Source: an uncultured Craurococcus sp. (GTDB lineage Bacteria > Pseudomonadota > Alphaproteobacteria > Acetobacterales > Acetobacteraceae). From it: a DNA stretch of 58,477 nt. The DNA is taken from positions 1-58,477 of the forward strand of contig CADCTD010000081.1 in assembly GCA_902805545.1 (NCBI GenBank), written 5' to 3'. Of this stretch, positions 1 to 58,477 are shown in pieces; within the stretch, counting starts at the first letter, position 1, and each line of letters begins with the position of its first letter. The notes under the pieces are model-generated. The model was not told where the DNA came from, ran no database searches, and saw nothing but the letters and a program-made list of their open reading frames with translations. A program made the translations under genes and the position numbers.

Positions 1-224
1 GCCCAGGTCAAGGCCGACGCGACCCGCGTGGCGCGCCGTCCCGGTGCCGATGCGGGCCCACGGACCGAGGCGATATGAGGCCCGCCGGAACGGTAGCGCC
101 GCGGTTTCCCGGCACCTGGGTCCGATCCGGCGCTCCGGGCAGCCCGCCGTCCCGCTGGTCCATGTGCGGAGGAGGACATCGCCGGCCGTGCGTCGGGCCA
201 ATGCTTCCTGCCGGCGTCCGATAC

Positions 225-605
225 CGTGGCGCGCGGCAGAGCGGGGACGACGACCAGTCCGGTTTCGCTGAATGGCGTCTCGACCGTGCCGGACGGATGA
301 TGCCGCACCTGTCGCCCGAGCAGCTCGGAGCCGAAGCACAGGCGCCGGGCTCGGCGCCGGACCGCCTGTCTCCGGCCAGCGCAGGACGAAGCGCGGCTCA
401 CCGGTCCTGTCCTCCTCCGGCCAGGCGACCGCGAACCGGTCACCGTCCACCGACAGCGCGCCGTACCTGGCCGCGTTGGTGGCACGCTCACGCAGGACCA
501 TCCCAAGCGCCAGAACGGCCTTTGGCCTGAGCCGGACCAAGTACCCCGCCGTGTCCCATCGGCGAATCGACGCCTCCGGCCCGGAGATCAGGCCGGAGTG
601 AGCCG
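225..605 (-). pseudogene. Relic of an HWE-family histidine kinase C-terminus
   Basis: Read leftward, positions 605-354 give the N-box region of an HWE/HisKA_2 sensor kinase: LISGPE, then LRPKAVLALGMVLRERATNA and ARYGALSV, then FVLRWPETGGP. A second frame, about 345-225, continues with CFGSELLGRQVRHHPSGTVE and ends SETGLVVVPALPRAT, as the family does (GFGS..L...). The pieces are in different frames, the usual HELATN motif reads RERATN, and there is no upstream kinase domain, so this is a decayed fragment. HWE kinases often feed the alphaproteobacterial general stress response. The rest of 1-861 shows no gene I can support. Confidence 0.6.
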
Positions 606-861
606 GGCGTTCGGCAACAACCTAGGTTGATGGGATCGCATTCGCCACCGCCGCGCAAAGCTCCGCCCATCGCGCGCTACCCAGCCGGTGCGAGGATGCC
701 GGTGGAGATGGGGTGAAGGTCGCCCGGCGAGACCGGGTGGTCCCTACGGTGGGTGGAGGCTGGCCTGTGCGTCCTGAAACCAAGCTTCAGATATCATGCT
801 TGCCATTCTTGCGGCTGCGCGCTTGGATTGCTGAGGTCAGATCGAAGCGGAGGGCGCTACA

Positions 862-2172
862 TTGCGGTATTCGTCAAGCGCATCGCCTGACCGCAATATA
901 CAACAGACGAATTCATCCTCCGATCTGGCAACGGTTGTCTACCGCAGCCGCGCTGTCTCGCCGTTTTCCGGGCAGGACCTGCAGGGGCTCATGCAGGCCG
1001 CCCAGGCGCGCAATCGGCGGGAAGCGATCACCGGAGTCATGCTTTACGACGATAGCCACTTCTTCCAATGGCTCGAGGGGCCTGCCGAAGGGGTAGGCAG
1101 GATCATGCGCTCGATCCGCGAAGACCCGCGCCACGCCGATTTGGAAGTGCTCACCGACGGTCCGGCCGTTGAGCGCAGGTTCAGCGACTGGGACATGCGG
1201 CTCGCGACCCGGGATGTGGGTCGCGCCCTGCGGGGGAGCGACGTGATCGAGCCGTCACCCGCCATCATCGAGGGATTGCGGCGGCACCCGCAGCGAGCAA
1301 AGGGCTTTCTGCTGCGTCTTTTCGCACCATCCGCCGGTGCCACGGATGCGTTCGGCGCGCCCGACAGGCTCTCGTCCCGCGCGACGATGTCACGAACCAC
1401 CGCCTCCGTGCTGAGGACCGCCTTCCTGGATTCGGTCGTCCCGACGCTCCTCGATCGGCATAGGCTGCCGAGGTCGACGAGGCCCTCCTCCTGGGGAGTG
1501 GAACTCTCCGAACTCCTCGTCTCCGACGACGACACGGCGTCGTTGCAGCTGATCCGGGAGCTGCGAGGCGACAGTGACCTCCTCGACGGTCTTTACGCCC
1601 CGCTGTTCGAGCCGGCGGCCCGGAGGCTGGGCGATCTCTGGGCCGACGACATCTGCAGCGAGATCGACGTGACGCTGGGCCTCGCCCGGCTGCAGGCGGC
1701 GATCCGACTGCTCGGATTGGATGTGCCGCGGCTGCCCCAACCCAGCGTCCAGCGCAACGTGCTGGTCGTGCCGGCGCCGGGGGAGGCTCATGGTCTCGTG
1801 GCGTCGCTCGACTCGGAATGGCTGTGGAGCAGGGGTTGGGCGCCCCAACGCAGCTTCCCCGCCAATGATCGCGCTTTGGAGGACCTGGTGGCCGACGCGT
1901 GGATCGACGTGCTCGACCTGTCGCTCAGCGCAGCCTTCCGCCGCAAGGACAGGCTGACGAGCCTTCGCCGGACCATCGCGCTTGCGCGTCGGGCGTCGCG
2001 CAACTCGGAATTGCTGGTGATCGTTGGAGGACGGATCTTCGCCGAGCACCAGACCGGGGGTTTCGACGTGGGGGCCGATCGGGCCAGCGTGACCTCGCAG
2101 GGTGTCGACAAGATCCTGCTGGCTGGCCTTTCGGCGCAAGGCATTGCCGGGGCTGGGCCGAAGGGTGCGTGA
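862..2172 (+). CDS. AppA-like BLUF and SCHIC (heme/B12-type) domain photosensor
   Basis: A 436-residue protein, close to Rhodobacter AppA (about 450). Residues about 22-115 form a BLUF flavin domain: the flavin-contacting Tyr27 (VVYRSRA), Asn51 (ARNRREAITG), Gln69 (FFQWLEG), Trp110 and Met112 are all present. Residues about 210-430 resemble the B12-binding-like SCHIC domain (LYAPLFEPAARRLGDLWADD, then VVPAPGEAHGL); His310 sits where the cofactor-ligand histidine is expected. The cysteine-rich tail of AppA is absent. AppA relieves PpsR repression of photosynthesis genes in response to light and redox; the partner here is unknown. The start is TTG with GGAGG about 10 bases upstream. No ATG fits without cutting into the BLUF fold. 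Confidence 0.85.
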   Translation: MRYSSSASPDRNIQQTNSSSDLATVVYRSRAVSPFSGQDLQGLMQAAQARNRREAITGVMLYDDSHFFQWLEGPAEGVGRIMRSIREDPRHADLEVLTDGPAVERRFSDWDMRLATRDVGRALRGSDVIEPSPAIIEGLRRHPQRAKGFLLRLFAPSAGATDAFGAPDRLSSRATMSRTTASVLRTAFLDSVVPTLLDRHRLPRSTRPSSWGVELSELLVSDDDTASLQLIRELRGDSDLLDGLYAPLFEPAARRLGDLWADDICSEIDVTLGLARLQAAIRLLGLDVPRLPQPSVQRNVLVVPAPGEAHGLVASLDSEWLWSRGWAPQRSFPANDRALEDLVADAWIDVLDLSLSAAFRRKDRLTSLRRTIALARRASRNSELLVIVGGRIFAEHQTGGFDVGADRASVTSQGVDKILLAGLSAQGIAGAGPKGA

Positions 2173-2268
2173 GCGACCATGAGATCCCGAGGGTTAACGC
2201 CCCTCCGGGCATGCGACCCGGCAGCACATGACGTTGTGCAGGCTTTCCGAGGCGGGCGGATGGATGGA

Positions 2269-2601
2269 CTACTCGCGACCATCCGGCGCCACTGTGCTAC
2301 CAGGCCCTGACCGCGAATTGCCGTTCTGCGGCGGCGCCACGGTGGGTGCGAGGTCCAAGGGGAGCGCGGCGTCGAGGACACGCCGAAGGCAGCTTTCCGC
2401 TGCATTCGGGCCAAGATAAAGCGCCCGACACAGCTGGACCGCATGCGGCTGGAAGGCCGCCAGCGCCTCGCGTTGCGACGCGGTCGGCGGCGCGGCCTCG
2501 ACCGGTGGAAGGGGCGGTGTCTGGGCCAAACCCGGGCTCGTTGCCGCGAGCAGCACGGCCACCGCCGCAGGATGCCAAGCAATCATGGTCGATGCAGGCA
2601 T
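2269..2601 (-). CDS. Small secreted hypothetical protein
   Basis: About 110 residues. The first 25 or so form a Sec-type signal peptide (MIAWHPAAVAVLLAA, cleavage likely after GLAQ), giving a small proline-rich periplasmic protein with two cysteines that could pair. The frame runs further upstream, but an ATG at 2601 places the signal peptide near the N-terminus; ATG at 2586 is also possible. It follows the 97-residue gene on the same strand. Family not recognised. Confidence 0.5.
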   Translation of the reverse strand: MPASTMIAWHPAAVAVLLAATSPGLAQTPPLPPVEAAPPTASQREALAAFQPHAVQLCRALYLGPNAAESCLRRVLDAALPLDLAPTVAPPQNGNSRSGPGSTVAPDGRE

Positions 2602-2669
2602 CGGGCCAGGTCCGTTTTTTTGACGCGTGCGCGGGGCACTATTGCCTGGCGTCATCGGCTGCGGTCCGG

Positions 2670-2963
2670 TCACCCGGCCGCCTGGGCTTCGGCGCCTGCC
2701 CCGCCTCCGACCAGGGTCCCGATCAGGTGCAGCAGAGCCTGATGCTCGGGACCGTGGCCGCCCCGGCTGAGGAAGTCGCCGATCTCGAACACCGCGGCCC
2801 GCCCACCCGATGCACGATTCGGTTCATGCCTCACGAATACCCGTCCGGCGCCATGCTCACGAACGAGAAGCCAGCGGTCGCCGTTGGAACTCGCGTAAAG
2901 TATCCTTGCATCGAAGGTTTCCGCTGTTGTCGCCGTGCGGCGGTCCGCGGTGTCCTGGTCCAT
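2670..2963 (-). CDS. Conserved hypothetical protein, 97 aa
   Basis: A soluble protein with the pattern ILYASSNGDRWLLVREHG, VFVRHEPNRASGG, EIGDFLSRG.GPEHQALL. I recall this pattern from short uncharacterised proteins of Rhizobiales and related groups. An AAGGAG box lies six bases before the ATG at 2963, so that start is preferred over the ATG 15 bases further out, which would place the ribosome site inside the gene. Function unknown. Confidence 0.7.
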   Translation of the reverse strand: MDQDTADRRTATTAETFDARILYASSNGDRWLLVREHGAGRVFVRHEPNRASGGRAAVFEIGDFLSRGGHGPEHQALLHLIGTLVGGGAGAEAQAAG

Positions 2964-3116
2964 TTCAATCTCCTTCATTTATCGGCGTGTCGGCATTCGT
3001 CATGGGCATTCAGGTGACAGGAATACGCGCCGGCGTGAGGCTGATCCGTATCCTGGGGAAGAAGCACCGGCCATTGGCGAGCAGCCATGCGCCCCCCGGG
3101 CCTGGGGTGCGACAGG

Positions 3117-3929
3117 TCAGCCGTCCTGGCGGAGCCCGGTGGGGTAGAAGCTGCTCCGCTGCACCCAGCGGAAGCCTTCATGCTTGGTAATGGCGGCGAT
3201 CTGGACTGCGCCGCCGACGCTCTTCGGCAGGAAGACGGCGAAGCGGACGAAGCCGATCGTGGTCTCGACGAGGAAGCGCGCCAGATCGATCGCGTCCTGG
3301 ATCGGCATGGCAGGAACGGAAAGCGTCGTGTAGAGCTCCCGGACCAGTTCCTCCTGCAACTTCTCTGCTTTCTCGGCCGGCATGCCGTGCCTGACGAGCG
3401 CGCCGCCGACGTCGAAGCCGAGGCCAAGAATCAACCGGTTGAGCGCCTCGTACTGGCCATCCCACATGACGCCGAAGCCGGTTTCGTCCATGATCCGACG
3501 CGGCGGTGGGCAGGCCTGCCCCGTCATGCTGACCTCCCAGACCTCGGCCAGCGGCCGGCCGGCGGAGTAGCCGCAGAGCCGGAGCTGAAGGCTGCTCGGC
3601 TCCGGGCAAGGCGCCGCCTTCTCCTCGAAGAGGAAGGCGCGCAGCCGCTCCGCCACCTGCTCCATCGTGTAACGCTCAGGATCGAGGCGCCAATCGCCAT
3701 GCACGGGATCACGCCCGGCGAAGCGGCGACGCAGGTCCTTCAGCAAGGTCTCGACGGACTCGTTGCCGATGCCGCCTGTCCCGGTGGACATCGCCCCGAT
3801 CGGCAGGCCCTCGCATAGGTTCGTGATCTTGTTGGCGTGGGCGTAGATCTGCCCGCTTCCCATGGTGCCAGCGCTGTCGGCCGCCATGACGACACCGTCG
3901 TTGATTTTCACGGACACGATGATGGTCAC
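3117..3929 (-). CDS. Proteasome-type Ntn-hydrolase family protein
   Basis: A 270-residue protein starting GTG behind a strong AAGGAG site. After removal of Met the N-terminus is Thr. Counting that Thr as 1, Asp17 (VVMAADSAG) and Lys33 (AHANKI) fall exactly where the proteasome beta / HslV catalytic residues lie, and a glycine-rich stretch (GTGGIGN) follows. The protein is longer than HslV (about 175) and in the size range of Anbu-like proteins. The C-terminal part includes a WDGQYEALNRLILG region. It is probably a self-compartmentalising peptidase or amidohydrolase in the cytoplasm; the substrate is unknown. Two small genes precede it on the same strand. Confidence 0.7.
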   Translation of the reverse strand: MTIIVSVKINDGVVMAADSAGTMGSGQIYAHANKITNLCEGLPIGAMSTGTGGIGNESVETLLKDLRRRFAGRDPVHGDWRLDPERYTMEQVAERLRAFLFEEKAAPCPEPSSLQLRLCGYSAGRPLAEVWEVSMTGQACPPPRRIMDETGFGVMWDGQYEALNRLILGLGFDVGGALVRHGMPAEKAEKLQEELVRELYTTLSVPAMPIQDAIDLARFLVETTIGFVRFAVFLPKSVGGAVQIAAITKHEGFRWVQRSSFYPTGLRQDG

Positions 3930-3998
3930 GGTGGCGCTCCTTCCCTGTGGCGCTGACCTCGCAGGAACTGCCCGGTTATCTCCGAGCGGGCGCCGGTC

Positions 3999-4208
3999 TC
4001 ATCGACCCGTTGCGGGCGGGATGCGCGGCGCGGGCACCCGCTCGGGCGGAGGCTGCTGGTCGGCGCCGTAGGGCCCGCTTCTGATCCGCACACGACGATC
4101 GAGCGCGGAGGTTGCCTTGTCGGCGGTGGCCTCGGCCGCGGCGGCGAGGATCTGCCAGCGCCGACGGTAGCGGTTGCGGCCCAGCAGCTTCGCAATCAGA
4201 CCTGACAT
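3999..4208 (-). CDS. Small basic hypothetical protein, 69 aa
   Basis: A short arginine-rich protein, upstream of and co-oriented with the Ntn-hydrolase gene (69-base gap). A GGAG box lies 10 bases before the ATG. The N-terminal half (LIAKLLGRNRYRRRWQILAA) could be an amphipathic helix; the C-terminus is proline-rich. No family recognised. It is plausible as a gene because of its position and ribosome site, not because of homology. Confidence 0.4.
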   Translation of the reverse strand: MSGLIAKLLGRNRYRRRWQILAAAAEATADKATSALDRRVRIRSGPYGADQQPPPERVPAPRIPPATGR

Positions 4209-4475
4209 GGCGTTCGTTCTCCGTCCCGGTCAAGCTCCCGGCTGGTGCATACTGCTCCAAGCCGCTCGCGCGGGGCAGCCATCCTTGGCCGACAGTGAGC
4301 CGGCATCGCGTTCATCCTCGGGGTCATTCGCCTGTTCATCATGCTTCAACAGGCCCTGTGGAGATCGGCAGCAGCTTATGGACCCGGCAGGACTGGGCGA
4401 CCGGCAGATGCGGCGATCCTGGGAAGCGCACCGTCATCTGGCGTAACGCGCTGGCCGCGGGTCTGCGGCTCGCCA

Positions 4476-4730
4476 TCAAAGGCGGTCCGCAGCCTGCGCC
4501 TCGTCCAGCTCGCGCGGATCGACCGCAAGCACCTGGATGAGCGTCCCCGCGCTGTTGGCCTGGCGCGTGATCGTGGTCGAGATGCGGCGGTAGGCCGGAA
4601 AGGAGAGGCCTTCGACCAGCTCCTCCTCCGTCTCGACCGTGTATGTGCCGGCCGGATGAGGCCCCCCGATGCTCTTCATGGAGAAAGGACGCCGGAAGAC
4701 CAGCGTGGTGGTATGCGTGCGGACGGACAT
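4476..4730 (-). CDS. Conserved small hypothetical protein, 84 aa
   Basis: Contains the pattern FRRPFSM...HPAGTYTVETEEE, LVEGLSFPAYRR. I recall this pattern from short uncharacterised alphaproteobacterial proteins of about 60-90 residues. AGGAG lies seven bases before the ATG, and the leader (AGGAGCGCCATC) closely resembles that of the Ntn-hydrolase gene (AGGAGCGCCACC). It is the first gene of the leftward group ending with the Ntn-hydrolase. Function unknown. Confidence 0.65.
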   Translation of the reverse strand: MSVRTHTTTLVFRRPFSMKSIGGPHPAGTYTVETEEELVEGLSFPAYRRISTTITRQANSAGTLIQVLAVDPRELDEAQAADRL

Positions 4731-5258
4731 GATGGCGCTCCTGCGCCAAGGCCAGCGCCGTTCTGCTCATTGGAAGTTCTGGCTTCTGGGCGGTTCGCTT
4801 CAGGCCCCGCAGCCGTCCCATGGGCACATGGCACCGACGGTGCCGCATGCGAGATTTCAGGCCTTCATGCCGATAGATGGTGACGGACGACGCCGGCATG
4901 CAATCACGAATCGCGTGTTTACTCCCTGTCGCCCATTATGTTGGGGGACCGCGCGATGCTTCGGCCGGCTGATCGACCTTTCCCGCGGGAGCGGCCCATC
5001 CGCCAAGGGAGCCGGTGTGGCTTGATGGACGCCGACCGGCAGGCCCTGCCGCCGAGGTCACCATCCACGCATAGTGGAACAGCGGAGTTTCGCACTGTTG
5101 CCGGGCTTGAGGCACGCCACTTGAAAGGCTGCGCCGCCCTTGTCGCCGGGTTGCTCAGCCGATGGAGGGATATTGGTCGTGTACAGCTCAGCCCCAGGCT
5201 CGGACGGCCATCTCGAAGCGGCGTACAAGGCCGCTCCGAGGCAGCCGGGTCAGCACTG
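4731..5258. other. Intergenic region without a recognised gene
   Basis: Open frames cross this 528-base stretch on both strands, but none has a recognisable family, a convincing ribosome site or a consistent coding look. It lies between two divergent genes, so it should hold their promoters. Confidence 0.5.
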
Positions 5259-5711
5259 ATGAGCTCGGTGCATACGCTCCGTTGCCACACCGTTGCTCAA
5301 AGCCACTTCCGCCAGCTGACGCACATCCGCGACCTGCCGCCCTTGGCCATCGATGAGCCCAGCGGAATTCCCGCACCCGATCCGGCGCCGCAGCCGCTGG
5401 AGATCCTGCTCGCCGCGCTTGGCGCCGATCTGGCCATCGGCATTCGGGCCATGGCGGTGACGCGAGGCGTCACCTTGATGAGCCTGCGGCTGGAGGTAGA
5501 AGCCGATATTGCCGTGCCGCCATTGGATGCTGGCCCGCCATCGCCGCTTGGCCTCGGGGAGGTGCGCGTCGCGGTCCATGTCGCAGCCCAGGCGCCGCGT
5601 GAGGCATTGGCGGCATTGGTCGCACGGGCGACCTTGCACTCGCCGGTAGCCAACACGCTCCATGACGGGACCCAGCTCAGCGTCTCCCTGGCACCAGCAG
5701 GAGGCGCCTAG
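5259..5711 (+). CDS. OsmC/Ohr-fold protein lacking both redox cysteines
   Basis: About 150 residues with the OsmC pattern: IDEPSG..APDPAPQPLEILLAALG, then a central strand region, and SPVANTL near the C-terminus. In OsmC/Ohr peroxidases the first cysteine follows LLAALGA; here that residue is Asp57. The second cysteine lies in the C-terminal CPV/SPV motif; here it is Ser128. The fold appears intact but thiol peroxidase activity is unlikely. The start is the ATG at 5259; the frame extends upstream without family likeness. It converges on the LysR gene, and their TAG stop codons overlap in a shared CTAG. Confidence 0.7.
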   Translation: MSSVHTLRCHTVAQSHFRQLTHIRDLPPLAIDEPSGIPAPDPAPQPLEILLAALGADLAIGIRAMAVTRGVTLMSLRLEVEADIAVPPLDAGPPSPLGLGEVRVAVHVAAQAPREALAALVARATLHSPVANTLHDGTQLSVSLAPAGGA

Positions 5712-6646
5712 GCCAGCCGCCCGATTTGTTCCTGGCTCTCCGCGGGATCCAGCTCATTGGCCAGGTCGCGGATGGCCGCCGCGATTGCGTCCAGCACCAG
5801 CCGGATGCGCGGCACCCTGCGGTTGTCCTTATGCACCGCGAGCCAGATCTCGACGGTCACCTGCGCCATCGGCGGCTGCAGGCGCAGCAACCTGGGCATG
5901 GATGCATCGCCCCGCAGCCGGGACAGGCACACGATTCCCTGGCCGCACAGCGCGGCCTGCATCTGCGCTTCGGGGCTGTCGGTGCGCAGCGTCGTGGTGG
6001 CGCGCGGGGCGGCGGCCGCCAGCCAGTCGGCGAGTTGCGGCACTTCCGCCCCGTCCAGCCCCATCACCAGCCTGTGGCCCGGGCAGCCGGCCAGGAAGTC
6101 CGGCATGCCATGGCGCTCGAGATAGGCCGGGCTGGCATAGAGGCCATAGGCCATGATGCCGATCCGCCGCGCGACGAGGTCATGCTGCTCGAAGCGGGTA
6201 AGGCGCAACGCGATATCCGCCTCCCGCATGGCGAGGCTCATGTGCCGGACATTGGCCAGCAGCTCGATGCCGATCTCGGGGTTGCCGGCCTGCAATGCGC
6301 AGAAGGCAGGGGCCAGGACATGGCTGGCGAGCGTCTCGACTGCCGTCACCCGCACCACGCCCTCCAGCAGCGTGTCCCGCCCGCCGACGGTCCGCTCCAC
6401 GGCCAGCGCCTCCCGCTCGATGCGTTCCGCCTGGCCAAGGATCGCCTCGCCCGCCAAGGTCGGGACGTAACCATCCGGCGTGCGATGCAGCAGCCGGGTA
6501 CCGAGACCACTCTCGAGCGAGGCGAGGCGCCGGCCGGCGGTGGACTGGGTGACGCGCAGCTCCCGGGCCGCAGCGGACAGGCTGCCGGTTCTGACAATGG
6601 CCAAGAAGAAGCGCAGGTCGTCCCAGTCCAGCAACGGTGCGTCCAT
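5708..6646 (-). CDS. LysR-family transcriptional regulator
   Basis: A 312-residue LysR regulator. The winged HTH is at residues 7-66 (DLRFFLAIVRTGSLSAAARE, QSTAGRRLASLE) and the effector-binding domain fills the rest. LysR proteins usually control a divergent neighbour, here possibly the desaturase starting at 7045, with a 398-base gap between them. Effector unknown. Confidence 0.88.
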   Translation of the reverse strand: MDAPLLDWDDLRFFLAIVRTGSLSAAARELRVTQSTAGRRLASLESGLGTRLLHRTPDGYVPTLAGEAILGQAERIEREALAVERTVGGRDTLLEGVVRVTAVETLASHVLAPAFCALQAGNPEIGIELLANVRHMSLAMREADIALRLTRFEQHDLVARRIGIMAYGLYASPAYLERHGMPDFLAGCPGHRLVMGLDGAEVPQLADWLAAAAPRATTTLRTDSPEAQMQAALCGQGIVCLSRLRGDASMPRLLRLQPPMAQVTVEIWLAVHKDNRRVPRIRLVLDAIAAAIRDLANELDPAESQEQIGRLA

Positions 6647-7044
6647 TCATCCCTGCCCCGCAGCTCATCGGCGGGACGAGGATGCGCGAGTATAGGCGCT
6701 ACCGGGTTCGGCGGGGAGGCGGCTTCGGACCCTTCCGGCTTCGGTCGTCCTCAAGCGGAGCGTCGGAGCCGTTCTGCTGCCGATGGCAGCGCGTTGGCCG
6801 CCGGTCCGACGCCGTGGATATCGAGCGCGGAGCAATGCGTTTCCGCATAGGGGCTAACCGCCATTGCCACCTGTCGGCCTCGCCAGCCGGTTACCACGTG
6901 GGATGTGAAGTCCCGAACCGGGGTGCCCGAACGCGGCCGGTGGCGCAAGACCGTCGCCCTTCCTCCACCGCCTCTGCCCTTGGCACCCCTGGGAAGCGGC
7001 CTGATGCAGCCGCTTTGCCCGTTCTGATCGAGAGTCGTCAACGC
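6647..7044. other. Intergenic region between LysR gene and desaturase
   Basis: One frame continues from the desaturase back through this stretch, but it shows no domain and is rich in Arg/Ser/Pro, typical of out-of-gene GC-rich DNA. It presumably carries the divergent promoters. I see no clear repeat or hairpin. Confidence 0.5.
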
Positions 7045-8133
7045 ATGTCTCAGACAATCAACACCACCGCCCAGACGGACGACGGGCGAGAGGCCGCATC
7101 CGCCTCCACCGGCATGCGGGAGTTGCGGGCGGTCACCCATCGCTTCCAGACTGCGGTGCCGCGCACTGCGGCATGGCAGCTCGCCACCACGTTCCTGCCC
7201 TTGCTGATGCTGCTTGCCGCGATGCATACCGGCCTCGCCCTGGGCTGGTGGTGGGCGCTGGCGCTGGGCCTGCCGGCGGCGGGGATGGTGGTTCGCGTCT
7301 TCGCCCTGCAGCATGACTGCGGGCATGGCTCACTCTTCGGCACGCCGCGCACCAACGACCTGGTTGGACGGCTCTGCTCGCTGTTCACCTTCACGCCCTA
7401 TGGGCACTGGCGGCGACAGCATGCGGGACACCACGCGGTGTGGAACGACCTCGACCGCCGCGACCGCGGTACCGACATCTACTCCACCTGCGAGACCGTC
7501 GCCGAGTACCGGGCCATGGGGCCCCGGCGGCGCCGTGCCTACCGCATCCTGCGTCACCCCTTGCTCATGCTCCTGGTGTTCCCACCATTGGTGTTCCTGG
7601 CACTCTACCGCGTCCCGTATGACGCGCCGATCGGCTGGGGCCGGGAACACCGCAGCGTGCACCTGACGAACCTCTCCCTGCTGGTGCTTTACGGCAGCCT
7701 GTCATTGGCGCTCGGCTTCGGCGCGGTGGCTGCCGGCATCCTCGCCGTGATGGTGCCGGCGGGCATTGCCGGTGTGTGGCTCTTCTCGGTGCAGCACCGC
7801 TTCGAGGGCGTGCACTGGGCGCGCCACAAGGCCTGGGATCGGGTGTCCGCGTCGCTGGCGGGCAGCTCGTACCTGCGGCTGCCGGCGGTGATGCGGTGGC
7901 TGACGGCGAGCCTTGGCTTCCATCACGTGCATCACCTCGCGCCGCGGATCCCGAACTACCTGCTGGAGTCCTGCCACGATGCGCATCCGGCCTTCGCCAC
8001 CGCGAAGGTAGTCACCCTACGTGAGGCCTTCTCGGCGCCCGATCACCTTCTGTGGGACGAGGAGGCAGGCCGGATGGTGACCCTCAAGGAGGCCGACCGG
8101 CTTCTGCGCACTGGGCGCCCAAGCCCGGCGTGA
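7045..8133 (+). CDS. Membrane fatty acid desaturase
   Basis: A 362-residue integral membrane di-iron desaturase. The three histidine boxes are present: HDCGH at residues 90-94, H121 followed by HAGHH at 126-130, and HHVHH at 293-297. Hydrophobic segments lie around residues 45-85, 170-195 and 210-250. The family introduces a double bond into acyl chains of membrane lipids using O2 and ferredoxin or cytochrome electrons; the pattern is closest to omega-6/delta-12-like acyl-lipid desaturases. The ATG at 7045 is chosen because the upstream extension has no family likeness. Confidence 0.88.
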   Translation: MSQTINTTAQTDDGREAASASTGMRELRAVTHRFQTAVPRTAAWQLATTFLPLLMLLAAMHTGLALGWWWALALGLPAAGMVVRVFALQHDCGHGSLFGTPRTNDLVGRLCSLFTFTPYGHWRRQHAGHHAVWNDLDRRDRGTDIYSTCETVAEYRAMGPRRRRAYRILRHPLLMLLVFPPLVFLALYRVPYDAPIGWGREHRSVHLTNLSLLVLYGSLSLALGFGAVAAGILAVMVPAGIAGVWLFSVQHRFEGVHWARHKAWDRVSASLAGSSYLRLPAVMRWLTASLGFHHVHHLAPRIPNYLLESCHDAHPAFATAKVVTLREAFSAPDHLLWDEEAGRMVTLKEADRLLRTGRPSPA

Positions 8134-8382
8134 GCCTCGCTGCCGGGGCATGGCCATGGGCTTGGTTGGAGCAACTCATGCCTCAGCTCGCCTCGCTACC
8201 TTCAAGCGAGTGTCCGACTGCCCTGCTCGATCACCGCGCCCAGGCGAGAGCCCGCCCGGGCATCGCGGTGCCCACCAGGACGAGCGGCGGTCCGGTCCGG
8301 CCGCATGAGGCTCGTCATGACGGTCGAGCTCGACAGGGCTCGTGCTCACATCGCTGCGGACCATCCCTTTAGTCATTGTGCG

Positions 8383-8407
8383 GGAACGCACATCCGCACC
8401 GCTCGTT
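8383..8407 (+). promoter_or_regulatory. Match to EcfG (general stress sigma factor) promoter
   Basis: GGAAC (8383-8387), a 16-base spacer and CGTT (8404-8407) match the alphaproteobacterial EcfG consensus GGAAC-N16/17-CGTT exactly. Transcription would begin about 7 bases after CGTT, so the glycosyltransferase ATG at 8421 would have a very short leader. An upstream TTG at 8376 would lie before the transcript. I noticed no second GGAAC/CGTT pair when scanning the window by eye. Confidence 0.6.
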
Positions 8408-8420
8408 CTCCCGGCGAGCC

Positions 8421-9677
8421 ATGTTTCAAGCCCCTTCCCCAGCGGCACCGTATGGTGTCACCCGCCCTCCGATCCACACTGCGATTGCCGTTCCCGCCCG
8501 GAATGAGGAGGCAAGGCTGCCGAGCTGCCTCGAGGCCTTGTCCCGGCAGCACGGCTTGGACCGCCACCGGGGCGGCCTGGCCGGGGTCGCGGTGTTCGTG
8601 CTTGCCAACAACTGCACCGACGGCACGGCCGCGCTGGCGCGCCGCCTGGCGCCGCGCTTCCCCTTCCAGCTCGTGGTGGAGGAAGCGGAGCTGTCTGCGC
8701 CCCTCGCCCATGCCGGCGGCGCAAGGCGCATGGCGATGGACGGCGCCGCCGCCCTGTTCGGCCCTGACGTCGATCCCCGGCGGGCCGCCCTGCTGAGCAC
8801 CGATGCCGACGGCCGTGCCGACCCGCGTTGGCTTGCCGCCAACCTCCGGGCGCTCGCCCTCGGGGCGGATGGGGTCGCCGGCGCGATCAGGCCCGACCCC
8901 CTGGAGGCTGCGCGGCTCCCGGCGGCGCTCCGCGACCAGGAAGCGAAGGAAGCCCGCTATCTGTCCCTGCTCGATGAGATCGCCACCCTGATCGACCCCG
9001 ACGCGGACGATCCCTGGCCGAGGCATGCGGTGCATTCGGGAGCGTCGATAGCCCTGTCCCTTGATGCCTATCGCCGGATCGGCGGCCTGCCCCCCTTGCC
9101 GGTCGGTGAGGATCGGGCCCTTTTCGAGGCGCTGCTGCGGGCCGGGCTGCGGGTGCGCCACTGCCCGGCCGCCCTCATCACGGTGTCCTGCCGGCTGGAG
9201 GGCCGGGCTGCCGGCGGAATGGCAGATTCCCTGCGCCGCCGCATGACGGATCCGGATGCGGCGCCGGTGGACGACCGGCTCGAGCCGGCGCTCGACGCCC
9301 TGCTGCGGCTGCGGTGCCGCCGGGCCTTGCGGCGGCTGCGCGCCGGCCTGCCGCGGTTGGGCGACCCGCATCGCCTGGCGATAGCCCTCGGCATCCCCGT
9401 CGCGATGCTCGTCGCCATCGCGCGCAGGCCAAGCTTCTGGGAGAGCTGGGAGCTCTTGCAGGCTGCCGCATGGCCGCTGCGGCGTCAGCGACGCCTGCAG
9501 GCCAGCGAGCTGCAAGCTGAACTCGATCGCGCTACGGCGATGCTGCCGGCCCTGCGTGGCGCCCGTGCCATCCTGGCTCCCCACCGCCTGCCATCCCAGC
9601 GCGCAACCAGTCGAGGCGGTACTGCGCGGTTCGCGACTGCTTCGCCGGCCTTGCAAAGGGCGCGGCAGCTGCCATGA
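8421..9677 (+). CDS. Family 2 glycosyltransferase
   Basis: 418 residues. GT-A features: AIAVPARNEEARL near the N-terminus, NNCTDGTA, the metal-binding region STDADGRADPRW, and GGLPPLPVGEDRALFE as acceptor loop. There is no membrane helix, so it acts in the cytoplasm on an unknown acceptor. I associate glycosyltransferases like this with NodS-like methyltransferase, PIG-L deacetylase and acyl-CoA dehydrogenase-like genes; all three lie next door, but on the opposite strand. The last 146 bases overlap the 3' end of the methyltransferase gene. ATG 8421 is preferred over TTG 8376 because of the promoter match. Confidence 0.8.
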   Translation: MFQAPSPAAPYGVTRPPIHTAIAVPARNEEARLPSCLEALSRQHGLDRHRGGLAGVAVFVLANNCTDGTAALARRLAPRFPFQLVVEEAELSAPLAHAGGARRMAMDGAAALFGPDVDPRRAALLSTDADGRADPRWLAANLRALALGADGVAGAIRPDPLEAARLPAALRDQEAKEARYLSLLDEIATLIDPDADDPWPRHAVHSGASIALSLDAYRRIGGLPPLPVGEDRALFEALLRAGLRVRHCPAALITVSCRLEGRAAGGMADSLRRRMTDPDAAPVDDRLEPALDALLRLRCRRALRRLRAGLPRLGDPHRLAIALGIPVAMLVAIARRPSFWESWELLQAAAWPLRRQRRLQASELQAELDRATAMLPALRGARAILAPHRLPSQRATSRGGTARFATASPALQRARQLP

Positions 9678-10179
9678 AACGCTCGGTTGCCTCGTCGCCG
9701 GACAGCGGATAGTCCGTCTCGCCCGTCCAGTGCACCAGCAGGACTTCCCCGTCCGGTGCGAGCGAGGCGCCGACCCGCGCAGCCAGCCGGCGGATATCCG
9801 CGGCATCGAGATAGTAGACCACTTCGGAGAGCAGGATGAGGTCGAAGGTCGATCCCTCGGGCCATTCCTCCGGCACCTGCATGCGCTGGAAGGTGGGCTG
9901 AACCAGGCGGGAGCAACGCTGCCGGGCGGCGGCAAGCGGGGCCTCCGCCGCATCCACCGCGAGCAGGACACCGCTGCGCGGCGCCAGCGCCTCGGTCAGC
10001 ACGCCGATCGAGCACCCGACCTCGAACACGCGCTCGTAGCGCGGACGCGGCAGCGCTTCGAGCGTTGCCGCGTATTTTGCGCGCTCGTAGTCGCTGCTGG
10101 CAAAGCGCCAGGGGTCCGGGTCCCGCGCGTAGAGCGCCTCGAAATAGCCGGGCGGCAGCGAGCCGTCCGCGCGGCTCAC
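9532..10179 (-). CDS. NodS-like SAM-dependent methyltransferase
   Basis: 215 residues. YFEALYARDPDPWRFASSDY, then the SAM-binding motif FEVGCSIGVLTEALAP and an acidic strand end (LLAVDAAEAPL) are typical of NodS-type N-methyltransferases. NodS methylates a deacetylated amino sugar, which fits the PIG-L deacetylase gene immediately upstream (ATGA overlap at 10176-10179). Substrate here unknown. The C-terminus overlaps the converging glycosyltransferase gene. Confidence 0.82.
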   Translation of the reverse strand: MSRADGSLPPGYFEALYARDPDPWRFASSDYERAKYAATLEALPRPRYERVFEVGCSIGVLTEALAPRSGVLLAVDAAEAPLAAARQRCSRLVQPTFQRMQVPEEWPEGSTFDLILLSEVVYYLDAADIRRLAARVGASLAPDGEVLLVHWTGETDYPLSGDEATERFMAAAAPFARPAKQSRTAQYRLDWLRAGMAGGGEPGWHGRHAGPAASP

Positions 10180-10967
10180 CGCAGCGCCTCCTCGAGGAAG
10201 AGTTCCTGCGGGCGGAAGGCGAGCGCGAGCGCCTCGGGCGGCAGCCGGAAGCCGCCCGGGTCGTCGTCGATCAGCGCCGAGGTCTGCGAGAGATGCGCGG
10301 CGACCGCCTGGCGCTTCGCCTCCAGCTGGCGCCGGATGTCGAGGCGCAGCCCGCGCGGCGGCGCCGGCACCAGCGGCTCCGGGGGCAACGGAAAGCCTGG
10401 GATGGGGTAGGCGAAGGCGAGGCCCCAGACCGGATAGGCGAAAAGCCGGGTGCCATGGGGAAGCGACCGCGCCGCCGCCAATGCGACGGCGAAGCTGGCG
10501 GCATGGTCACAATGGGGATCATGCTCCCATGTGCAGAAAAGGCTCACGGGACCCGCGCCGGCAAACTCGAGGACCTTTCGGACCGCCTCGTCGAAGCCTG
10601 GCCCCTCCTTCGGTACCGCCGTGTCGGGGAAGCCGAGAAAGCCGAGGTCGCGGCCGGGATCGAGGCCGAGCCGCTCGATCGCGGCCCCGGTCTCCTCCCG
10701 CCTCAGCGCGGCCAGCCTGGCCGGCGGCCAGGCCTTCGACCGGGGATGCGAGCCGGTCCCGTCGCTGATCACCAGCACGCGCGCCGATCGGCCGGCCGCG
10801 GCACAGGCAGCGAGCAAGCCGCCGCACCCCAGGCTCTCGTCATCCGGATGTGGCGCCAGCACCAGGGCGCCGCCCTCGCTGCCCAGCAGGGACGGCAGAT
10901 CGGTGACGAGCGGAAGGTCGCTTTCCGCCACGCGCAGCCATTCCCCCGCGCGCCAGGCGTCGCTCAT
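10176..10967 (-). CDS. PIG-L family deacetylase
   Basis: 263 residues. The zinc motif APHPDDESLGCGG and the downstream HCDH (third ligand and catalytic region) are present. The family removes N-acetyl groups from amino-sugar conjugates. ATG 10967 is chosen because it forms an ATGA overlap with the stop of the upstream acyl-CoA dehydrogenase-like gene; the longer frame would overlap it by 25 bases. The 3' end overlaps the methyltransferase start, so the three genes look translationally coupled. Confidence 0.88.
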   Translation of the reverse strand: MSDAWRAGEWLRVAESDLPLVTDLPSLLGSEGGALVLAPHPDDESLGCGGLLAACAAAGRSARVLVISDGTGSHPRSKAWPPARLAALRREETGAAIERLGLDPGRDLGFLGFPDTAVPKEGPGFDEAVRKVLEFAGAGPVSLFCTWEHDPHCDHAASFAVALAAARSLPHGTRLFAYPVWGLAFAYPIPGFPLPPEPLVPAPPRGLRLDIRRQLEAKRQAVAAHLSQTSALIDDDPGGFRLPPEALALAFRPQELFLEEALR

Positions 10968-12148
10968 GGCGCACTCGGCGGGTGCCACAGGTCGCCCGGC
11001 TCGGCCTCGGCGGCGAGGAGATAGGCGGCGCCCTCCGCGAGGGCACGGTCCGGGCCCGGCTGGCGCAGATAGGTGGCGAGGTCACGGCACAGCCGCTCCA
11101 GCAGGTTGGGCCGCAGGAAGGCGGCCAGTCCCACGGAGCGTTGCGCGGCCTCCAGGATGTCGAGCGCGGCGCGTTCCACCGCCAGCCGTGCAAGATTGGC
11201 ATAGGCTGCCGCCTCGGCCCCTGGCGCCGGCGCCTCGGCCCGGGTGGCGGCCTGCTCGACCCAGAGCCGGGCCGTCTCCGCCGCGATCGCCGCCTGGCCG
11301 AGCCGCGCCGCCTGGTTCGCGTCGCCGCCACGGCCGGTGCGCCGGAGATGGTCGCGCAGGGCGGCGAGCACCGCCTCGGCGCCACCGCAATGGACGGCGG
11401 CGAAGCGCCAGGCGCCGGCCGAGAAATCCGGCTGCCGGAGGTAGTCGCCCGGGCTGCCGATATGCATCTCAGGCTCGACGGGCATTCCCGTGAAGGCCAT
11501 GGCGCCGGTCGCCGAGGCGCGCATGCCCTGTGCCGTCCACACCGAAAGGTCGGCGCGCTCCCCTGGAGCGAGGGGCAGCAGCAGCATCTGCGGCGGCCTG
11601 TCCCCGTCGCGCGCCGTCACCAGGGCCCGCGTGGCATGGCCGGCGCCGGAGCACAGGACCTTGCGGCCGAGAAGCCTGGCTTCCGGCCCGATCGAGAGCG
11701 GGGGTTCCCCCGGAGCCTCCGTGTTCCAGACGGCGAAGAGATGTCCTGCCGCGGCATCCCGCGCTGCGGCGGCGGCCTGGGCGGGGGTGCCGAACCGCTG
11801 CATGAGGCGAAGCGCGTTGACATGGCCCTCATAAAGCCGGCCCAGCGGCAGGCTGGCGCGGCCGAGCAGGCGCAATGCTTGGGCAAGGGGTCCGGCACCC
11901 GCCGCCTCGATACCCCAGCCGTGCCCGCCAAGGACCCGGCGCAGCGGTGCCGCCAGCAAACCCGCCTCATCCAGCGCGGCGAGCGAAGACGTCGGAAAGG
12001 CGCCATCCTCGTCCTCGGCCGCCGCCGCGGCTGCGATGCCGGGGAGGCATTGTCGCAGCAGCTCGAGCGGGTCGGCGACGCGGGAAGTCGGGCGGGCTTG
12101 GCGTAACGCGGAAATGGCTTCGATCCCTTGCAGGCAGCGCCGACGCAT
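10964..12148 (-). CDS. Acyl-CoA dehydrogenase-like flavoprotein
   Basis: About 394 residues, alpha-helical throughout, with the acyl-CoA dehydrogenase layout: N-terminal helices (SSLAALDEAGLLAAPL), a middle section (HLFAVWNTEAPG), and a C-terminal helical domain ending LLERLCRDLATYLRQPGP. The sequence is divergent, and I cannot point to the catalytic Glu. It is first in the operon with PIG-L deacetylase and methyltransferase; in such clusters it may act on a lipid or glycan precursor. Start ATG 12148 is the best guess; the upstream frame is Arg-rich without family likeness. Confidence 0.72.
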   Translation of the reverse strand: MRRRCLQGIEAISALRQARPTSRVADPLELLRQCLPGIAAAAAAEDEDGAFPTSSLAALDEAGLLAAPLRRVLGGHGWGIEAAGAGPLAQALRLLGRASLPLGRLYEGHVNALRLMQRFGTPAQAAAAARDAAAGHLFAVWNTEAPGEPPLSIGPEARLLGRKVLCSGAGHATRALVTARDGDRPPQMLLLPLAPGERADLSVWTAQGMRASATGAMAFTGMPVEPEMHIGSPGDYLRQPDFSAGAWRFAAVHCGGAEAVLAALRDHLRRTGRGGDANQAARLGQAAIAAETARLWVEQAATRAEAPAPGAEAAAYANLARLAVERAALDILEAAQRSVGLAAFLRPNLLERLCRDLATYLRQPGPDRALAEGAAYLLAAEAEPGDLWHPPSAP

Positions 12149-12383
12149 CAGGATGGACACGACGGGCCGGGATGGAAACGGACGACGTTGTTGAAAGATG
12201 CATCGGCCGGGAGGCGCCTGCGGTCGGTCGTGCGCCTGCCGCGATCTCGGAGTCGACGCCCCAGCCGTCGCCCTCGCCGCGCGCCTGCATGCGGAACATG
12301 CCGAGGTCGCGCCGCGTCGTCGCCTCCGCATGGCTGAAGCCGAGCTGGCGACCGGCCGTGGCGCCCGAGGGGGAGGCGATGCC

Positions 12384-13310
12384 TTATCGTGGCATCATGC
12401 CGGCGATCCGCCGGGCTTCCGCCCGGACCACGTCGCGCAGCCACGCATTGCCCGGATCGGCGTCCAGCACCTCCGGCCAGATGACCGCGGTCGTGAATGG
12501 CGGAGGCGCCAGCGGCGTCTCCAGCGCCACGAGCCCGAGCGCCGCGGCATGGCGAACCGCGATCGAGCGCGGCAGCGTGACCACCAGGTCGCTCTCCGCA
12601 ACCACCGCCATCGCCGCATAGAAGTGAGGCAGCCGCAGCGCGACATGCCGGGCCAGTCCGTGCTCCTTCAGCAATTCGTCCATCGCGCCGTGCCCGTCGC
12701 CGAGCACCGTCACCAGCACATGCTCCAGCGCGAGGAAGCGGCCGAGCCCCCAGTCAGCCAGCGCGGGATGGTCGGCGCGCAACACGGTGACGAAGCTGTC
12801 GCCGTAAAGCGCCTCGCGCCGCAGCCCCGGCGGCAGCGGCTGCTCGACGATGCCGAAGGTCAGGCTGAGCCGTCCGTCACGCAGCTCGTCCAGCATGCTG
12901 GCGATAAAGGGCACCACCTTCACCTCGAGCAGCGGCGCCTCGCGGGAGATGCGGCGCATCAACTGCGGCAGCAGCAGGATGGTCTGATGGTCGGTCGCGG
13001 CGATGCCGACCTGGCCGCGCCAGGCGGCCGGGTCGAAGCGCCGGCGCGCCACGAGCGTCGCGGCCTCGCCCAGCAGGCGCTTCAGCCCGGGCTGCAGGGC
13101 GAGCGCGGCCGGCGTCGGCACCAGCCCCTGGCTGCCGCGGACCAGCAGCGGATCGCGCAGCAGAGCCCGTAGCCGCCCGAGGGCACGGCTCATCGCCGGC
13201 TGGCTCATATGCGCCGCGGCCGCGGCGGCGGTGACGCTGCGGTGCTCGATCAGCAGGTCGAGCAGGACCAGCAGGTTCAGGTCCACGCCCCGTACATTCA
13301 CTTCGCGCAT
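12384..13310 (-). CDS. LysR-family regulator, NodD/LinR-like
   Basis: 308 residues from the ATG at 13310 (MREVNVRGVDLNLLVLLDLL), which gives the usual NodD-type N-terminus; ATG 13328 would add six residues. The HTH lies at about 30-50 (SVTAAAAAAHMSQPAMSRAL). It is divergent from the NmrA-like gene 99 bases away and is likely its regulator. Confidence 0.85.
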   Translation of the reverse strand: MREVNVRGVDLNLLVLLDLLIEHRSVTAAAAAAHMSQPAMSRALGRLRALLRDPLLVRGSQGLVPTPAALALQPGLKRLLGEAATLVARRRFDPAAWRGQVGIAATDHQTILLLPQLMRRISREAPLLEVKVVPFIASMLDELRDGRLSLTFGIVEQPLPPGLRREALYGDSFVTVLRADHPALADWGLGRFLALEHVLVTVLGDGHGAMDELLKEHGLARHVALRLPHFYAAMAVVAESDLVVTLPRSIAVRHAAALGLVALETPLAPPPFTTAVIWPEVLDADPGNAWLRDVVRAEARRIAGMMPR

Positions 13311-13409
13311 GGGCTGAATATCAAACATGCACTGGGGTAATGCCAATGCCAGACCTAGCTTTTCGGGGCCGCGGCGCTGCGCCGCACGGATCCTTCACAG
13401 GAGAGTCCC

Positions 13410-14273
13410 ATGTTCGCCCTCATCGGAATCACCGGCCAGACCGGCTCGGCCGTCGCCGCCGCCCTGCTCGGACAGAGCCACCGCCTGCGCGCCCTGGTGC
13501 GCGCCCCTGATCGCGCGGCCGCCTGGGCTCGGCAGGGCGTGCAGCTGCAGCCAGGCACCGCCACGGACCCCGAGGCCCTGCGCCGCACCTTCGACGGCGC
13601 CGAGGCCGCCTATGTGATGATCCCGCCGGCCCCGGCGCATCCCGATCCCGTCGGATACTACGCAGAGGTCGCCAAGGCAGCGCGGGACGCCGCGCGGGCG
13701 GCAGGCCTGGGGCGCCTGGTGCTGCTATCCTCCGAAGCTGCGCACCTGCCCACCGGCACCGGGCCGATCCTTGGCCTGCATCACGCCGAGGCGGTCCTGG
13801 CCGACGCGGCGCCGCACGTGACGCGCCTGCGCCCGAGCTACTTCCAGGAGAACTGGCGCAGCGTGTTCCACCTCGCCGCGGCGCAAGGGATTCTGCCGAC
13901 GATGCTGGCGGACCTCGATGCGCGCCGGCCCATGGTCGCAACCGCGGATATCGGCGCCTCGGCAGCAGAGCTGCTGACGGATCCGAAGGCCCCTGCCCTC
14001 GTCGAACTTGCCGGGCCCGCGGACTACTCCGCGCGCGACGCAGCGGCCGCGATGGGCAAGGCGCTCGGCCGCGAGGTCGCGCTGGCGCAGCCACCTCGGA
14101 CGGCCTGGGAAGGCATTCTGCAAGAGGCGGGCCTCGGCGCGGGCTATGCGCGGCTGATCGCGGAGATGTACGACGGCATCAACAGCGGCCACATCCGCTT
14201 CTCCGGCCAGGGCGAGCAGCGCCGCGGCGCGGCGAGCCTGGAGGAAACGGTCGCAGGCTGGCCCCGGCCATGA
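13410..14273 (+). CDS. NmrA-like NAD(P)-binding protein
   Basis: 287 residues, an atypical SDR. The N-terminal Rossmann motif reads IGITGQTGSAVAAALL (GxxGxxG), and a VLLSSEAAH strand follows as in NmrA/azoreductase-like proteins. There is no Tyr-xxx-Lys in the usual place. It probably senses or reduces a small molecule with NAD(P)H. AGGAG lies seven bases before the ATG. Divergent from the LysR gene. Confidence 0.8.
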   Translation: MFALIGITGQTGSAVAAALLGQSHRLRALVRAPDRAAAWARQGVQLQPGTATDPEALRRTFDGAEAAYVMIPPAPAHPDPVGYYAEVAKAARDAARAAGLGRLVLLSSEAAHLPTGTGPILGLHHAEAVLADAAPHVTRLRPSYFQENWRSVFHLAAAQGILPTMLADLDARRPMVATADIGASAAELLTDPKAPALVELAGPADYSARDAAAAMGKALGREVALAQPPRTAWEGILQEAGLGAGYARLIAEMYDGINSGHIRFSGQGEQRRGAASLEETVAGWPRP

Positions 14274-14493
14274 CCGGCGGCGTGACGCTGCCGGTTTACT
14301 GCCCTTGCGGGTCCGGCCGGCACTCCGCCTGACGCCGCAGGACATGGGTTGCCTGGCGTTGTCCTGCCGGCCGGGAAGGGAATGGCCGGTCGGGCTCCAA
14401 ACGGGGCCGCCTTCGCAACCCTGTCGCGGCTGCTCATCGGCACCGCGGCCCGCTCGGCCGTCCGGTCCCCAATGGACCGGACCATGAGCCGCC

Positions 14494-16548
14494 CTACAGC
14501 CCGTGCAGCACCCGCCCGGAATTGCCGCGTCGCAGGTTGCGCAGCCGCGCCAGGGCCCAGAGCGGGAAGAGCCGCGCATAGCCATGGTAGCGGAGGTAGA
14601 AGACGCGCGGGAAGCCGGTGCCGGTATAGTCCTCCTCGGGCCAGGCGCCGTCCGGGCCCTGGTTGCGCAGCAGCCAGAGGGCGCCGCGATCGACCGAAGG
14701 GTCCTCGACGGCGCCGGCCGCCATCAGCGCCAGCAGCGCCCAGGCGGTCTGGCTGGCGCTGCTCGGGCCCATGCGGCGGTCCGGGTCGGCGCGGGTGCCG
14801 CCGCGGCGGGGATAGGTCAGCCCGTCCTCGCCCCAGCCGCCATCGGCGTTCTGCACCGACTTGATCCAGGCGACGGATTTCCGCATCGCCGGGTGGCCGG
14901 GCGGCAGTCCGGCGGCGTTCAGCGCCGTCACCGCCGACCAGGTACCGTAGACGTAGTTGACGCCCCAGCGGCCGTACCAGGCGCCGTCCGGCTCCTGCTC
15001 GCCGAGCAGATAGTCGATGGCGCGGCGCATCACCGGGCTGTCCGGCGCATGGCCGAGCTGGGCCAGCATGGCGAGGCAGCGCCCGGAGACATCCGCGGTC
15101 GGCGGGTCGAGCAGCGCGCCGTGGTCGGCGAAGGGGATGCTGTTCAGGTACTGGTGGGTATTGTCGGCGTCGAAGGCGCCCCAGCCGCCGCCCTTCGACT
15201 GCATGCCGACCACCCATTCCGTGGCGCGGGCGATGGCCGCCTCCGTCCGGTCCTCCGGAACCGCGGCGGCCTGCTTGCGGGCGCGGTCGAGGGCGAGGAC
15301 GACGACGGCGGTGTCGTCGACATCCGGATAGTGCGGGTTGGCATACTGGAAGGCCCAGCCGCCGGGCGGGATGCCGGGGCGGGCCTCGGCCCAGTCGCCC
15401 TCGAGGTCCGTGATCTGCCGCTCGAGCAGCCAGGTGAGGCCGCGCCCGGCGGCCGCCTCGGCCTCGGGCCCGCCGGCTTCCAGCAGCGCGTGGGAGACGA
15501 GGGCGGTGTCCCAGATCGGGGAGAGGCAGGGCTGGACATAGGTCTCGTCCCGCTCCGGCCGCTCCATCACCAGCTTCTCGATCGCCGCCCAGGCGGTGAC
15601 CAGGCGCGGGTCGCTCTCCGGCACGCCGAGGCAGTGATACATCCATATGGCATTCGCCATGGCCGGATAGATGGCGCCGAGCCCGTCCTCGCCGTTCAGC
15701 CGCTCGGTGACGAAGGCCTCGGCGCGGGCCTCGGCGCGGGCGCGCAGCGTCTCGGGGATCAGGCCATGGGCGCGCTGCAGCACCGCATCCATCTGGCGGA
15801 AGAGAGTGCGCCAGGGCTCGGCCGCATGGGCGCCGCCCGGCCATTGCTTCACCTGGGAGGGCGGGGTGCGGAAGAGCTCGGCCAGCGAGACGCCGAGCGG
15901 GGCCAGCGGCTGCGGCCGGTGCGCCATCACCACGGTCAGCGGCACCAGCACGGTGCGGGCCCAGTAGCTGATCTTCGACAGGTGGAAGGGGAACCAGCGG
16001 GGCAGCAGCACGATCTCGGGCGGCATCACCGGTACCGCCTGCCAGGGCACCTGGCCGAAGAGCGCCAGCGTCGCCCGGGTGAAGACGTTGCTCTGCTCCG
16101 CCCCGCCGGCGGCGAGGATGGCGGCGCGGGCGCGCTCCATATGCGGGGCATCGGCCGGGTCGCCGATCAGGCGGAGGGCGAAATAGGCCTTCACCGAGCA
16201 GGAGATGTCGAGCGGCCCGCCATGGAAGAGCGGCCAGCCGCCGCCGCAATTGGCATCCTGCTGCGCCTGGAGGCGGCGGAGGTAGCGGCCGATCCGCGCC
16301 TCGCGCGCCGGGTCGCGGCGGCCGAAGAAGCGGCAGAGCATGAGGTACTCGGCAGGGATGGTGCCATCCGCCTCCAGCTCGAAGACCCAATGCCCGTCCG
16401 CTTGCTGGCAGCCGAGAAGATGCGCCGTGGCGCTGTCGATCGCGGCATCGAGCGGCTCCGGCACCAGCGGGCCAGTCGGTCCGGCCAGCGCCAGGTCCGA
16501 CCGCAGCGCCGCCGCGGCGAGATCCTGAATCGTGGACAAGGCGAACAA
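14494..16548 (-). CDS. shc: Squalene-hopene cyclase
   Basis: 684 residues, full length for the family. The catalytic acid motif DVDDTA lies at residues 409-414, and QW repeats are visible (QQADGHWVFELEADG, QEPDGAWYGRWG, QNADGGWGED, NQGPDGAW). It cyclises squalene to hopene and diplopterol at the membrane, the key step for hopanoids that order the outer membrane. It is the last gene of hpnA-hpnB-shc, 96 bases after hpnB. Confidence 0.97.
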   Translation of the reverse strand: MFALSTIQDLAAAALRSDLALAGPTGPLVPEPLDAAIDSATAHLLGCQQADGHWVFELEADGTIPAEYLMLCRFFGRRDPAREARIGRYLRRLQAQQDANCGGGWPLFHGGPLDISCSVKAYFALRLIGDPADAPHMERARAAILAAGGAEQSNVFTRATLALFGQVPWQAVPVMPPEIVLLPRWFPFHLSKISYWARTVLVPLTVVMAHRPQPLAPLGVSLAELFRTPPSQVKQWPGGAHAAEPWRTLFRQMDAVLQRAHGLIPETLRARAEARAEAFVTERLNGEDGLGAIYPAMANAIWMYHCLGVPESDPRLVTAWAAIEKLVMERPERDETYVQPCLSPIWDTALVSHALLEAGGPEAEAAAGRGLTWLLERQITDLEGDWAEARPGIPPGGWAFQYANPHYPDVDDTAVVVLALDRARKQAAAVPEDRTEAAIARATEWVVGMQSKGGGWGAFDADNTHQYLNSIPFADHGALLDPPTADVSGRCLAMLAQLGHAPDSPVMRRAIDYLLGEQEPDGAWYGRWGVNYVYGTWSAVTALNAAGLPPGHPAMRKSVAWIKSVQNADGGWGEDGLTYPRRGGTRADPDRRMGPSSASQTAWALLALMAAGAVEDPSVDRGALWLLRNQGPDGAWPEEDYTGTGFPRVFYLRYHGYARLFPLWALARLRNLRRGNSGRVLHGL

Positions 16549-16644
16549 TCCCCTAGGGGCCGGACGTGACGCCAGCCGATCAAACCATGCGAATACGGCC
16601 TCTTACCGCGCTTGCGAAGGGGAAGCTGAGCGATTTGGTTCGGA

Positions 16645-17799
16645 TTAGCCCGCTCCTGTGGCTCGATCCGCGCGCGGACCGGCCTCGCCTTTCCACATCC
16701 CTCCTCGGCCGCGCCATTCGGCGAAGGCTGAATCCAGCGTGAAGGTCATATAGGCTGCGGCGATTCCCGGCAGCGCGAAACCGCGCAGGGGAGACATGCC
16801 GAATCGGCGCAGCGTCGGGGCGAAGGCGAGCGCCATCGCCCCCCAGGCGGCGAGGCCGAGCCAGCGGGCCGGCCCCTCCGCCAGCAGCGCCAGCAGCGGC
16901 GGGGCGAGGAAGACGAGGGCGAGCGCCGCGATCATCCCGGCGAGCGCCAGGACATTGTAGCCGAGCTGGGCATAGGCCGTGCGCGCCACCATGCGGCGGA
17001 TGGCGCCCATGCCCTCATAGGGGCGAAGGCTCTCGACCCGCTCGGTGAGGCCGGTCCAGATCGGGCCGACACGCTTCATCCGGCGCGCCAGGGCGCAGTC
17101 GTCGATGATGGCGCCGCGGATGGGGGCGAGGCCGCCGGCGCGCTCGAAGGCCGTGCGGTCCAGCAGCACGCAGCCGCCGGCGGCCGCCGCCGTCCGCGCC
17201 CGCGGGTCGTTCGACCAGCGGAAGGGGTAGAGCATCTGGAAGAAGAAGATGAAGGCCGGGATCAGCCAGCGCTCGGCGGCGCTGGCGCAGCGCAGCCGGG
17301 CCATCAGCGAGACCAGGACGAGGCCCCCGGCCTCCGCCCGCTGCACCAGCCGGCGGAGGCTGTCGGGCGCGTGGCGGATATCGGCATCGGTGAGAAGCAG
17401 CCGGTCGGGCGGCGTGCGCAGCGCCTCGGCAAGGCCCTGCTCCAGCGCCCAGAGCTTGCCGGTCCAGCCGGGCGGGCGGGCGCGGCCCTGGATCACGGTC
17501 AGCCGCGGGTCGCCGGCGGCGGCGGCACGGGCCACCTCCCCGGTGCCGTCCGTGCTGCGGTCATCGACCACGACGAGGCGGAAGGGGCCGGGATAGTCCT
17601 GGGCGAGCAAGCCGCGCACCGTCTCGCCGATGCTCTCCGCCTCATCCCGCGCGGGGATGATGGCGGCGACGCTCGGCCAGCGCGGCGGGTCGGGCAAGCG
17701 GGCGGCATCGCTGTCGTCGTCGCGCGCCAGCCAGAAGAAGCCGCGGCCGAGCAGCAGCACGGCCCAGGCGAGGCAGGCCGCCAGCGCCAGCCAGGTCAC
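16645..17799 (-). CDS. hpnB: Hopanoid biosynthesis glycosyltransferase HpnB
   Basis: 384 residues. Family 2 glycosyltransferase with a short N-terminal membrane segment, AAIIPARDEAESIGETV, VVDDRSTDGT, LLTDADI and a C-terminal membrane region (about 275-345), as in HpnB. The GTG start overlaps the hpnA stop (GTGA), implying coupled translation. It is thought to modify hopanoid side chains, but its exact reaction is not settled. Confidence 0.92.
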   Translation of the reverse strand: MTWLALAACLAWAVLLLGRGFFWLARDDDSDAARLPDPPRWPSVAAIIPARDEAESIGETVRGLLAQDYPGPFRLVVVDDRSTDGTGEVARAAAAGDPRLTVIQGRARPPGWTGKLWALEQGLAEALRTPPDRLLLTDADIRHAPDSLRRLVQRAEAGGLVLVSLMARLRCASAAERWLIPAFIFFFQMLYPFRWSNDPRARTAAAAGGCVLLDRTAFERAGGLAPIRGAIIDDCALARRMKRVGPIWTGLTERVESLRPYEGMGAIRRMVARTAYAQLGYNVLALAGMIAALALVFLAPPLLALLAEGPARWLGLAAWGAMALAFAPTLRRFGMSPLRGFALPGIAAAYMTFTLDSAFAEWRGRGGMWKGEAGPRADRATGAG

Positions 17800-18791
17800 C
17801 GGTTGAGCATCCCCTGCTCGCGGAACCAGGCGACGGCCTCGGCCACCGCCTCCTGCCAGGGCCGGGCTTGGTGGCCGAGGACCTGCTCGGCCTTGGCGGC
17901 GCTGAAATACATCGGCTTCGCGGCCATGCGGAGGCCGTCGAGGGTCAGCATCGGCTCCCGGCCGGTCAGCCGGGCCAAGCCCTCGGAGGCAATGGCGGCC
18001 GGCCAGAGCGGCGCCCGCGGCAGGCGCACGGGGCGACGATGCCCGAAGAGCGCCGAGATGCGGGTCAGCAACTCGCCGAGCGCCACATCCTGCCCGCCGA
18101 GGATGTGGCGCTCGCCGACCTCGCCGCGGGTGAGGGCGGCGACGCAGCCGGCGGCCACGTCATCGACATGAACGAGGTTGAGGCCGGTCGAGACATAGGC
18201 CGGCATGCGGCCCCGCGCGGCCTCGAGGATGACGCGGCCGGTCGGCGTCGGGCGCCGGTCGCGGGGGCCGATCGGCGTCGAGGGGTTGACGATGATGGCG
18301 GGCAGGCCGGCCTCGGCCACCAGGCGCTCGACCAGGCGCTCCGCCTCGGTCTTGCTGCGCTTATAGGGGCCGATGGCCTGGGCGGGCGTCGCCGCATCGG
18401 CCTCGGTCGCCGGCTGGCCGTCGCGGCGGGGCTTGAGGGTGGCAACGGAGGAGACATGGACGACCCGGCGGCAGCCCTCGGCCAGCGCCGCGCGCATCAC
18501 CGCCTCGGTGCCGGCGACGTTCACCGCCCACATCCGCTCGGGGTCGGGGACGAAGATGCGGTAGTCGGCGGCGCAATGGATGGCGGCGGCGCAGCCGCGC
18601 ATGGCCTCGGCGATGGAGGCGGCATCGGTGAGGTCGCCGGGGATGAAGGCGACCGGCAGGCCGTCGAGCACCGCGCGCGGCGTCTCCGGCCGGACCAGGG
18701 CGCGGACCTGATGGCCGGCGCGGTGGAGCGCAAGGGCGATGGCCGAGCCCAGGAAGCCCGTCGCCCCGGTGAGCATGACGGTCTCCGTCAT
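17796..18791 (-). CDS. hpnA: Hopanoid-associated sugar epimerase HpnA
   Basis: 331 residues from the ATG at 18791 (MTETVMLTGATGFLG, the Rossmann start); the longer upstream frame is discarded because it shows no family likeness. Extended SDR with the active-site pattern GPYKRSKTEAE (Tyr-xxx-Lys) and HVSSVATL. First gene of the hopanoid operon. Confidence 0.92.
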   Translation of the reverse strand: MTETVMLTGATGFLGSAIALALHRAGHQVRALVRPETPRAVLDGLPVAFIPGDLTDAASIAEAMRGCAAAIHCAADYRIFVPDPERMWAVNVAGTEAVMRAALAEGCRRVVHVSSVATLKPRRDGQPATEADAATPAQAIGPYKRSKTEAERLVERLVAEAGLPAIIVNPSTPIGPRDRRPTPTGRVILEAARGRMPAYVSTGLNLVHVDDVAAGCVAALTRGEVGERHILGGQDVALGELLTRISALFGHRRPVRLPRAPLWPAAIASEGLARLTGREPMLTLDGLRMAAKPMYFSAAKAEQVLGHQARPWQEAVAEAVAWFREQGMLNR

Positions 18792-19139
18792 GGCCGGCGG
18801 CTGGTGCCGCGCGGGGGCAACGGGAGCGTCACGGGAAAGGCTGTGGGGGACCCTGCCGTCTGGACCGTCTGCGTCGGCACTGTGAACCCGTTCCATGTTG
18901 CGGCGGACGCCGCATGGATAGGTCATTCAAGCCGGAACGGCCAGCACCTCCGGCCCAATCCCGGGCTGCCGCGGGTCGGCTCGCGCCCGGCCGGGCCGTA
19001 GGCCCGTGGTCGCCTTGGCCCCTTCCGGCCCCGGCCGGTGCCTTGCGCTTGCCGCCGACGGGATGGCGGCCGCCTGCGCCGGGCCGCTGGCCGGCTTGCG
19101 TCTGGCCCGGATGGGCCTGGACTCGCAAGGCCGAAGGAA
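18792..19139. other. Intergenic region between hpnA and a lipoprotein gene
   Basis: Very GC-rich stretch. Short open frames exist on both strands without family likeness or good ribosome sites. It must hold the hpnA promoter. I see nothing else I can support. Confidence 0.5.
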
Positions 19140-19161
19140 GCGGGCCGCGCAGGCGGCCCGC
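19140..19161 (-). terminator. Hairpin after the small lipoprotein gene
   Basis: Perfect 8-base inverted repeat GCGGGCCG/CGGCCCGC with a six-base loop, 20 bases after the lipoprotein stop. In the leftward direction it is followed by TTCCTTC, a weak T-rich tail. Confidence 0.45.
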
Positions 19162-19181
19162 CCTGGATCGAGTGCCGGCTC

Positions 19182-19385
19182 TCAGGGGCCGCCGCCGCTG
19201 CTCCTGCCGGCCCTGCCGCCACGCGGAAAGTCGGGGTCGGACCCGGAGTAGTAGGGTGCGTTGAGGCTCCGTGGGTTCTGATTCTGGACCACCCCGGGAT
19301 CGGCGGAACTTCTGGGTGCGGGGTTGCTGCAGGCGGCGCCCGCAAGAAGCAGTCCGCCCAGCGAAAGCAAGCGGATGGTGTTCAT
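19182..19385 (-). CDS. Small lipoprotein, 67 aa
   Basis: A lipoprotein signal (MNTIRLLSLGGLLLAGAACS) with the lipobox Cys at residue 19, followed by a low-complexity Ser/Pro/Gly tail. The ATG at 19385 has a GAGGGAG box just upstream; the longer frame is rejected since it would bury the signal peptide. Family not recognised. Confidence 0.65.
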   Translation of the reverse strand: MNTIRLLSLGGLLLAGAACSNPAPRSSADPGVVQNQNPRSLNAPYYSGSDPDFPRGGRAGRSSGGGP

Positions 19386-19563
19386 GGGAACTCCCTCGCA
19401 AGAATGCCGGTGCCGTTCACCGCCACGCCGGCAGGCTGCACACAAGTCCGGTGATCCCCAACAAAACTTAACGTTGGACAACGGCTCGGCCCGCGGTCCA
19501 GCCGCGCAGCGCCTCGCAGGACGGCCTTTCAGATGCCAGGAGACTGCCTTGCGGGGAGAGGCA

Positions 19564-19635
19564 TGCCGGGTGAGGGATTTGAACCCCCGACCTTCTGATT
19601 ACAAATCAGCTGCACTACCCCTGTGCTAACCCGGC
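19564..19635 (-). tRNA. tRNA-Thr (anticodon UGU)
   Basis: 72 bases. The acceptor stem GCCGGGT/ACCCGGC pairs perfectly. The D arm is GCAC-AGGGGTA-GTGC, the anticodon arm CTGA-TTTGTAA-TCAG gives anticodon UGU, and the T arm is GGGGG-TTCAAAT-CCCTC. No 3' CCA is encoded. The outermost anticodon-stem pair is G-A, slightly unusual. Confidence 0.93.
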
Positions 19636-19669
19636 CCTCGCCGCTGCTTACCAGACGCCGCCGCGCCGG

Positions 19670-20002
19670 TCAGCCCACCCCGAGCAGCTCGACATCGAAG
19701 ACGAGGGTCGCGTTCGGCGGGATCACGCCGCCCGCGCCGCGGGCGCCGTAGCCGAGCTCGGGCGGGATGGTGAGGGTCCGCTGGCCGCCGACCTTCATCC
19801 CCTCGACCCCCTGGTCCCAGCCGGCGATCACATGCCCGGCGCCGAGCTCGAAGCGGAAGGGGTCGCCCCGGTCACGCGAGCTGTCGAATTTCCGGCCTTT
19901 GTTCTCGGGCTGGGAGGGGTCGAAGAGCCAGCCGGTGTAGTGCACCTCGACGGTGTGTCCGGCCGTGGCGGTGGCGCCGGTGCCGAGCTTCTGGTCGGTC
20001 AT
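19670..20002 (-). CDS. FKBP-type peptidyl-prolyl isomerase
   Basis: 110 residues, the size of a single FKBP domain. The pattern VEVHYTGWL..., [45 protein letters not shown] and [14 protein letters not shown] covers the active-site residues. No signal peptide, so cytoplasmic. AGGAAGGA precedes the ATG. It assists proline isomerisation during protein folding. Confidence 0.95.
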
Positions 20003-20049
20003 GCCGTGTTCCTTCCTGATCGGCGCGGATCATGCACCGGCCGCCCCGG

Positions 20050-21018
20050 CTAATCCACCCTCGCCCCGGAGGCGCGGATCAGGGGTGCCAGCCGCTCCTT
20101 CTGGGCCGTGCGGTAGCTGGCGATCTCCTCGATGCCGGTCCACCAGGGGCTGGCGCCGAGGTCCTGGTAGGCGCGGATCAGCCCGGGGCTCTCCAGCGCC
20201 TGCTTCGTCAGCGCCGACATGCGCTGCACCACGGCGGGCGGCAGGCTGGCCGGGCCGCAGACACAGGTCCAAGAGACCACGTCGAAGCCGGAAAGGTATT
20301 CGCTGACCGCCGGGATCTCCGGCGCCACCGGGCTGCGCGCGGCCGAGGTGACGGCGAGCGGCCGCACCTGACCCTGGCGGGAGAGCGAGAGCGTGCCGGG
20401 GATGTTGTCGAACATCATCGAGATGCGCCCGGCGACGAGGTCGAGCTGCGCGGGCGCGCTGCCGCGATAGGGCACATGCACCATCTCCACGCCGGCGAGC
20501 TGCTTGAACATCTCGCCGGCCAGATGGAGCGTCGTGCCCGAGCCCGCCGAGCCGAAGCTGTACTTGCCCGGATTGGCCTTCAGCAGCGCGATCAGCTCCG
20601 GCACCGCCCGCGCCGGCAGGTCGAGATGCACCGCGAGCAGGTTCGGCAGCTGCCAGAGGCCGGAGACCAGCGTGAAGTCCCGCTCCGGATCGAAGGGCAG
20701 GCTGCGGTAGAGCGTCGGCGCGATGGCGTGCGAGGCGACGCCGCCGAGGCCGATGGTGTAGCCATCGGGCGCCGACTTGGAGATCGCATCCGCGCCGACA
20801 TTGCCGCCGGAGCCGCTGCGGTTCTCGACGACGAATTGCTGGCCGGTCAGCTCCGACATCCGGGCGCAGTAGATGCGCGAGAGCGTGTCGGTCGGCCCGC
20901 CCGGCGGGTAGGGGTTGATGTAGCGCACCGGCCGGTTCGGCCAGTCGCCCGACTGTGCGAGGGCGGGGGTGGCGAGGGCGGGGAGCAGGCCGAGGGCAGC
21001 GCGGCGGGACAGGGCCAT
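20050..21018 (-). CDS. Bug-family tripartite tricarboxylate receptor
   Basis: 322 residues. A Tat-like or Sec signal (MALSRRAALGLLPALATPALA) precedes a mature part with the Bug patterns WPNRPVRYINPYPPGG, FVVENRSGSGGNVG, YGTT-type loop (GSAGSGTTLHLAGE) and MVHVPYRGSAPAQLDL. Bug proteins bind carboxylates in the periplasm for TctAB-type transporters or for sensing. Neither membrane subunit is nearby. It starts five bases after the stop of the paralogous gene upstream. Confidence 0.93.
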   Translation of the reverse strand: MALSRRAALGLLPALATPALAQSGDWPNRPVRYINPYPPGGPTDTLSRIYCARMSELTGQQFVVENRSGSGGNVGADAISKSAPDGYTIGLGGVASHAIAPTLYRSLPFDPERDFTLVSGLWQLPNLLAVHLDLPARAVPELIALLKANPGKYSFGSAGSGTTLHLAGEMFKQLAGVEMVHVPYRGSAPAQLDLVAGRISMMFDNIPGTLSLSRQGQVRPLAVTSAARSPVAPEIPAVSEYLSGFDVVSWTCVCGPASLPPAVVQRMSALTKQALESPGLIRAYQDLGASPWWTGIEEIASYRTAQKERLAPLIRASGARVD

Positions 21019-21023
21019 GGCGC

Positions 21024-21998
21024 CTACTCCACCTGCGCGCCGGCGGCGCGGATGACGGGGGCGAAGGCCGCCTCGTTGGCTGCGCGGAAGGAGGCCAGCT
21101 CGTCCGGCCCGGCGACCCAGGGCGTTGCCCCGTTCTCCTGGAAGCGGGCGATGAGGTCCGGGCTCTCCAGCGCCTGGCGGGTCAGCGCGGCGATGCGAAG
21201 CGCCATGGGCACCGGCAGCCCGGCCGGGGCGACGACGGAACCCCAGGAGGTGATCTCGAAGCCGGGGAGGAATTCCGCCATGGCCGGGATGTCGGGCGCC
21301 TGCGGGCTGCGCTTCGCCCCGGTGACGGCAAGCGCCCTCACCTTCCCCTCCCGCGCCGCCTGCAGGGCCTGGGGGATGTTGTCGAAGATCATGTGGACGC
21401 GGCCGGCGATCAGGTCGACATGCGCCGGCGCGCCGCCGCGATAGGGGACGTGCACCATCTCGAGCCCGGCCTGGGCGGCGAACATGGCGCCCGAGAGATG
21501 CACCGTCGTCCCGGAGCCGGAGGAGGCGTAGGTGAACCTGCCCGGGTTGGCGCGAACCAGGGCGATCAGCTCCGGCACGGTCCGCGCCGGCACCTCCGGA
21601 TGGACGACGAGCATGTTCGGCAGCTGCCAGAGGCCGCCGATATAGGTGAAGTCGCGCGTCGGGTCGAAGGGCAGGCGCTTGTAGAGGGTCGGCCCGATCG
21701 CCAGCGGCGCGACGCTGCCGAGGCCGATGGTGCGGCCATCCGGCGTGCTGCGGGCGATGGCCTCCGTGCCGATATTGCCGGCGGAGCCGCTGCGGTTCTC
21801 GACGATGAACTGCTCGCCGGTGATCTCCGAGATCTTCTGGCACCAGAGGCGGGAGAGGATGTCGGTCCCTCCCCCCGGCGGGAAGATGCCGATGAAGCGG
21901 ATCGGCCCCGGCGGCCATTCGCTCCGCTGCCCGAGGGCGGGCGCGGCGAGCCCTGCCGCAACCAGCCCAAGCCCCGCACGCCGCGTGATCCGCGCCAC
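21024..21998 (-). CDS. Bug-family tripartite tricarboxylate receptor
   Basis: 324 residues, a close paralogue of the next gene downstream (shared stretches include VENRSGS.GN.G, LWQLPN and VHVPYRG.APA). Signal peptide at residues 1-23 (RRAGLGLVAAGLAAPALG). The pair looks like a tandem duplication. Ligand unknown, probably a carboxylate. Confidence 0.93.
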   Translation of the reverse strand: MARITRRAGLGLVAAGLAAPALGQRSEWPPGPIRFIGIFPPGGGTDILSRLWCQKISEITGEQFIVENRSGSAGNIGTEAIARSTPDGRTIGLGSVAPLAIGPTLYKRLPFDPTRDFTYIGGLWQLPNMLVVHPEVPARTVPELIALVRANPGRFTYASSGSGTTVHLSGAMFAAQAGLEMVHVPYRGGAPAHVDLIAGRVHMIFDNIPQALQAAREGKVRALAVTGAKRSPQAPDIPAMAEFLPGFEITSWGSVVAPAGLPVPMALRIAALTRQALESPDLIARFQENGATPWVAGPDELASFRAANEAAFAPVIRAAGAQVE

Positions 21999-22063
21999 AG
22001 CCGGTCCTCCCTGATTTTATCGTTGCAGGGAGTGTAGGGGCAGCCGGGCGCGATCCGCCAGCC

Positions 22064-22750
22064 TCAGCTGTCGAGGGTCAGGACCTCGCCGCCCGGGGTG
22101 CCGACCAGCACGCGCGGCTTCAGGTCGAGGAAGAGGCCGGTCTCCACCACGCCGGGGATGGCGTGCAGCGCGCGGTCGAGAGCGGCGGCATCGGCGATCG
22201 GGCCGGTCGCGCAATCGGCGATGAGGTGGCCGCCATCGCTGCGGAAGGGCGTGCCGTCGGCGGCCTGCCGCAGCGCCGGGTGCAGGCCGAGGGAGGCGAG
22301 CCGGGCAAGCGTCGCCCGCACGCCGAATTCGACCAGCTCCACGGGCAGGACGCCCCGGCCGAGCTGCGGCACCAGCTTCGACTGGTCGATGACGATCAGC
22401 CGGCGCCGGCTGGCGGTGGCGACGATCTTCTCCCGCAGCAGGGCGCCGCCGCGCCCCTTCAGCAGGGCAAGGGAGCCCTGCTCCACCTCGTCGGCCCCGT
22501 CGATGACGAGGTCGAGCGGCACCTCGCCGAGTTCCACCAGCGGCAGGCCGAGGCGGCGGGCGAGGGCTGCGGTGCGCTCCGAGGTCGGCACGCCGCCATC
22601 GATGCGGAGCCCGGCCGCGACGCGCGCCGCCAGCGCCTCCACCACCAGCGCGGCGGTGGAGCCGGTGCCGAGGCCGACCAGCATCCCCGGCTCCACCTCT
22701 GCCGCCGCCGCCTCGGCGGCCAGGCGTTTCTGGCGGTCCTGGTCGGTCAC
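22064..22750 (-). CDS. rpiA: Ribose-5-phosphate isomerase A
   Basis: 228 residues. GLGTGSTA (phosphate loop), LVIDGADEVE and KGRGGALLREK (catalytic region) are the RpiA signatures. It interconverts ribose-5-phosphate and ribulose-5-phosphate. Its start overlaps the pgl stop by four bases. Confidence 0.95.
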   Translation of the reverse strand: MTDQDRQKRLAAEAAAAEVEPGMLVGLGTGSTAALVVEALAARVAAGLRIDGGVPTSERTAALARRLGLPLVELGEVPLDLVIDGADEVEQGSLALLKGRGGALLREKIVATASRRRLIVIDQSKLVPQLGRGVLPVELVEFGVRATLARLASLGLHPALRQAADGTPFRSDGGHLIADCATGPIADAAALDRALHAIPGVVETGLFLDLKPRVLVGTPGGEVLTLDS

Positions 22751-23451
22751 GGGCCGACGGCCGCCTGGTCGGCGAGGATGGTGACGGTGCCGGCGGGAGC
22801 GAGCCCGGCCGCCGGCAACGCAGGGTCGCCGGCGCGGAGCCGGGCGAGGATCTCCCGCTTCTCCTCACCCGCGACGAGGAAGGCGGCGGCGCGGCTGCTG
22901 TCCAGCGCCGGGTAGGTCAGGGTGATCCGCGGCTCCGGCTTGGCGCCGATGACGGCGAGCGCCCAGGCCTTGCGCTCCCGCAGCGCCGGGTTGCCGGGGA
23001 AGAGCGAGGCGGTATGCCCGTCCGGCCCGAGGCCAAGGAGCTGGATGTCGAAGAGCGGCTCGCCCGGCCGCGTCCCGGCGAAGCGGCGCAGCGCCTCCTC
23101 GTAGCGGGCGGCGGCGGATTCGGGCGTGCCGTCGGTCGGGATGGGGTGGATGTTGCCGGGCGGGATCGGCACCTGGCCGAGCATTGCCTGCCGCACCATG
23201 CCCTGGTTGCTGTCCGGGTGGTCGGCCGGGACGAAGCGCTCATCGCCCCAGAAGAGATGGATGCGCCCCCAGGGCAGCCGGCCGCGCCAGTCTGGCGAGG
23301 CCAAGCGCTCGTAGAGCCGCTTCGGCGTGGAGCCGCCGGAGAGGCCGATGGAGACCGGGCCTTCCCGCGCCGCCGTCTGCTCGAGGATCCAGGCGGCGGC
23401 CCGCTCGGCCAGCGCCCCGGCATCGGCCACGATCTCGAGGCGATGCATCAT
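22747..23451 (-). CDS. pgl: 6-phosphogluconolactonase
   Basis: 234 residues. ISIGLSGGSTP-like loop (SIGLSGGSTPKRLYE), HLFWGDERFVP, HPDSN and LLGLGPDGHTASLFP are the DevB/NagB-fold signatures. It hydrolyses 6-phosphogluconolactone, the product of Zwf. Four-base overlaps on both sides tie it to the HAD gene and rpiA. Confidence 0.95.
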   Translation of the reverse strand: MMHRLEIVADAGALAERAAAWILEQTAAREGPVSIGLSGGSTPKRLYERLASPDWRGRLPWGRIHLFWGDERFVPADHPDSNQGMVRQAMLGQVPIPPGNIHPIPTDGTPESAAARYEEALRRFAGTRPGEPLFDIQLLGLGPDGHTASLFPGNPALRERKAWALAVIGAKPEPRITLTYPALDSSRAAAFLVAGEEKREILARLRAGDPALPAAGLAPAGTVTILADQAAVGP

Positions 23452-24278
23452 CCTGATCTCCTGCCGCCATCCGCGCGCGGGAGGATGACGTCGCGCACCG
23501 CCGCGGCGAAGCCATCCGCGTCATTCGCCAGGGTGACCGCCGCGGCGCGGGCCTGCACCGCGGGCGGGGCATTGCCCATGGCGATGGCGAGCCCGGCCAC
23601 GCCGAACATGGGCAGGTCGTTCGCCATGTCGCCGATGCAGGCCGTCTCCTCGGGCGGGACGCCGCAGAGCCGGGCAAGCGCCAGCAGCGCATGGCCCTTG
23701 TCCGCCTGCGGATGGGTCACGTCGAGATAGTAGGCCTGGGAGCGATGGATGCTCGCCTGCGCGCCGAGCTCGGCCTGCAGGCTCGCCTCGCATTCGGCGA
23801 GCAGCGCGGCATCGGCCGAGGCGCCCACCAGCTTGCCGGCCCGGGCGATGACGGGCTCGAAGCTCTCGACCCGATGCGGGGCGAAGCCGATGGTGCGCTG
23901 CTCATGCGCGACGTAATGGCCATCCAAATTCTGCACCAGCCATTCACCGTCGGCGAAGACCCATGCATCGATGCCGCGCCGGGCGAAGGCGGCGAGCGCG
24001 GCGCGCGCCGCCGCCTCCGGCACCGGGCGCTCGGCGAGGCTGCGGCCCTCGCTGTCGAGGATGACGCCGCCGTTGAATCCGGCGACCGGCGTCCCGAGGC
24101 CGAGCTGCGCGGCGAGCGGCGCAATCCCGCGCGGCGGGCGGCTGCTGACCAAAGCGAGCGCTACGCCGGCTGCGCGCAGTGCGGCCGCGGCCTCGATCGT
24201 CGCCGGGGTGAGGCGCTTGTCGGTCGTCACCAGCGTGCCGTCGACATCGGAGACGAGCAGGCGGATCGGCGCGGTCAT
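23448..24278 (-). CDS. Cof-type HAD phosphatase
   Basis: 276 residues. HAD motif I LLVSDVDGTLV, motif II LALVSSRPPRG, and motif IV CIGDMANDLPMF with a large C2 cap between, as in Cof/sugar-phosphatase proteins. It is coupled by ATGA overlaps to zwf and pgl, so its substrate may be a sugar phosphate of the same pathway; that is inference. Confidence 0.9.
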   Translation of the reverse strand: MTAPIRLLVSDVDGTLVTTDKRLTPATIEAAAALRAAGVALALVSSRPPRGIAPLAAQLGLGTPVAGFNGGVILDSEGRSLAERPVPEAAARAALAAFARRGIDAWVFADGEWLVQNLDGHYVAHEQRTIGFAPHRVESFEPVIARAGKLVGASADAALLAECEASLQAELGAQASIHRSQAYYLDVTHPQADKGHALLALARLCGVPPEETACIGDMANDLPMFGVAGLAIAMGNAPPAVQARAAAVTLANDADGFAAAVRDVILPRADGGRRSG

Positions 24279-25822
24279 GCGAGCCTCAGCCAGTGCCGGC
24301 CGTCGCGCGCGAGCAGCGCATCGGCCGCGGCCGGGCCCTCGCTGCCGGCGGCATAGGGCTCGATCGTCAGCGAGGCATCGAGGATCGGCTGCACCGCGGC
24401 CCAGCCGGCCTCGACATTGTCGGCGCGCTGGAAGAGCGTCGCATCGCCGGTCAGCACGTCGTAGAGCAGCGTCTCGTAGCCGGTGCTCGGCATGGTGCGG
24501 AACCAGTCGCTGTAGCGGAAATCCATCTGCACGCCGGAGAGCTTGAGGGTCGGCCCCGGCTCCTTCGCGCTGAGATGCAGCGAGATGCCCTCGCTCGGCT
24601 GGATGTGGATCACCATGAAATTGGGCGTCAGCCGCTCCACCGGCGTCTCGCGGAACATGGCGAAGGGCGCCTGCTTGAACTGGATGGCGATCTCGGTGCG
24701 GCGCAGCGCCATCCGCTTGCCGGTACGGATGTAGAAGGGCACGCCGGCCCAGCGCCAATTGTCGATCCGCAGCTTCATCGCCACATAGGTCTCGGTGGCG
24801 CTGTCGGGCGCGACATTGGGCTCGTCGCGGTAGCCGGTGACGGGCTGGCCCTTCAGCGTGCCGGCCGCATACTGGCCGCGCACCACGTCGCGGACGAGCT
24901 CCGCGGGCCCGAGCGGGCGGATGGCCTGCACCACCTTCGCCTTCTCGGCGCGCACCGCATCGGCGTCGAAGCTGTTGGGCGGCTCCATCGCCGTCATCGC
25001 CAGGAGCTGCATCATGTGGTTCGGCACCATGTCGCGCAGCGCGCCGGTCGCCTCGTAGAAGCGGCCGCGCCCCTCGACGCCGACCGTCTCGGCGGCGGTG
25101 ATCTGCACATGGTCGATATGGTCGCGCCGCCACAGCGGCTCGAAGATGCCGTTGGCGAAGCGCAGCGCCAGGATGTTCTGCACCGTCTCCTTGCCGAGGA
25201 AATGGTCGATGCGGAAGACCTGGCTCTCCTCGACCAGGCCGAGGATGCGGGCATTCAGCGCGCGGGCGGAGGCGAGGTCGGTGCCGAAGGGCTTCTCGAC
25301 CACGATGCGGCGGAAGTCGCCGCCCTCCTGCCGCATCAGTCCGGCCTCGGCCAGGCGCTCGACGATGGTGCCGAAGAAGCGCGGGGCCGTCGCCAGGTAG
25401 AAGACGCAATTGCCATGGCCGGCGCGCTGGCGGATCAGCTCCAGCCGGGCGGCGAGGCGCTCATAGGTCGCCGCCTCCTCGAACTCGCCGGTGAGGTAGG
25501 AGAGGCGCTCGCGCACCCAGCCCCAGGCCCGCTGGTCGATCCCGTCGGCGGAGAACTCGCCGCCCTTGTCGGCGACGAAGGTCTGCATCGCCTCGGTCAG
25601 CTGCTGGCGATAGGCCTCGTCCTCCCGCTCGTTGTGGTCGAGGCCGATGACGTGGAAGCCCCCCGCCAGCAACCCGGCGCCGGTGAGGTTGTAGAGCGAG
25701 GGCATCAGCAGGCGCTTGGTGAGGTCGCCATTCGCGCCGAAGATGACCAGCGTCGAGGCCGGGGCGGGCTCGGCGCGAGCCAGCACGGTCGGGTCGGGGC
25801 AAAGGCGAGTGTTCACGTCCAT
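24275..25822 (-). CDS. zwf: Glucose-6-phosphate 1-dehydrogenase
   Basis: 515 residues. The NADP-binding motif IFGANGDLTKR and the substrate/catalytic motif RIDHFLGKE are intact, with VVEKPFG and TGKRM further signatures. It catalyses the first oxidative step from glucose-6-phosphate. The ATG at 25822 has AGAGGG about nine bases upstream and is preferred over the GTG 21 bases earlier. It heads zwf-HAD-pgl-rpiA. Confidence 0.97.
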   Translation of the reverse strand: MDVNTRLCPDPTVLARAEPAPASTLVIFGANGDLTKRLLMPSLYNLTGAGLLAGGFHVIGLDHNEREDEAYRQQLTEAMQTFVADKGGEFSADGIDQRAWGWVRERLSYLTGEFEEAATYERLAARLELIRQRAGHGNCVFYLATAPRFFGTIVERLAEAGLMRQEGGDFRRIVVEKPFGTDLASARALNARILGLVEESQVFRIDHFLGKETVQNILALRFANGIFEPLWRRDHIDHVQITAAETVGVEGRGRFYEATGALRDMVPNHMMQLLAMTAMEPPNSFDADAVRAEKAKVVQAIRPLGPAELVRDVVRGQYAAGTLKGQPVTGYRDEPNVAPDSATETYVAMKLRIDNWRWAGVPFYIRTGKRMALRRTEIAIQFKQAPFAMFRETPVERLTPNFMVIHIQPSEGISLHLSAKEPGPTLKLSGVQMDFRYSDWFRTMPSTGYETLLYDVLTGDATLFQRADNVEAGWAAVQPILDASLTIEPYAAGSEGPAAADALLARDGRHWLRLA

Positions 25823-25922
25823 GCGTCGGATGCCCTCTGTCACGTCTGCCGGGTGGGGAAGCGCAGGCGGATTGGTAACCGGCTCGGTCCGCCCGGCAAG
25901 GACAGATCGAGGAGCGTAACGG

Positions 25923-28238
25923 TCAGCCCCCGGCGGGGGCGATGCGGATCTCGCACTCCGGCTCGCCGGCGATGGAGAAGGCGAAGCGCTCGCCGGGCGC
26001 CAGCGCCTCGGTCGGCAGGTCGGCCCGGTGGAGGCCGAGCGCGCCCTCCGCCGTCCACGCCTCGCCCTGCGGCCAGCGGATCAGGGCGGGTTCCCTCAGC
26101 AGCAGGCGGAGGCCCTGGCCGGCGCGGATCCAGCCGATGGGCATGCAGCGGCTCCAATGCGCGCAGGCCGCCCGCGGCCGCTGGCCGCCATAGCGGAGCC
26201 AGACCGGCTCCGGCCGGTCGATCGGGCGGCCGAGGCGGAGGCTGGCGGCGAGCTTCATGAACTCGGCATGCGCCCAGACCAGCGGCATGGCGGAGCCGGA
26301 GGGGCGGCCGGGGAAGAGGAAATGCTCAGGGATCGCCCCCGCCTCCCAGACCTGCTCGGGCAGCAGGCCGAGACGGCTGCCCATGCGCGTCATCGCCCGG
26401 AGCAGGTCGCGGGCCTCCGCATCGCGCCCGGCGGCGAGCTCGTAATGGCCGCGCTCGCCGGTCAGCAGCGGCCAGGGGCGGCCGCGGCCGGTGCCGTTGA
26501 AGGGGCTGCCATCCTCATGCTCGCCATAGCCGTCGCCATTGTAGCGGTACCAGCTCGGGCCGGAGGGGGTCTCGACCCGAAGCATGGCATCGATCAGGCG
26601 GATGGTGCCGGCGATGGCGGGATCGTCCGCCCGGCGCAGGCCGAAGCGGACGAGCTGCAGCGGGTCCGTGCTGATCAGCGTATCGGCCGGCACCAGGCAT
26701 TCGCCGTCATGGTTGCGCACGGGGACGGCGTCGCGGATGCCGGCGCGGTCGGCGAAGACGGCGGGCGAGGCGGCGCGGACGTAGTAGGCGGGGATGCCGT
26801 GCCGGGCGACGATGTCGGGGTCGGCGCCGAGGCACCAGTCCTCGATGCGGCTGTTCCAGTCATCGGCCAGCAGCAGCAGGTCCCGCCGCTCCCCAGGCCC
26901 GAGCAGCTCCGCGCCACAAACCAGGGCGGCGATGGCGGCAGCGATGGTGAAGGTGTTGATGCCCGGCGTCTCCTCCCAGCGGTCCTGGTCGGTGGCGGGG
27001 CCGTAGAGGGCGATGAAGCGGAGCGCCTTCCGCACCATGGCGCCCGGCTGGATGCCGCCCAGCGCATCCGCCTCGGCCAGCGCGGAGGCGAGGAGGACGG
27101 GGAAGGCGGCCTCGTCGAGCTGGATGCCGGTCCAGTGCGCCTTGCCGCCGAGCCACTGGTTCTGCGCCCAGCGGCCATCCTCCTGCTGGGTGGCGATCAG
27201 GTAGCGGAGGATGTTGCGTGCCTCCTCCCAGCCGCCGAGGGCCAGCAGGGCGCCGGCGCTCTCCACCAGGTCGCGCGGCCAGACGAGGTGGTAGCCGCCC
27301 GGATCGTCCGTGCTGCTGCCCCAGGGGATGCTGAGGCTCGCCACCATGGCGCCGAGGAAGGTCTTGTCCTGATGCACCCGCAGCACCATCGCCGAGACAT
27401 GCGCCGCCTCGCGGAACTCGTCCTGGCAGGCGTCCGGGTCGACGGTGCCGGCCTGCCAGGCCTCCCAGGCCTCGACATGGCGGTGCCAGGCGGCGTCGAA
27501 GGGCTGCAGCAGGGCGGAGAGGGCCAGCGTCGCCGCCGCCTCCGGCCCGGGGGCGAAGCCGAGGGCGAGCACGGCGGAGGGGCCGCGCAACTCGCCGAGC
27601 AGGGCGACATTGCCGGGACCGGCCGCATCGTATTCCCAGCGCATGGCGCCGTTCGCCGCGAAGTCCTGCCAGCCATCGCTCGCGCCGACGAAGCCGGCGC
27701 TGGCGCGCGCCCAGGCTTCGCCCTGCGTCGCCGGATCTGACGCGGCGAGGGCGAGGGCATGGCCGCCCTGCTCCGCCGAGAGCAGCAGGCGGCCGCGCTC
27801 GCGGCGGATCGTGGCGGTGTTCCCCTCCCCCGTGCCGCCGCAATGCGGGGCGAGCAGGACATGGAGGCGGAGATCGGCATCGCCGGTCAGCACCGCCTCG
27901 ATCAGCAGCACGTCCCGGTCGCGCTCCGGCGCGATGCGCAGGGTGAGCTCGAAGCGCGGGTGCCGGTGCACCACCTGCACGGCCGGGATGCCGGGGCCGG
28001 CGGTGGCGAGGGTATAGTCGGCATTCCGCTTCACCTCCGTCCAGAAGCCGCGGCCGTCGGCGACGATGAAGCCGAGGTCGCGGATCTGCGGCAGGTCGAC
28101 GCGCGGGTGGTAGACCTCGTTCACGATGCCATAGCCGAGCGTGAACCAGAGCCGGGAGGCACCCATGGCGGTGCCGACGATGTCCTTCGCGCTGCTGGTC
28201 CAGCTCGGGCGGATGCCGGGGGCGCCGGGGGCGGTCAT
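25923..28238 (-). CDS. GH15 glucoamylase/glucodextranase-like protein
   Basis: About 771 residues from the ATG at 28238; the frame reaches 28604 but that part lies in AT-rich, non-coding-looking DNA. An N-terminal beta domain (about 1-260) is followed by the (alpha/alpha)6 barrel of GH15: YHLVWPRDLVESAGALLALG, DRWEETPGINTFTIAA (general-acid region) and LLPEQVWEAGAIPEH (general-base Glu). No signal peptide, so it probably acts on intracellular or imported alpha-glucans, releasing glucose for the Zwf pathway encoded next. It lies 100 bases upstream of zwf. Confidence 0.88.
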   Translation of the reverse strand: MTAPGAPGIRPSWTSSAKDIVGTAMGASRLWFTLGYGIVNEVYHPRVDLPQIRDLGFIVADGRGFWTEVKRNADYTLATAGPGIPAVQVVHRHPRFELTLRIAPERDRDVLLIEAVLTGDADLRLHVLLAPHCGGTGEGNTATIRRERGRLLLSAEQGGHALALAASDPATQGEAWARASAGFVGASDGWQDFAANGAMRWEYDAAGPGNVALLGELRGPSAVLALGFAPGPEAAATLALSALLQPFDAAWHRHVEAWEAWQAGTVDPDACQDEFREAAHVSAMVLRVHQDKTFLGAMVASLSIPWGSSTDDPGGYHLVWPRDLVESAGALLALGGWEEARNILRYLIATQQEDGRWAQNQWLGGKAHWTGIQLDEAAFPVLLASALAEADALGGIQPGAMVRKALRFIALYGPATDQDRWEETPGINTFTIAAAIAALVCGAELLGPGERRDLLLLADDWNSRIEDWCLGADPDIVARHGIPAYYVRAASPAVFADRAGIRDAVPVRNHDGECLVPADTLISTDPLQLVRFGLRRADDPAIAGTIRLIDAMLRVETPSGPSWYRYNGDGYGEHEDGSPFNGTGRGRPWPLLTGERGHYELAAGRDAEARDLLRAMTRMGSRLGLLPEQVWEAGAIPEHFLFPGRPSGSAMPLVWAHAEFMKLAASLRLGRPIDRPEPVWLRYGGQRPRAACAHWSRCMPIGWIRAGQGLRLLLREPALIRWPQGEAWTAEGALGLHRADLPTEALAPGERFAFSIAGEPECEIRIAPAGG

Positions 28239-28703
28239 GGGTGCTGATCGGTCATGGCGGCACGAGGCTACCATCCGCAACCGGCGGCAGGCGAGGCTGC
28301 GCTCGTCCGATCCGCTGCCGGCGCGGCGCGGTGCGTGAGGCGGTCGTCGACCCGCGCGCCGGCCTCCGGCACGGCGGCGGCGCCACGTCCGCGTGACAAT
28401 CATGGCAGCGGCCTGCGCTGCGGGGAAGATCGGCGCACCATCGAAATCAACCATAGAAGTATATTTCGACCACTTATTGATACTTTTCAGAATAATTTGG
28501 CGCCAACCCGATGCGAATTGTCCTCGATTTTCATCCGAAGCCGCTTTCAAGCGCACATCCGCGGCATCCGGCTCGGCATGCAACCAAAATATTATGAAGT
28601 CCACGCTCCATAACTGTCGGGTTTGTTACATGAGCAGCGCGTAACTCTCTGATTATCTCCTGGCGCCGGCCCTTGGCCGCCCGACACTGACGCGAGCGAG
28701 AGC
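28239..28703. other. AT-rich divergent promoter region
   Basis: Between GH15 (leftward) and the epimerase (rightward). Positions about 28430-28660 are strikingly AT-rich for this genome, with runs such as TATATTTC, TTGATACTTTTCAG and AAAATATTATG. No gene is supported. Possible roles are promoter, binding region for a nucleoid protein, or acquired DNA. Confidence 0.5.
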
Positions 28704-29768
28704 ATGAAGATCCTGATCACCGGCAATATGGGCTATGTCGGCCCCTTGGTGGTGCGCCGCCTGCGCCGACGCTTCCCCGATGCGGAGCTGATCGGCTTCG
28801 ACAACGCCTATTTCGCCCATTGCCTGACCGGCGCCGCGACGCTGCCCGAGGCGCTGCTCACCCGCCAGATCTTCGGCGATGTGCGCGGCATCGATCCGGC
28901 GCTGCTCCGCGGCGTCGATGCCGTGGTGCATATGGCGGCCATCTCGAACGACCCGATGGGCGACCGCTTCGCCCGCGTCACCACCGAGATCAACCAGGAT
29001 GCCTCGGTGCGGCTCGCGCAGCAGGCGCAGTCGGCCGGCGTCCGCAACTTCGTCTTCCTCTCGAGCTGCAGCGTCTACGGCGTCGCCGCCGGGCCGCCGC
29101 GGCGGGAGGAGGATGAGCTCAACCCCGTGACCGCCTATGCCGCCTCGAAGATCGGCACGGAGCGTGCGCTCGCCGGGCTCAACGGCGACATGACCGTCAC
29201 CTGCCTCCGCTTCGCCACCGCCTGCGGCATGTCGGACCGGCTGCGGCTCGACCTGGTGCTGAACGACTTCGTCGCCGGCGCGCTCAGCCGCGGCGAGATC
29301 ACCGTGCTCAGCGACGGCACGCCCTGGCGGCCGCTGATCGACGTGGCCGACATGGCGCTGGCCATCGAATGGGCGGCGACGCGGCCGGCGGAGCGCGGCG
29401 GGCGCTTCCTCACCGTCAATGCCGGCTCCAACGAGCGCAACCATCAGGTCCGCGACCTCGCCCAGGCCGTCGCCGCGGCGGTGCCGGGCACGAAGGTCTC
29501 CATCAACACCTCGGCGCCGGTCGACAGCCGCTCCTACCGCGTCGATTTCGCCCGCTTCGCCGAGCTGGCGCCCGAGCACCAGCCGCAGGTGACGCTGGAG
29601 GGCTCCATCCGGCGGCTCGTCGAGGGCATGCAGGCGATGCGCTTCGCCGATGCCGAGTTCCGCCATTCGCCGCTCATCCGCCTGCAGGTGCTGCAGCAGC
29701 ACCGCGAAGCGGGCCGGCTCACCGATGACCTTGTCTGGCGCCAGGGCGCCGAGGAGACCGTAGCATGA
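28704..29768 (+). CDS. NAD-dependent sugar-nucleotide epimerase/dehydratase
   Basis: 354 residues, extended SDR. MKILITGNMGYVGPLVVRRL (GxxGxxG), HMAAISNDPMG, SSCSVYG and the catalytic YAASK are present. Acts on an NDP-sugar in the cytoplasm; partner of rfbF, whose start overlaps its stop (ATGA). Family members with this N-terminus occur in surface polysaccharide clusters. The exact reaction is not deducible. Confidence 0.88.
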   Translation: MKILITGNMGYVGPLVVRRLRRRFPDAELIGFDNAYFAHCLTGAATLPEALLTRQIFGDVRGIDPALLRGVDAVVHMAAISNDPMGDRFARVTTEINQDASVRLAQQAQSAGVRNFVFLSSCSVYGVAAGPPRREEDELNPVTAYAASKIGTERALAGLNGDMTVTCLRFATACGMSDRLRLDLVLNDFVAGALSRGEITVLSDGTPWRPLIDVADMALAIEWAATRPAERGGRFLTVNAGSNERNHQVRDLAQAVAAAVPGTKVSINTSAPVDSRSYRVDFARFAELAPEHQPQVTLEGSIRRLVEGMQAMRFADAEFRHSPLIRLQVLQQHREAGRLTDDLVWRQGAEETVA

Positions 29769-30535
29769 AGGTCGTGTTGCTGGCCGGCGGGCTGGGTACC
29801 CGCCTCGGGGAGGAGACCTCCATCCGCCCGAAGCCGATGGTCGAGATCGGCGGGCGGCCGATCATGTGGCACATCATGAAGATCTACGCGCATTACGGCT
29901 TCCGGGACTTCGTCGTCCTCGGCGGCTACAAGGTGCGCTACATCCGTGACTACTTCCTGCGCTACCGCGACGAGAATTGCGACTTCTCCATCGAGCTCGG
30001 CAGCGGCAAGGTGCAGTGGCTCGAGGCGGTCAACGAGAACTGGCGCGTGACGGTGCTGGATACGGGCGCCGAGACGATGACGGGCGGCCGCATCCTCCGC
30101 GCGCGGCAGCATATCGGCGGCGAGCGCTTCTGCCTCACCTATGGCGACGGCGTCAGCGACGTGAACATCCGCCGCGTCATCGCGGCGCATGAGGCGAGCG
30201 GCGCCTGGTGCACCCTCACCGCCGTCTCCCAGCCCGGGCGCTACGGCGCGCTGCGGCTCTCCGAGGATGGCCAGGTCGTCGGCTTCCGCGAGAAGGATGC
30301 GCGCGACGGCGGCCTCATCAATGGCGGCTACTTCGTCTGCGAGCCGCAGATGCTCGACCTGATCGAGGGCGACAGCACCGTCTTCGAGGACGGCCCGATG
30401 CGGCGGATGACCGAGCTCGGCAAGCTCGGCAGCTACCAGCATGACGGCTACTGGCAGAGCATGGATTCGCTCCGCGACAAGCAGCTGCTGGAGGCACGCT
30501 GGGCGACCGATGCGCCATGGAAGGTCTGGAGCTAG
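29765..30535 (+). CDS. rfbF: Glucose-1-phosphate cytidylyltransferase
   Basis: 256 residues. The nucleotidyltransferase signature LLAGGLGTRLGEET...RPKPMVEIGG, plus GGRILRARQHIGGE and LTYGDGVSDVN, match RfbF. It makes CDP-glucose from CTP and glucose-1-phosphate, the entry point for 3,6-dideoxyhexoses or related O-antigen sugars. CDP-glucose dehydratase (RfbG) is not in the window; the upstream epimerase might act on its product. Confidence 0.92.
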   Translation: MKVVLLAGGLGTRLGEETSIRPKPMVEIGGRPIMWHIMKIYAHYGFRDFVVLGGYKVRYIRDYFLRYRDENCDFSIELGSGKVQWLEAVNENWRVTVLDTGAETMTGGRILRARQHIGGERFCLTYGDGVSDVNIRRVIAAHEASGAWCTLTAVSQPGRYGALRLSEDGQVVGFREKDARDGGLINGGYFVCEPQMLDLIEGDSTVFEDGPMRRMTELGKLGSYQHDGYWQSMDSLRDKQLLEARWATDAPWKVWS

Positions 30536-31189
30536 TTCCTTGCGCCTGGCGCACGGCAGCGCCGGCATGGACCGCGTCGCCCGGCTGAACCAGCAGTTCC
30601 GGCCGGCCGTCCCGGCTCTCCGTCCTGAGGGCCGCTGCGTGGCACATCGTCATGGACGGGCTTTTGCCCGGCATCGCTGATCGAGGAGCGGCTTGCCGTT
30701 CGGCGGTGTAGTGCAGCCTCCGGGGCCGGTGATGTCGCGGTGGATCGGGAAAGGCGCAGGGCACCGCGCATGCGGATCGGCAACGCTTATTGTCCTGCCT
30801 TCGGGAAAGCCTTCATCAACAACCATAACGGTCGTTGTCCATTCCTGCCTTGGAAAGACCGTGGCGCAACGCGGCGGCGTCGCAAAAGGTGAAGATGTTG
30901 TAAGATACGTTTGAGCTGGCGAACTTTTTTCAAGGTGCAGTGAGCGCACGGCGTTGGGAGAACATCCCCCTGCACATGTCTGCAAGATTAACAGCGGGAC
31001 TAACGGACGACGGCGACGTTGTGTCGACCGTACAGGGAGGCAAGACGGTTGTGAGTGCATCGCAAGTGGCTACCATGCCGCGTAGAGCGACGATGGCCTG
31101 ACGCGCATGGATCGCCTCAGCCCTGCACCCGTTGACGCCGTAATCCGCGCCGGCTCAGCCGCCACGCCCGCCTGCCGTTACTTCGGCGC
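30536..31189. other. Intergenic region without a supported gene
   Basis: 655 bases, AT-richer than average around 30780-31070 (runs such as AACTTTTTTCAAGG). Short frames have no family likeness and no convincing ribosome sites. It may contain remnants of the sugar cluster and a promoter. Confidence 0.45.
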
Positions 31190-31191
31190 AT

Positions 31192-31500
31192 CGGCGCCCG
31201 GAACATTCGCCGGTTCCGGCCCTTCGCTACTGGCAATTCCCTGTGCCGCACCGGACGATCCGGCAGTTGCTGCCTGGCGCCCGCATCCCGATCCGCGCGC
31301 CGGGGGCGACGCCCGAGGCACGGCCGGATTATGTTCCCATTCTGCCCCCGCGTCCGCGCCACGAGGCCGCCGCGCAAAGGGCCGCCATCCGCGAGTGGGG
31401 CGGCCGTTTCGTCGCTCCCGTTCCGCACCTTGAAATCGTCCGAAAAGCCGGCGGAGCCCGCCCCCATGTTCAAGGTCTGTGCTGTCGTCCTCACCTATAA
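31192..31500 (+). pseudogene. Relic of a sugar C-methyltransferase C-terminus
   Basis: The frame running to the TAA at 31498 reads RQLLPGARIPIRAPG, EARPDYVPILPPRPRHEAAA and IREWGGRFVAPVPHLEIV. This follows the C-terminal domain of NDP-hexose C-methyltransferases (PG..IPI.sP, PDYvlilPWN..dEI, irewGGkFivPiP). The conserved Trp-Asn is lost, and the N-terminal zinc and SAM domains are absent upstream. The tail overlaps the glycosyltransferase start. Its presence fits the neighbouring rfbF and epimerase. Confidence 0.6.
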
Positions 31501-32482
31501 TCGCCGCGGCCTGCTGGACGAATGCCTGCAAGCGGTCACCACACAGACCCATGCCTGCGACCGGATCGTCGTCGTCGACAATGCCAGCACCGATGGCACG
31601 GCGAAGATGGTGGCGGAGCGCTGGGCCGGCCGCGTCGACCTGCATGTGCTGGGGAAGAACATCGGCGCCGCGGGCGGCTTCAATCTCGGCATGCGCCTCG
31701 CCTACCAGACGGGGGCCGACTACATCTGGGTCATGGACGACGACGTCCTGCCCGAGCCAGATGCACTGGCTGCGCTCCTCGCTGCAAGGGAGACATTGGA
31801 GGCGCGGGGGATCAACCCCTCCTTCCTCACCTCCGTCGCTCGCGCGCCGGGCGGCGAGGTGACCAATGTGCCGGAGCTGGACCGCCGCCGGAATGTCCTC
31901 GCCTACGAGAACTGGCCGGACCTGCTGAACCACGGGCTGGTGCCGGTGACACGCGCCGCGCTCGTCTCCAACCTTTTCCCCCGCGCGACGCTGGCACAGC
32001 ATGGCCTGCCCATCGCCGCGATGTTCATCTGGGGCGAGGATTCGGAATTCACCCTGCGCGTCAGCCAGGACCAGCCCGGCTACCTGGTCGGCGCCAGCCG
32101 TGCGCAGCATGTGCGCCAGCTCGCCGGCGTGCTCGATATCCGGACGGAGCGGAACCCGGCCCGAATCGGCTACCATTTCCATCGCATCCGCAACGACGTC
32201 TTCATGAAGCGGCGCTTCGAGGGCCCCCGCGCGGTGGCGCGGCTGTTCCGGGGCCAGGTGAAGCTGGCCTTGCAGCTCTGCCGGGCGCAGGAATTCGGCA
32301 AGGCCGGCATCGTGCTGCGCGGGTTGCTCGCCGGCCTCTCCTTCAATCCGCCGGTCGAGGCGGCGGATGCGCCCTGCACCATCGCCGATATCCGCCATGT
32401 CGCCGATCAGCCGATGACCGCGGCAGTGCTCGCGCCGACGGAGACTCGGGCCTTTTCGGACGACATGCGCACCGCGATCTAG
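31466..32482 (+). CDS. Family 2 glycosyltransferase, GlfT2/rhamnosyltransferase-like
   Basis: 338 residues. N-terminal GT-A fold: VCAVVLTYNRRGLLDECL, VVDNASTDGT, GKNIGAAGGFNLGM, and the metal-binding WVMDDDV, then FIWGEDSEFTLR as catalytic region. Patterns of this type are common in galactofuranosyl and rhamnosyl transferases. Soluble. The ATG at 31466 is the natural start of the fold; GGAG lies about 10 bases upstream. Its TAG stop lies at the border of a dispersed repeat. Confidence 0.87.
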   Translation: MFKVCAVVLTYNRRGLLDECLQAVTTQTHACDRIVVVDNASTDGTAKMVAERWAGRVDLHVLGKNIGAAGGFNLGMRLAYQTGADYIWVMDDDVLPEPDALAALLAARETLEARGINPSFLTSVARAPGGEVTNVPELDRRRNVLAYENWPDLLNHGLVPVTRAALVSNLFPRATLAQHGLPIAAMFIWGEDSEFTLRVSQDQPGYLVGASRAQHVRQLAGVLDIRTERNPARIGYHFHRIRNDVFMKRRFEGPRAVARLFRGQVKLALQLCRAQEFGKAGIVLRGLLAGLSFNPPVEAADAPCTIADIRHVADQPMTAAVLAPTETRAFSDDMRTAI

Positions 32483-32832
32483 GGCGGCTTCCGTTCGCCC
32501 TGGCTTGCGGAGCCCAGCCCGGCCCCGCGTTCGGCCGGGCAGGCCTCGATCAGGTGACCGAACCTGATTGGAACCTGCATGAGCCTGCCATTGGTGAGGC
32601 GCGGGCCGGCCCAGTCCCTGCCGATCATGACGTCGGAGGCCGTCTCGCCCGCCGTCAGCTCCAGCTCGTCGGCCGTCGCATTGGTGATGCTGGCGGTGAT
32701 GACGGCGCCGCAGGCGAGCTGCATCATCCATTCCGCCTCCTCGATGCAGGCGAAGGTCATGGTGGCGCGGCCGCGCGCCTCGCCGATGCCGGCGGTAGGG
32801 AGGCCACCATAGGGCACGTCCTCCTCAAGCAT
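32479..32832 (-). CDS. Truncated TOBE/Mop-type molybdate-binding protein
   Basis: 117 residues. The core VITASITNATADELELTAG followed by SDVMIG is the TOBE/Mop signature, but the usual strand between the Gly and SDVMI (such as YAVIKA) is mostly missing. The last 35 or so residues are translated from the dispersed repeat at 32480-32580. No ribosome site is clear. Probably a decaying or truncated molybdenum-binding protein; it could still be expressed. Confidence 0.45.
   Translation of the reverse strand: MLEEDVPYGGLPTAGIGEARGRATMTFACIEEAEWMMQLACGAVITASITNATADELELTAGETASDVMIGRDWAGPRLTNGRLMQVPIRFGHLIEACPAERGAGLGSASQGERKPP
32480..32580 (+). repeat. Dispersed repeat element, copy A
   Basis: Begins TAGGGCGGCTTCCGTTCG right at the glycosyltransferase stop and ends with the hairpin GATCAGGT-tgaccgA-ACCTGATT. 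It aligns end to end with the copies at 37576, 41508 and 41712 and is the most diverged of them. Confidence 0.6.
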
Positions 32833-32914
32833 GGCGAGACGGCGCGCATCGGGGAGGATGAAGCCCGTCTCCCGCAGAGACTATGGCGAGCCGAGTATAG
32901 CGGCAATCGGGGGT

Positions 32915-33694
32915 TCAGCGGCCGCCGCTGACCGGCAGCAACGCGCCGGTGACATAGCCGGAGGCGGCGGAGAGCAACCAGAGCACGGCCTCCGCCACCT
33001 CCTCCGCGCTGCCGCCGCGGCCCATCGGCACGCCTGCAGCCATGCGGGTCACGCGGTCCGGCATGCCGGCGGCGGCGTGGAGCTCGGTGTCGATCAGGCC
33101 GGGATTGACGGCATTCACCCGGATGCCCTCCCCTGCCAGCTCCTTGGCGAGGCCGATGGTCAGCGTATCCACCGCGCCCTTGCTGGCGGCGTAGTGCACC
33201 CATTCGCCGCCGCCGCCGAGCCCGGACGCGCGCGAGGAGATGTTGACGATCGTCCCGCCGCGGCCGCCATGGCGCGTCGACATGCGCCGGATTGCCTCCC
33301 GGCTGCAGGCGATGAGGCCGAGGACGTTGGTGCGCAGCACCTCCTCCCAGACCGCATCCGGTGTCTCGTCCAGCCGCCCGGTGGGGCCGGTGATGCCGGC
33401 ATTGTTGACCAGCGCGTCAAGCCGGCCGAAGCGGGCATCGAGTTCGGCGAAGCAGCGCGCCCGTCCCTCGGCCTCGGCGATATCGGCCTGGAGGGCGACC
33501 GCGGTGGCGCCCGCTTCCCGTGCCGCCTCGGCCGTCGCCTCCGCGCGGGCGGCGTCGCTGCGATAGGTCAGGAGGACGTCGTAGCCCTGCGCGGCGCCGA
33601 GCCGGGCGATGGCGGCGCCGATGCCGCGCCCGCCGCCGGTGACCAGCAGCACGGGGCGCCCGGACGGGGAAGCCTTGGGGGGTGAGATGCTCAT
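32915..33694 (-). CDS. SDR-family oxidoreductase
   Basis: 259 residues, classical SDR: VTGGGRGIGAAIA, NNAGITG, catalytic Ser in VNISSRAS and YAASK. The start ATG 33694 is chosen because the longer frame adds a sequence without likeness. Such proteins reduce or oxidise carbonyls or alcohols with NAD(P); substrate unknown. Confidence 0.9.
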   Translation of the reverse strand: MSISPPKASPSGRPVLLVTGGGRGIGAAIARLGAAQGYDVLLTYRSDAARAEATAEAAREAGATAVALQADIAEAEGRARCFAELDARFGRLDALVNNAGITGPTGRLDETPDAVWEEVLRTNVLGLIACSREAIRRMSTRHGGRGGTIVNISSRASGLGGGGEWVHYAASKGAVDTLTIGLAKELAGEGIRVNAVNPGLIDTELHAAAGMPDRVTRMAAGVPMGRGGSAEEVAEAVLWLLSAASGYVTGALLPVSGGR

Positions 33695-34090
33695 CCCCGC
33701 AGCCTGCCCCCCGATCGCCCAAGGCTCAAGACACCAGCCAAGCCCGGGACGGTGCCGACCAGCAGGGCGAGGGCACGGAGGACATGCAGGATCTCGCTTC
33801 GCATCTCCCCGGACCCGGCGCTGCGGCCCGAGCGGGGCCTGGGCGCCAGCCGGTCCTGCTCGGCGGGTTTGGCGACGCTTCGCGTGGTCCTCGCGGGCTC
33901 TTCCAGCGGATCGGCGACCTCGTGGAAGGCGCGCCACACGTCTTCGTGGGGCCACCGGCCGGTGCAGGCAATCTCGGAACTCCGCTACGTCGCAGGGTTG
34001 CACGATGATTCCCGCAGCCTGCGCCGCTCTGGCCGCGGCGGCACGGCTCGGGCAGTGTTCCGCTCAGGCACCAGGGAGACGATCCGCGCC
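33695..34090. other. Divergent intergenic region between two SDR genes
   Basis: 396 bases without a recognised gene. A leftward frame (33939-33691) has a hydrophobic stretch LHVLRALALLVGTVPGLAGV, but no family or ribosome site that I can support. Confidence 0.45.
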
Positions 34091-34975
34091 ATGTTCCTGC
34101 CAGACCTCTTCGCCGGCCAGCGCGTGCTGGTGACCGGCGGCGCCACCGGCCTCGGCCGCATGATGGCCGAGCGGCTGCTCTCGCTCGGCGCCGCGGTGGA
34201 GCTCTGGGGCCGCCGCGGCCCCGTCCTCGCCGAGGCGCGGGAGGCGATGGAGCGCGCACATGAAGGCCGCGTCTCGACGCGCATTGTCGACATCAAGGAT
34301 GCGGACGCCGTGGAAGCCGCCGTCGCTGCGGCCTGGGACGGGGGCGGCGGCTACACCCATCTCGTCAACAACGCCGCCGGCAATTTCGTCAGCCGCACGG
34401 AGGATGTCTCGCCGCGCGGCGTGCGCGCCGTCAGCGACATCGTCTTCCACGGCACCCTCGCGGTGACGCAGGCGGTCGGCAAGCGCTGGATCGCGGCAAA
34501 GGATGGCGGCCATGCCGTCGTCTCCATCACGACGACCTGGGGCCGCACCGGCGCGCCCTTCGTCGTGCCCTCCGCCATGTCGAAGGCGGCGATCGACGCG
34601 ATGACGCGCTCCCTCGCGGTGGAATGGGGCCGCTACGGCATCCGCCTCAACGTCATCGCCCCCGGCACCATCCCGACCGAGGGGATGTATGCCCGCCTCC
34701 GCCCGGGCGACAACGACCCGACCGCGAAGGCCGCCGCCAACAACCCGCTCGGCCGCGTCGGCAACGCGGAGGATATCGGCAACCTCGCCGCCTTCCTCCT
34801 CGCCCCCTCCTGGATCAATGGCGAGTGCATCGCCCTCGACGGCGGCAGCTGGATGATGAATGGCGGCGGCTTCCGCGACCTTTTCGCCTATGGTGATGCC
34901 GAATGGGCCGCGGCGCGCGAGCGCATCGCCGCCCGCAACGCGGCCGACAAGGCCCAGAGGGGAGCCCGGTCATGA
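34091..34975 (+). CDS. SDR similar to 2,4-dienoyl-CoA reductase
   Basis: 294 residues. VLVTGGATGLGRMMAE, VNNAAGNF, and the stretch FVVPSAMSKAAIDAMTRSLA followed by VEWGRYGIRLNVIAPG closely follow the pattern of 2,4-dienoyl-CoA reductases, where the usual YxxxK tyrosine is displaced. It would reduce dienoyl-CoA with NADPH, or a related acyl-CoA. Its stop overlaps the start of the iron alcohol dehydrogenase gene (ATGA). Confidence 0.85.
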   Translation: MFLPDLFAGQRVLVTGGATGLGRMMAERLLSLGAAVELWGRRGPVLAEAREAMERAHEGRVSTRIVDIKDADAVEAAVAAAWDGGGGYTHLVNNAAGNFVSRTEDVSPRGVRAVSDIVFHGTLAVTQAVGKRWIAAKDGGHAVVSITTTWGRTGAPFVVPSAMSKAAIDAMTRSLAVEWGRYGIRLNVIAPGTIPTEGMYARLRPGDNDPTAKAAANNPLGRVGNAEDIGNLAAFLLAPSWINGECIALDGGSWMMNGGGFRDLFAYGDAEWAAARERIAARNAADKAQRGARS

Positions 34976-36114
34976 CGCTTCACGCCTGGCCTGCCCAGCA
35001 GCGCGTCCGCCATGGCGAGCCCGTGGCCGAGGCCCTGCCACCCGAGCTGGCGGATTGCGGGCGCGTGGTGCTCGCCACCACCCGCTCCCTTGCCCGCAGC
35101 CGCATCGCCGAGGCGACGCGCGCCGCGATCGGGGCGAAGCTCGTCGGCGAGTTCGCCACGATGCGCGCCCATTCCCCGGTGGAGGACGTGCTGGCGCTCG
35201 CCGCCCTGCTGCGCGAGACGCGGGCGGACCGCGTGGTGGCGCTCGGCGGCGGCAGCGTGATCGACGGGTCGAAGGTTGCCTGCGCCGCGGTCTGGCGCGG
35301 CCTCGCCGACCAGGCGGCGCTGCTCGGCCTTGCCACCTCGCGCGGCGCCGATGCCGAGCAATGGGACGAGCCGACGCTCTCGCCCCGCATCACCGCGGTG
35401 CCGACCACCCTCTCGGCCGCCGAATTCGCGCCGCATGCCGGCTTCACCGACATCGCCGCGGGCCGCAAATACCGCGCCCTGCATGCGATGCAGGTGCCGA
35501 TCGCCGTGGTGCTCGACCCGGCGGCGACGATGGAGACGCCGGCGGAGCTGCTGCTCTCCTCCGGCATCCGCGCCGTCGACCACGCCGCCGAGCGGCTCTG
35601 TGCGCGGAAGCGGGCGGCCTTCTCCGATGCCGTCTCGCGCCAGGCGCTGGAGATGCTGGCCGTGGCGCTGCCTGCCATCCACCGCAAGGGCGATGACATG
35701 GAGGCCCGCGCCGCGGCGCAGCAGGCGATGTGGCTCTCCGTCATGGGCGGCTGGGCCGGCGTGCCGGTCGGGGCGAGCCATGGCATCGGCTACATCCTCG
35801 GCGGTGGGCGGGGTGTGCCGCATGGCATCACCTCCTGCCTCGGCCTGCCGGCGGTGATGCGGTGGAACGAGCCGGTCAATGCCGCGCAGCAACGGGTCGT
35901 CGCCGACATCCTCGGCGGCGGCACGGCGTCCGAGGCGCTGCGCCGATTCATCCGCGGCCTCGGCCTGCCGACGACGCTCGGCGAGGTCGGCATCGGCGAG
36001 GAGGAGATCCCGGCGCTGGCGGCGAAATGGGATGGCGGCCCGCCCATCGCCACCAACCCGCGGACGGTGAATGGCACCGCGGATGTGGAGGCCATCCTGC
36101 GGTTGATGCTGTAG
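34972..36114 (+). CDS. Iron-containing alcohol dehydrogenase / maleylacetate reductase-like
   Basis: 380 residues. Dehydroquinate-synthase fold: VVALGGGSVIDGSKVAC (NAD(P) loop), AVPTTLSAAEF, and metal-ligand region D..AAERL plus GASHGIGYILGG and GVPHGITSCLGLP. The pattern is nearest to maleylacetate reductase, which finishes aromatic ring cleavage, but an alcohol substrate is possible. Translationally coupled to the SDR upstream. Confidence 0.82.
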   Translation: MTLHAWPAQQRVRHGEPVAEALPPELADCGRVVLATTRSLARSRIAEATRAAIGAKLVGEFATMRAHSPVEDVLALAALLRETRADRVVALGGGSVIDGSKVACAAVWRGLADQAALLGLATSRGADAEQWDEPTLSPRITAVPTTLSAAEFAPHAGFTDIAAGRKYRALHAMQVPIAVVLDPAATMETPAELLLSSGIRAVDHAAERLCARKRAAFSDAVSRQALEMLAVALPAIHRKGDDMEARAAAQQAMWLSVMGGWAGVPVGASHGIGYILGGGRGVPHGITSCLGLPAVMRWNEPVNAAQQRVVADILGGGTASEALRRFIRGLGLPTTLGEVGIGEEEIPALAAKWDGGPPIATNPRTVNGTADVEAILRLML

Positions 36115-36210
36115 CTGCTCACGTTTCGTTGTGCGTGGAAGGCTTGCGTCGCGCCCGCGCGTGGCGCCAGCATCCTCCACAACCGGCACCAGGCCGGAGA
36201 GGAGGACGCC

Positions 36211-37326
36211 ATGGAATTCGGCTATTTCATGATGCCGTCTCACCCGCCGGAGCGCGGGCTGAAGGAAGGGCACGACTTCGACCTGCAGGTGCTGCGTTGG
36301 CTCGACGAGCTCGGCTTCTCCGAGGCCTGGGTCGGCGAGCACCACACCGCACCCTGGGAGCCGCATCCGGCCCCCGACCTGCTGATCGCGCAATCGCTGA
36401 AGGAGACGACGCGGCTGCGCATGGGCCCGGGCGGCTTCCTGCTGCCCTACCACCACCCGGCGGAGCTGGCGAACCGCGTCGCCATGCTCGACCACCTCTC
36501 GGGCGGGCGGCTCAATTTCGGCATCGCCGCGAGCGGCCTGCCGAGCGACTGGGCGATGTTCAATGTCGACGGCATGTCGGGCGCCAACCGCGAGATGACG
36601 CGCGAGGCGCTCGACATCATCCTGAAGCTCTGGACCCAGGACGGGCCCTTCCACCACCAGGGCAAGTACTGGAGCGTCGACAAGCCCGACACGATGTTCG
36701 GCTTCCTCAAGCCGCATATCAAGCCGCTGCAGGCGCCGCACCCGCCGATCGGCGTCGCCGGCCTGTCGAAGAATTCCGACACGCTGAAGATGGCGGGCGA
36801 GCACGGCTTCCTGCCGATGAGCCTCAACCTCAACCCGGGCTACGTGACGAGCCACTGGGACAGCGTCGAGGCCGGCGCCCGCAAGTCCGGCCGCACGCCG
36901 AGCCGGCGCGACTGGCGCCTGGTGCGCGAGGTTTTCGTCGCCGACACCGACGAGGAGGCCTGGCGGCTCTCGGTCGGCTCCATGATGGGGCGGATGATGG
37001 GCGAGTACTTCCTGCCGCTGCTCTCCAATTTCGGCTTCAAGGAATACCTCAAGCACAGCCCCGAGGTGCCGGACAGCGACGTCACCGTCGAGTACTGCGC
37101 ACGCCGCAACTGGCTGGTCGGCTCGCCCAGGACGGTCGCCGAGCGGCTGGAGCAGATCTACGAGGAGGTCGGCGGCTTCGGCCAGCTTCTGGTCTTCGGC
37201 TTCGACTACCAGGAAAACCCGGCCGCCTGGCGCAACTCGCTGCGCCTGCTGCAGGAGGAGGTGCTGCCGCGCGTCCGCCATCTCACGCCGCCGGCCCCGA
37301 CGCCGGCGCTGGCGGCGGCGCAGTAG
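36211..37326 (+). CDS. LLM-class flavin-dependent monooxygenase
   Basis: 371 residues, bacterial-luciferase-like TIM barrel: EFGYFMMPSHPPER, EAWVGEHHTAPWEP, PYHHPAELANRVAMLDHLSG and GRLNFGIAASGLPSDW. Uses FMNH2 and O2 on an unidentified substrate. GAGAGGAGG precedes the ATG. It follows the dehydrogenase gene by about 95 bases and may share its pathway. Confidence 0.9.
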   Translation: MEFGYFMMPSHPPERGLKEGHDFDLQVLRWLDELGFSEAWVGEHHTAPWEPHPAPDLLIAQSLKETTRLRMGPGGFLLPYHHPAELANRVAMLDHLSGGRLNFGIAASGLPSDWAMFNVDGMSGANREMTREALDIILKLWTQDGPFHHQGKYWSVDKPDTMFGFLKPHIKPLQAPHPPIGVAGLSKNSDTLKMAGEHGFLPMSLNLNPGYVTSHWDSVEAGARKSGRTPSRRDWRLVREVFVADTDEEAWRLSVGSMMGRMMGEYFLPLLSNFGFKEYLKHSPEVPDSDVTVEYCARRNWLVGSPRTVAERLEQIYEEVGGFGQLLVFGFDYQENPAAWRNSLRLLQEEVLPRVRHLTPPAPTPALAAAQ

Positions 37327-37363
37327 CTTGCATCGGGACGGGCGGCGAACCATTTCCAGGGGC

Positions 37364-37576
37364 ATGAAGCCGCTCCTGATCGCCGCCCTGCTCCTCCCCC
37401 TCGCCGCCTGCGGCCCTGGCGGGCTCCGCGCGGGCGGCGAGTTCTCCGGCCAGCCCGACACGGTGATCGGCAACACCGAGCGCAACATGGCGACCGGCGC
37501 CGTCACCAGCGAGGGCAGCATCTATGTCCGCCGCCAGGGCTACCTGACGACACCGGCGGAGCGGCTGCGCTACTAG
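37364..37576 (+). CDS. Small lipoprotein, 70 aa
   Basis: Signal peptide MKPLLIAALLLPLAACG with lipobox Cys at residue 16, then a short polar tail. The ATG at 37364 puts the signal peptide at the N-terminus; the 12-residue upstream extension is rejected. The TAG stop lies at the edge of a dispersed repeat. Confidence 0.65.
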   Translation: MKPLLIAALLLPLAACGPGGLRAGGEFSGQPDTVIGNTERNMATGAVTSEGSIYVRRQGYLTTPAERLRY

Positions 37577-37681
37577 GGCAAACCCGATCAGGTGGAATCA
37601 CCTGATCGGAGTAACTTGCCCGATCAAGCAACAGGCTGGAGCGGGTTTCGTGAGCCAGTCGAACGGAGACCGCTCCAGCGC
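37576..37681 (-). repeat. Dispersed repeat element, copy B (inverted)
   Basis: Reverse orientation relative to the other copies. It has a perfect hairpin CGATCAGGTG-gaat-CACCTGATCG (37585-37608) and a long inverted repeat GCTGGAGCGG/CCGCTCCAGC (37635-37644 and 37670-37679). It abuts the lipoprotein stop on one side and a gene relic on the other. Confidence 0.75.
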
Positions 37682-37686
37682 TCGTC

Positions 37687-37877
37687 GTGGCGGAGGATGA
37701 CAGGATCCTCGGCTTCACCATGCCCGGCGCCCCGGCGGGCGAGGCGATGAGCGTGCTGTGGGTGGCGATGCCCGGGGGCTGCCCTCCACCGCGCCGCGCG
37801 ACGGCATCCTGGGGCGTCCGACGCTGGCCGAGGGGGTGAACATGCTCTTCGGCAACCTAACCCCGCCCGCGGCCTGA
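37687..37877 (+). pseudogene. Relic of a pyridine-nucleotide-disulfide oxidoreductase C-terminus
   Basis: Reads DDRILGFTMPGAPAGEAMSV then, after one frameshift, GLPSTAPRDGILGRPTLAEG and a final VNMLFGNL before a stop. This is the dimerisation domain pattern of mercuric-reductase-like flavoproteins (ILGFT..G..AGE.M.V...AM..GLPYT..RD.I..HPT..EGL..LF). Everything upstream of DDRIL is replaced by repeat copy B. Confidence 0.65.
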
Positions 37878-37879
37878 CC

Positions 37880-39121
37880 TCAGCCGAAGCGCTCCAACGC
37901 GAAGGGCGCCAGGTCGAGATTCGGCGCCGGCCCGAGCATGGCCTGCGCCAGTACCGCCCCGGTCGGCGCCGAGCCCGTCAGCCCGAGATGCCCATGGCCG
38001 AAGGCGCACCAGAGCCCTGGCCAGCGCCGCACCGGCCCGATCACCGGCAGGCTGTCCGGCAGGCAGGGGCGATGGCCCATCCAGAACCCCTCCGCCCCCT
38101 CGATACGGGCCTGGGGAAAGGCCATGCGCAGGTCGCGCAGCAACAACTCCGCCCGGCGCGCCGTCGGCGGGTGGTCGAGGCCGCCGAATTCCACCGTGCC
38201 GGCGATGCGCAGCCCCTCCTCCATCGGGGAGATGAAGGCCTTGCGATCCGCCGGCACCACCGGCCGCTGCAGCGAGATGCCGGCATCGGCCAGCATGACG
38301 TGGTAGCCGCGCTGGCTCTCCAGGGGCACGCGGATGCCGAGAGGCGCCAGCAGCCGCGCCGACCAGGCGCCGGCCGCCAGCACCACCGCATCCGCCGCGA
38401 GCGGGCCAGCGGCGGTGGCGACGCCCGTCACCCGCCCCTCCGCCGTGGTGATCGCCTGCACCGCCTCCTGCCGGATCGTCCCACCCAAACGCTGGATGCC
38501 GCGCGCCACCACCTCCGCCTGGCGGCGCGGGTTGAGGCTGCTGCCCTGGTCGGGGATGAAGACGCCGAGCGCGTAGTCGCCCTGCATGTCGGGCTCCAGC
38601 GCGCGGATCGCCTCGGCGCCGTCGAGGAGTTCCAGCCGCATCCCATGCTGCTGCCGCAGCACCCAGCCGGCCTCGTCCTTCGCGTAATGCACGCGGTCCC
38701 GGTAGAGGTAGAGCTGCCCGGTTTCCCGGATGAGGTCGAGCGCCCCTTCCTCGGCGAGGATGCGCCGGTGCTGCTCCATCGCGCCGAAGAGCAGGCCGGA
38801 GAGCGCCTCGGCGATGGCGGCGACGCGGGCCGGGCGGGCGCTGGCGACGAAGCGCGCGAGCCAGGGCGCCGCCCGCAGCGCGTAGCGGGCGGGGAGGTGC
38901 AACGCGCCCTCCGAGTCGAGCAGCATCCCCGGCACCTGGCGCAGCACGCCCGGCATGGCGAGCGGCGCGACCGAGCCGGCGCTGATCGCCCCCGCATTGC
39001 CGGAGGAGGCGCCGCCACCCGGCGGTCCTCCGTCCAGCACCGTCACCGCCGCGCCGCCGCGCGCGAGGTGCCAGGCGGTGCAGAGGCCGACGATGCCGGC
39101 GCCGATGACGATGATACGCAT
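37880..39121 (-). CDS. D-amino-acid dehydrogenase-like FAD oxidoreductase
   Basis: 413 residues. The N-terminal FAD motif VIGAGIVGLCTAWHLARGG, SSGNAGAISAGSVAPLA, and C-terminal VIGPVRRWPGLWCAFGHGHLG are as in DadA. The family oxidises D-amino acids to keto acids, passing electrons to the respiratory chain. CGGAGG lies eight bases before the ATG. Confidence 0.88.
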   Translation of the reverse strand: MRIIVIGAGIVGLCTAWHLARGGAAVTVLDGGPPGGGASSGNAGAISAGSVAPLAMPGVLRQVPGMLLDSEGALHLPARYALRAAPWLARFVASARPARVAAIAEALSGLLFGAMEQHRRILAEEGALDLIRETGQLYLYRDRVHYAKDEAGWVLRQQHGMRLELLDGAEAIRALEPDMQGDYALGVFIPDQGSSLNPRRQAEVVARGIQRLGGTIRQEAVQAITTAEGRVTGVATAAGPLAADAVVLAAGAWSARLLAPLGIRVPLESQRGYHVMLADAGISLQRPVVPADRKAFISPMEEGLRIAGTVEFGGLDHPPTARRAELLLRDLRMAFPQARIEGAEGFWMGHRPCLPDSLPVIGPVRRWPGLWCAFGHGHLGLTGSAPTGAVLAQAMLGPAPNLDLAPFALERFG

Positions 39122-39185
39122 GGGCCAAGCCTCCGCCGCGCGCCCTCATCGCGCAACCCTCCGCTCACGGCCGCGCCGGCGGCGA

Positions 39186-39493
39186 TGCGGCAGGCCCTGC
39201 AGCAGCACGCCGCGCGGCTGGAGCGGCCGGTGATCGACGGCGCGGAGGCGAGCATCGAGGACGGCTATGCCTGCCATGCCGGCCTGCCCCGCTGCATCGG
39301 CGGCTGGCGGGTGCAGGTGGTCGTCGTCGACGAGTGCTGGGACGAGGCCGAGCGCCGCGGCATGACTTGTGGCTGGAGCCTTGAATCAGGCTCCAGCCTG
39401 TTGTCCCGTCGCGCGATTCACGCCTCCGGTCGTGCCGACCTTCGGCGACCGCGCTTCAGCCCTCCCTGGTCTCGAAGCGGTAGACCTTGCTGA
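39186..39493 (+). CDS. Possible truncated hypothetical protein
   Basis: The frame from the ATG at 39186 looks coding for about 60 residues (LERPVIDGAEASIEDGYACH, then CIGGWRVQVVVVDECWDEA). It then enters the hairpin at 39371 and runs on as Arg/Ser-rich sequence over the next gene. I do not recognise the family. It may be a gene whose 3' part was replaced. Confidence 0.3.
39371..39398 (+). repeat. Hairpin related to the dispersed repeat
   Basis: Perfect 10-base inverted repeat GGCTGGAGCC-ttgaatca-GGCTCCAGCC, followed by TGTTGTCCCG. The right arm and following bases resemble the CCGCTCCAGCCTGTCGTTCA segment of copy D, so this may be a fragment of that repeat. It could also act as a terminator. 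Confidence 0.45.
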
Positions 39494-39860
39494 CGATGCG
39501 CCAACCCTCGCTCGTCCGGTTGAGCACCAGGTAGTCGGTGAAGTAGCGCGGCGGGAGCTGGCAGGCGACCTTCACGAAGGCCGTCTCCGGGCCGCTGATG
39601 TCGAGCAGCAGGATGCGGTCGTCGCGCTCGAGGCCGCGGCTGGCGGCCGAGGGGCGGCTCCGCACCATCTCGAACCACGCCTCGCGCGGCAGGTCCTCCA
39701 CGCCGCCATCCTTCGCCCAGTAGAGATGGGAGACGGGATGGAAGGCGGCGGCGAGCTTCTCGACGCTGCCCTCGTAGAGCCCGTCGAAATAGGTCTGGAT
39801 GACCGCCTCGATCTCGGCGACGGCGCTGGCCGCCATGGGTTTTCCGCCTGCGTCCGGCAT
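39456..39860 (-). CDS. SnoaL/NTF2-fold (lumazine-binding-like) protein
   Basis: 134 residues with EAVIQTYFDGLYEGSVEKLA, AAFHPVSHLYW and DYLVLNRTSEGWRIVSKVYR, the pattern of NTF2-like proteins of the Lumazine_bd_2 group. Small cytoplasmic fold, often a minor enzyme or binding protein. AAGGAGGA before the ATG at 39860 fixes the start. Divergent from the ICL/PEPM gene (55-base gap). Confidence 0.78.
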   Translation of the reverse strand: MPDAGGKPMAASAVAEIEAVIQTYFDGLYEGSVEKLAAAFHPVSHLYWAKDGGVEDLPREAWFEMVRSRPSAASRGLERDDRILLLDISGPETAFVKVACQLPPRYFTDYLVLNRTSEGWRIVSKVYRFETREG

Positions 39861-39915
39861 GGGATGCTCCTCCTTGATCCGGCGCCAGCCTAACCGAGGA
39901 GGAACATCCACCGCC

Positions 39916-40791
39916 ATGGCCCATCCGAGCCTGAAGGCCGCTTTCGAGGCGGGGCGCTTCGTCGTCGCCCCCGGCATCTTCGACATGATCTCCGCCAGGG
40001 TCGCGGATGGCATGGGCTTCGCCAGCCTCTACGCCACCGGCTTCGGCACCGTCGCCAGCCATCTCGGCGTGGCCGATGCGGGGATCGCCACCTATACCGA
40101 CATGGTCGGGCGCGTCGGCGCCTTCGCCCGCGGCTGCCGCACGCCGGTCGTCGCCGATGCCGATACCGGCTACGGCGGGCTGCTCAACGTCCGCCACACG
40201 GTGATGGGCTACGAGGCGGCGGGCGTCACCGGCATCCAGCTCGAGGACCAGGAGATGCCGAAGAAATGCGGCCACACGCCGGGCCGCCGCGTGATCCCGG
40301 CCGAGGAGATGGCGCTGAAGATCAAGGTCGCGGCCGAGGCGCGGCGGGACCCCAACATGCTCATCGTCGCGCGGACCGACGCACGGACGACCCTCGGCCT
40401 CGAGGAGGCGATCCGCCGCGGACAGGTCTATGCCGAGGCCGGGGCCGACGTGATCTTCATCGAGAGCCCGGAGAGCGAGGCGGAGATGCAGGCGATCGGG
40501 AAGGCTATCAGGAAGCCGCTTCTCGCCAACATGGTCGAGGGCGGGCGGACGCCGATCCTCCCCGCGAAGCGCCTCGCCGAGATCGGCTATGCGATGGCGA
40601 TCTACCCGGCGGTCGGCTTCCTCGCCGCCGCCGCGGCGCTGGAGCGGGTCTATGGCCACCTCAGGGAGCAGGGTGACAGCAACGCCCTCCCCGCTTCCGA
40701 GAGCTACGGCTTCGGCCGCGTCTGCGAGCTGATGGGCTTCCCCGAGGTCTGGGAATTCGACCGCAGATGGGCGCAGGGGGAGGCGAAGTGA
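39916..40791 (+). CDS. Isocitrate lyase/PEP mutase family protein
   Basis: 291 residues, a TIM-barrel lyase with PGIFDMISARVADGMGF, VADADTGYGG, LEDQEMPKKCGH (the KKCGH catalytic signature) and VARTDARTT. The size fits 2-methylisocitrate lyase, oxaloacetate decarboxylase or carboxyphosphonoenolpyruvate mutase; sequence alone does not decide. GAGGAGGA precedes the ATG. Overlaps the haloacid dehalogenase gene by one base (TGATG). Confidence 0.85.
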   Translation: MAHPSLKAAFEAGRFVVAPGIFDMISARVADGMGFASLYATGFGTVASHLGVADAGIATYTDMVGRVGAFARGCRTPVVADADTGYGGLLNVRHTVMGYEAAGVTGIQLEDQEMPKKCGHTPGRRVIPAEEMALKIKVAAEARRDPNMLIVARTDARTTLGLEEAIRRGQVYAEAGADVIFIESPESEAEMQAIGKAIRKPLLANMVEGGRTPILPAKRLAEIGYAMAIYPAVGFLAAAAALERVYGHLREQGDSNALPASESYGFGRVCELMGFPEVWEFDRRWAQGEAK

Positions 40792-41510
40792 TGTTCGAGC
40801 AGGTCAAGGCCCTCGTCTTCGACGTCTTCGGCACCGTCGTCGACTGGCGCGAGGGCATCGCGCGGGAGGCGGGGCCTTTCCTCGCCCGCATCGGCCGCGC
40901 CGAGATCGACGCGCATGCCTTCGCCGATGCCTGGCGCGCCCGCTACCAGCCGGCGATGGAGGAGATCCGCAGCGGAAGGCGGGGCTTCACCCGGCTCGAC
41001 CTGCTGCACCGCGAGAATCTCGAGCAGGTGCTCGAGGCGCACGGGATCGCGCCGGCGGAGGTGGGCGAGGCGGCGCTCGACGAGCTCAACCATGCCTGGC
41101 ACCGGCTCGACCCCTGGCCGGAGGCGGTGGCGGGACTCACCCGGCTGAAGCGGCGCTTCATCATCGCGCCGCTCTCCAACGGCAACATCGCGCTGATGAC
41201 GAACATGGCGAAGCGCGCCGGCATCCCCTGGGACGCGATCCTCGGCGCCGAGGTGGCCCAGGCCTACAAGCCGGACCCGCTGGCCTATCTGCGGACGGCG
41301 GAGGTACTTGGCATCCGCCCGGCGGAGCTCTGCCTGGTCGCGGCCCACAATTGCGACCTGAAGGCGGCGCGGGCGGCCGGCCTTGCCACCGCCTTCGTGC
41401 CGCGGCCGACGGAGCATGGGCCGGGGCAGGCGACCGACCTGGCGCCGAGCGAGGCCTGGGACGTGGTCGCGCGGGATTTCCAGGACCTCGCCCACCGGCT
41501 CGGCGTGTAG
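40791..41510 (+). CDS. Type II haloacid dehalogenase (HAD family)
   Basis: 239 residues. VFDVFGTVVDWREG carries the nucleophile Asp, PLSNGNIALM is motif II, and AEVAQAYKPDPLAY has the motif III Lys, followed by CLVAAHNCDLKAA. Could hydrolyse L-2-haloacids or be a phosphatase of unknown substrate. Coupled to the lyase upstream. Confidence 0.85.
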   Translation: MFEQVKALVFDVFGTVVDWREGIAREAGPFLARIGRAEIDAHAFADAWRARYQPAMEEIRSGRRGFTRLDLLHRENLEQVLEAHGIAPAEVGEAALDELNHAWHRLDPWPEAVAGLTRLKRRFIIAPLSNGNIALMTNMAKRAGIPWDAILGAEVAQAYKPDPLAYLRTAEVLGIRPAELCLVAAHNCDLKAARAAGLATAFVPRPTEHGPGQATDLAPSEAWDVVARDFQDLAHRLGV

Positions 41511-41605
41511 AGCGGGCTCCGTTCGCGCCGGGCGCACGGACCCCGCTCTCGCCTGTCGTGCGGATCGCTTCGATCAGGTGTCTCCACCCGGTCGAGGCTC
41601 TGCCC
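41508..41605 (+). repeat. Dispersed repeat element, copy C
   Basis: Starts TAGAGCGGGCTCCGTTCG at the dehalogenase stop codon and runs to GATCAGGTGTCTCC. Diverged and lacking the clean second hairpin arm. Confidence 0.55.
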
Positions 41606-41711
41606 CAGCGGCGTCCCGCGCGTGGGCGGCCTGCCCGCCACCCTGCGGCGTCGCATGCCGGCGCTCCGCGAGGGGAGGCCGGCGCCCGGCTCGAACCCGG
41701 CTTGGCGGGTT

Positions 41712-41817
41712 AGCGCGGTTTCCGTTCGACCTGGCTCACGGAACCCGCTCCAGCCTGTCGTTCAGTCGAGCAGATAACTCCGATCAGGTGATTCCGCCTG
41801 ATCGGCGTCCGCTCTAA
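41712..41817 (+). repeat. Dispersed repeat element, copy D
   Basis: Best-preserved direct copy, GCGCGGTTTCCGTTCGACCT ... CGATCAGG-tgattccg-CCTGATCG ... CCGCTCTAA. Its right end supplies the TAG stop of the leftward lipoprotein. About 105 bases separate it from copy C. The intervening 41606-41711 shows no gene. Confidence 0.75.
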
Positions 41818-42050
41818 CGCGTGCCGGCCCGGCCGGGCTGGTTGCCGCTGCCGACGCCGCCGGCGCCGCCGGGCTGCAGGGGCGTCGGCACGCCGCCGCC
41901 GGTCGCCCTGCTGTTCACCGAACCGGTGGGCGCAGTGGCGGAGGGCGCCATGGGCTCGCCCGGCCCACGGGGAGCATACCGGGAGCCGGAGTTCGAGCAG
42001 GCCCCGAGCGCGGCGGCCAGCACTGCGATTCCCATCAGCTTCACGACCAT
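41814..42050 (-). CDS. Small lipoprotein, 78 aa
   Basis: Signal MVVKLMGIAVLAAALGACS with lipobox Cys at residue 18, then a Gly/Pro/Ser-rich tail ending GNQPGRAGTR. GGGAGAGG precedes the ATG at 42050; the frame extends upstream without likeness. The stop codon lies within repeat copy D. Confidence 0.65.
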   Translation of the reverse strand: MVVKLMGIAVLAAALGACSNSGSRYAPRGPGEPMAPSATAPTGSVNSRATGGGVPTPLQPGGAGGVGSGNQPGRAGTR

Positions 42051-42114
42051 GAACCTCTCCCTGCTATCCAGTGACACCGAAGTAACCGGGACGGCACAGG
42101 AAGGTTCCGCCCTC

Positions 42115-42915
42115 CTATCCGGGAGACCGCACCTGCGGCACCATCGCCCGCATCCCCGCCGGGAAGAGCGGGCCGCCGTAGCCGGCCTCGACCGGGATGC
42201 GGAGCATCTTCCGGCCCTCGGCATCGACCTCGAGCACGGGCTGGACGGTGACGACGGGGCGGGCGGCGGCGCGCGACAGGGCATCGCCGAGGCTCCCGGC
42301 CTCGGCGAGGCGAAGCAGGTTCAGACGCGTCGGGAAGAGCAGGGTGCGCTGACCGGACTCGGCCTCGGCGAGCGCCTGCCCAGGGCTGATCCAGATGCTG
42401 TCCACCGCTTCATGCCCGTCATGCGTCGCCGCATGGCCGCCCGGGGCAGGAGCGAGGAAGAAATGGGTGTCGAAGCGCTTGGAGAGGTCGGAGGGCGTCA
42501 CCCAATGGGCGAAGGGGACCAGCGCCTCGATGTCGGGGCGGAGGCCCTCGGCCTGGAGCAGGGCGGCGAAGCCGCGGCTGCCGGCATTCAGCGCCTCGCG
42601 ATGGGCCAGCGCGATGGCGGCGCCTTGGGCGGGGTCGAGTGCCGCGCCGGCCTCGGTGCGGGCGAGGAGCAGGCCGCTCTCCTCGAAGGCCTCGCGGACG
42701 GCGGCGACGCGGAAGGCGGCGAGCGGGTCCGTGCTGCCGAGGCCGGAGGCGATCTCGGCATCCGCCGCATCGACGCTGCCGCCGGGGAAGACCAGGGCGC
42801 CGGCGGCGAATTCGATCTCGCGATGGCGGACGACCATGAAGGTCTCGGGCCCGGAGGGGCCGTCGCGCAGCAGCAGGACGGTGGCGGCAGGGCGCGCGGG
42901 GGCGGGTTCGGACAA
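42115..42915 (-). CDS. NUDIX hydrolase
   Basis: 266 residues. TVLLLRDG, FPGGSVDAAD and AAVREAFEESGLLL form a NUDIX box with an insertion, as in the NUDT7/CoA-pyrophosphatase-like and longer proteobacterial NUDIX proteins. Substrate unknown. The likely start is TTG at 42915, with GGAG eight bases upstream overlapping the stop of the receptor gene (CGGAGTAG), suggesting coupled translation. Confidence 0.85.
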   Translation of the reverse strand: MSEPAPARPAATVLLLRDGPSGPETFMVVRHREIEFAAGALVFPGGSVDAADAEIASGLGSTDPLAAFRVAAVREAFEESGLLLARTEAGAALDPAQGAAIALAHREALNAGSRGFAALLQAEGLRPDIEALVPFAHWVTPSDLSKRFDTHFFLAPAPGGHAATHDGHEAVDSIWISPGQALAEAESGQRTLLFPTRLNLLRLAEAGSLGDALSRAAARPVVTVQPVLEVDAEGRKMLRIPVEAGYGGPLFPAGMRAMVPQVRSPG

Positions 42916-42920
42916 GCGGA

Positions 42921-43919
42921 CTACTCCGTGCGGATGCCGGCGGCCTGGATGAGCGGGGCCCAGCGGGCATGCTCGGCCTGGAGGAAGGTGGCGAAATCGG
43001 CGGGGCTGCCGCCGACGATCTGCGAGGCCTGGGTCTGCTCGATCACCCGGGCGACCTCGGGCTGGCGGAGGGCGGCGTTGAAGATGCGGTTGGCGGCCTC
43101 GACCAGCGGCTCCGGCAGGCCGGCAGGGCCCACGATGCCGTGCCAGCCCTGCGCCTCGAATCCGGCGAGCGCCGCCCCGCCCGCCTCGGCGATGGTCGGC
43201 ACCTCGGGCAGGAAGGGGTGGCGCTGCCGCCCCGCCACGGCGAGCGGGCGCAGCTTGCCCTCGCGGATGAAGGGCAGGCTGGTCGAGGCGGTGATGATGC
43301 TGCTCGAGGTCTCGCCGGCGAGCAGGCTGCGGGCGACCTCGGCGCCGCTGCGATAGGGCACCGGCGTCATGGTGAGGCCGGCGCGGCGGAGCATCAGCTC
43401 CTGCGCGAGGTGGCCGACATAGCCGATTCCGGGATGGGCATAGACCATGTCGCCGCGGCGGCGGGCGAGGTCGAGGAAGCCCGCTAGGTCGGTGACCGGC
43501 AACGCGGCCGGGACCACGAGGACGAGGGGCAGGTTGATCATGTGGCAGATCGGGGTGAAGGCGCGCATCGGATCGTAGCCGAGGCTCGGCTGCAGCTCCC
43601 GCCCGATGGCGTTGGGGGCGAGGTCGGCCATCATCAGCGTGGCGCCGTCCGGGCGGGCCTGGGCGACCACGGCGCCGGCGATGGTCCCGCCGGCCCCGGC
43701 GCGGTTCTCCACCACCAGGCTCTGCCCGCTGGCCAGCGCCGGGAAGGCATTGGCGACGGTGCGGGAGAGGGTATCGATCGCGCCGCCGGCGCCGAAGGGG
43801 ACGATCAGGCGCACCGGCCGGTCCGGCCACGGGGCGGCCGGTTGGGCACGGGCGAGCGTAGGCACGGCCAGGCCGGCCAGGAGCGCGCGGCGATGCAGCA
43901 CATGTGACGCTTGCGGCAT
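42921..43919 (-). CDS. Bug-family tripartite tricarboxylate receptor
   Basis: 332 residues. Signal peptide (RRALLAGLAVPTLARAQ), WPDRPVRLIVPFGAGGAID, LVVENRAGAGGTIAG, and a carboxylate-binding region (MTPVPYRSGAEVARSLL). No TctA/TctB nearby. It is divergent from the DUF1028 gene. Confidence 0.92.
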   Translation of the reverse strand: MPQASHVLHRRALLAGLAVPTLARAQPAAPWPDRPVRLIVPFGAGGAIDTLSRTVANAFPALASGQSLVVENRAGAGGTIAGAVVAQARPDGATLMMADLAPNAIGRELQPSLGYDPMRAFTPICHMINLPLVLVVPAALPVTDLAGFLDLARRRGDMVYAHPGIGYVGHLAQELMLRRAGLTMTPVPYRSGAEVARSLLAGETSSSIITASTSLPFIREGKLRPLAVAGRQRHPFLPEVPTIAEAGGAALAGFEAQGWHGIVGPAGLPEPLVEAANRIFNAALRQPEVARVIEQTQASQIVGGSPADFATFLQAEHARWAPLIQAAGIRTE

Positions 43920-44042
43920 GATACGACTTCCCCGATGCTGGCGCGTGGCAGGGTGCCGCCGGGGCGCGACGGGCGCAACCGCTGGCGAAATCTGTGTGAG
44001 GGCATATGTTCCAGGCCCGGCCTGGGAGGGGAGACGACCTGC

Positions 44043-44762
44043 ATGACCTGGTCCATCGTCGCGCATGATCCCGCGACCGGCGCCTTCGCCGTCGCGGTGA
44101 CGACCTGTGCCTTTGCGGTCGGCGCGAGCTGCCCCTTCGTGCGCCCGGGCGTCGGCGCGGTCTCCACCCAGTCCATGACCAACCGCTATCTTGGGCCGGC
44201 GGTGCTGGATGGGATGGCGCGCGGCCTGTCGCCGACGGCGGCCATCGAGAGCGCGCTGGCAGGGGATGAGGGGCGCGGCATCCGGCAGGTCCATGCCGTC
44301 GACCGGCACGGGCGGAGCGCGGCCTGGACCGGGCAGAATTGCGTGGAATGGTGCGGCGACCGGCCGGCGCAGGGCTTCTCGGTCGCCGGGAACATGCTCG
44401 CCAGCGAGGCGGTGCTGGCGGATACCGTGGCGGCCTTCGTCACCCGGGACGACCTGCCGCTGGCGGAGCGGCTGGTGGCGGCGCTCGAGGCAGGGGATGC
44501 GGCGGGGGGCGACAGGCGCGGGCGGCAATCCGCGGCGCTGCTGCTGACGACGGTGGAGGACTTTCCCGACATCAACCTGCGGGTGGACGACCATCCGGAG
44601 CCGGTGGGGGAGCTCGGGCGCCTGCTCGGCATCTGGCGGCGGGACCGGGAGCCGGGCCTCCGCGACCAGCCCCGCAAGGCCAATCCATCCGGCTGGATCG
44701 ACCTCGATGCGATAGAGGCCAGCTGGCGGCGGAAGGGGTCGACGCTGCGGTTCCGGCGGTAG
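44043..44762 (+). CDS. DUF1028 Ntn-hydrolase-like protein
   Basis: 239 residues. TWSIVAHDPATGAFAVAVTT, AVGASCPFVRPGVGAVSTQS and GFSVAGNMLAS are DUF1028 hallmarks. The family has an Ntn-hydrolase-like fold of uncertain activity and often sits next to amino-acid or carboxylate uptake genes, as the Bug receptor here. GGGAGGGGA before the ATG at 44043 fixes the start. Confidence 0.9.
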   Translation: MTWSIVAHDPATGAFAVAVTTCAFAVGASCPFVRPGVGAVSTQSMTNRYLGPAVLDGMARGLSPTAAIESALAGDEGRGIRQVHAVDRHGRSAAWTGQNCVEWCGDRPAQGFSVAGNMLASEAVLADTVAAFVTRDDLPLAERLVAALEAGDAAGGDRRGRQSAALLLTTVEDFPDINLRVDDHPEPVGELGRLLGIWRRDREPGLRDQPRKANPSGWIDLDAIEASWRRKGSTLRFRR

Positions 44763-44779
44763 GCCCGTCCCGCCTCCGC

Positions 44780-45244
44780 TCAGCCGCCGAGGGCGGCCTT
44801 CACCAGCGGGCCGGCCTTGGCCATGTCGAGGCTGGCGGCGTGCTTCGCGCGCAGGGCGGCCATCACCTTGCCCATCTCCTTGACGGAGGTGGCGCCGGTC
44901 TCGGCGATGGCGGCCTGGACGGCGGCCTGCATCGCGGCCTCGTCCATCTGCCGGGGGAGGAAGCTCTCGATGACGGCGATCTCCGCCTCCTCCTTCTCGG
45001 CGAGCTCGGGGCGGTTGCCCTGGCGGTAGAGCTCCACGCTCTCGCGCCGGCTCTTCGCCATGCCGCGGAGCATGGCGGTGATCTGGTCGTCCGGGACCTT
45101 GTCGATGCCGGAGGGGCGGGCGGCGATGTCGACGTCCTTCAGCCTTGCCAGGATCATGCGGAGGGTGGAGGTGCGAGCCGCGTCCTTGGCGAGCATCGAG
45201 GCCTTCAGGGACTCGGTGAAGCGGCTGCGCAGGTCCTCGGCCAT
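44780..45244 (-). CDS. yqeY: GatB/YqeY domain protein
   Basis: 154 residues, the full YqeY length. LKASMLAKDAARTSTLRMIL, IESFLPRQMDEAA and MGKVMAALRAKH are typical. The domain resembles the tail of GatB, which binds tRNA; the free protein's role is unclear. CGGAG lies before the ATG. Divergent from carA, with 125 bases between. Confidence 0.93.
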   Translation of the reverse strand: MAEDLRSRFTESLKASMLAKDAARTSTLRMILARLKDVDIAARPSGIDKVPDDQITAMLRGMAKSRRESVELYRQGNRPELAEKEEAEIAVIESFLPRQMDEAAMQAAVQAAIAETGATSVKEMGKVMAALRAKHAASLDMAKAGPLVKAALGG

Positions 45245-45301
45245 GAAATGTCTCCGATTGAATGGGGTGGCGGCTGTAGCATGCGGGCAAGGAAAAGAGG
45301 A

Positions 45302-45356
45302 TTGGGAAGTTTTTTCCCAACTCCGCCTTCCGGGTTGAAATGGGAAGTTGCTTCCC
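45302..45356 (+). promoter_or_regulatory. Two palindromic operator-like sites upstream of carA
   Basis: Site 1, 45302-45320, is TTGGGAA-gtttt-TTCCCAA, a perfect 7-base inverted repeat. Site 2, 45342-45356, is GGGAAG-ttg-CTTCCC, perfect over 6 bases. Both share GGGAAGTT and their centres are 38 bases apart. They lie 14-68 bases before the carA ATG, in an untypically AT-rich patch. Confidence 0.6.
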
Positions 45357-45369
45357 GCATGTTCCGCCC

Positions 45370-46752
45370 ATGCGGACCGTCGAAGAGATCATCGCCCAAC
45401 TCGGCGGCCCGGAGGCCGCCGCGGCGCGTTGCGGCATCGGCACCGAGGCGGTGCGGAAGTGGCGGCAGGCGCGGGCCATCCCGGCCCGCCACTGGCCTTC
45501 CATCCTCGCCGCCACCGGCCTTGCCCTCGCCGACATGCCGGGCACCCCCGAACCCCGTGCGGAGACATCCATGACCGAAACCGAGACCGTGCCCGAAGGC
45601 GCGACTGCCTGCCTGGTTCTGGCCGATGGCAGCGTCCTCTGGGGCCGCGGCTTCGGGGCGACCACGGCGCCGGGCGCGGCGCCGGTGGCGGAGGTCTGCT
45701 TCAACACCGGCATGACGGGGTACCAGGAGACGCTGACCGACCCCTCCTATGCCGGGCAGATCATCACCTTCACCTTCCCCCATATCGGCAATGTCGGCGC
45801 CAACCCCGAGGATATCGAGGCGGTGACGCCGGCGGCGCGGGGCCTCGTCGTCAAGCAGGATCTGACGGAGCCGGCCAATTACCGGGCGACGCGGCACCTC
45901 GACGACTGGCTGAAATCCTTCGGCATCCCGGGCATCGCGGGCGTGGATACGCGGGCGCTGACCATCCGCATCCGCGATGGCGGGGCGCCGAACGGGGTGC
46001 TCTGCTTCCCGGCCGATGGGCGGTTCGACCTCGACTCGCTGCGGGCGCAGGCGGCGGCCTGGCCGGGGCTCGAGGGGATGGACCTGGCGCGCGAGGTCTC
46101 CTGCCGGCAGTCCTATCACTGGGACGAGACGACCTGGGCCTGGCCGGAGGGCTTCGGCCGGCAGACGGCGCCGCGGCACAGGGTCGTCGCCGTGGATTAC
46201 GGGGCGAAGCGCAACATCCTCCGCTGCCTCGCCTCGGCCGGGCTAGACGTGACGGTGGTGCCGGCGACGGCGACGGCGGAGGAGATCCTGCGGCACGAGC
46301 CGGATGGGGTCTTCCTCTCCAACGGCCCGGGTGACCCGGCGGCGACCGGCGCGTATGCGGTGCCCGCCATCCAGGGCGTGCTGGAGCGGCGGGTGCCGGT
46401 CTTCGGCATCTGCCTCGGGCATCAGCTGCTCGGCCTCGCCCTGGGCGGCAAGACCTACAAGCTCGACCGCGGGCACCGGGGAGCGAACCAGCCGGTGAAG
46501 GACCTGGCCACCGGGCGGGTCGAGATCACCAGCCAGAACCATGGCTTCGCCGTGGACGACAAGAGCCTGCCCGAGGGGGTGAAGGTCACGCATGTCTCGC
46601 TCTTCGACCAGTCGAACGAGGGGCTGATGGCGACGGACCGGCCGGCCTTCTCGGTGCAATATCACCCGGAGGCTTCGCCGGGGCCGACGGACAGCCACCA
46701 CCTGTTCCATCGCTTCGTCGCGCTGATCGAGAAGAACAAGGGAGGGGCGTGA
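45370..46752 (+). CDS. carA: Carbamoyl-phosphate synthase small subunit with N-terminal HTH
   Basis: 460 residues. Residues 1-67 are extra: MRTVEEIIAQLGGPEAAAAR, CGIGTEAVRKWRQARAIPAR, HWPSILAATGLAL read as a YdaS/Cro-like helix-turn-helix plus linker. I recall NCBI naming this the carph-isopro domain. Standard CarA begins at Met68. The glutaminase triad is intact: Cys348 (FGICLGHQLLG), His432 and Glu434 (QYHPEA). It hydrolyses glutamine to feed ammonia to CarB for arginine and pyrimidines. The in-frame ATG at 45571 could give a short CarA without HTH. Overlaps the next SDR gene by one base. Confidence 0.93.
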   Translation: MRTVEEIIAQLGGPEAAAARCGIGTEAVRKWRQARAIPARHWPSILAATGLALADMPGTPEPRAETSMTETETVPEGATACLVLADGSVLWGRGFGATTAPGAAPVAEVCFNTGMTGYQETLTDPSYAGQIITFTFPHIGNVGANPEDIEAVTPAARGLVVKQDLTEPANYRATRHLDDWLKSFGIPGIAGVDTRALTIRIRDGGAPNGVLCFPADGRFDLDSLRAQAAAWPGLEGMDLAREVSCRQSYHWDETTWAWPEGFGRQTAPRHRVVAVDYGAKRNILRCLASAGLDVTVVPATATAEEILRHEPDGVFLSNGPGDPAATGAYAVPAIQGVLERRVPVFGICLGHQLLGLALGGKTYKLDRGHRGANQPVKDLATGRVEITSQNHGFAVDDKSLPEGVKVTHVSLFDQSNEGLMATDRPAFSVQYHPEASPGPTDSHHLFHRFVALIEKNKGGA

Positions 46753-47510
46753 TGTTCGATCTGAAGGGCCGCGTCGGGCTGGTCACCGGCGGGAATGGCG
46801 GCATCGGCCTCGGCTTCGCGCGCGGGCTGGCGAAGGCCGGCGCCAGCGTGATGGTCGCCGGGCGGAACGCGGAGAAGAACGCCGCCGCCGTCGCCGAGCT
46901 CAAGGAGCTCGGCGCCGAGGCGGATGCAGTCATCGTCGACGTGACGGAGGCCGCCAGCATCGAGGCGATGGTCAACGCGACGGCCGAGCGCTTCGGCGGC
47001 ATCGACATCCTGGTCAACAATGCCGGGACGAATATCCGCAACCGGCCGGAGGTCTATGCCGAGGCCGACTGGCATGCGGTGATCGACACCAACCTGACCA
47101 GCGCCTACCTCGCCTCCAAGGCGGCCTATCCGCATCTCAAGGGCAGCGGGCATGGGCGGGTCATCAACAACGGCTCCATGCTGTCGATCTTCGGCCTGCC
47201 CTTCCACATCGCCTATGCGGCGTCGAAGGGGGGCGTGGTGCAGTTCACCAAGTCGCTCGCCGTGGCTTGGGCGGCGGACGGGATCACGGTGAACGCCGTG
47301 CTGCCGGGCTGGATCGACACCGACCTGACCCGCAAGGCCCGCAAGGACATGCCGCAGCTGAACGACAACGTGCTGGCGCGGACGCCGAAGGGGCGCTGGG
47401 GCACCATGGAGGATTTCGAGGGGCTGGCGGCTTTCCTCGGGAGCGATGCGAGCGCCTTCATCACCGGGGTGGCGATCCCGGTCGATGGCGGGTTCTCGGT
47501 CCAGGGCTGA
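46752..47510 (+). CDS. SDR, gluconate/deoxygluconate dehydrogenase-like
   Basis: 252 residues, classical SDR: VTGGNGGIGLGFARGLAKAG, NNAGTNIRN, INNGSMLSIFG and YAASKGG. Similar to 5-keto-D-gluconate or 2-deoxy-D-gluconate dehydrogenases. It sits in the carA-carB operon (TGATG overlap with carA), with no obvious link to carbamoyl phosphate. Confidence 0.88.
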   Translation: MFDLKGRVGLVTGGNGGIGLGFARGLAKAGASVMVAGRNAEKNAAAVAELKELGAEADAVIVDVTEAASIEAMVNATAERFGGIDILVNNAGTNIRNRPEVYAEADWHAVIDTNLTSAYLASKAAYPHLKGSGHGRVINNGSMLSIFGLPFHIAYAASKGGVVQFTKSLAVAWAADGITVNAVLPGWIDTDLTRKARKDMPQLNDNVLARTPKGRWGTMEDFEGLAAFLGSDASAFITGVAIPVDGGFSVQG

Positions 47511-47513
47511 GCC

Positions 47514-48149
47514 TTGCCCTCCGCCGACACCCTCCTCGTCTTCGCCGCCCTCTCGCTCGGCCTCGCGGTGACGCCGGGGCCGAACATGCTCTACCTGGTC
47601 TCACGCTCGCTGGCGCAGGGGACGGAGGCGGGGATGGTCTCGCTGGCCGGGTGCCAGGCGGGGTCGCTCGCCATCATGCTCTGCGCCGCGGCGGGCATCA
47701 CGGCGGCGCTGCTCGCCATCCCCCATGCCTGGGACGTGCTGCGCCTCGGCGGCGCGGCCTATCTGCTCTGGCTCGCCTGGCAGAGCGTCCGGCCGGGCGG
47801 GCAGCCGGTCTTCGCGCCGAGGGCGATGCAAAGGGAGCCGGCGGCGCGGCTGTTCAGCGTCGGCTTCGCCACGGCGGCGCTCAACCCGAAGGTGGCGCTC
47901 TTCTACATGGCGGCGCTGCCGCCCTTCATCGCGCCCGACCAGGGGAATGCCTTCACCCAGGCTGTGGTTCTCGGGGTGGTGCAGGTGCTGATCTGCGCGG
48001 GCTTCGATGCGCTGCTGGTCTCGGGCGCCGCCGGCGTCGCACGATTCCTCGGCACGCGGCCGGGCTGGATGGCGGTGCAGCGCTGGGTGCTCGGCGCGGC
48101 GCTCGGGCTGCTGGCGGTGAAGCTGGCGGGAGAGGGGCACCGGGCATGA
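47514..48149 (+). CDS. LysE/RhtB-family amino acid exporter
   Basis: 211 residues, six membrane segments. VTPGPNMLYLVSRSLAQG, the LysE signature, lies near the N-terminus, and ALNPKVALFYMAALPPF follows mid-protein. Exports amino acids or homoserine-type compounds across the inner membrane. The start is TTG, three bases after the SDR stop; overlaps the next gene by four bases. Confidence 0.9.
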   Translation: MPSADTLLVFAALSLGLAVTPGPNMLYLVSRSLAQGTEAGMVSLAGCQAGSLAIMLCAAAGITAALLAIPHAWDVLRLGGAAYLLWLAWQSVRPGGQPVFAPRAMQREPAARLFSVGFATAALNPKVALFYMAALPPFIAPDQGNAFTQAVVLGVVQVLICAGFDALLVSGAAGVARFLGTRPGWMAVQRWVLGAALGLLAVKLAGEGHRA

Positions 48150-48406
48150 CGCTGCTCTTCATCGGATTGCTGGCGCTGTCCTGGACGGGGCTGAGCCTCG
48201 CGGTGCTCGCCATCGTGCTGCGGCGCATCAGCACGCCGCGTCAGGCGGCCTGGCGGGCCGTTGGGATCGGCCTCGTCGTCAACAGCATCTCCGCCTGGTA
48301 CGCCTCGCCCGGCGAGCCGATCGCCTCCGTCATTCTCATCGTGCTCTGCCACCTGCTGCTGCTGCCGGCGCTGCTGGTCGCAGCAAAGCGGGAGGAGATG
48401 CGGTGA
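48146..48406 (+). CDS. Small membrane protein, 86 aa
   Basis: Mostly hydrophobic: helices at about 2-24, 38-52 and 58-78, separated by short basic loops (RRISTPRQAAWR). The ATG overlaps the LysE stop (ATGA). No family recognised. Coding is supported by the overlap pattern of its neighbours. Confidence 0.65.
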   Translation: MTLLFIGLLALSWTGLSLAVLAIVLRRISTPRQAAWRAVGIGLVVNSISAWYASPGEPIASVILIVLCHLLLLPALLVAAKREEMR

Positions 48407-48579
48407 CGCGGCGCCCGCCTCCCCTGCCCGGCCTCGCGGGCTGCGCCCTGCAACCGACGCCCGGGCAGATCCGCGCGCAATGCGAGGCGGAGCGCAGGCG
48501 GCGCGGCATCCGCCGATTGCTGACGCCCGAGACGCGCGACCGCCCTGAATGCCTGCCGCCCACAGCGGCCCAGACCTGA
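48403..48579 (+). CDS. Possible tiny lipoprotein-like protein, 58 aa
   Basis: A GTG overlapping the previous stop (GTGA) opens a 58-residue frame: [20 protein letters not shown], then an Arg-rich stretch and [17 protein letters not shown] looks like a lipobox, but the preceding segment is too short and Pro-rich for a working signal peptide. Either a remnant or a longer-lost gene. Confidence 0.45.
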
Positions 48580-48593
48580 CGGATACCCGACCC

Positions 48594-51839
<3,246 letters not shown>

Positions 51840-51865
51840 TCCCGGGCGCGGGTTCCAGCAGGCCT

Positions 51866-51886
51866 TGCGGGGTTTACCCCCCCGCA
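51866..51886 (+). terminator. Hairpin after carB
   Basis: TGCGGGG-tttaccc-CCCCGCA, a 7-base perfect stem 27 bases after the carB stop. No T-run follows, so it may be a weak or Rho-assisted terminator. The remaining 150 bases before greA hold no gene. Confidence 0.3.
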
Positions 51887-52037
51887 GGGCGGAACCTCAG
51901 GCCCGGTTTCCGTGTTTCCACCGGCCAACCCGTGCCGCAACCGCAAGGGTGGCGGCCGGGCATGGGCTTTTTTGGTCGCATTTGCGGTGGCGGACCGCGC
52001 ACACTCCGCTTCGATACGCTCAAGGGAAGGGCTAGCC

Positions 52038-52511
52038 GTGCAGAAGTTCCCCATGACCGCGGAAGGTCTGGCGAAGCTGGAAGAGGAGCTGAAGGTCCTC
52101 CGGACCGAGGAGCGGCCGGCGGTGATCCGCGCGATCGCCGAGGCCCGGGCGCATGGCGACCTTTCCGAGAATGCCGAGTACCACGCGGCGCGCGAGCGGC
52201 AGTCCTTCATCGAGGGCCGGATCGCCGAGCTCGAGACCATCATCCCGGCAGCCGAGGTGATCGACGTCTCGAAGCTCTCCGGCGACCAGGTGAAATTCGG
52301 CGCCCGCGTCACCGTCGTCGACGAGGAGACGGAGGAGCAGAAGACCTACCGGATCGTCGGCGCCTATGAGGCGGACATGAAGGTGAACTCCATCTCCATC
52401 TCCTCGCCGCTGGCCAAGGCGCTGATCGGCAAGAAGGTGGGCGACAGCGTCGAAGTGCCGGCACCGGGCGGCGCCCGCGCCTACGAGATCACCGCCGTCG
52501 CCTTTCGCTGA
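52038..52511 (+). CDS. greA: Transcript cleavage factor GreA
   Basis: 157 residues. N-terminal coiled coil (residues 5-70, with [20 protein letters not shown] and [15 protein letters not shown]), then the FKBP-like C-domain ([13 protein letters not shown]). Rescues backtracked RNA polymerase. GTG at 52038 is chosen: AGGGAAGG lies seven bases upstream. The carB-greA order is common in alphaproteobacteria. Confidence 0.96.
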
Positions 52512-52519
52512 CCGGCGAG

Positions 52520-53731
52520 GTGCTCGGCCAGCAGGTCGGCCTGGCGGAAGTCCGGGCCGCGGCGGCGCGCATCCGGGGCGCCGTGCTGCGGACGCCGACG
52601 GTCGAGGTGGATGCGGTCTCCCGCGCGGCCGGCGCGCGGGTCTTCCTCAAGCTCGATAATCTGCAGGCGACCGGGGCCTTCAAGGAGCGCGGGGCGGCGA
52701 ACCGCATCTCATTGCTGACGGCGCGGGAGCGGGCGGCGGGCGTCATCGCCATGTCGGCCGGCAACCATGCGCAGGCGGTGGCACGGCACGCCTCGCTGGC
52801 CGGGATCGGGGCGACGATCGTGATGCCGCGCTTCACCCCCTCCACCAAGGTGGTGCGGACGGAGGGCTGGGGCGCGCACGTCGTCCTGCATGGCGAGACG
52901 CTGGCCGAGGCGGCGGCGCATGCGCATGCGATCGCCCTCAATGACGGGCTGACCTTCATCCATCCCTATGACGATCCGGGCGTGATCGCGGGCCAGGGGA
53001 CGCTGGCGCTCGAGCTGCTGGAGGACGCGCCGGCGGTGGAGGCGGCGGTCTTCCCGGTCGGCGGCGGGGGGATGCTGGCGGGCTGCGCGGGGGCGATCCG
53101 CGAGCTGCGGCCGGAGGTGCAGGTCTTCGGCGTGGAGGTCGAGGGCTATCCCGCCATGGCGCAGAGGCTGGCGGGGCGGCCGGTCTCGGTCGGCGGGCCG
53201 ACCATCGCCGAGGGCATCGCCGTGCGCGACGTGGGCGAGCTGCCCTATGCGCAGCTCAGGCGGCTCGGCATCGAGGTGCTGGTGGTGCCGGAGCGGGCCG
53301 TCGAGCAGGCGATCGCGCTGCTGGCGGAGGGCGCGAAGCAGGTCGCCGAGGGCGCGGGTGCGGCGGGGCTGGCGGCCATGCTGGCGCATCCGGCGCGCTT
53401 CGCCGGGCGCTGCGTCGGGACCGTGGTGTGCGGCGGGAACATCGATGCGCGCATCCTCGCCAATGTCCTGCTGCGCAACCTGCTGCGGGACGGGCGGATC
53501 CTCAGGCTGCATCTCGACATCCCGGACCGGCCGGGCGTCCTCGCCGACATCGCCATGCGGGTGGCGGCGGCGGGGGGGAATGTGATCGAGGTGAGCCACC
53601 AGCGCCTCTTCGCGGCGCCCTCCGTGCAGAGCGCGGAGCTGGAGCTGATGGTGGAGGTCCGCGATACGGCGCAGGGGGATGCGATCGTCGCGGCGCTGGA
53701 GGCCGGGGCCTATGTCGTGCGACGGGGCTGA
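52520..53731 (+). CDS. Threonine ammonia-lyase with ACT domain
   Basis: 403 residues. PLP Lys55 in TGAFKERGAANR, AMSAGNHAQAVA, phosphate loop VGGGGMLAG, and a C-terminal ACT domain (about 325-403, LDIPDRPGVLADIAMRVAAA). Deaminates threonine (or serine) to 2-oxobutyrate. Length and ACT domain match the shorter IlvA/TdcB type. GTG start eight bases after greA, so probably in the same operon. Confidence 0.92.
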   Translation: MLGQQVGLAEVRAAAARIRGAVLRTPTVEVDAVSRAAGARVFLKLDNLQATGAFKERGAANRISLLTARERAAGVIAMSAGNHAQAVARHASLAGIGATIVMPRFTPSTKVVRTEGWGAHVVLHGETLAEAAAHAHAIALNDGLTFIHPYDDPGVIAGQGTLALELLEDAPAVEAAVFPVGGGGMLAGCAGAIRELRPEVQVFGVEVEGYPAMAQRLAGRPVSVGGPTIAEGIAVRDVGELPYAQLRRLGIEVLVVPERAVEQAIALLAEGAKQVAEGAGAAGLAAMLAHPARFAGRCVGTVVCGGNIDARILANVLLRNLLRDGRILRLHLDIPDRPGVLADIAMRVAAAGGNVIEVSHQRLFAAPSVQSAELELMVEVRDTAQGDAIVAALEAGAYVVRRG

Positions 53732-53825
53732 CGCCCACCATCGCTGCGCAATCAAGATGCAAAATCCGCAATCTGTTGGCGAGTTCTGACGGAGATGTTA
53801 GAGGAAGGAGGCTAGGACCGACGCC

Positions 53826-55208
53826 TTGGGGGACAGCCTGCGCATGGATGCGCTGCCGCAATTGGGGCCCATGTCGAATGAGCAGGACAGGCGCTTCGGC
53901 AGCGTCAGCCTCAGCGGCTGCTCCGCTGAACACACGATGTCGGGCCTCGCCGACCGTTTCGACAATCAGCATCTGTGGCGGGTGACCCTGCCGGCACTGA
54001 TGTCGCCCGCACATGATGCGGAGATCGCCCTGCCGGAGCATCCGCGGGCCGAGCGCTTCCTGGCCCGCGAGATGCGAAAAGATGCGCGTCGGCTCCTGCA
54101 CGAGACGGAGTGCGACCTCATCCTCATCGACTTCGTCGGCGAGCACCTGGTCAACGGCTTGCGCTTCGAGGGCTGCATCGTCCCCGACATCCGCAACGCG
54201 ATCTTCGAGCCGGCCTGGGCGGAGATCGACTTCTCCGGCCACCCCCTGCTGGCCGGGGCGGAGCTGCTGTCTTCCCTGGAGGAGCCCTATTGGGCGCTGT
54301 GGCGGGACAGCTTCGCTGCCTTCCACGCCGAGATCCTGGCGCCGAAGATCGCGGCCGGGACGCGCGTTGTGGTCCTCGCCCGCCATCTCTGCCGCAGCTT
54401 CCTGGCCGGGGGCGAGGAGCATGGCCTCCAGCTGCCGCCGGAGATGGAGGCGGCGGATGCACGGCTGGCGGGGCTCTATGCCTGGCTGGCCGGGTTTCCT
54501 GGCCTGCACCTCATCCGCTTCGACCGGCCGCTGCTGGTCTCGGCGGAGGATGTTCCCTATGGCGGCCCGTCCCTCTTCCACCCGGTGCGGGAGGCCTTCG
54601 TTCCCGTGCGGGCGGCCGTGCTGCGGCTGATGGGCGAGGCGGAGGCGGCGCGCGCCGCCGAGGTCGAGGCGATCGCCAGGCTGCTGCGCGAGGGCGCGGC
54701 ACGGGCGCATGAGCGGGACCAGGCCCTGGCCCGCGCACAGGCGGCGGAAGCGGAGCGGGAGGCCGCGCGCGAGGCCGCCGCCAGGGCAAACGCGGCCCTG
54801 GCTGCGGCGCATCAGGCGCTGGAGGCGGAGCGGGCGGCCGCGCTCGCAGTGGTCGGGACGCTGGAAGGGAAGCTGCGCCAGGCGGAAGCGGCGGAGGCGG
54901 CGTTGATCGAACGGACCCTCCGCCCGGGCCCGGGCTGGCGGGCGCGGCTGCTGCGCTGGAGCGGGTTCGTGGAACTCGCCCGCCATGCGGCACGGCGGCG
55001 GCGCTGGGCGCGGGCGGAGCGGCTCTACCGGCTCGTGCTGCGGATCAGCCCCCGCCAGCCGGCGCTCTGGGTGCAGCTTGGCCATATGCTGAAGGAGCAG
55101 GGCGCCGTCGCAGCCGCGGCCGGCGCCTATCGCATGGCGGAGCGGCTGGCGCCGGGCGAGAGCGATGCGGCGCGGCACCTCGCCGCCCTCGCTCCCGTCA
55201 TGGCGTGA
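53826..55208 (+). CDS. DUF6270-like protein with coiled coil and TPR
   Basis: About 460 residues. N-terminal GSVSLSGCSAEHTMSG, then LILIDFVGEHLV and a long alpha/beta part to about 280 resemble DUF6270 proteins of polysaccharide loci. A strongly helical Ala/Glu/Arg coiled coil follows (about 285-365), then TPR-like helices (RLYRLVLRISPRQPALWVQL). The start is uncertain: TTG 53826 (AAGGAGG 14 bases upstream) or ATG 53844. Role unknown; perhaps surface polysaccharide handling. The 3' end overlaps the Lrp gene by 11 bases. Confidence 0.6.
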   Translation: MGDSLRMDALPQLGPMSNEQDRRFGSVSLSGCSAEHTMSGLADRFDNQHLWRVTLPALMSPAHDAEIALPEHPRAERFLAREMRKDARRLLHETECDLILIDFVGEHLVNGLRFEGCIVPDIRNAIFEPAWAEIDFSGHPLLAGAELLSSLEEPYWALWRDSFAAFHAEILAPKIAAGTRVVVLARHLCRSFLAGGEEHGLQLPPEMEAADARLAGLYAWLAGFPGLHLIRFDRPLLVSAEDVPYGGPSLFHPVREAFVPVRAAVLRLMGEAEAARAAEVEAIARLLREGAARAHERDQALARAQAAEAEREAAREAAARANAALAAAHQALEAERAAALAVVGTLEGKLRQAEAAEAALIERTLRPGPGWRARLLRWSGFVELARHAARRRRWARAERLYRLVLRISPRQPALWVQLGHMLKEQGAVAAAAGAYRMAERLAPGESDAARHLAALAPVMA

Positions 55209-55677
55209 CGGGCACCCCGGCCTCGTCCTTCGAGGTGCGGATGGTCTGCAGGGTCTGGACGCGCGCCACCATCTCGGCGGCGGTGATGCGGGCGGTCAGC
55301 GCATTCTCATGCGCGGTGTCGCGGGCGACGAGGCGGAGCAGGAAGTCGCCGCCGCCGCGGATCATGTGGCACTCCCGCACCTCGGGCCAATCCTTCACCA
55401 TGCGCTCGAAGCCCTGCAGCACGGCCTCCTTCTGGCTCTCGAGGCCGACGAGGGCGAAGAAGGTGATCTCGTAGCCGAGGGCCACCGGGTCGAGATCGGC
55501 ATGGTAGCCGCGGATGATCCCCTCCTCCTCCAGCCGGCGGACGCGGCGGAGGCAGGGCGGGGCGGAGAGGCCGACGCGGCGGGCCAGTTCCACATTCGTC
55601 ATCCGTCCATCTGCCTGCAACTCGGCCAGGATCTGACGGTCCACCTCGTCGAGGGATGGGTCGGTCTCGATGGTCAT
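55198..55677 (-). CDS. Lrp/AsnC-family regulator
   Basis: 159 residues. N-terminal HTH (LDEVDRQILAELQADGRMTN, SAPPCLRRVRRLEEEGII) and C-terminal RAM/ACT-type ligand domain (ECHMIRGGGDFLLRLVARD). Responds to an amino acid. Divergent from trxB, 161 bases away; threonine dehydratase lies two genes off. Confidence 0.92.
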   Translation of the reverse strand: MTIETDPSLDEVDRQILAELQADGRMTNVELARRVGLSAPPCLRRVRRLEEEGIIRGYHADLDPVALGYEITFFALVGLESQKEAVLQGFERMVKDWPEVRECHMIRGGGDFLLRLVARDTAHENALTARITAAEMVARVQTLQTIRTSKDEAGVPVTP

Positions 55678-55838
55678 GGCCTCTGTTCATTGCCGGTGAC
55701 GGGCGTATCGCGCAATATCATTGCACCGGGCCGACGCCGCAAGACACAGGCATGCCTCGTTCGGCTTTCGCTTGTTCGGCGCGGCGCGGCGCCAAATATG
55801 CTGGCCGACCATCCGATTCGACTGCCAGGAGCCGAGCC

Positions 55839-56819
55839 GTGTCCAACACCCATCGCACGCAACTGCTGATCCTCGGCGCCGGGCCGGCGGGCTATACCGC
55901 CGCCATCTATGCGGCAAGGGCTGGGCTGAAGCCGCTGGTCGTCGCCGGGATGCAGCCGGGCGGGCAGCTCACCATCACGACCGACGTGGAGAACTACCCG
56001 GGCTTCGCCGAGCCGATCCAGGGGCCCTGGCTGATGGACCAGTTCAGGGCCCAGGCGGAGCATGTGGGCGCGGCGATCATCCAGGACGTGGTGACGCGGA
56101 TCGACCTCAAGGCGCGGCCGATCCGGGCGGAGGGCGATTCGGGCGACGTCTACCTCGCCGAGTCGCTGGTCATCGCCACGGGGGCGCAGGCGCGCTGGCT
56201 CGGCATCCCGGGCGAGCAGGCGCTGTCCGGCTTCGGCGTCTCGGCCTGCGCGACCTGCGACGGCTTCTTCTTCCGCGGCAAGGAGGTCGCCGTGATCGGC
56301 GGCGGAAATACCGCGGTGGAGGAGGCGCTTTACCTCTCCAACCTGGCGAAGCACGTCACCCTGGTCCACCGCCGGGACAGCCTGCGGGCCGAGCGGATCC
56401 TGCAGGAGCGGCTTTTTGCCAAGCCGAATGTTACCGTCCTGTGGGATACGATGGTGCAGGAGGTGCTCGGGACCGAGGGCGGGCGCTTCCGCGCCGTCCG
56501 CGCCATCGCCACCCGCCATGCCCGCACGGGCGAGCCGGGGGAACTGGCGGTGGATGGTGTCTTCGTCGCCATCGGGCATGACCCGGCGACCGCGCTGTTC
56601 CGCGGCCAGCTCGGGATGGATGGGGAAGGCTATATCGTGACCGACCCGGGCAGCACCCGCACCAGCATCCCGGGCGTCTTCGCCGCGGGCGACGTGCAGG
56701 ACCGAATCTACCGCCAGGCGGTGACTGCCGCGGGCACCGGCTGCATGGCCGCGCTCGAGGCGGAGAAATGGCTGGCGCACCTGCCCGAGGATGCGCCCGC
56801 CATCGAAGCCTGGACATAA
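55839..56819 (+). CDS. trxB: Thioredoxin reductase
   Basis: 326 residues. FAD motif LILGAGPAGYTAAIYAARAG, QPGGQLTITTDVENYPGF, the redox pair Cys137 and Cys140 (SACATCDGFFF), NADPH motif VIGGGNTAVEEALYL and AAGDVQD. Reduces thioredoxin with NADPH. GTG start at 55839 with CAGGAG eight bases before; the longer frame is rejected. Confidence 0.96.
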   Translation: MSNTHRTQLLILGAGPAGYTAAIYAARAGLKPLVVAGMQPGGQLTITTDVENYPGFAEPIQGPWLMDQFRAQAEHVGAAIIQDVVTRIDLKARPIRAEGDSGDVYLAESLVIATGAQARWLGIPGEQALSGFGVSACATCDGFFFRGKEVAVIGGGNTAVEEALYLSNLAKHVTLVHRRDSLRAERILQERLFAKPNVTVLWDTMVQEVLGTEGGRFRAVRAIATRHARTGEPGELAVDGVFVAIGHDPATALFRGQLGMDGEGYIVTDPGSTRTSIPGVFAAGDVQDRIYRQAVTAAGTGCMAALEAEKWLAHLPEDAPAIEAWT

Positions 56820-56944
56820 CTCCCCACGACGCCGCCGCGCGGCTCCGCTGGGGCCCCGGATGGTCGCTCGATGGCCCGGACCTCGCAGAGCCTGCCATGG
56901 CGGCAGGACACCCCCGCACAGCCGGATTCGATAGGTGCTCATAG

Positions 56945-57832
56945 ATGCCGCTGGACTGGGATAAGCTGCGCGTCTTCCACGCGGTCGCCGAGGCGGGCTC
57001 CTTCACCCATGCAGGGGAGACGCTCAATCTCAGCCAGTCTGCCGTCTCGCGGCAGATCCAGGCGCTGGAGGAGGCGCTCGCCGTCCCCCTCTTCCACCGC
57101 CATGCCCGCGGGCTGATCCTGACCGAGCCGGGCGAGACGCTGAACCGGACGGTGCGCGAGGTCTTCGCCAAGCTGGCGATGACGGAGGCCCTGCTCACCG
57201 AAAGCCGGGAGCGGCCGGCTGGGCGGCTGAAGGTGACCTGCACCACGGGCTTCGGCAGCACCTGGCTGGCGCCGAGGCTCTCGCGCTTCCTGGCGCTCTA
57301 CCCGGATGTCAGCGTGACGCTGCTGCTGGACGACAGCGACCTCGACCTCGCCATGCGCGAGGCCGATGTGGCGATCCGCATGCATCCGCCGCGGCAGCCG
57401 GACCTGATCCAGCGGCACCTGGCGAGCTTCGGCTGGCGGGTCTGCGGGGCGCCGGCCTATCTCAAGAGCGTCGGCGTGCCGGAGCGGGCGGAGGAGCTCG
57501 ATGCGCACCGCATCATCTGCTGGGGCGACCACCGGCCGCCGATCGACGAGGTGAACTGGCTGGCGGAAGCGGGGCGGCGTCCCGGCTCGGCGCGGCGGGC
57601 GGCGGTGGAGGTGAACAGCCTCACCGGCATGCTGCGGGCGGTGCAGAGCGGGCTCGGCCTCGCCGCGCTGCCGGACTACATGGGTCCCGACCTCGACGGG
57701 CTGCTGCAGGTCCTGCCGGATTTGAAGGCGCCGAAGCTCGACGCCTATTTCGTCTATCCGGAGGAGATGCGGCACTCGAAGCGCGTCTCGGTCTTTCGCG
57801 ACTTTCTGGTGGCGGAGCTGTCCGGGCATTGA
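56945..57832 (+). CDS. LysR-family regulator downstream of trxB
   Basis: 295 residues. HTH in the first 60 (LRVFHAVAEAGSFTHAGETL, QSAVSRQIQALEEAL) and a substrate-binding fold thereafter (CTTGFGSTWLAPRLSRFL). A LysR gene beside trxB recurs in alphaproteobacteria, from memory. Effector unknown. The 125-base gap after trxB leaves room for a promoter. Confidence 0.92.
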   Translation: MPLDWDKLRVFHAVAEAGSFTHAGETLNLSQSAVSRQIQALEEALAVPLFHRHARGLILTEPGETLNRTVREVFAKLAMTEALLTESRERPAGRLKVTCTTGFGSTWLAPRLSRFLALYPDVSVTLLLDDSDLDLAMREADVAIRMHPPRQPDLIQRHLASFGWRVCGAPAYLKSVGVPERAEELDAHRIICWGDHRPPIDEVNWLAEAGRRPGSARRAAVEVNSLTGMLRAVQSGLGLAALPDYMGPDLDGLLQVLPDLKAPKLDAYFVYPEEMRHSKRVSVFRDFLVAELSGH

Positions 57833-57944
57833 TCCATGCACTTCGCGCATGGGAGCTGGCCGATTTCACCAATGCTGCACAGCAGTAGCGGGCGTAGGCT
57901 TCGTGCATCCGGTGGTTGCGCCGGAGAGGGTTTCGGGGGTCTCC

Positions 57945-58025
57945 CCTGACATCCTTCGTCTCCCAGACGTGAAGCCTCCCTGTTTGACTTGGCCGCCGCC
58001 CCAACGGGACGGCGGCTTTCTTTTT
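57945..58025 (+). ncRNA. suhB/MmgR (alpha-r8)-type small RNA
   Basis: About 80 bases. The conserved block CTTCGTCTCCCAGACGTGAA followed by GCCTCCCTGTTTGACTTGG, then a GC-rich terminator hairpin, matches my memory of the alphaproteobacterial suhB/MmgR sRNA family (77 nt in Sinorhizobium). CUUCGUCUCCCAGACGUGAAG folds as a stem (CTTCGTCT/AGACGTGAAG), and CCUCCC could pair with ribosome sites. It lies after the LysR gene, with no gene in the remaining 57833-58136. The 5' end is estimated. Confidence 0.68.
57992..58025 (+). terminator. Rho-independent terminator of the small RNA
   Basis: GCCGCCG-ccccaacggga-CGGCGGC stem followed by TTTCTTTTT (58017-58025). The strongest intrinsic terminator I see in the window. 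Confidence 0.85.
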
Positions 58026-58136
58026 GCGCGATCACGGCCTCACGACATTGCCGTAGAAAGACACAAGCGCGCGTGATCGATGCCACAACCCCTGGCTGTT
58101 CTGGCCGGCCCGGCGTTGCTCTGTTACGTTTGGGTC

Positions 58137-58477
58137 ATGCACCATCCCTCTTCGCGGCGCCCGTTTCGGCGCCTGACCGCCAGCCTGACGGCAGTCGCCC
58201 TCCTCGCCGGCTGTGCCACGACGCAGGCCAACCGCATCGGCGCCGATGACGGCACCGATGCCTGCCGGCCGCAGCGGGTCGCGCTCGACTCCACGGGCAA
58301 TTACTATGCGCAGGACATGATCCGCGGCGCCGCCATCGGTGCCGCCTCGGGCGGCCTCCTCGGCGGGCTGATCGGCGCGGCGGCGACGGGGCGGACGCGG
58401 GACATCGCCATCGGCGCCGGCGCGGGCGTGCTGGCCGGCGGCGCGCTCGGCGCGGCGGGCGGCGACCTCGCCGCGAA
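58137..58477 (+). CDS. Glycine-zipper lipoprotein, partial
   Basis: Starts at ATG 58137 and runs off the window edge (113 residues seen). Signal peptide with lipobox LLAGCAT, Cys at about residue 26. Then two cycles of a Gly/Ala-rich pattern (IRGAAIGAASGGLLGGLIGA, IAIGAGAGVLAGGALGAAGG), the glycine-zipper fold of outer-membrane SlyB/YMGG-like proteins. The 3' end is missing. Confidence 0.75.
   Translation, partial: MHHPSSRRPFRRLTASLTAVALLAGCATTQANRIGADDGTDACRPQRVALDSTGNYYAQDMIRGAAIGAASGGLLGGLIGAAATGRTRDIAIGAGAGVLAGGALGAAGGDLAA

Follow-up and report, generated by a model that had tools for sequence, protein, structure and literature searches.

Some trigger enzymes, among them PutA and also BirA and NadR, control transcription through a DNA-binding domain linked to the enzyme. 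As described in PMC8249747, the sole binding target of E. coli PutA is the putA-putP spacer, which it represses. For E. coli carAB, the account in PMC6245113 gives control by ArgR, PurR, RutR, PepA and PyrH, which are partly trigger enzymes. These regulators, including the trigger enzyme PepA, are separate proteins, whereas at the locus described here CarA itself, fused to an N-terminal helix-turn-helix (HTH) domain, appears to be the regulator. HTH-CarA resembles PutA, BirA and NadR as an enzyme carrying a DNA-binding domain, and differs from them in enzyme and pathway, in the Cro type of its domain, in the pair of dyads in a predicted leaderless promoter, and in an internal start that probably gives the domain-free enzyme. 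The Cro proteins of phages N15, Xfaso 1 and P22 are alike in fold, in sequence matches, in being small HTH proteins and in having dyad operators; unlike them, the HTH here is a domain of an enzyme, the candidate operators belong to a housekeeping gene, and the domain model has no fifth helix of any length over residues 50-67. The domain is a member of NF046037 (carph-isopro). In the open-access literature no paper naming 'carph-isopro' was found, nor an operator or function for the domain, nor, among the listed matches of our searches, a paper on an HTH-fused CarA. As far as these searches go, CarA as the carrier, the Cro-type domain, the operator, the promoter geometry and the two starts are new.

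The window, a stretch of 58,477 nucleotides, is contig C81 of the 4.53-Mb genome of an uncultured Craurococcus sp. of the Acetobacteraceae. A yqeY gene on the minus strand (44780-45244) is followed by carA on the plus strand (45370-46752, 460 residues), an SDR-like gene, a LysE-like gene, a short open frame and carB (48549-51839); names of neighbours other than carA are our own interpretation of the frames. The SDR-like gene, which overlaps the end of carA, the LysE-like gene and the short open frame occupy 46749-48548 and separate carA from carB.

Enzyme and DNA-binding domain form one polypeptide, encoded by a single open frame with CarA proper at residues 80-454 (TIGR01368) and NF046037 at residues 4-56. 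Domain and linker are encoded at 45370-45570 on the plus strand. The sequence-only reading had described the extra 67 N-terminal residues as a Cro/YdaS-like HTH, and this description agrees with an NF046037 match of 69.3 bits to residues 1-67, above the curated cut-off of 38, and with the Cro matches in fold and profile. The Pfam families P22_Cro (25.7 bits, gathering cut-off 30.2) and YdaS_toxin (23.4 bits, gathering cut-off 30) both fell below their cut-offs. A confident AlphaFold model of the domain has four helices, at residues 4-11, 14-21, 25-34 (the recognition helix) and 39-49, and in the full-length model a linker with pLDDT below 50 at residues 59-69 joins the HTH to CarA. The top Foldseek matches in the PDB were N15 Cro on operator DNA (6on0), N15 Cro alone (2hin) and then Xfaso 1 Cro, with P22 Cro in tenth place; the E-values were modest, at 0.025 or weaker and none at 0.001 or below. 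A profile search recovered the same Cro proteins, the best three with E-values of 0.0005-0.003 and P22 Cro with 0.11. As modelled, the HTH of CarA is a Cro-like helix-turn-helix fold. The NF046037 cut-off was passed in 189 of 200 genomes of Acetobacteraceae, and a profile of the variant-type domain matched in 373 of 397 genomes.

Two dyads of the form GGGAA-N5-TTCCC precede carA, at 45304-45318, where perfect arms extend to 45302-45320, and at 45342-45356. Their centres lie at 45311 and 45349, before the ATG at 45370, exactly where the sequence-only reading had placed them. The two exact palindromes proposed there are real; the shared GGGAAGTT proposed with them is not the conserved unit, which across the family is TGGGAA-N5-TTCCCA with a variable central GTT. 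The candidate operators are thus a distal TGGGAA-GTTTT-TTCCCA at 45303-45319, conserved in relatives, and a proximal TGGGAA-GTTGC-TTCCCG at 45341-45357. Allowing at most one mismatch, GGGAA-N5-TTCCC matches twice in the window, a count that alone proves little, as 33 of 100 shuffled windows held at least two matches. Both window matches are exact, and the whole genome holds six exact places. Two of the other four lie inside long open frames, one overlaps a frame end and one falls just past a frame end; by our interpretation none of the four looks like a promoter. A chance origin of the palindromes, on which the shuffle count alone is insufficient, was ruled out by the six exact genome places together with conservation in relatives, and it is because they are conserved across fused carA loci that the dyads are considered real and beyond chance.

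Conservation was scored in 17-bp windows against TGGGAA-N5-TTCCCA (maximum 12) over the 220 nt before the start of carA, using a motif that was taken from the sequence-only reading and fixed before any relative was inspected. From 230 domain-bearing loci, 172 non-redundant fused carA loci were kept after removal of duplicates, near-duplicates and loci with less than 160 nt upstream; later loci (L316-L362) were inspected separately, outside these counts. The best site scored at least 10 in 165 of the 172 loci, compared with 3 of 1839 background windows taken from these loci, and a second site of at least 9 was present in 160 of 172 (background 2 of 1839). The spacing from site to site was mostly 37-41 bp, with a mode of 38, and the proximal site usually started at -29 to -31. 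Five or six of the seven loci scoring below 10 (L022, L023, L028, L029, L033, L071 and L097) are of a CCGGAA type, and L033 is mixed. Because this variant also scores in the 22 domain-free controls described below (10 in two of them and 9 in five), a single CCGGAA site carries less weight as evidence than one of the TGGGAA type.

Exact TGGGAA-N5-TTCCCA was found at 30 places in 24 whole genomes, of which 29 are at carA by coordinates; four of the 24 genomes had none, and a reversed control pattern gave three places in the same genomes. The sole exact site away from carA lies at G060:C1:909920-909936 (L350, around 1000-1016). A wider regulon was rejected at the level of exact sites, to which the search was confined, as this one place at G060:C1:909920 was all that it gave beyond carA and the four further GGGAA-N5-TTCCCA-like places in the genome of the window (GGGAA-N5-TTCCC) do not, by our interpretation, resemble promoters.

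The 22 control carA genes lack the domain by our own profile at E of 0.01 or below, and 600 nt before the core motif were scored in each; cut or fragmentary hits (L163, L164, L179, L182 and L183) were left out. None of the 22 had a site of at least 10, and three had a site of 9. The sequence-only reading would have failed if other carA genes of the carph-isopro kind had no palindrome upstream, or if genes without the domain had it just as often; the palindrome was instead present in 165 of 172 fused loci and 0 of 22 unfused ones. HTH-CarA therefore has, as a trigger enzyme should, a conserved candidate operator at its own gene. Three controls belong to the Acetobacteraceae themselves, L180 and L315 (G029 and G116, of one genus) and L351 (G488, of another). 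In these three genomes HTH and operator are missing together, which looks like two joint losses; the sole NF046037 match of G116 is an 82-residue frame elsewhere than at carA. Upstream DNA was sufficient in 112 fused loci, and a site scoring 10 or more occurs in 87 of the 92 with a divergent yqeY and in all 20 without yqeY within 1.5 kb, and 19 of the 22 domain-free controls have a yqeY match near carA, all without a site. The sites go with the domain and not with the divergent yqeY, and the possibility that the dyads are a yqeY operator was ruled out by the 20 fused loci and the 19 controls.

In 116 of 133 near-type loci the proximal dyad has a TTG exactly six bases ahead of it; the hexamer that follows the dyad reads nATAAT (A 81%, T 63%, A 51%). 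The dyad would therefore be the 17-bp spacer of a promoter whose transcript starts at the ATG or within a base or two of it. In the window the predicted -35 is TTGAAA (45335-45340, plus strand) and the predicted -10 is CATGTT (45358-45363, plus strand), a weak match to the family consensus, with the proximal candidate operator filling the spacer between them. The ATG falls 12-14 nt after the dyad in 127 of the 133 loci, usually 6-8 nt past the predicted -10, and a Shine-Dalgarno-like stretch precedes this first ATG in 10 of 133. The carA mRNA is probably leaderless, a prediction from position that applies equally to the start at 45370. In the 26 testable far-type loci the mean match to a -10 peaks at exactly 17 nt beyond the dyad, which would therefore put TTCCCA at the -35 place. 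In Gluconobacter oxydans, the transcriptome study PMC5756330 describes a ttGnnn motif, Tatnnn for abundant transcripts, a first -10 position at which T and C are about equally frequent, and 62 mRNAs without a leader, 57 of them with ATG; its main text makes no mention of carA or carbamoyl.

A second start codon lies within the fused gene. The internal ATG at 45571, from which an HTH-free CarA could arise according to the sequence-only reading, is real and is preceded by GGAG at 45561-45564 (plus strand); the product itself, of 393 residues (45571-46752, plus strand), is predicted. Start codons were analysed in 169 of the 172 fused loci, and the linker between the domain and CarA proper contains an ATG in 128 of them. 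A linker ATG with a Shine-Dalgarno sequence is present in 112 of 169 loci, only a GTG or TTG so equipped in 12 more, and neither in 45. The rate of Shine-Dalgarno sequences was 82% for 137 linker ATGs and 13% for 3310 other linker codons; it was 1% for 322 ATGs in the CarA core, taken over roughly its first 200 residues, and none of the 85 ATGs of the domain had such a sequence. In 87 of 131 near-type loci the first ATG has no Shine-Dalgarno sequence and an internal ATG has one. Family members without the HTH use a similar ATG, preceded by AGGA or GGAG, as the start of CarA. Linker ATGs so often carry a Shine-Dalgarno sequence, and core ATGs so rarely do, that an HTH-free CarA is probably produced as well.

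Variation in the operator was compared with the recognition helix in 130 loci with full CarA. In the AlphaFold model, residue 24 lies just before this helix and residue 33 within it. Operator base 2 is mostly non-G in 24 of the 130 loci, and in 23 of these, all but L033, a non-G residue 24 is paired with G or N at position 35; in five loci with S24 but R35, base 2 stays G. Base 2 is G in 589 of 634 arms for proteins with KWRQ and C in 15 of 18 arms for those with KWR[S/A]; for those with KWRT, 8 of 12 have G and 3 have C. The changes are clustered. Two trees were used, the earlier with 131 of 202 rows and the later with the 130 loci; the later has five operator changes and three independent helix-operator pairs on supported branches, and the pairs are too few to reach significance. 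That the operator variant goes with residues of the recognition helix suggests direct recognition of the operator by the domain.

HTH-CarA is very probably a dedicated autorepressor, an enzyme that doubles as the local repressor of its own gene. In the mechanism that we infer, with its steps of binding, dimerisation and repression, its signal and its ratio of two forms, the Cro-type N-terminal domain would bind as dimers to the two TGGGAA-N5-TTCCCA dyads approximately 38 bp apart. HTH bound to the proximal dyad, which fills the spacer between -35 and -10, would block RNA polymerase, so that plentiful CarA would lower the expression of carA. Repression by spacer occupancy is proposed because of the position of the dyad, and autoregulation of a single target because the census places nearly every exact site at carA. 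The leaderless mRNA would yield full-length HTH-CarA from its 5' AUG, and the second start, with its Shine-Dalgarno sequence in the linker, ordinary HTH-free CarA, giving repressor and enzyme from one message. The pairing of sites at this distance would suit two dimers held by one oligomer. A plausible signal, by analogy with E. coli, would be an oligomeric state of the synthase that depends on UMP or ornithine; in the E. coli enzyme, as described in PMC6245113, ornithine favours (alpha-beta)4 and UMP essentially the alpha-beta heterodimer. Such control would couple carA expression to the supply of carbamoyl phosphate, as the sequence-only reading had supposed.

The dyad region lies between two divergent genes, and a separate, free-standing protein that regulates carA or yqeY might accordingly have the dyads as its operator, the HTH of CarA being incidental. 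This is very unlikely: none of the 22 domain-free carA genes, 19 of them with yqeY, has the sites, and all 20 fused loci without yqeY have them; within the family, the examined genomes without the domain are also without the sites; and a regulator of this kind ought to act on other targets too, yet carA accounts for 29 of the 30 exact places. We give a still smaller probability to HTH-CarA binding the dyads in order to activate, or to tether the enzyme architecturally to its gene. The distal dyad does lie on the upstream side of the -35, a position that activators can take, but the proximal dyad occupies a 17-bp spacer of usual length in the 133 near-type loci, where a bound dimer should exclude polymerase, and the far-type dyad covers the -35 place. 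The promoter geometry thus favours repression by HTH-CarA.

As perfect inverted repeats, the dyads might also form RNA structures or terminators, but there is hardly any chance of this, given their position inside the predicted promoter or upstream of it, and given that no Rfam family matched in 44700-47000 at an E-value of 1 or below. A more substantial, though still unlikely, alternative concerns the internal start alone, which could be a relic of the unfused gene, with only full-length HTH-CarA being made. The 45 of 169 loci with no Shine-Dalgarno-bearing start in the linker would fit a relic, as would the genomes that lost the HTH and begin CarA at a similar ATG; a relic should decay, however, and the contrast between linker ATGs (82% of 137) and other linker codons (13%) is maintained in many genera.

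The pairing of domain and candidate operator is seen for the carA fusions of Acetobacteraceae only. Class-wide, the NF046037 cut-off was passed in 52 of 289 genomes. Of the 29 new loci, 9 had no hit to our own profile, and among the 20 proteins inspected only L123, from the same family as the window, is CarA by our interpretation. The idea that every NF046037 protein uses the TGGGAA operator was ruled out by this single CarA among the 20. In 18 of the 19 non-CarA proteins (within L101-L128) a related HTH (FGGIRPMA...TVQGWK) starts a long protein of another kind, with a hydrophobic stretch in some.

A similar design of enzyme, HTH and dyad is present on pyruvate kinase and, less clearly, on a protein that we take to be crotonyl-CoA carboxylase/reductase (Ccr). 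A similar HTH fused to pyruvate kinase matched over the whole query in 12 of 100 genomes of Acetobacteraceae, and 24 of 31 genomes of another alphaproteobacterial family matched the HTH-Ccr fusion. The loci parsed were 9 of 12 for HTH-Pyk, 16 of 23 for HTH-Ccr and 5 of 6 for HTH-free pyk, and both motifs were chosen after inspection of the upstream regions. CTTA-N7-TAAG was found within 150 nt in 8 of 9 HTH-Pyk loci, seven of them at -23 or -24, compared with 0 of 164 background windows and 0 of 5 HTH-free pyk loci. The genome of the window has its own Cro/YdaS-like HTH-pyruvate kinase (L002/L363; G000:C78:2407-2694, minus strand), with CTTA-N7-TAAG 23 nt before the ATG. For HTH-Ccr (L127/L393, G329:C1:98042-98431, and L394-L415), a GTCAA..TTGAC dyad lies upstream in 13 of 16 loci and in 0 of 289 background windows, a comparison within fused loci only.

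A broader generalisation is offered tentatively. A Cro-type domain with a flexible linker may have been grafted repeatedly onto alphaproteobacterial metabolic enzymes (CarA, pyruvate kinase and Ccr), each with its own promoter dyad, and each fusion would then be a single-target self-repressor. For CarA the leaderless start would give the repressor-enzyme and the Shine-Dalgarno start in the linker the plain enzyme, and an effector-driven oligomeric state might decide whether two HTH dimers bridge the paired operators.

A whole bacterial family thus appears to have built a regulator into an enzyme, with a candidate operator that is placed to the base in more than 100 genomes. The locus suggests a function for NF046037, a named yet unexplained domain, and provides a testable promoter. 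It would be a natural case of one gene giving, from two start codons, both an enzyme and an enzyme-repressor, and the pyruvate kinase and Ccr fusions suggest that the design is reusable.
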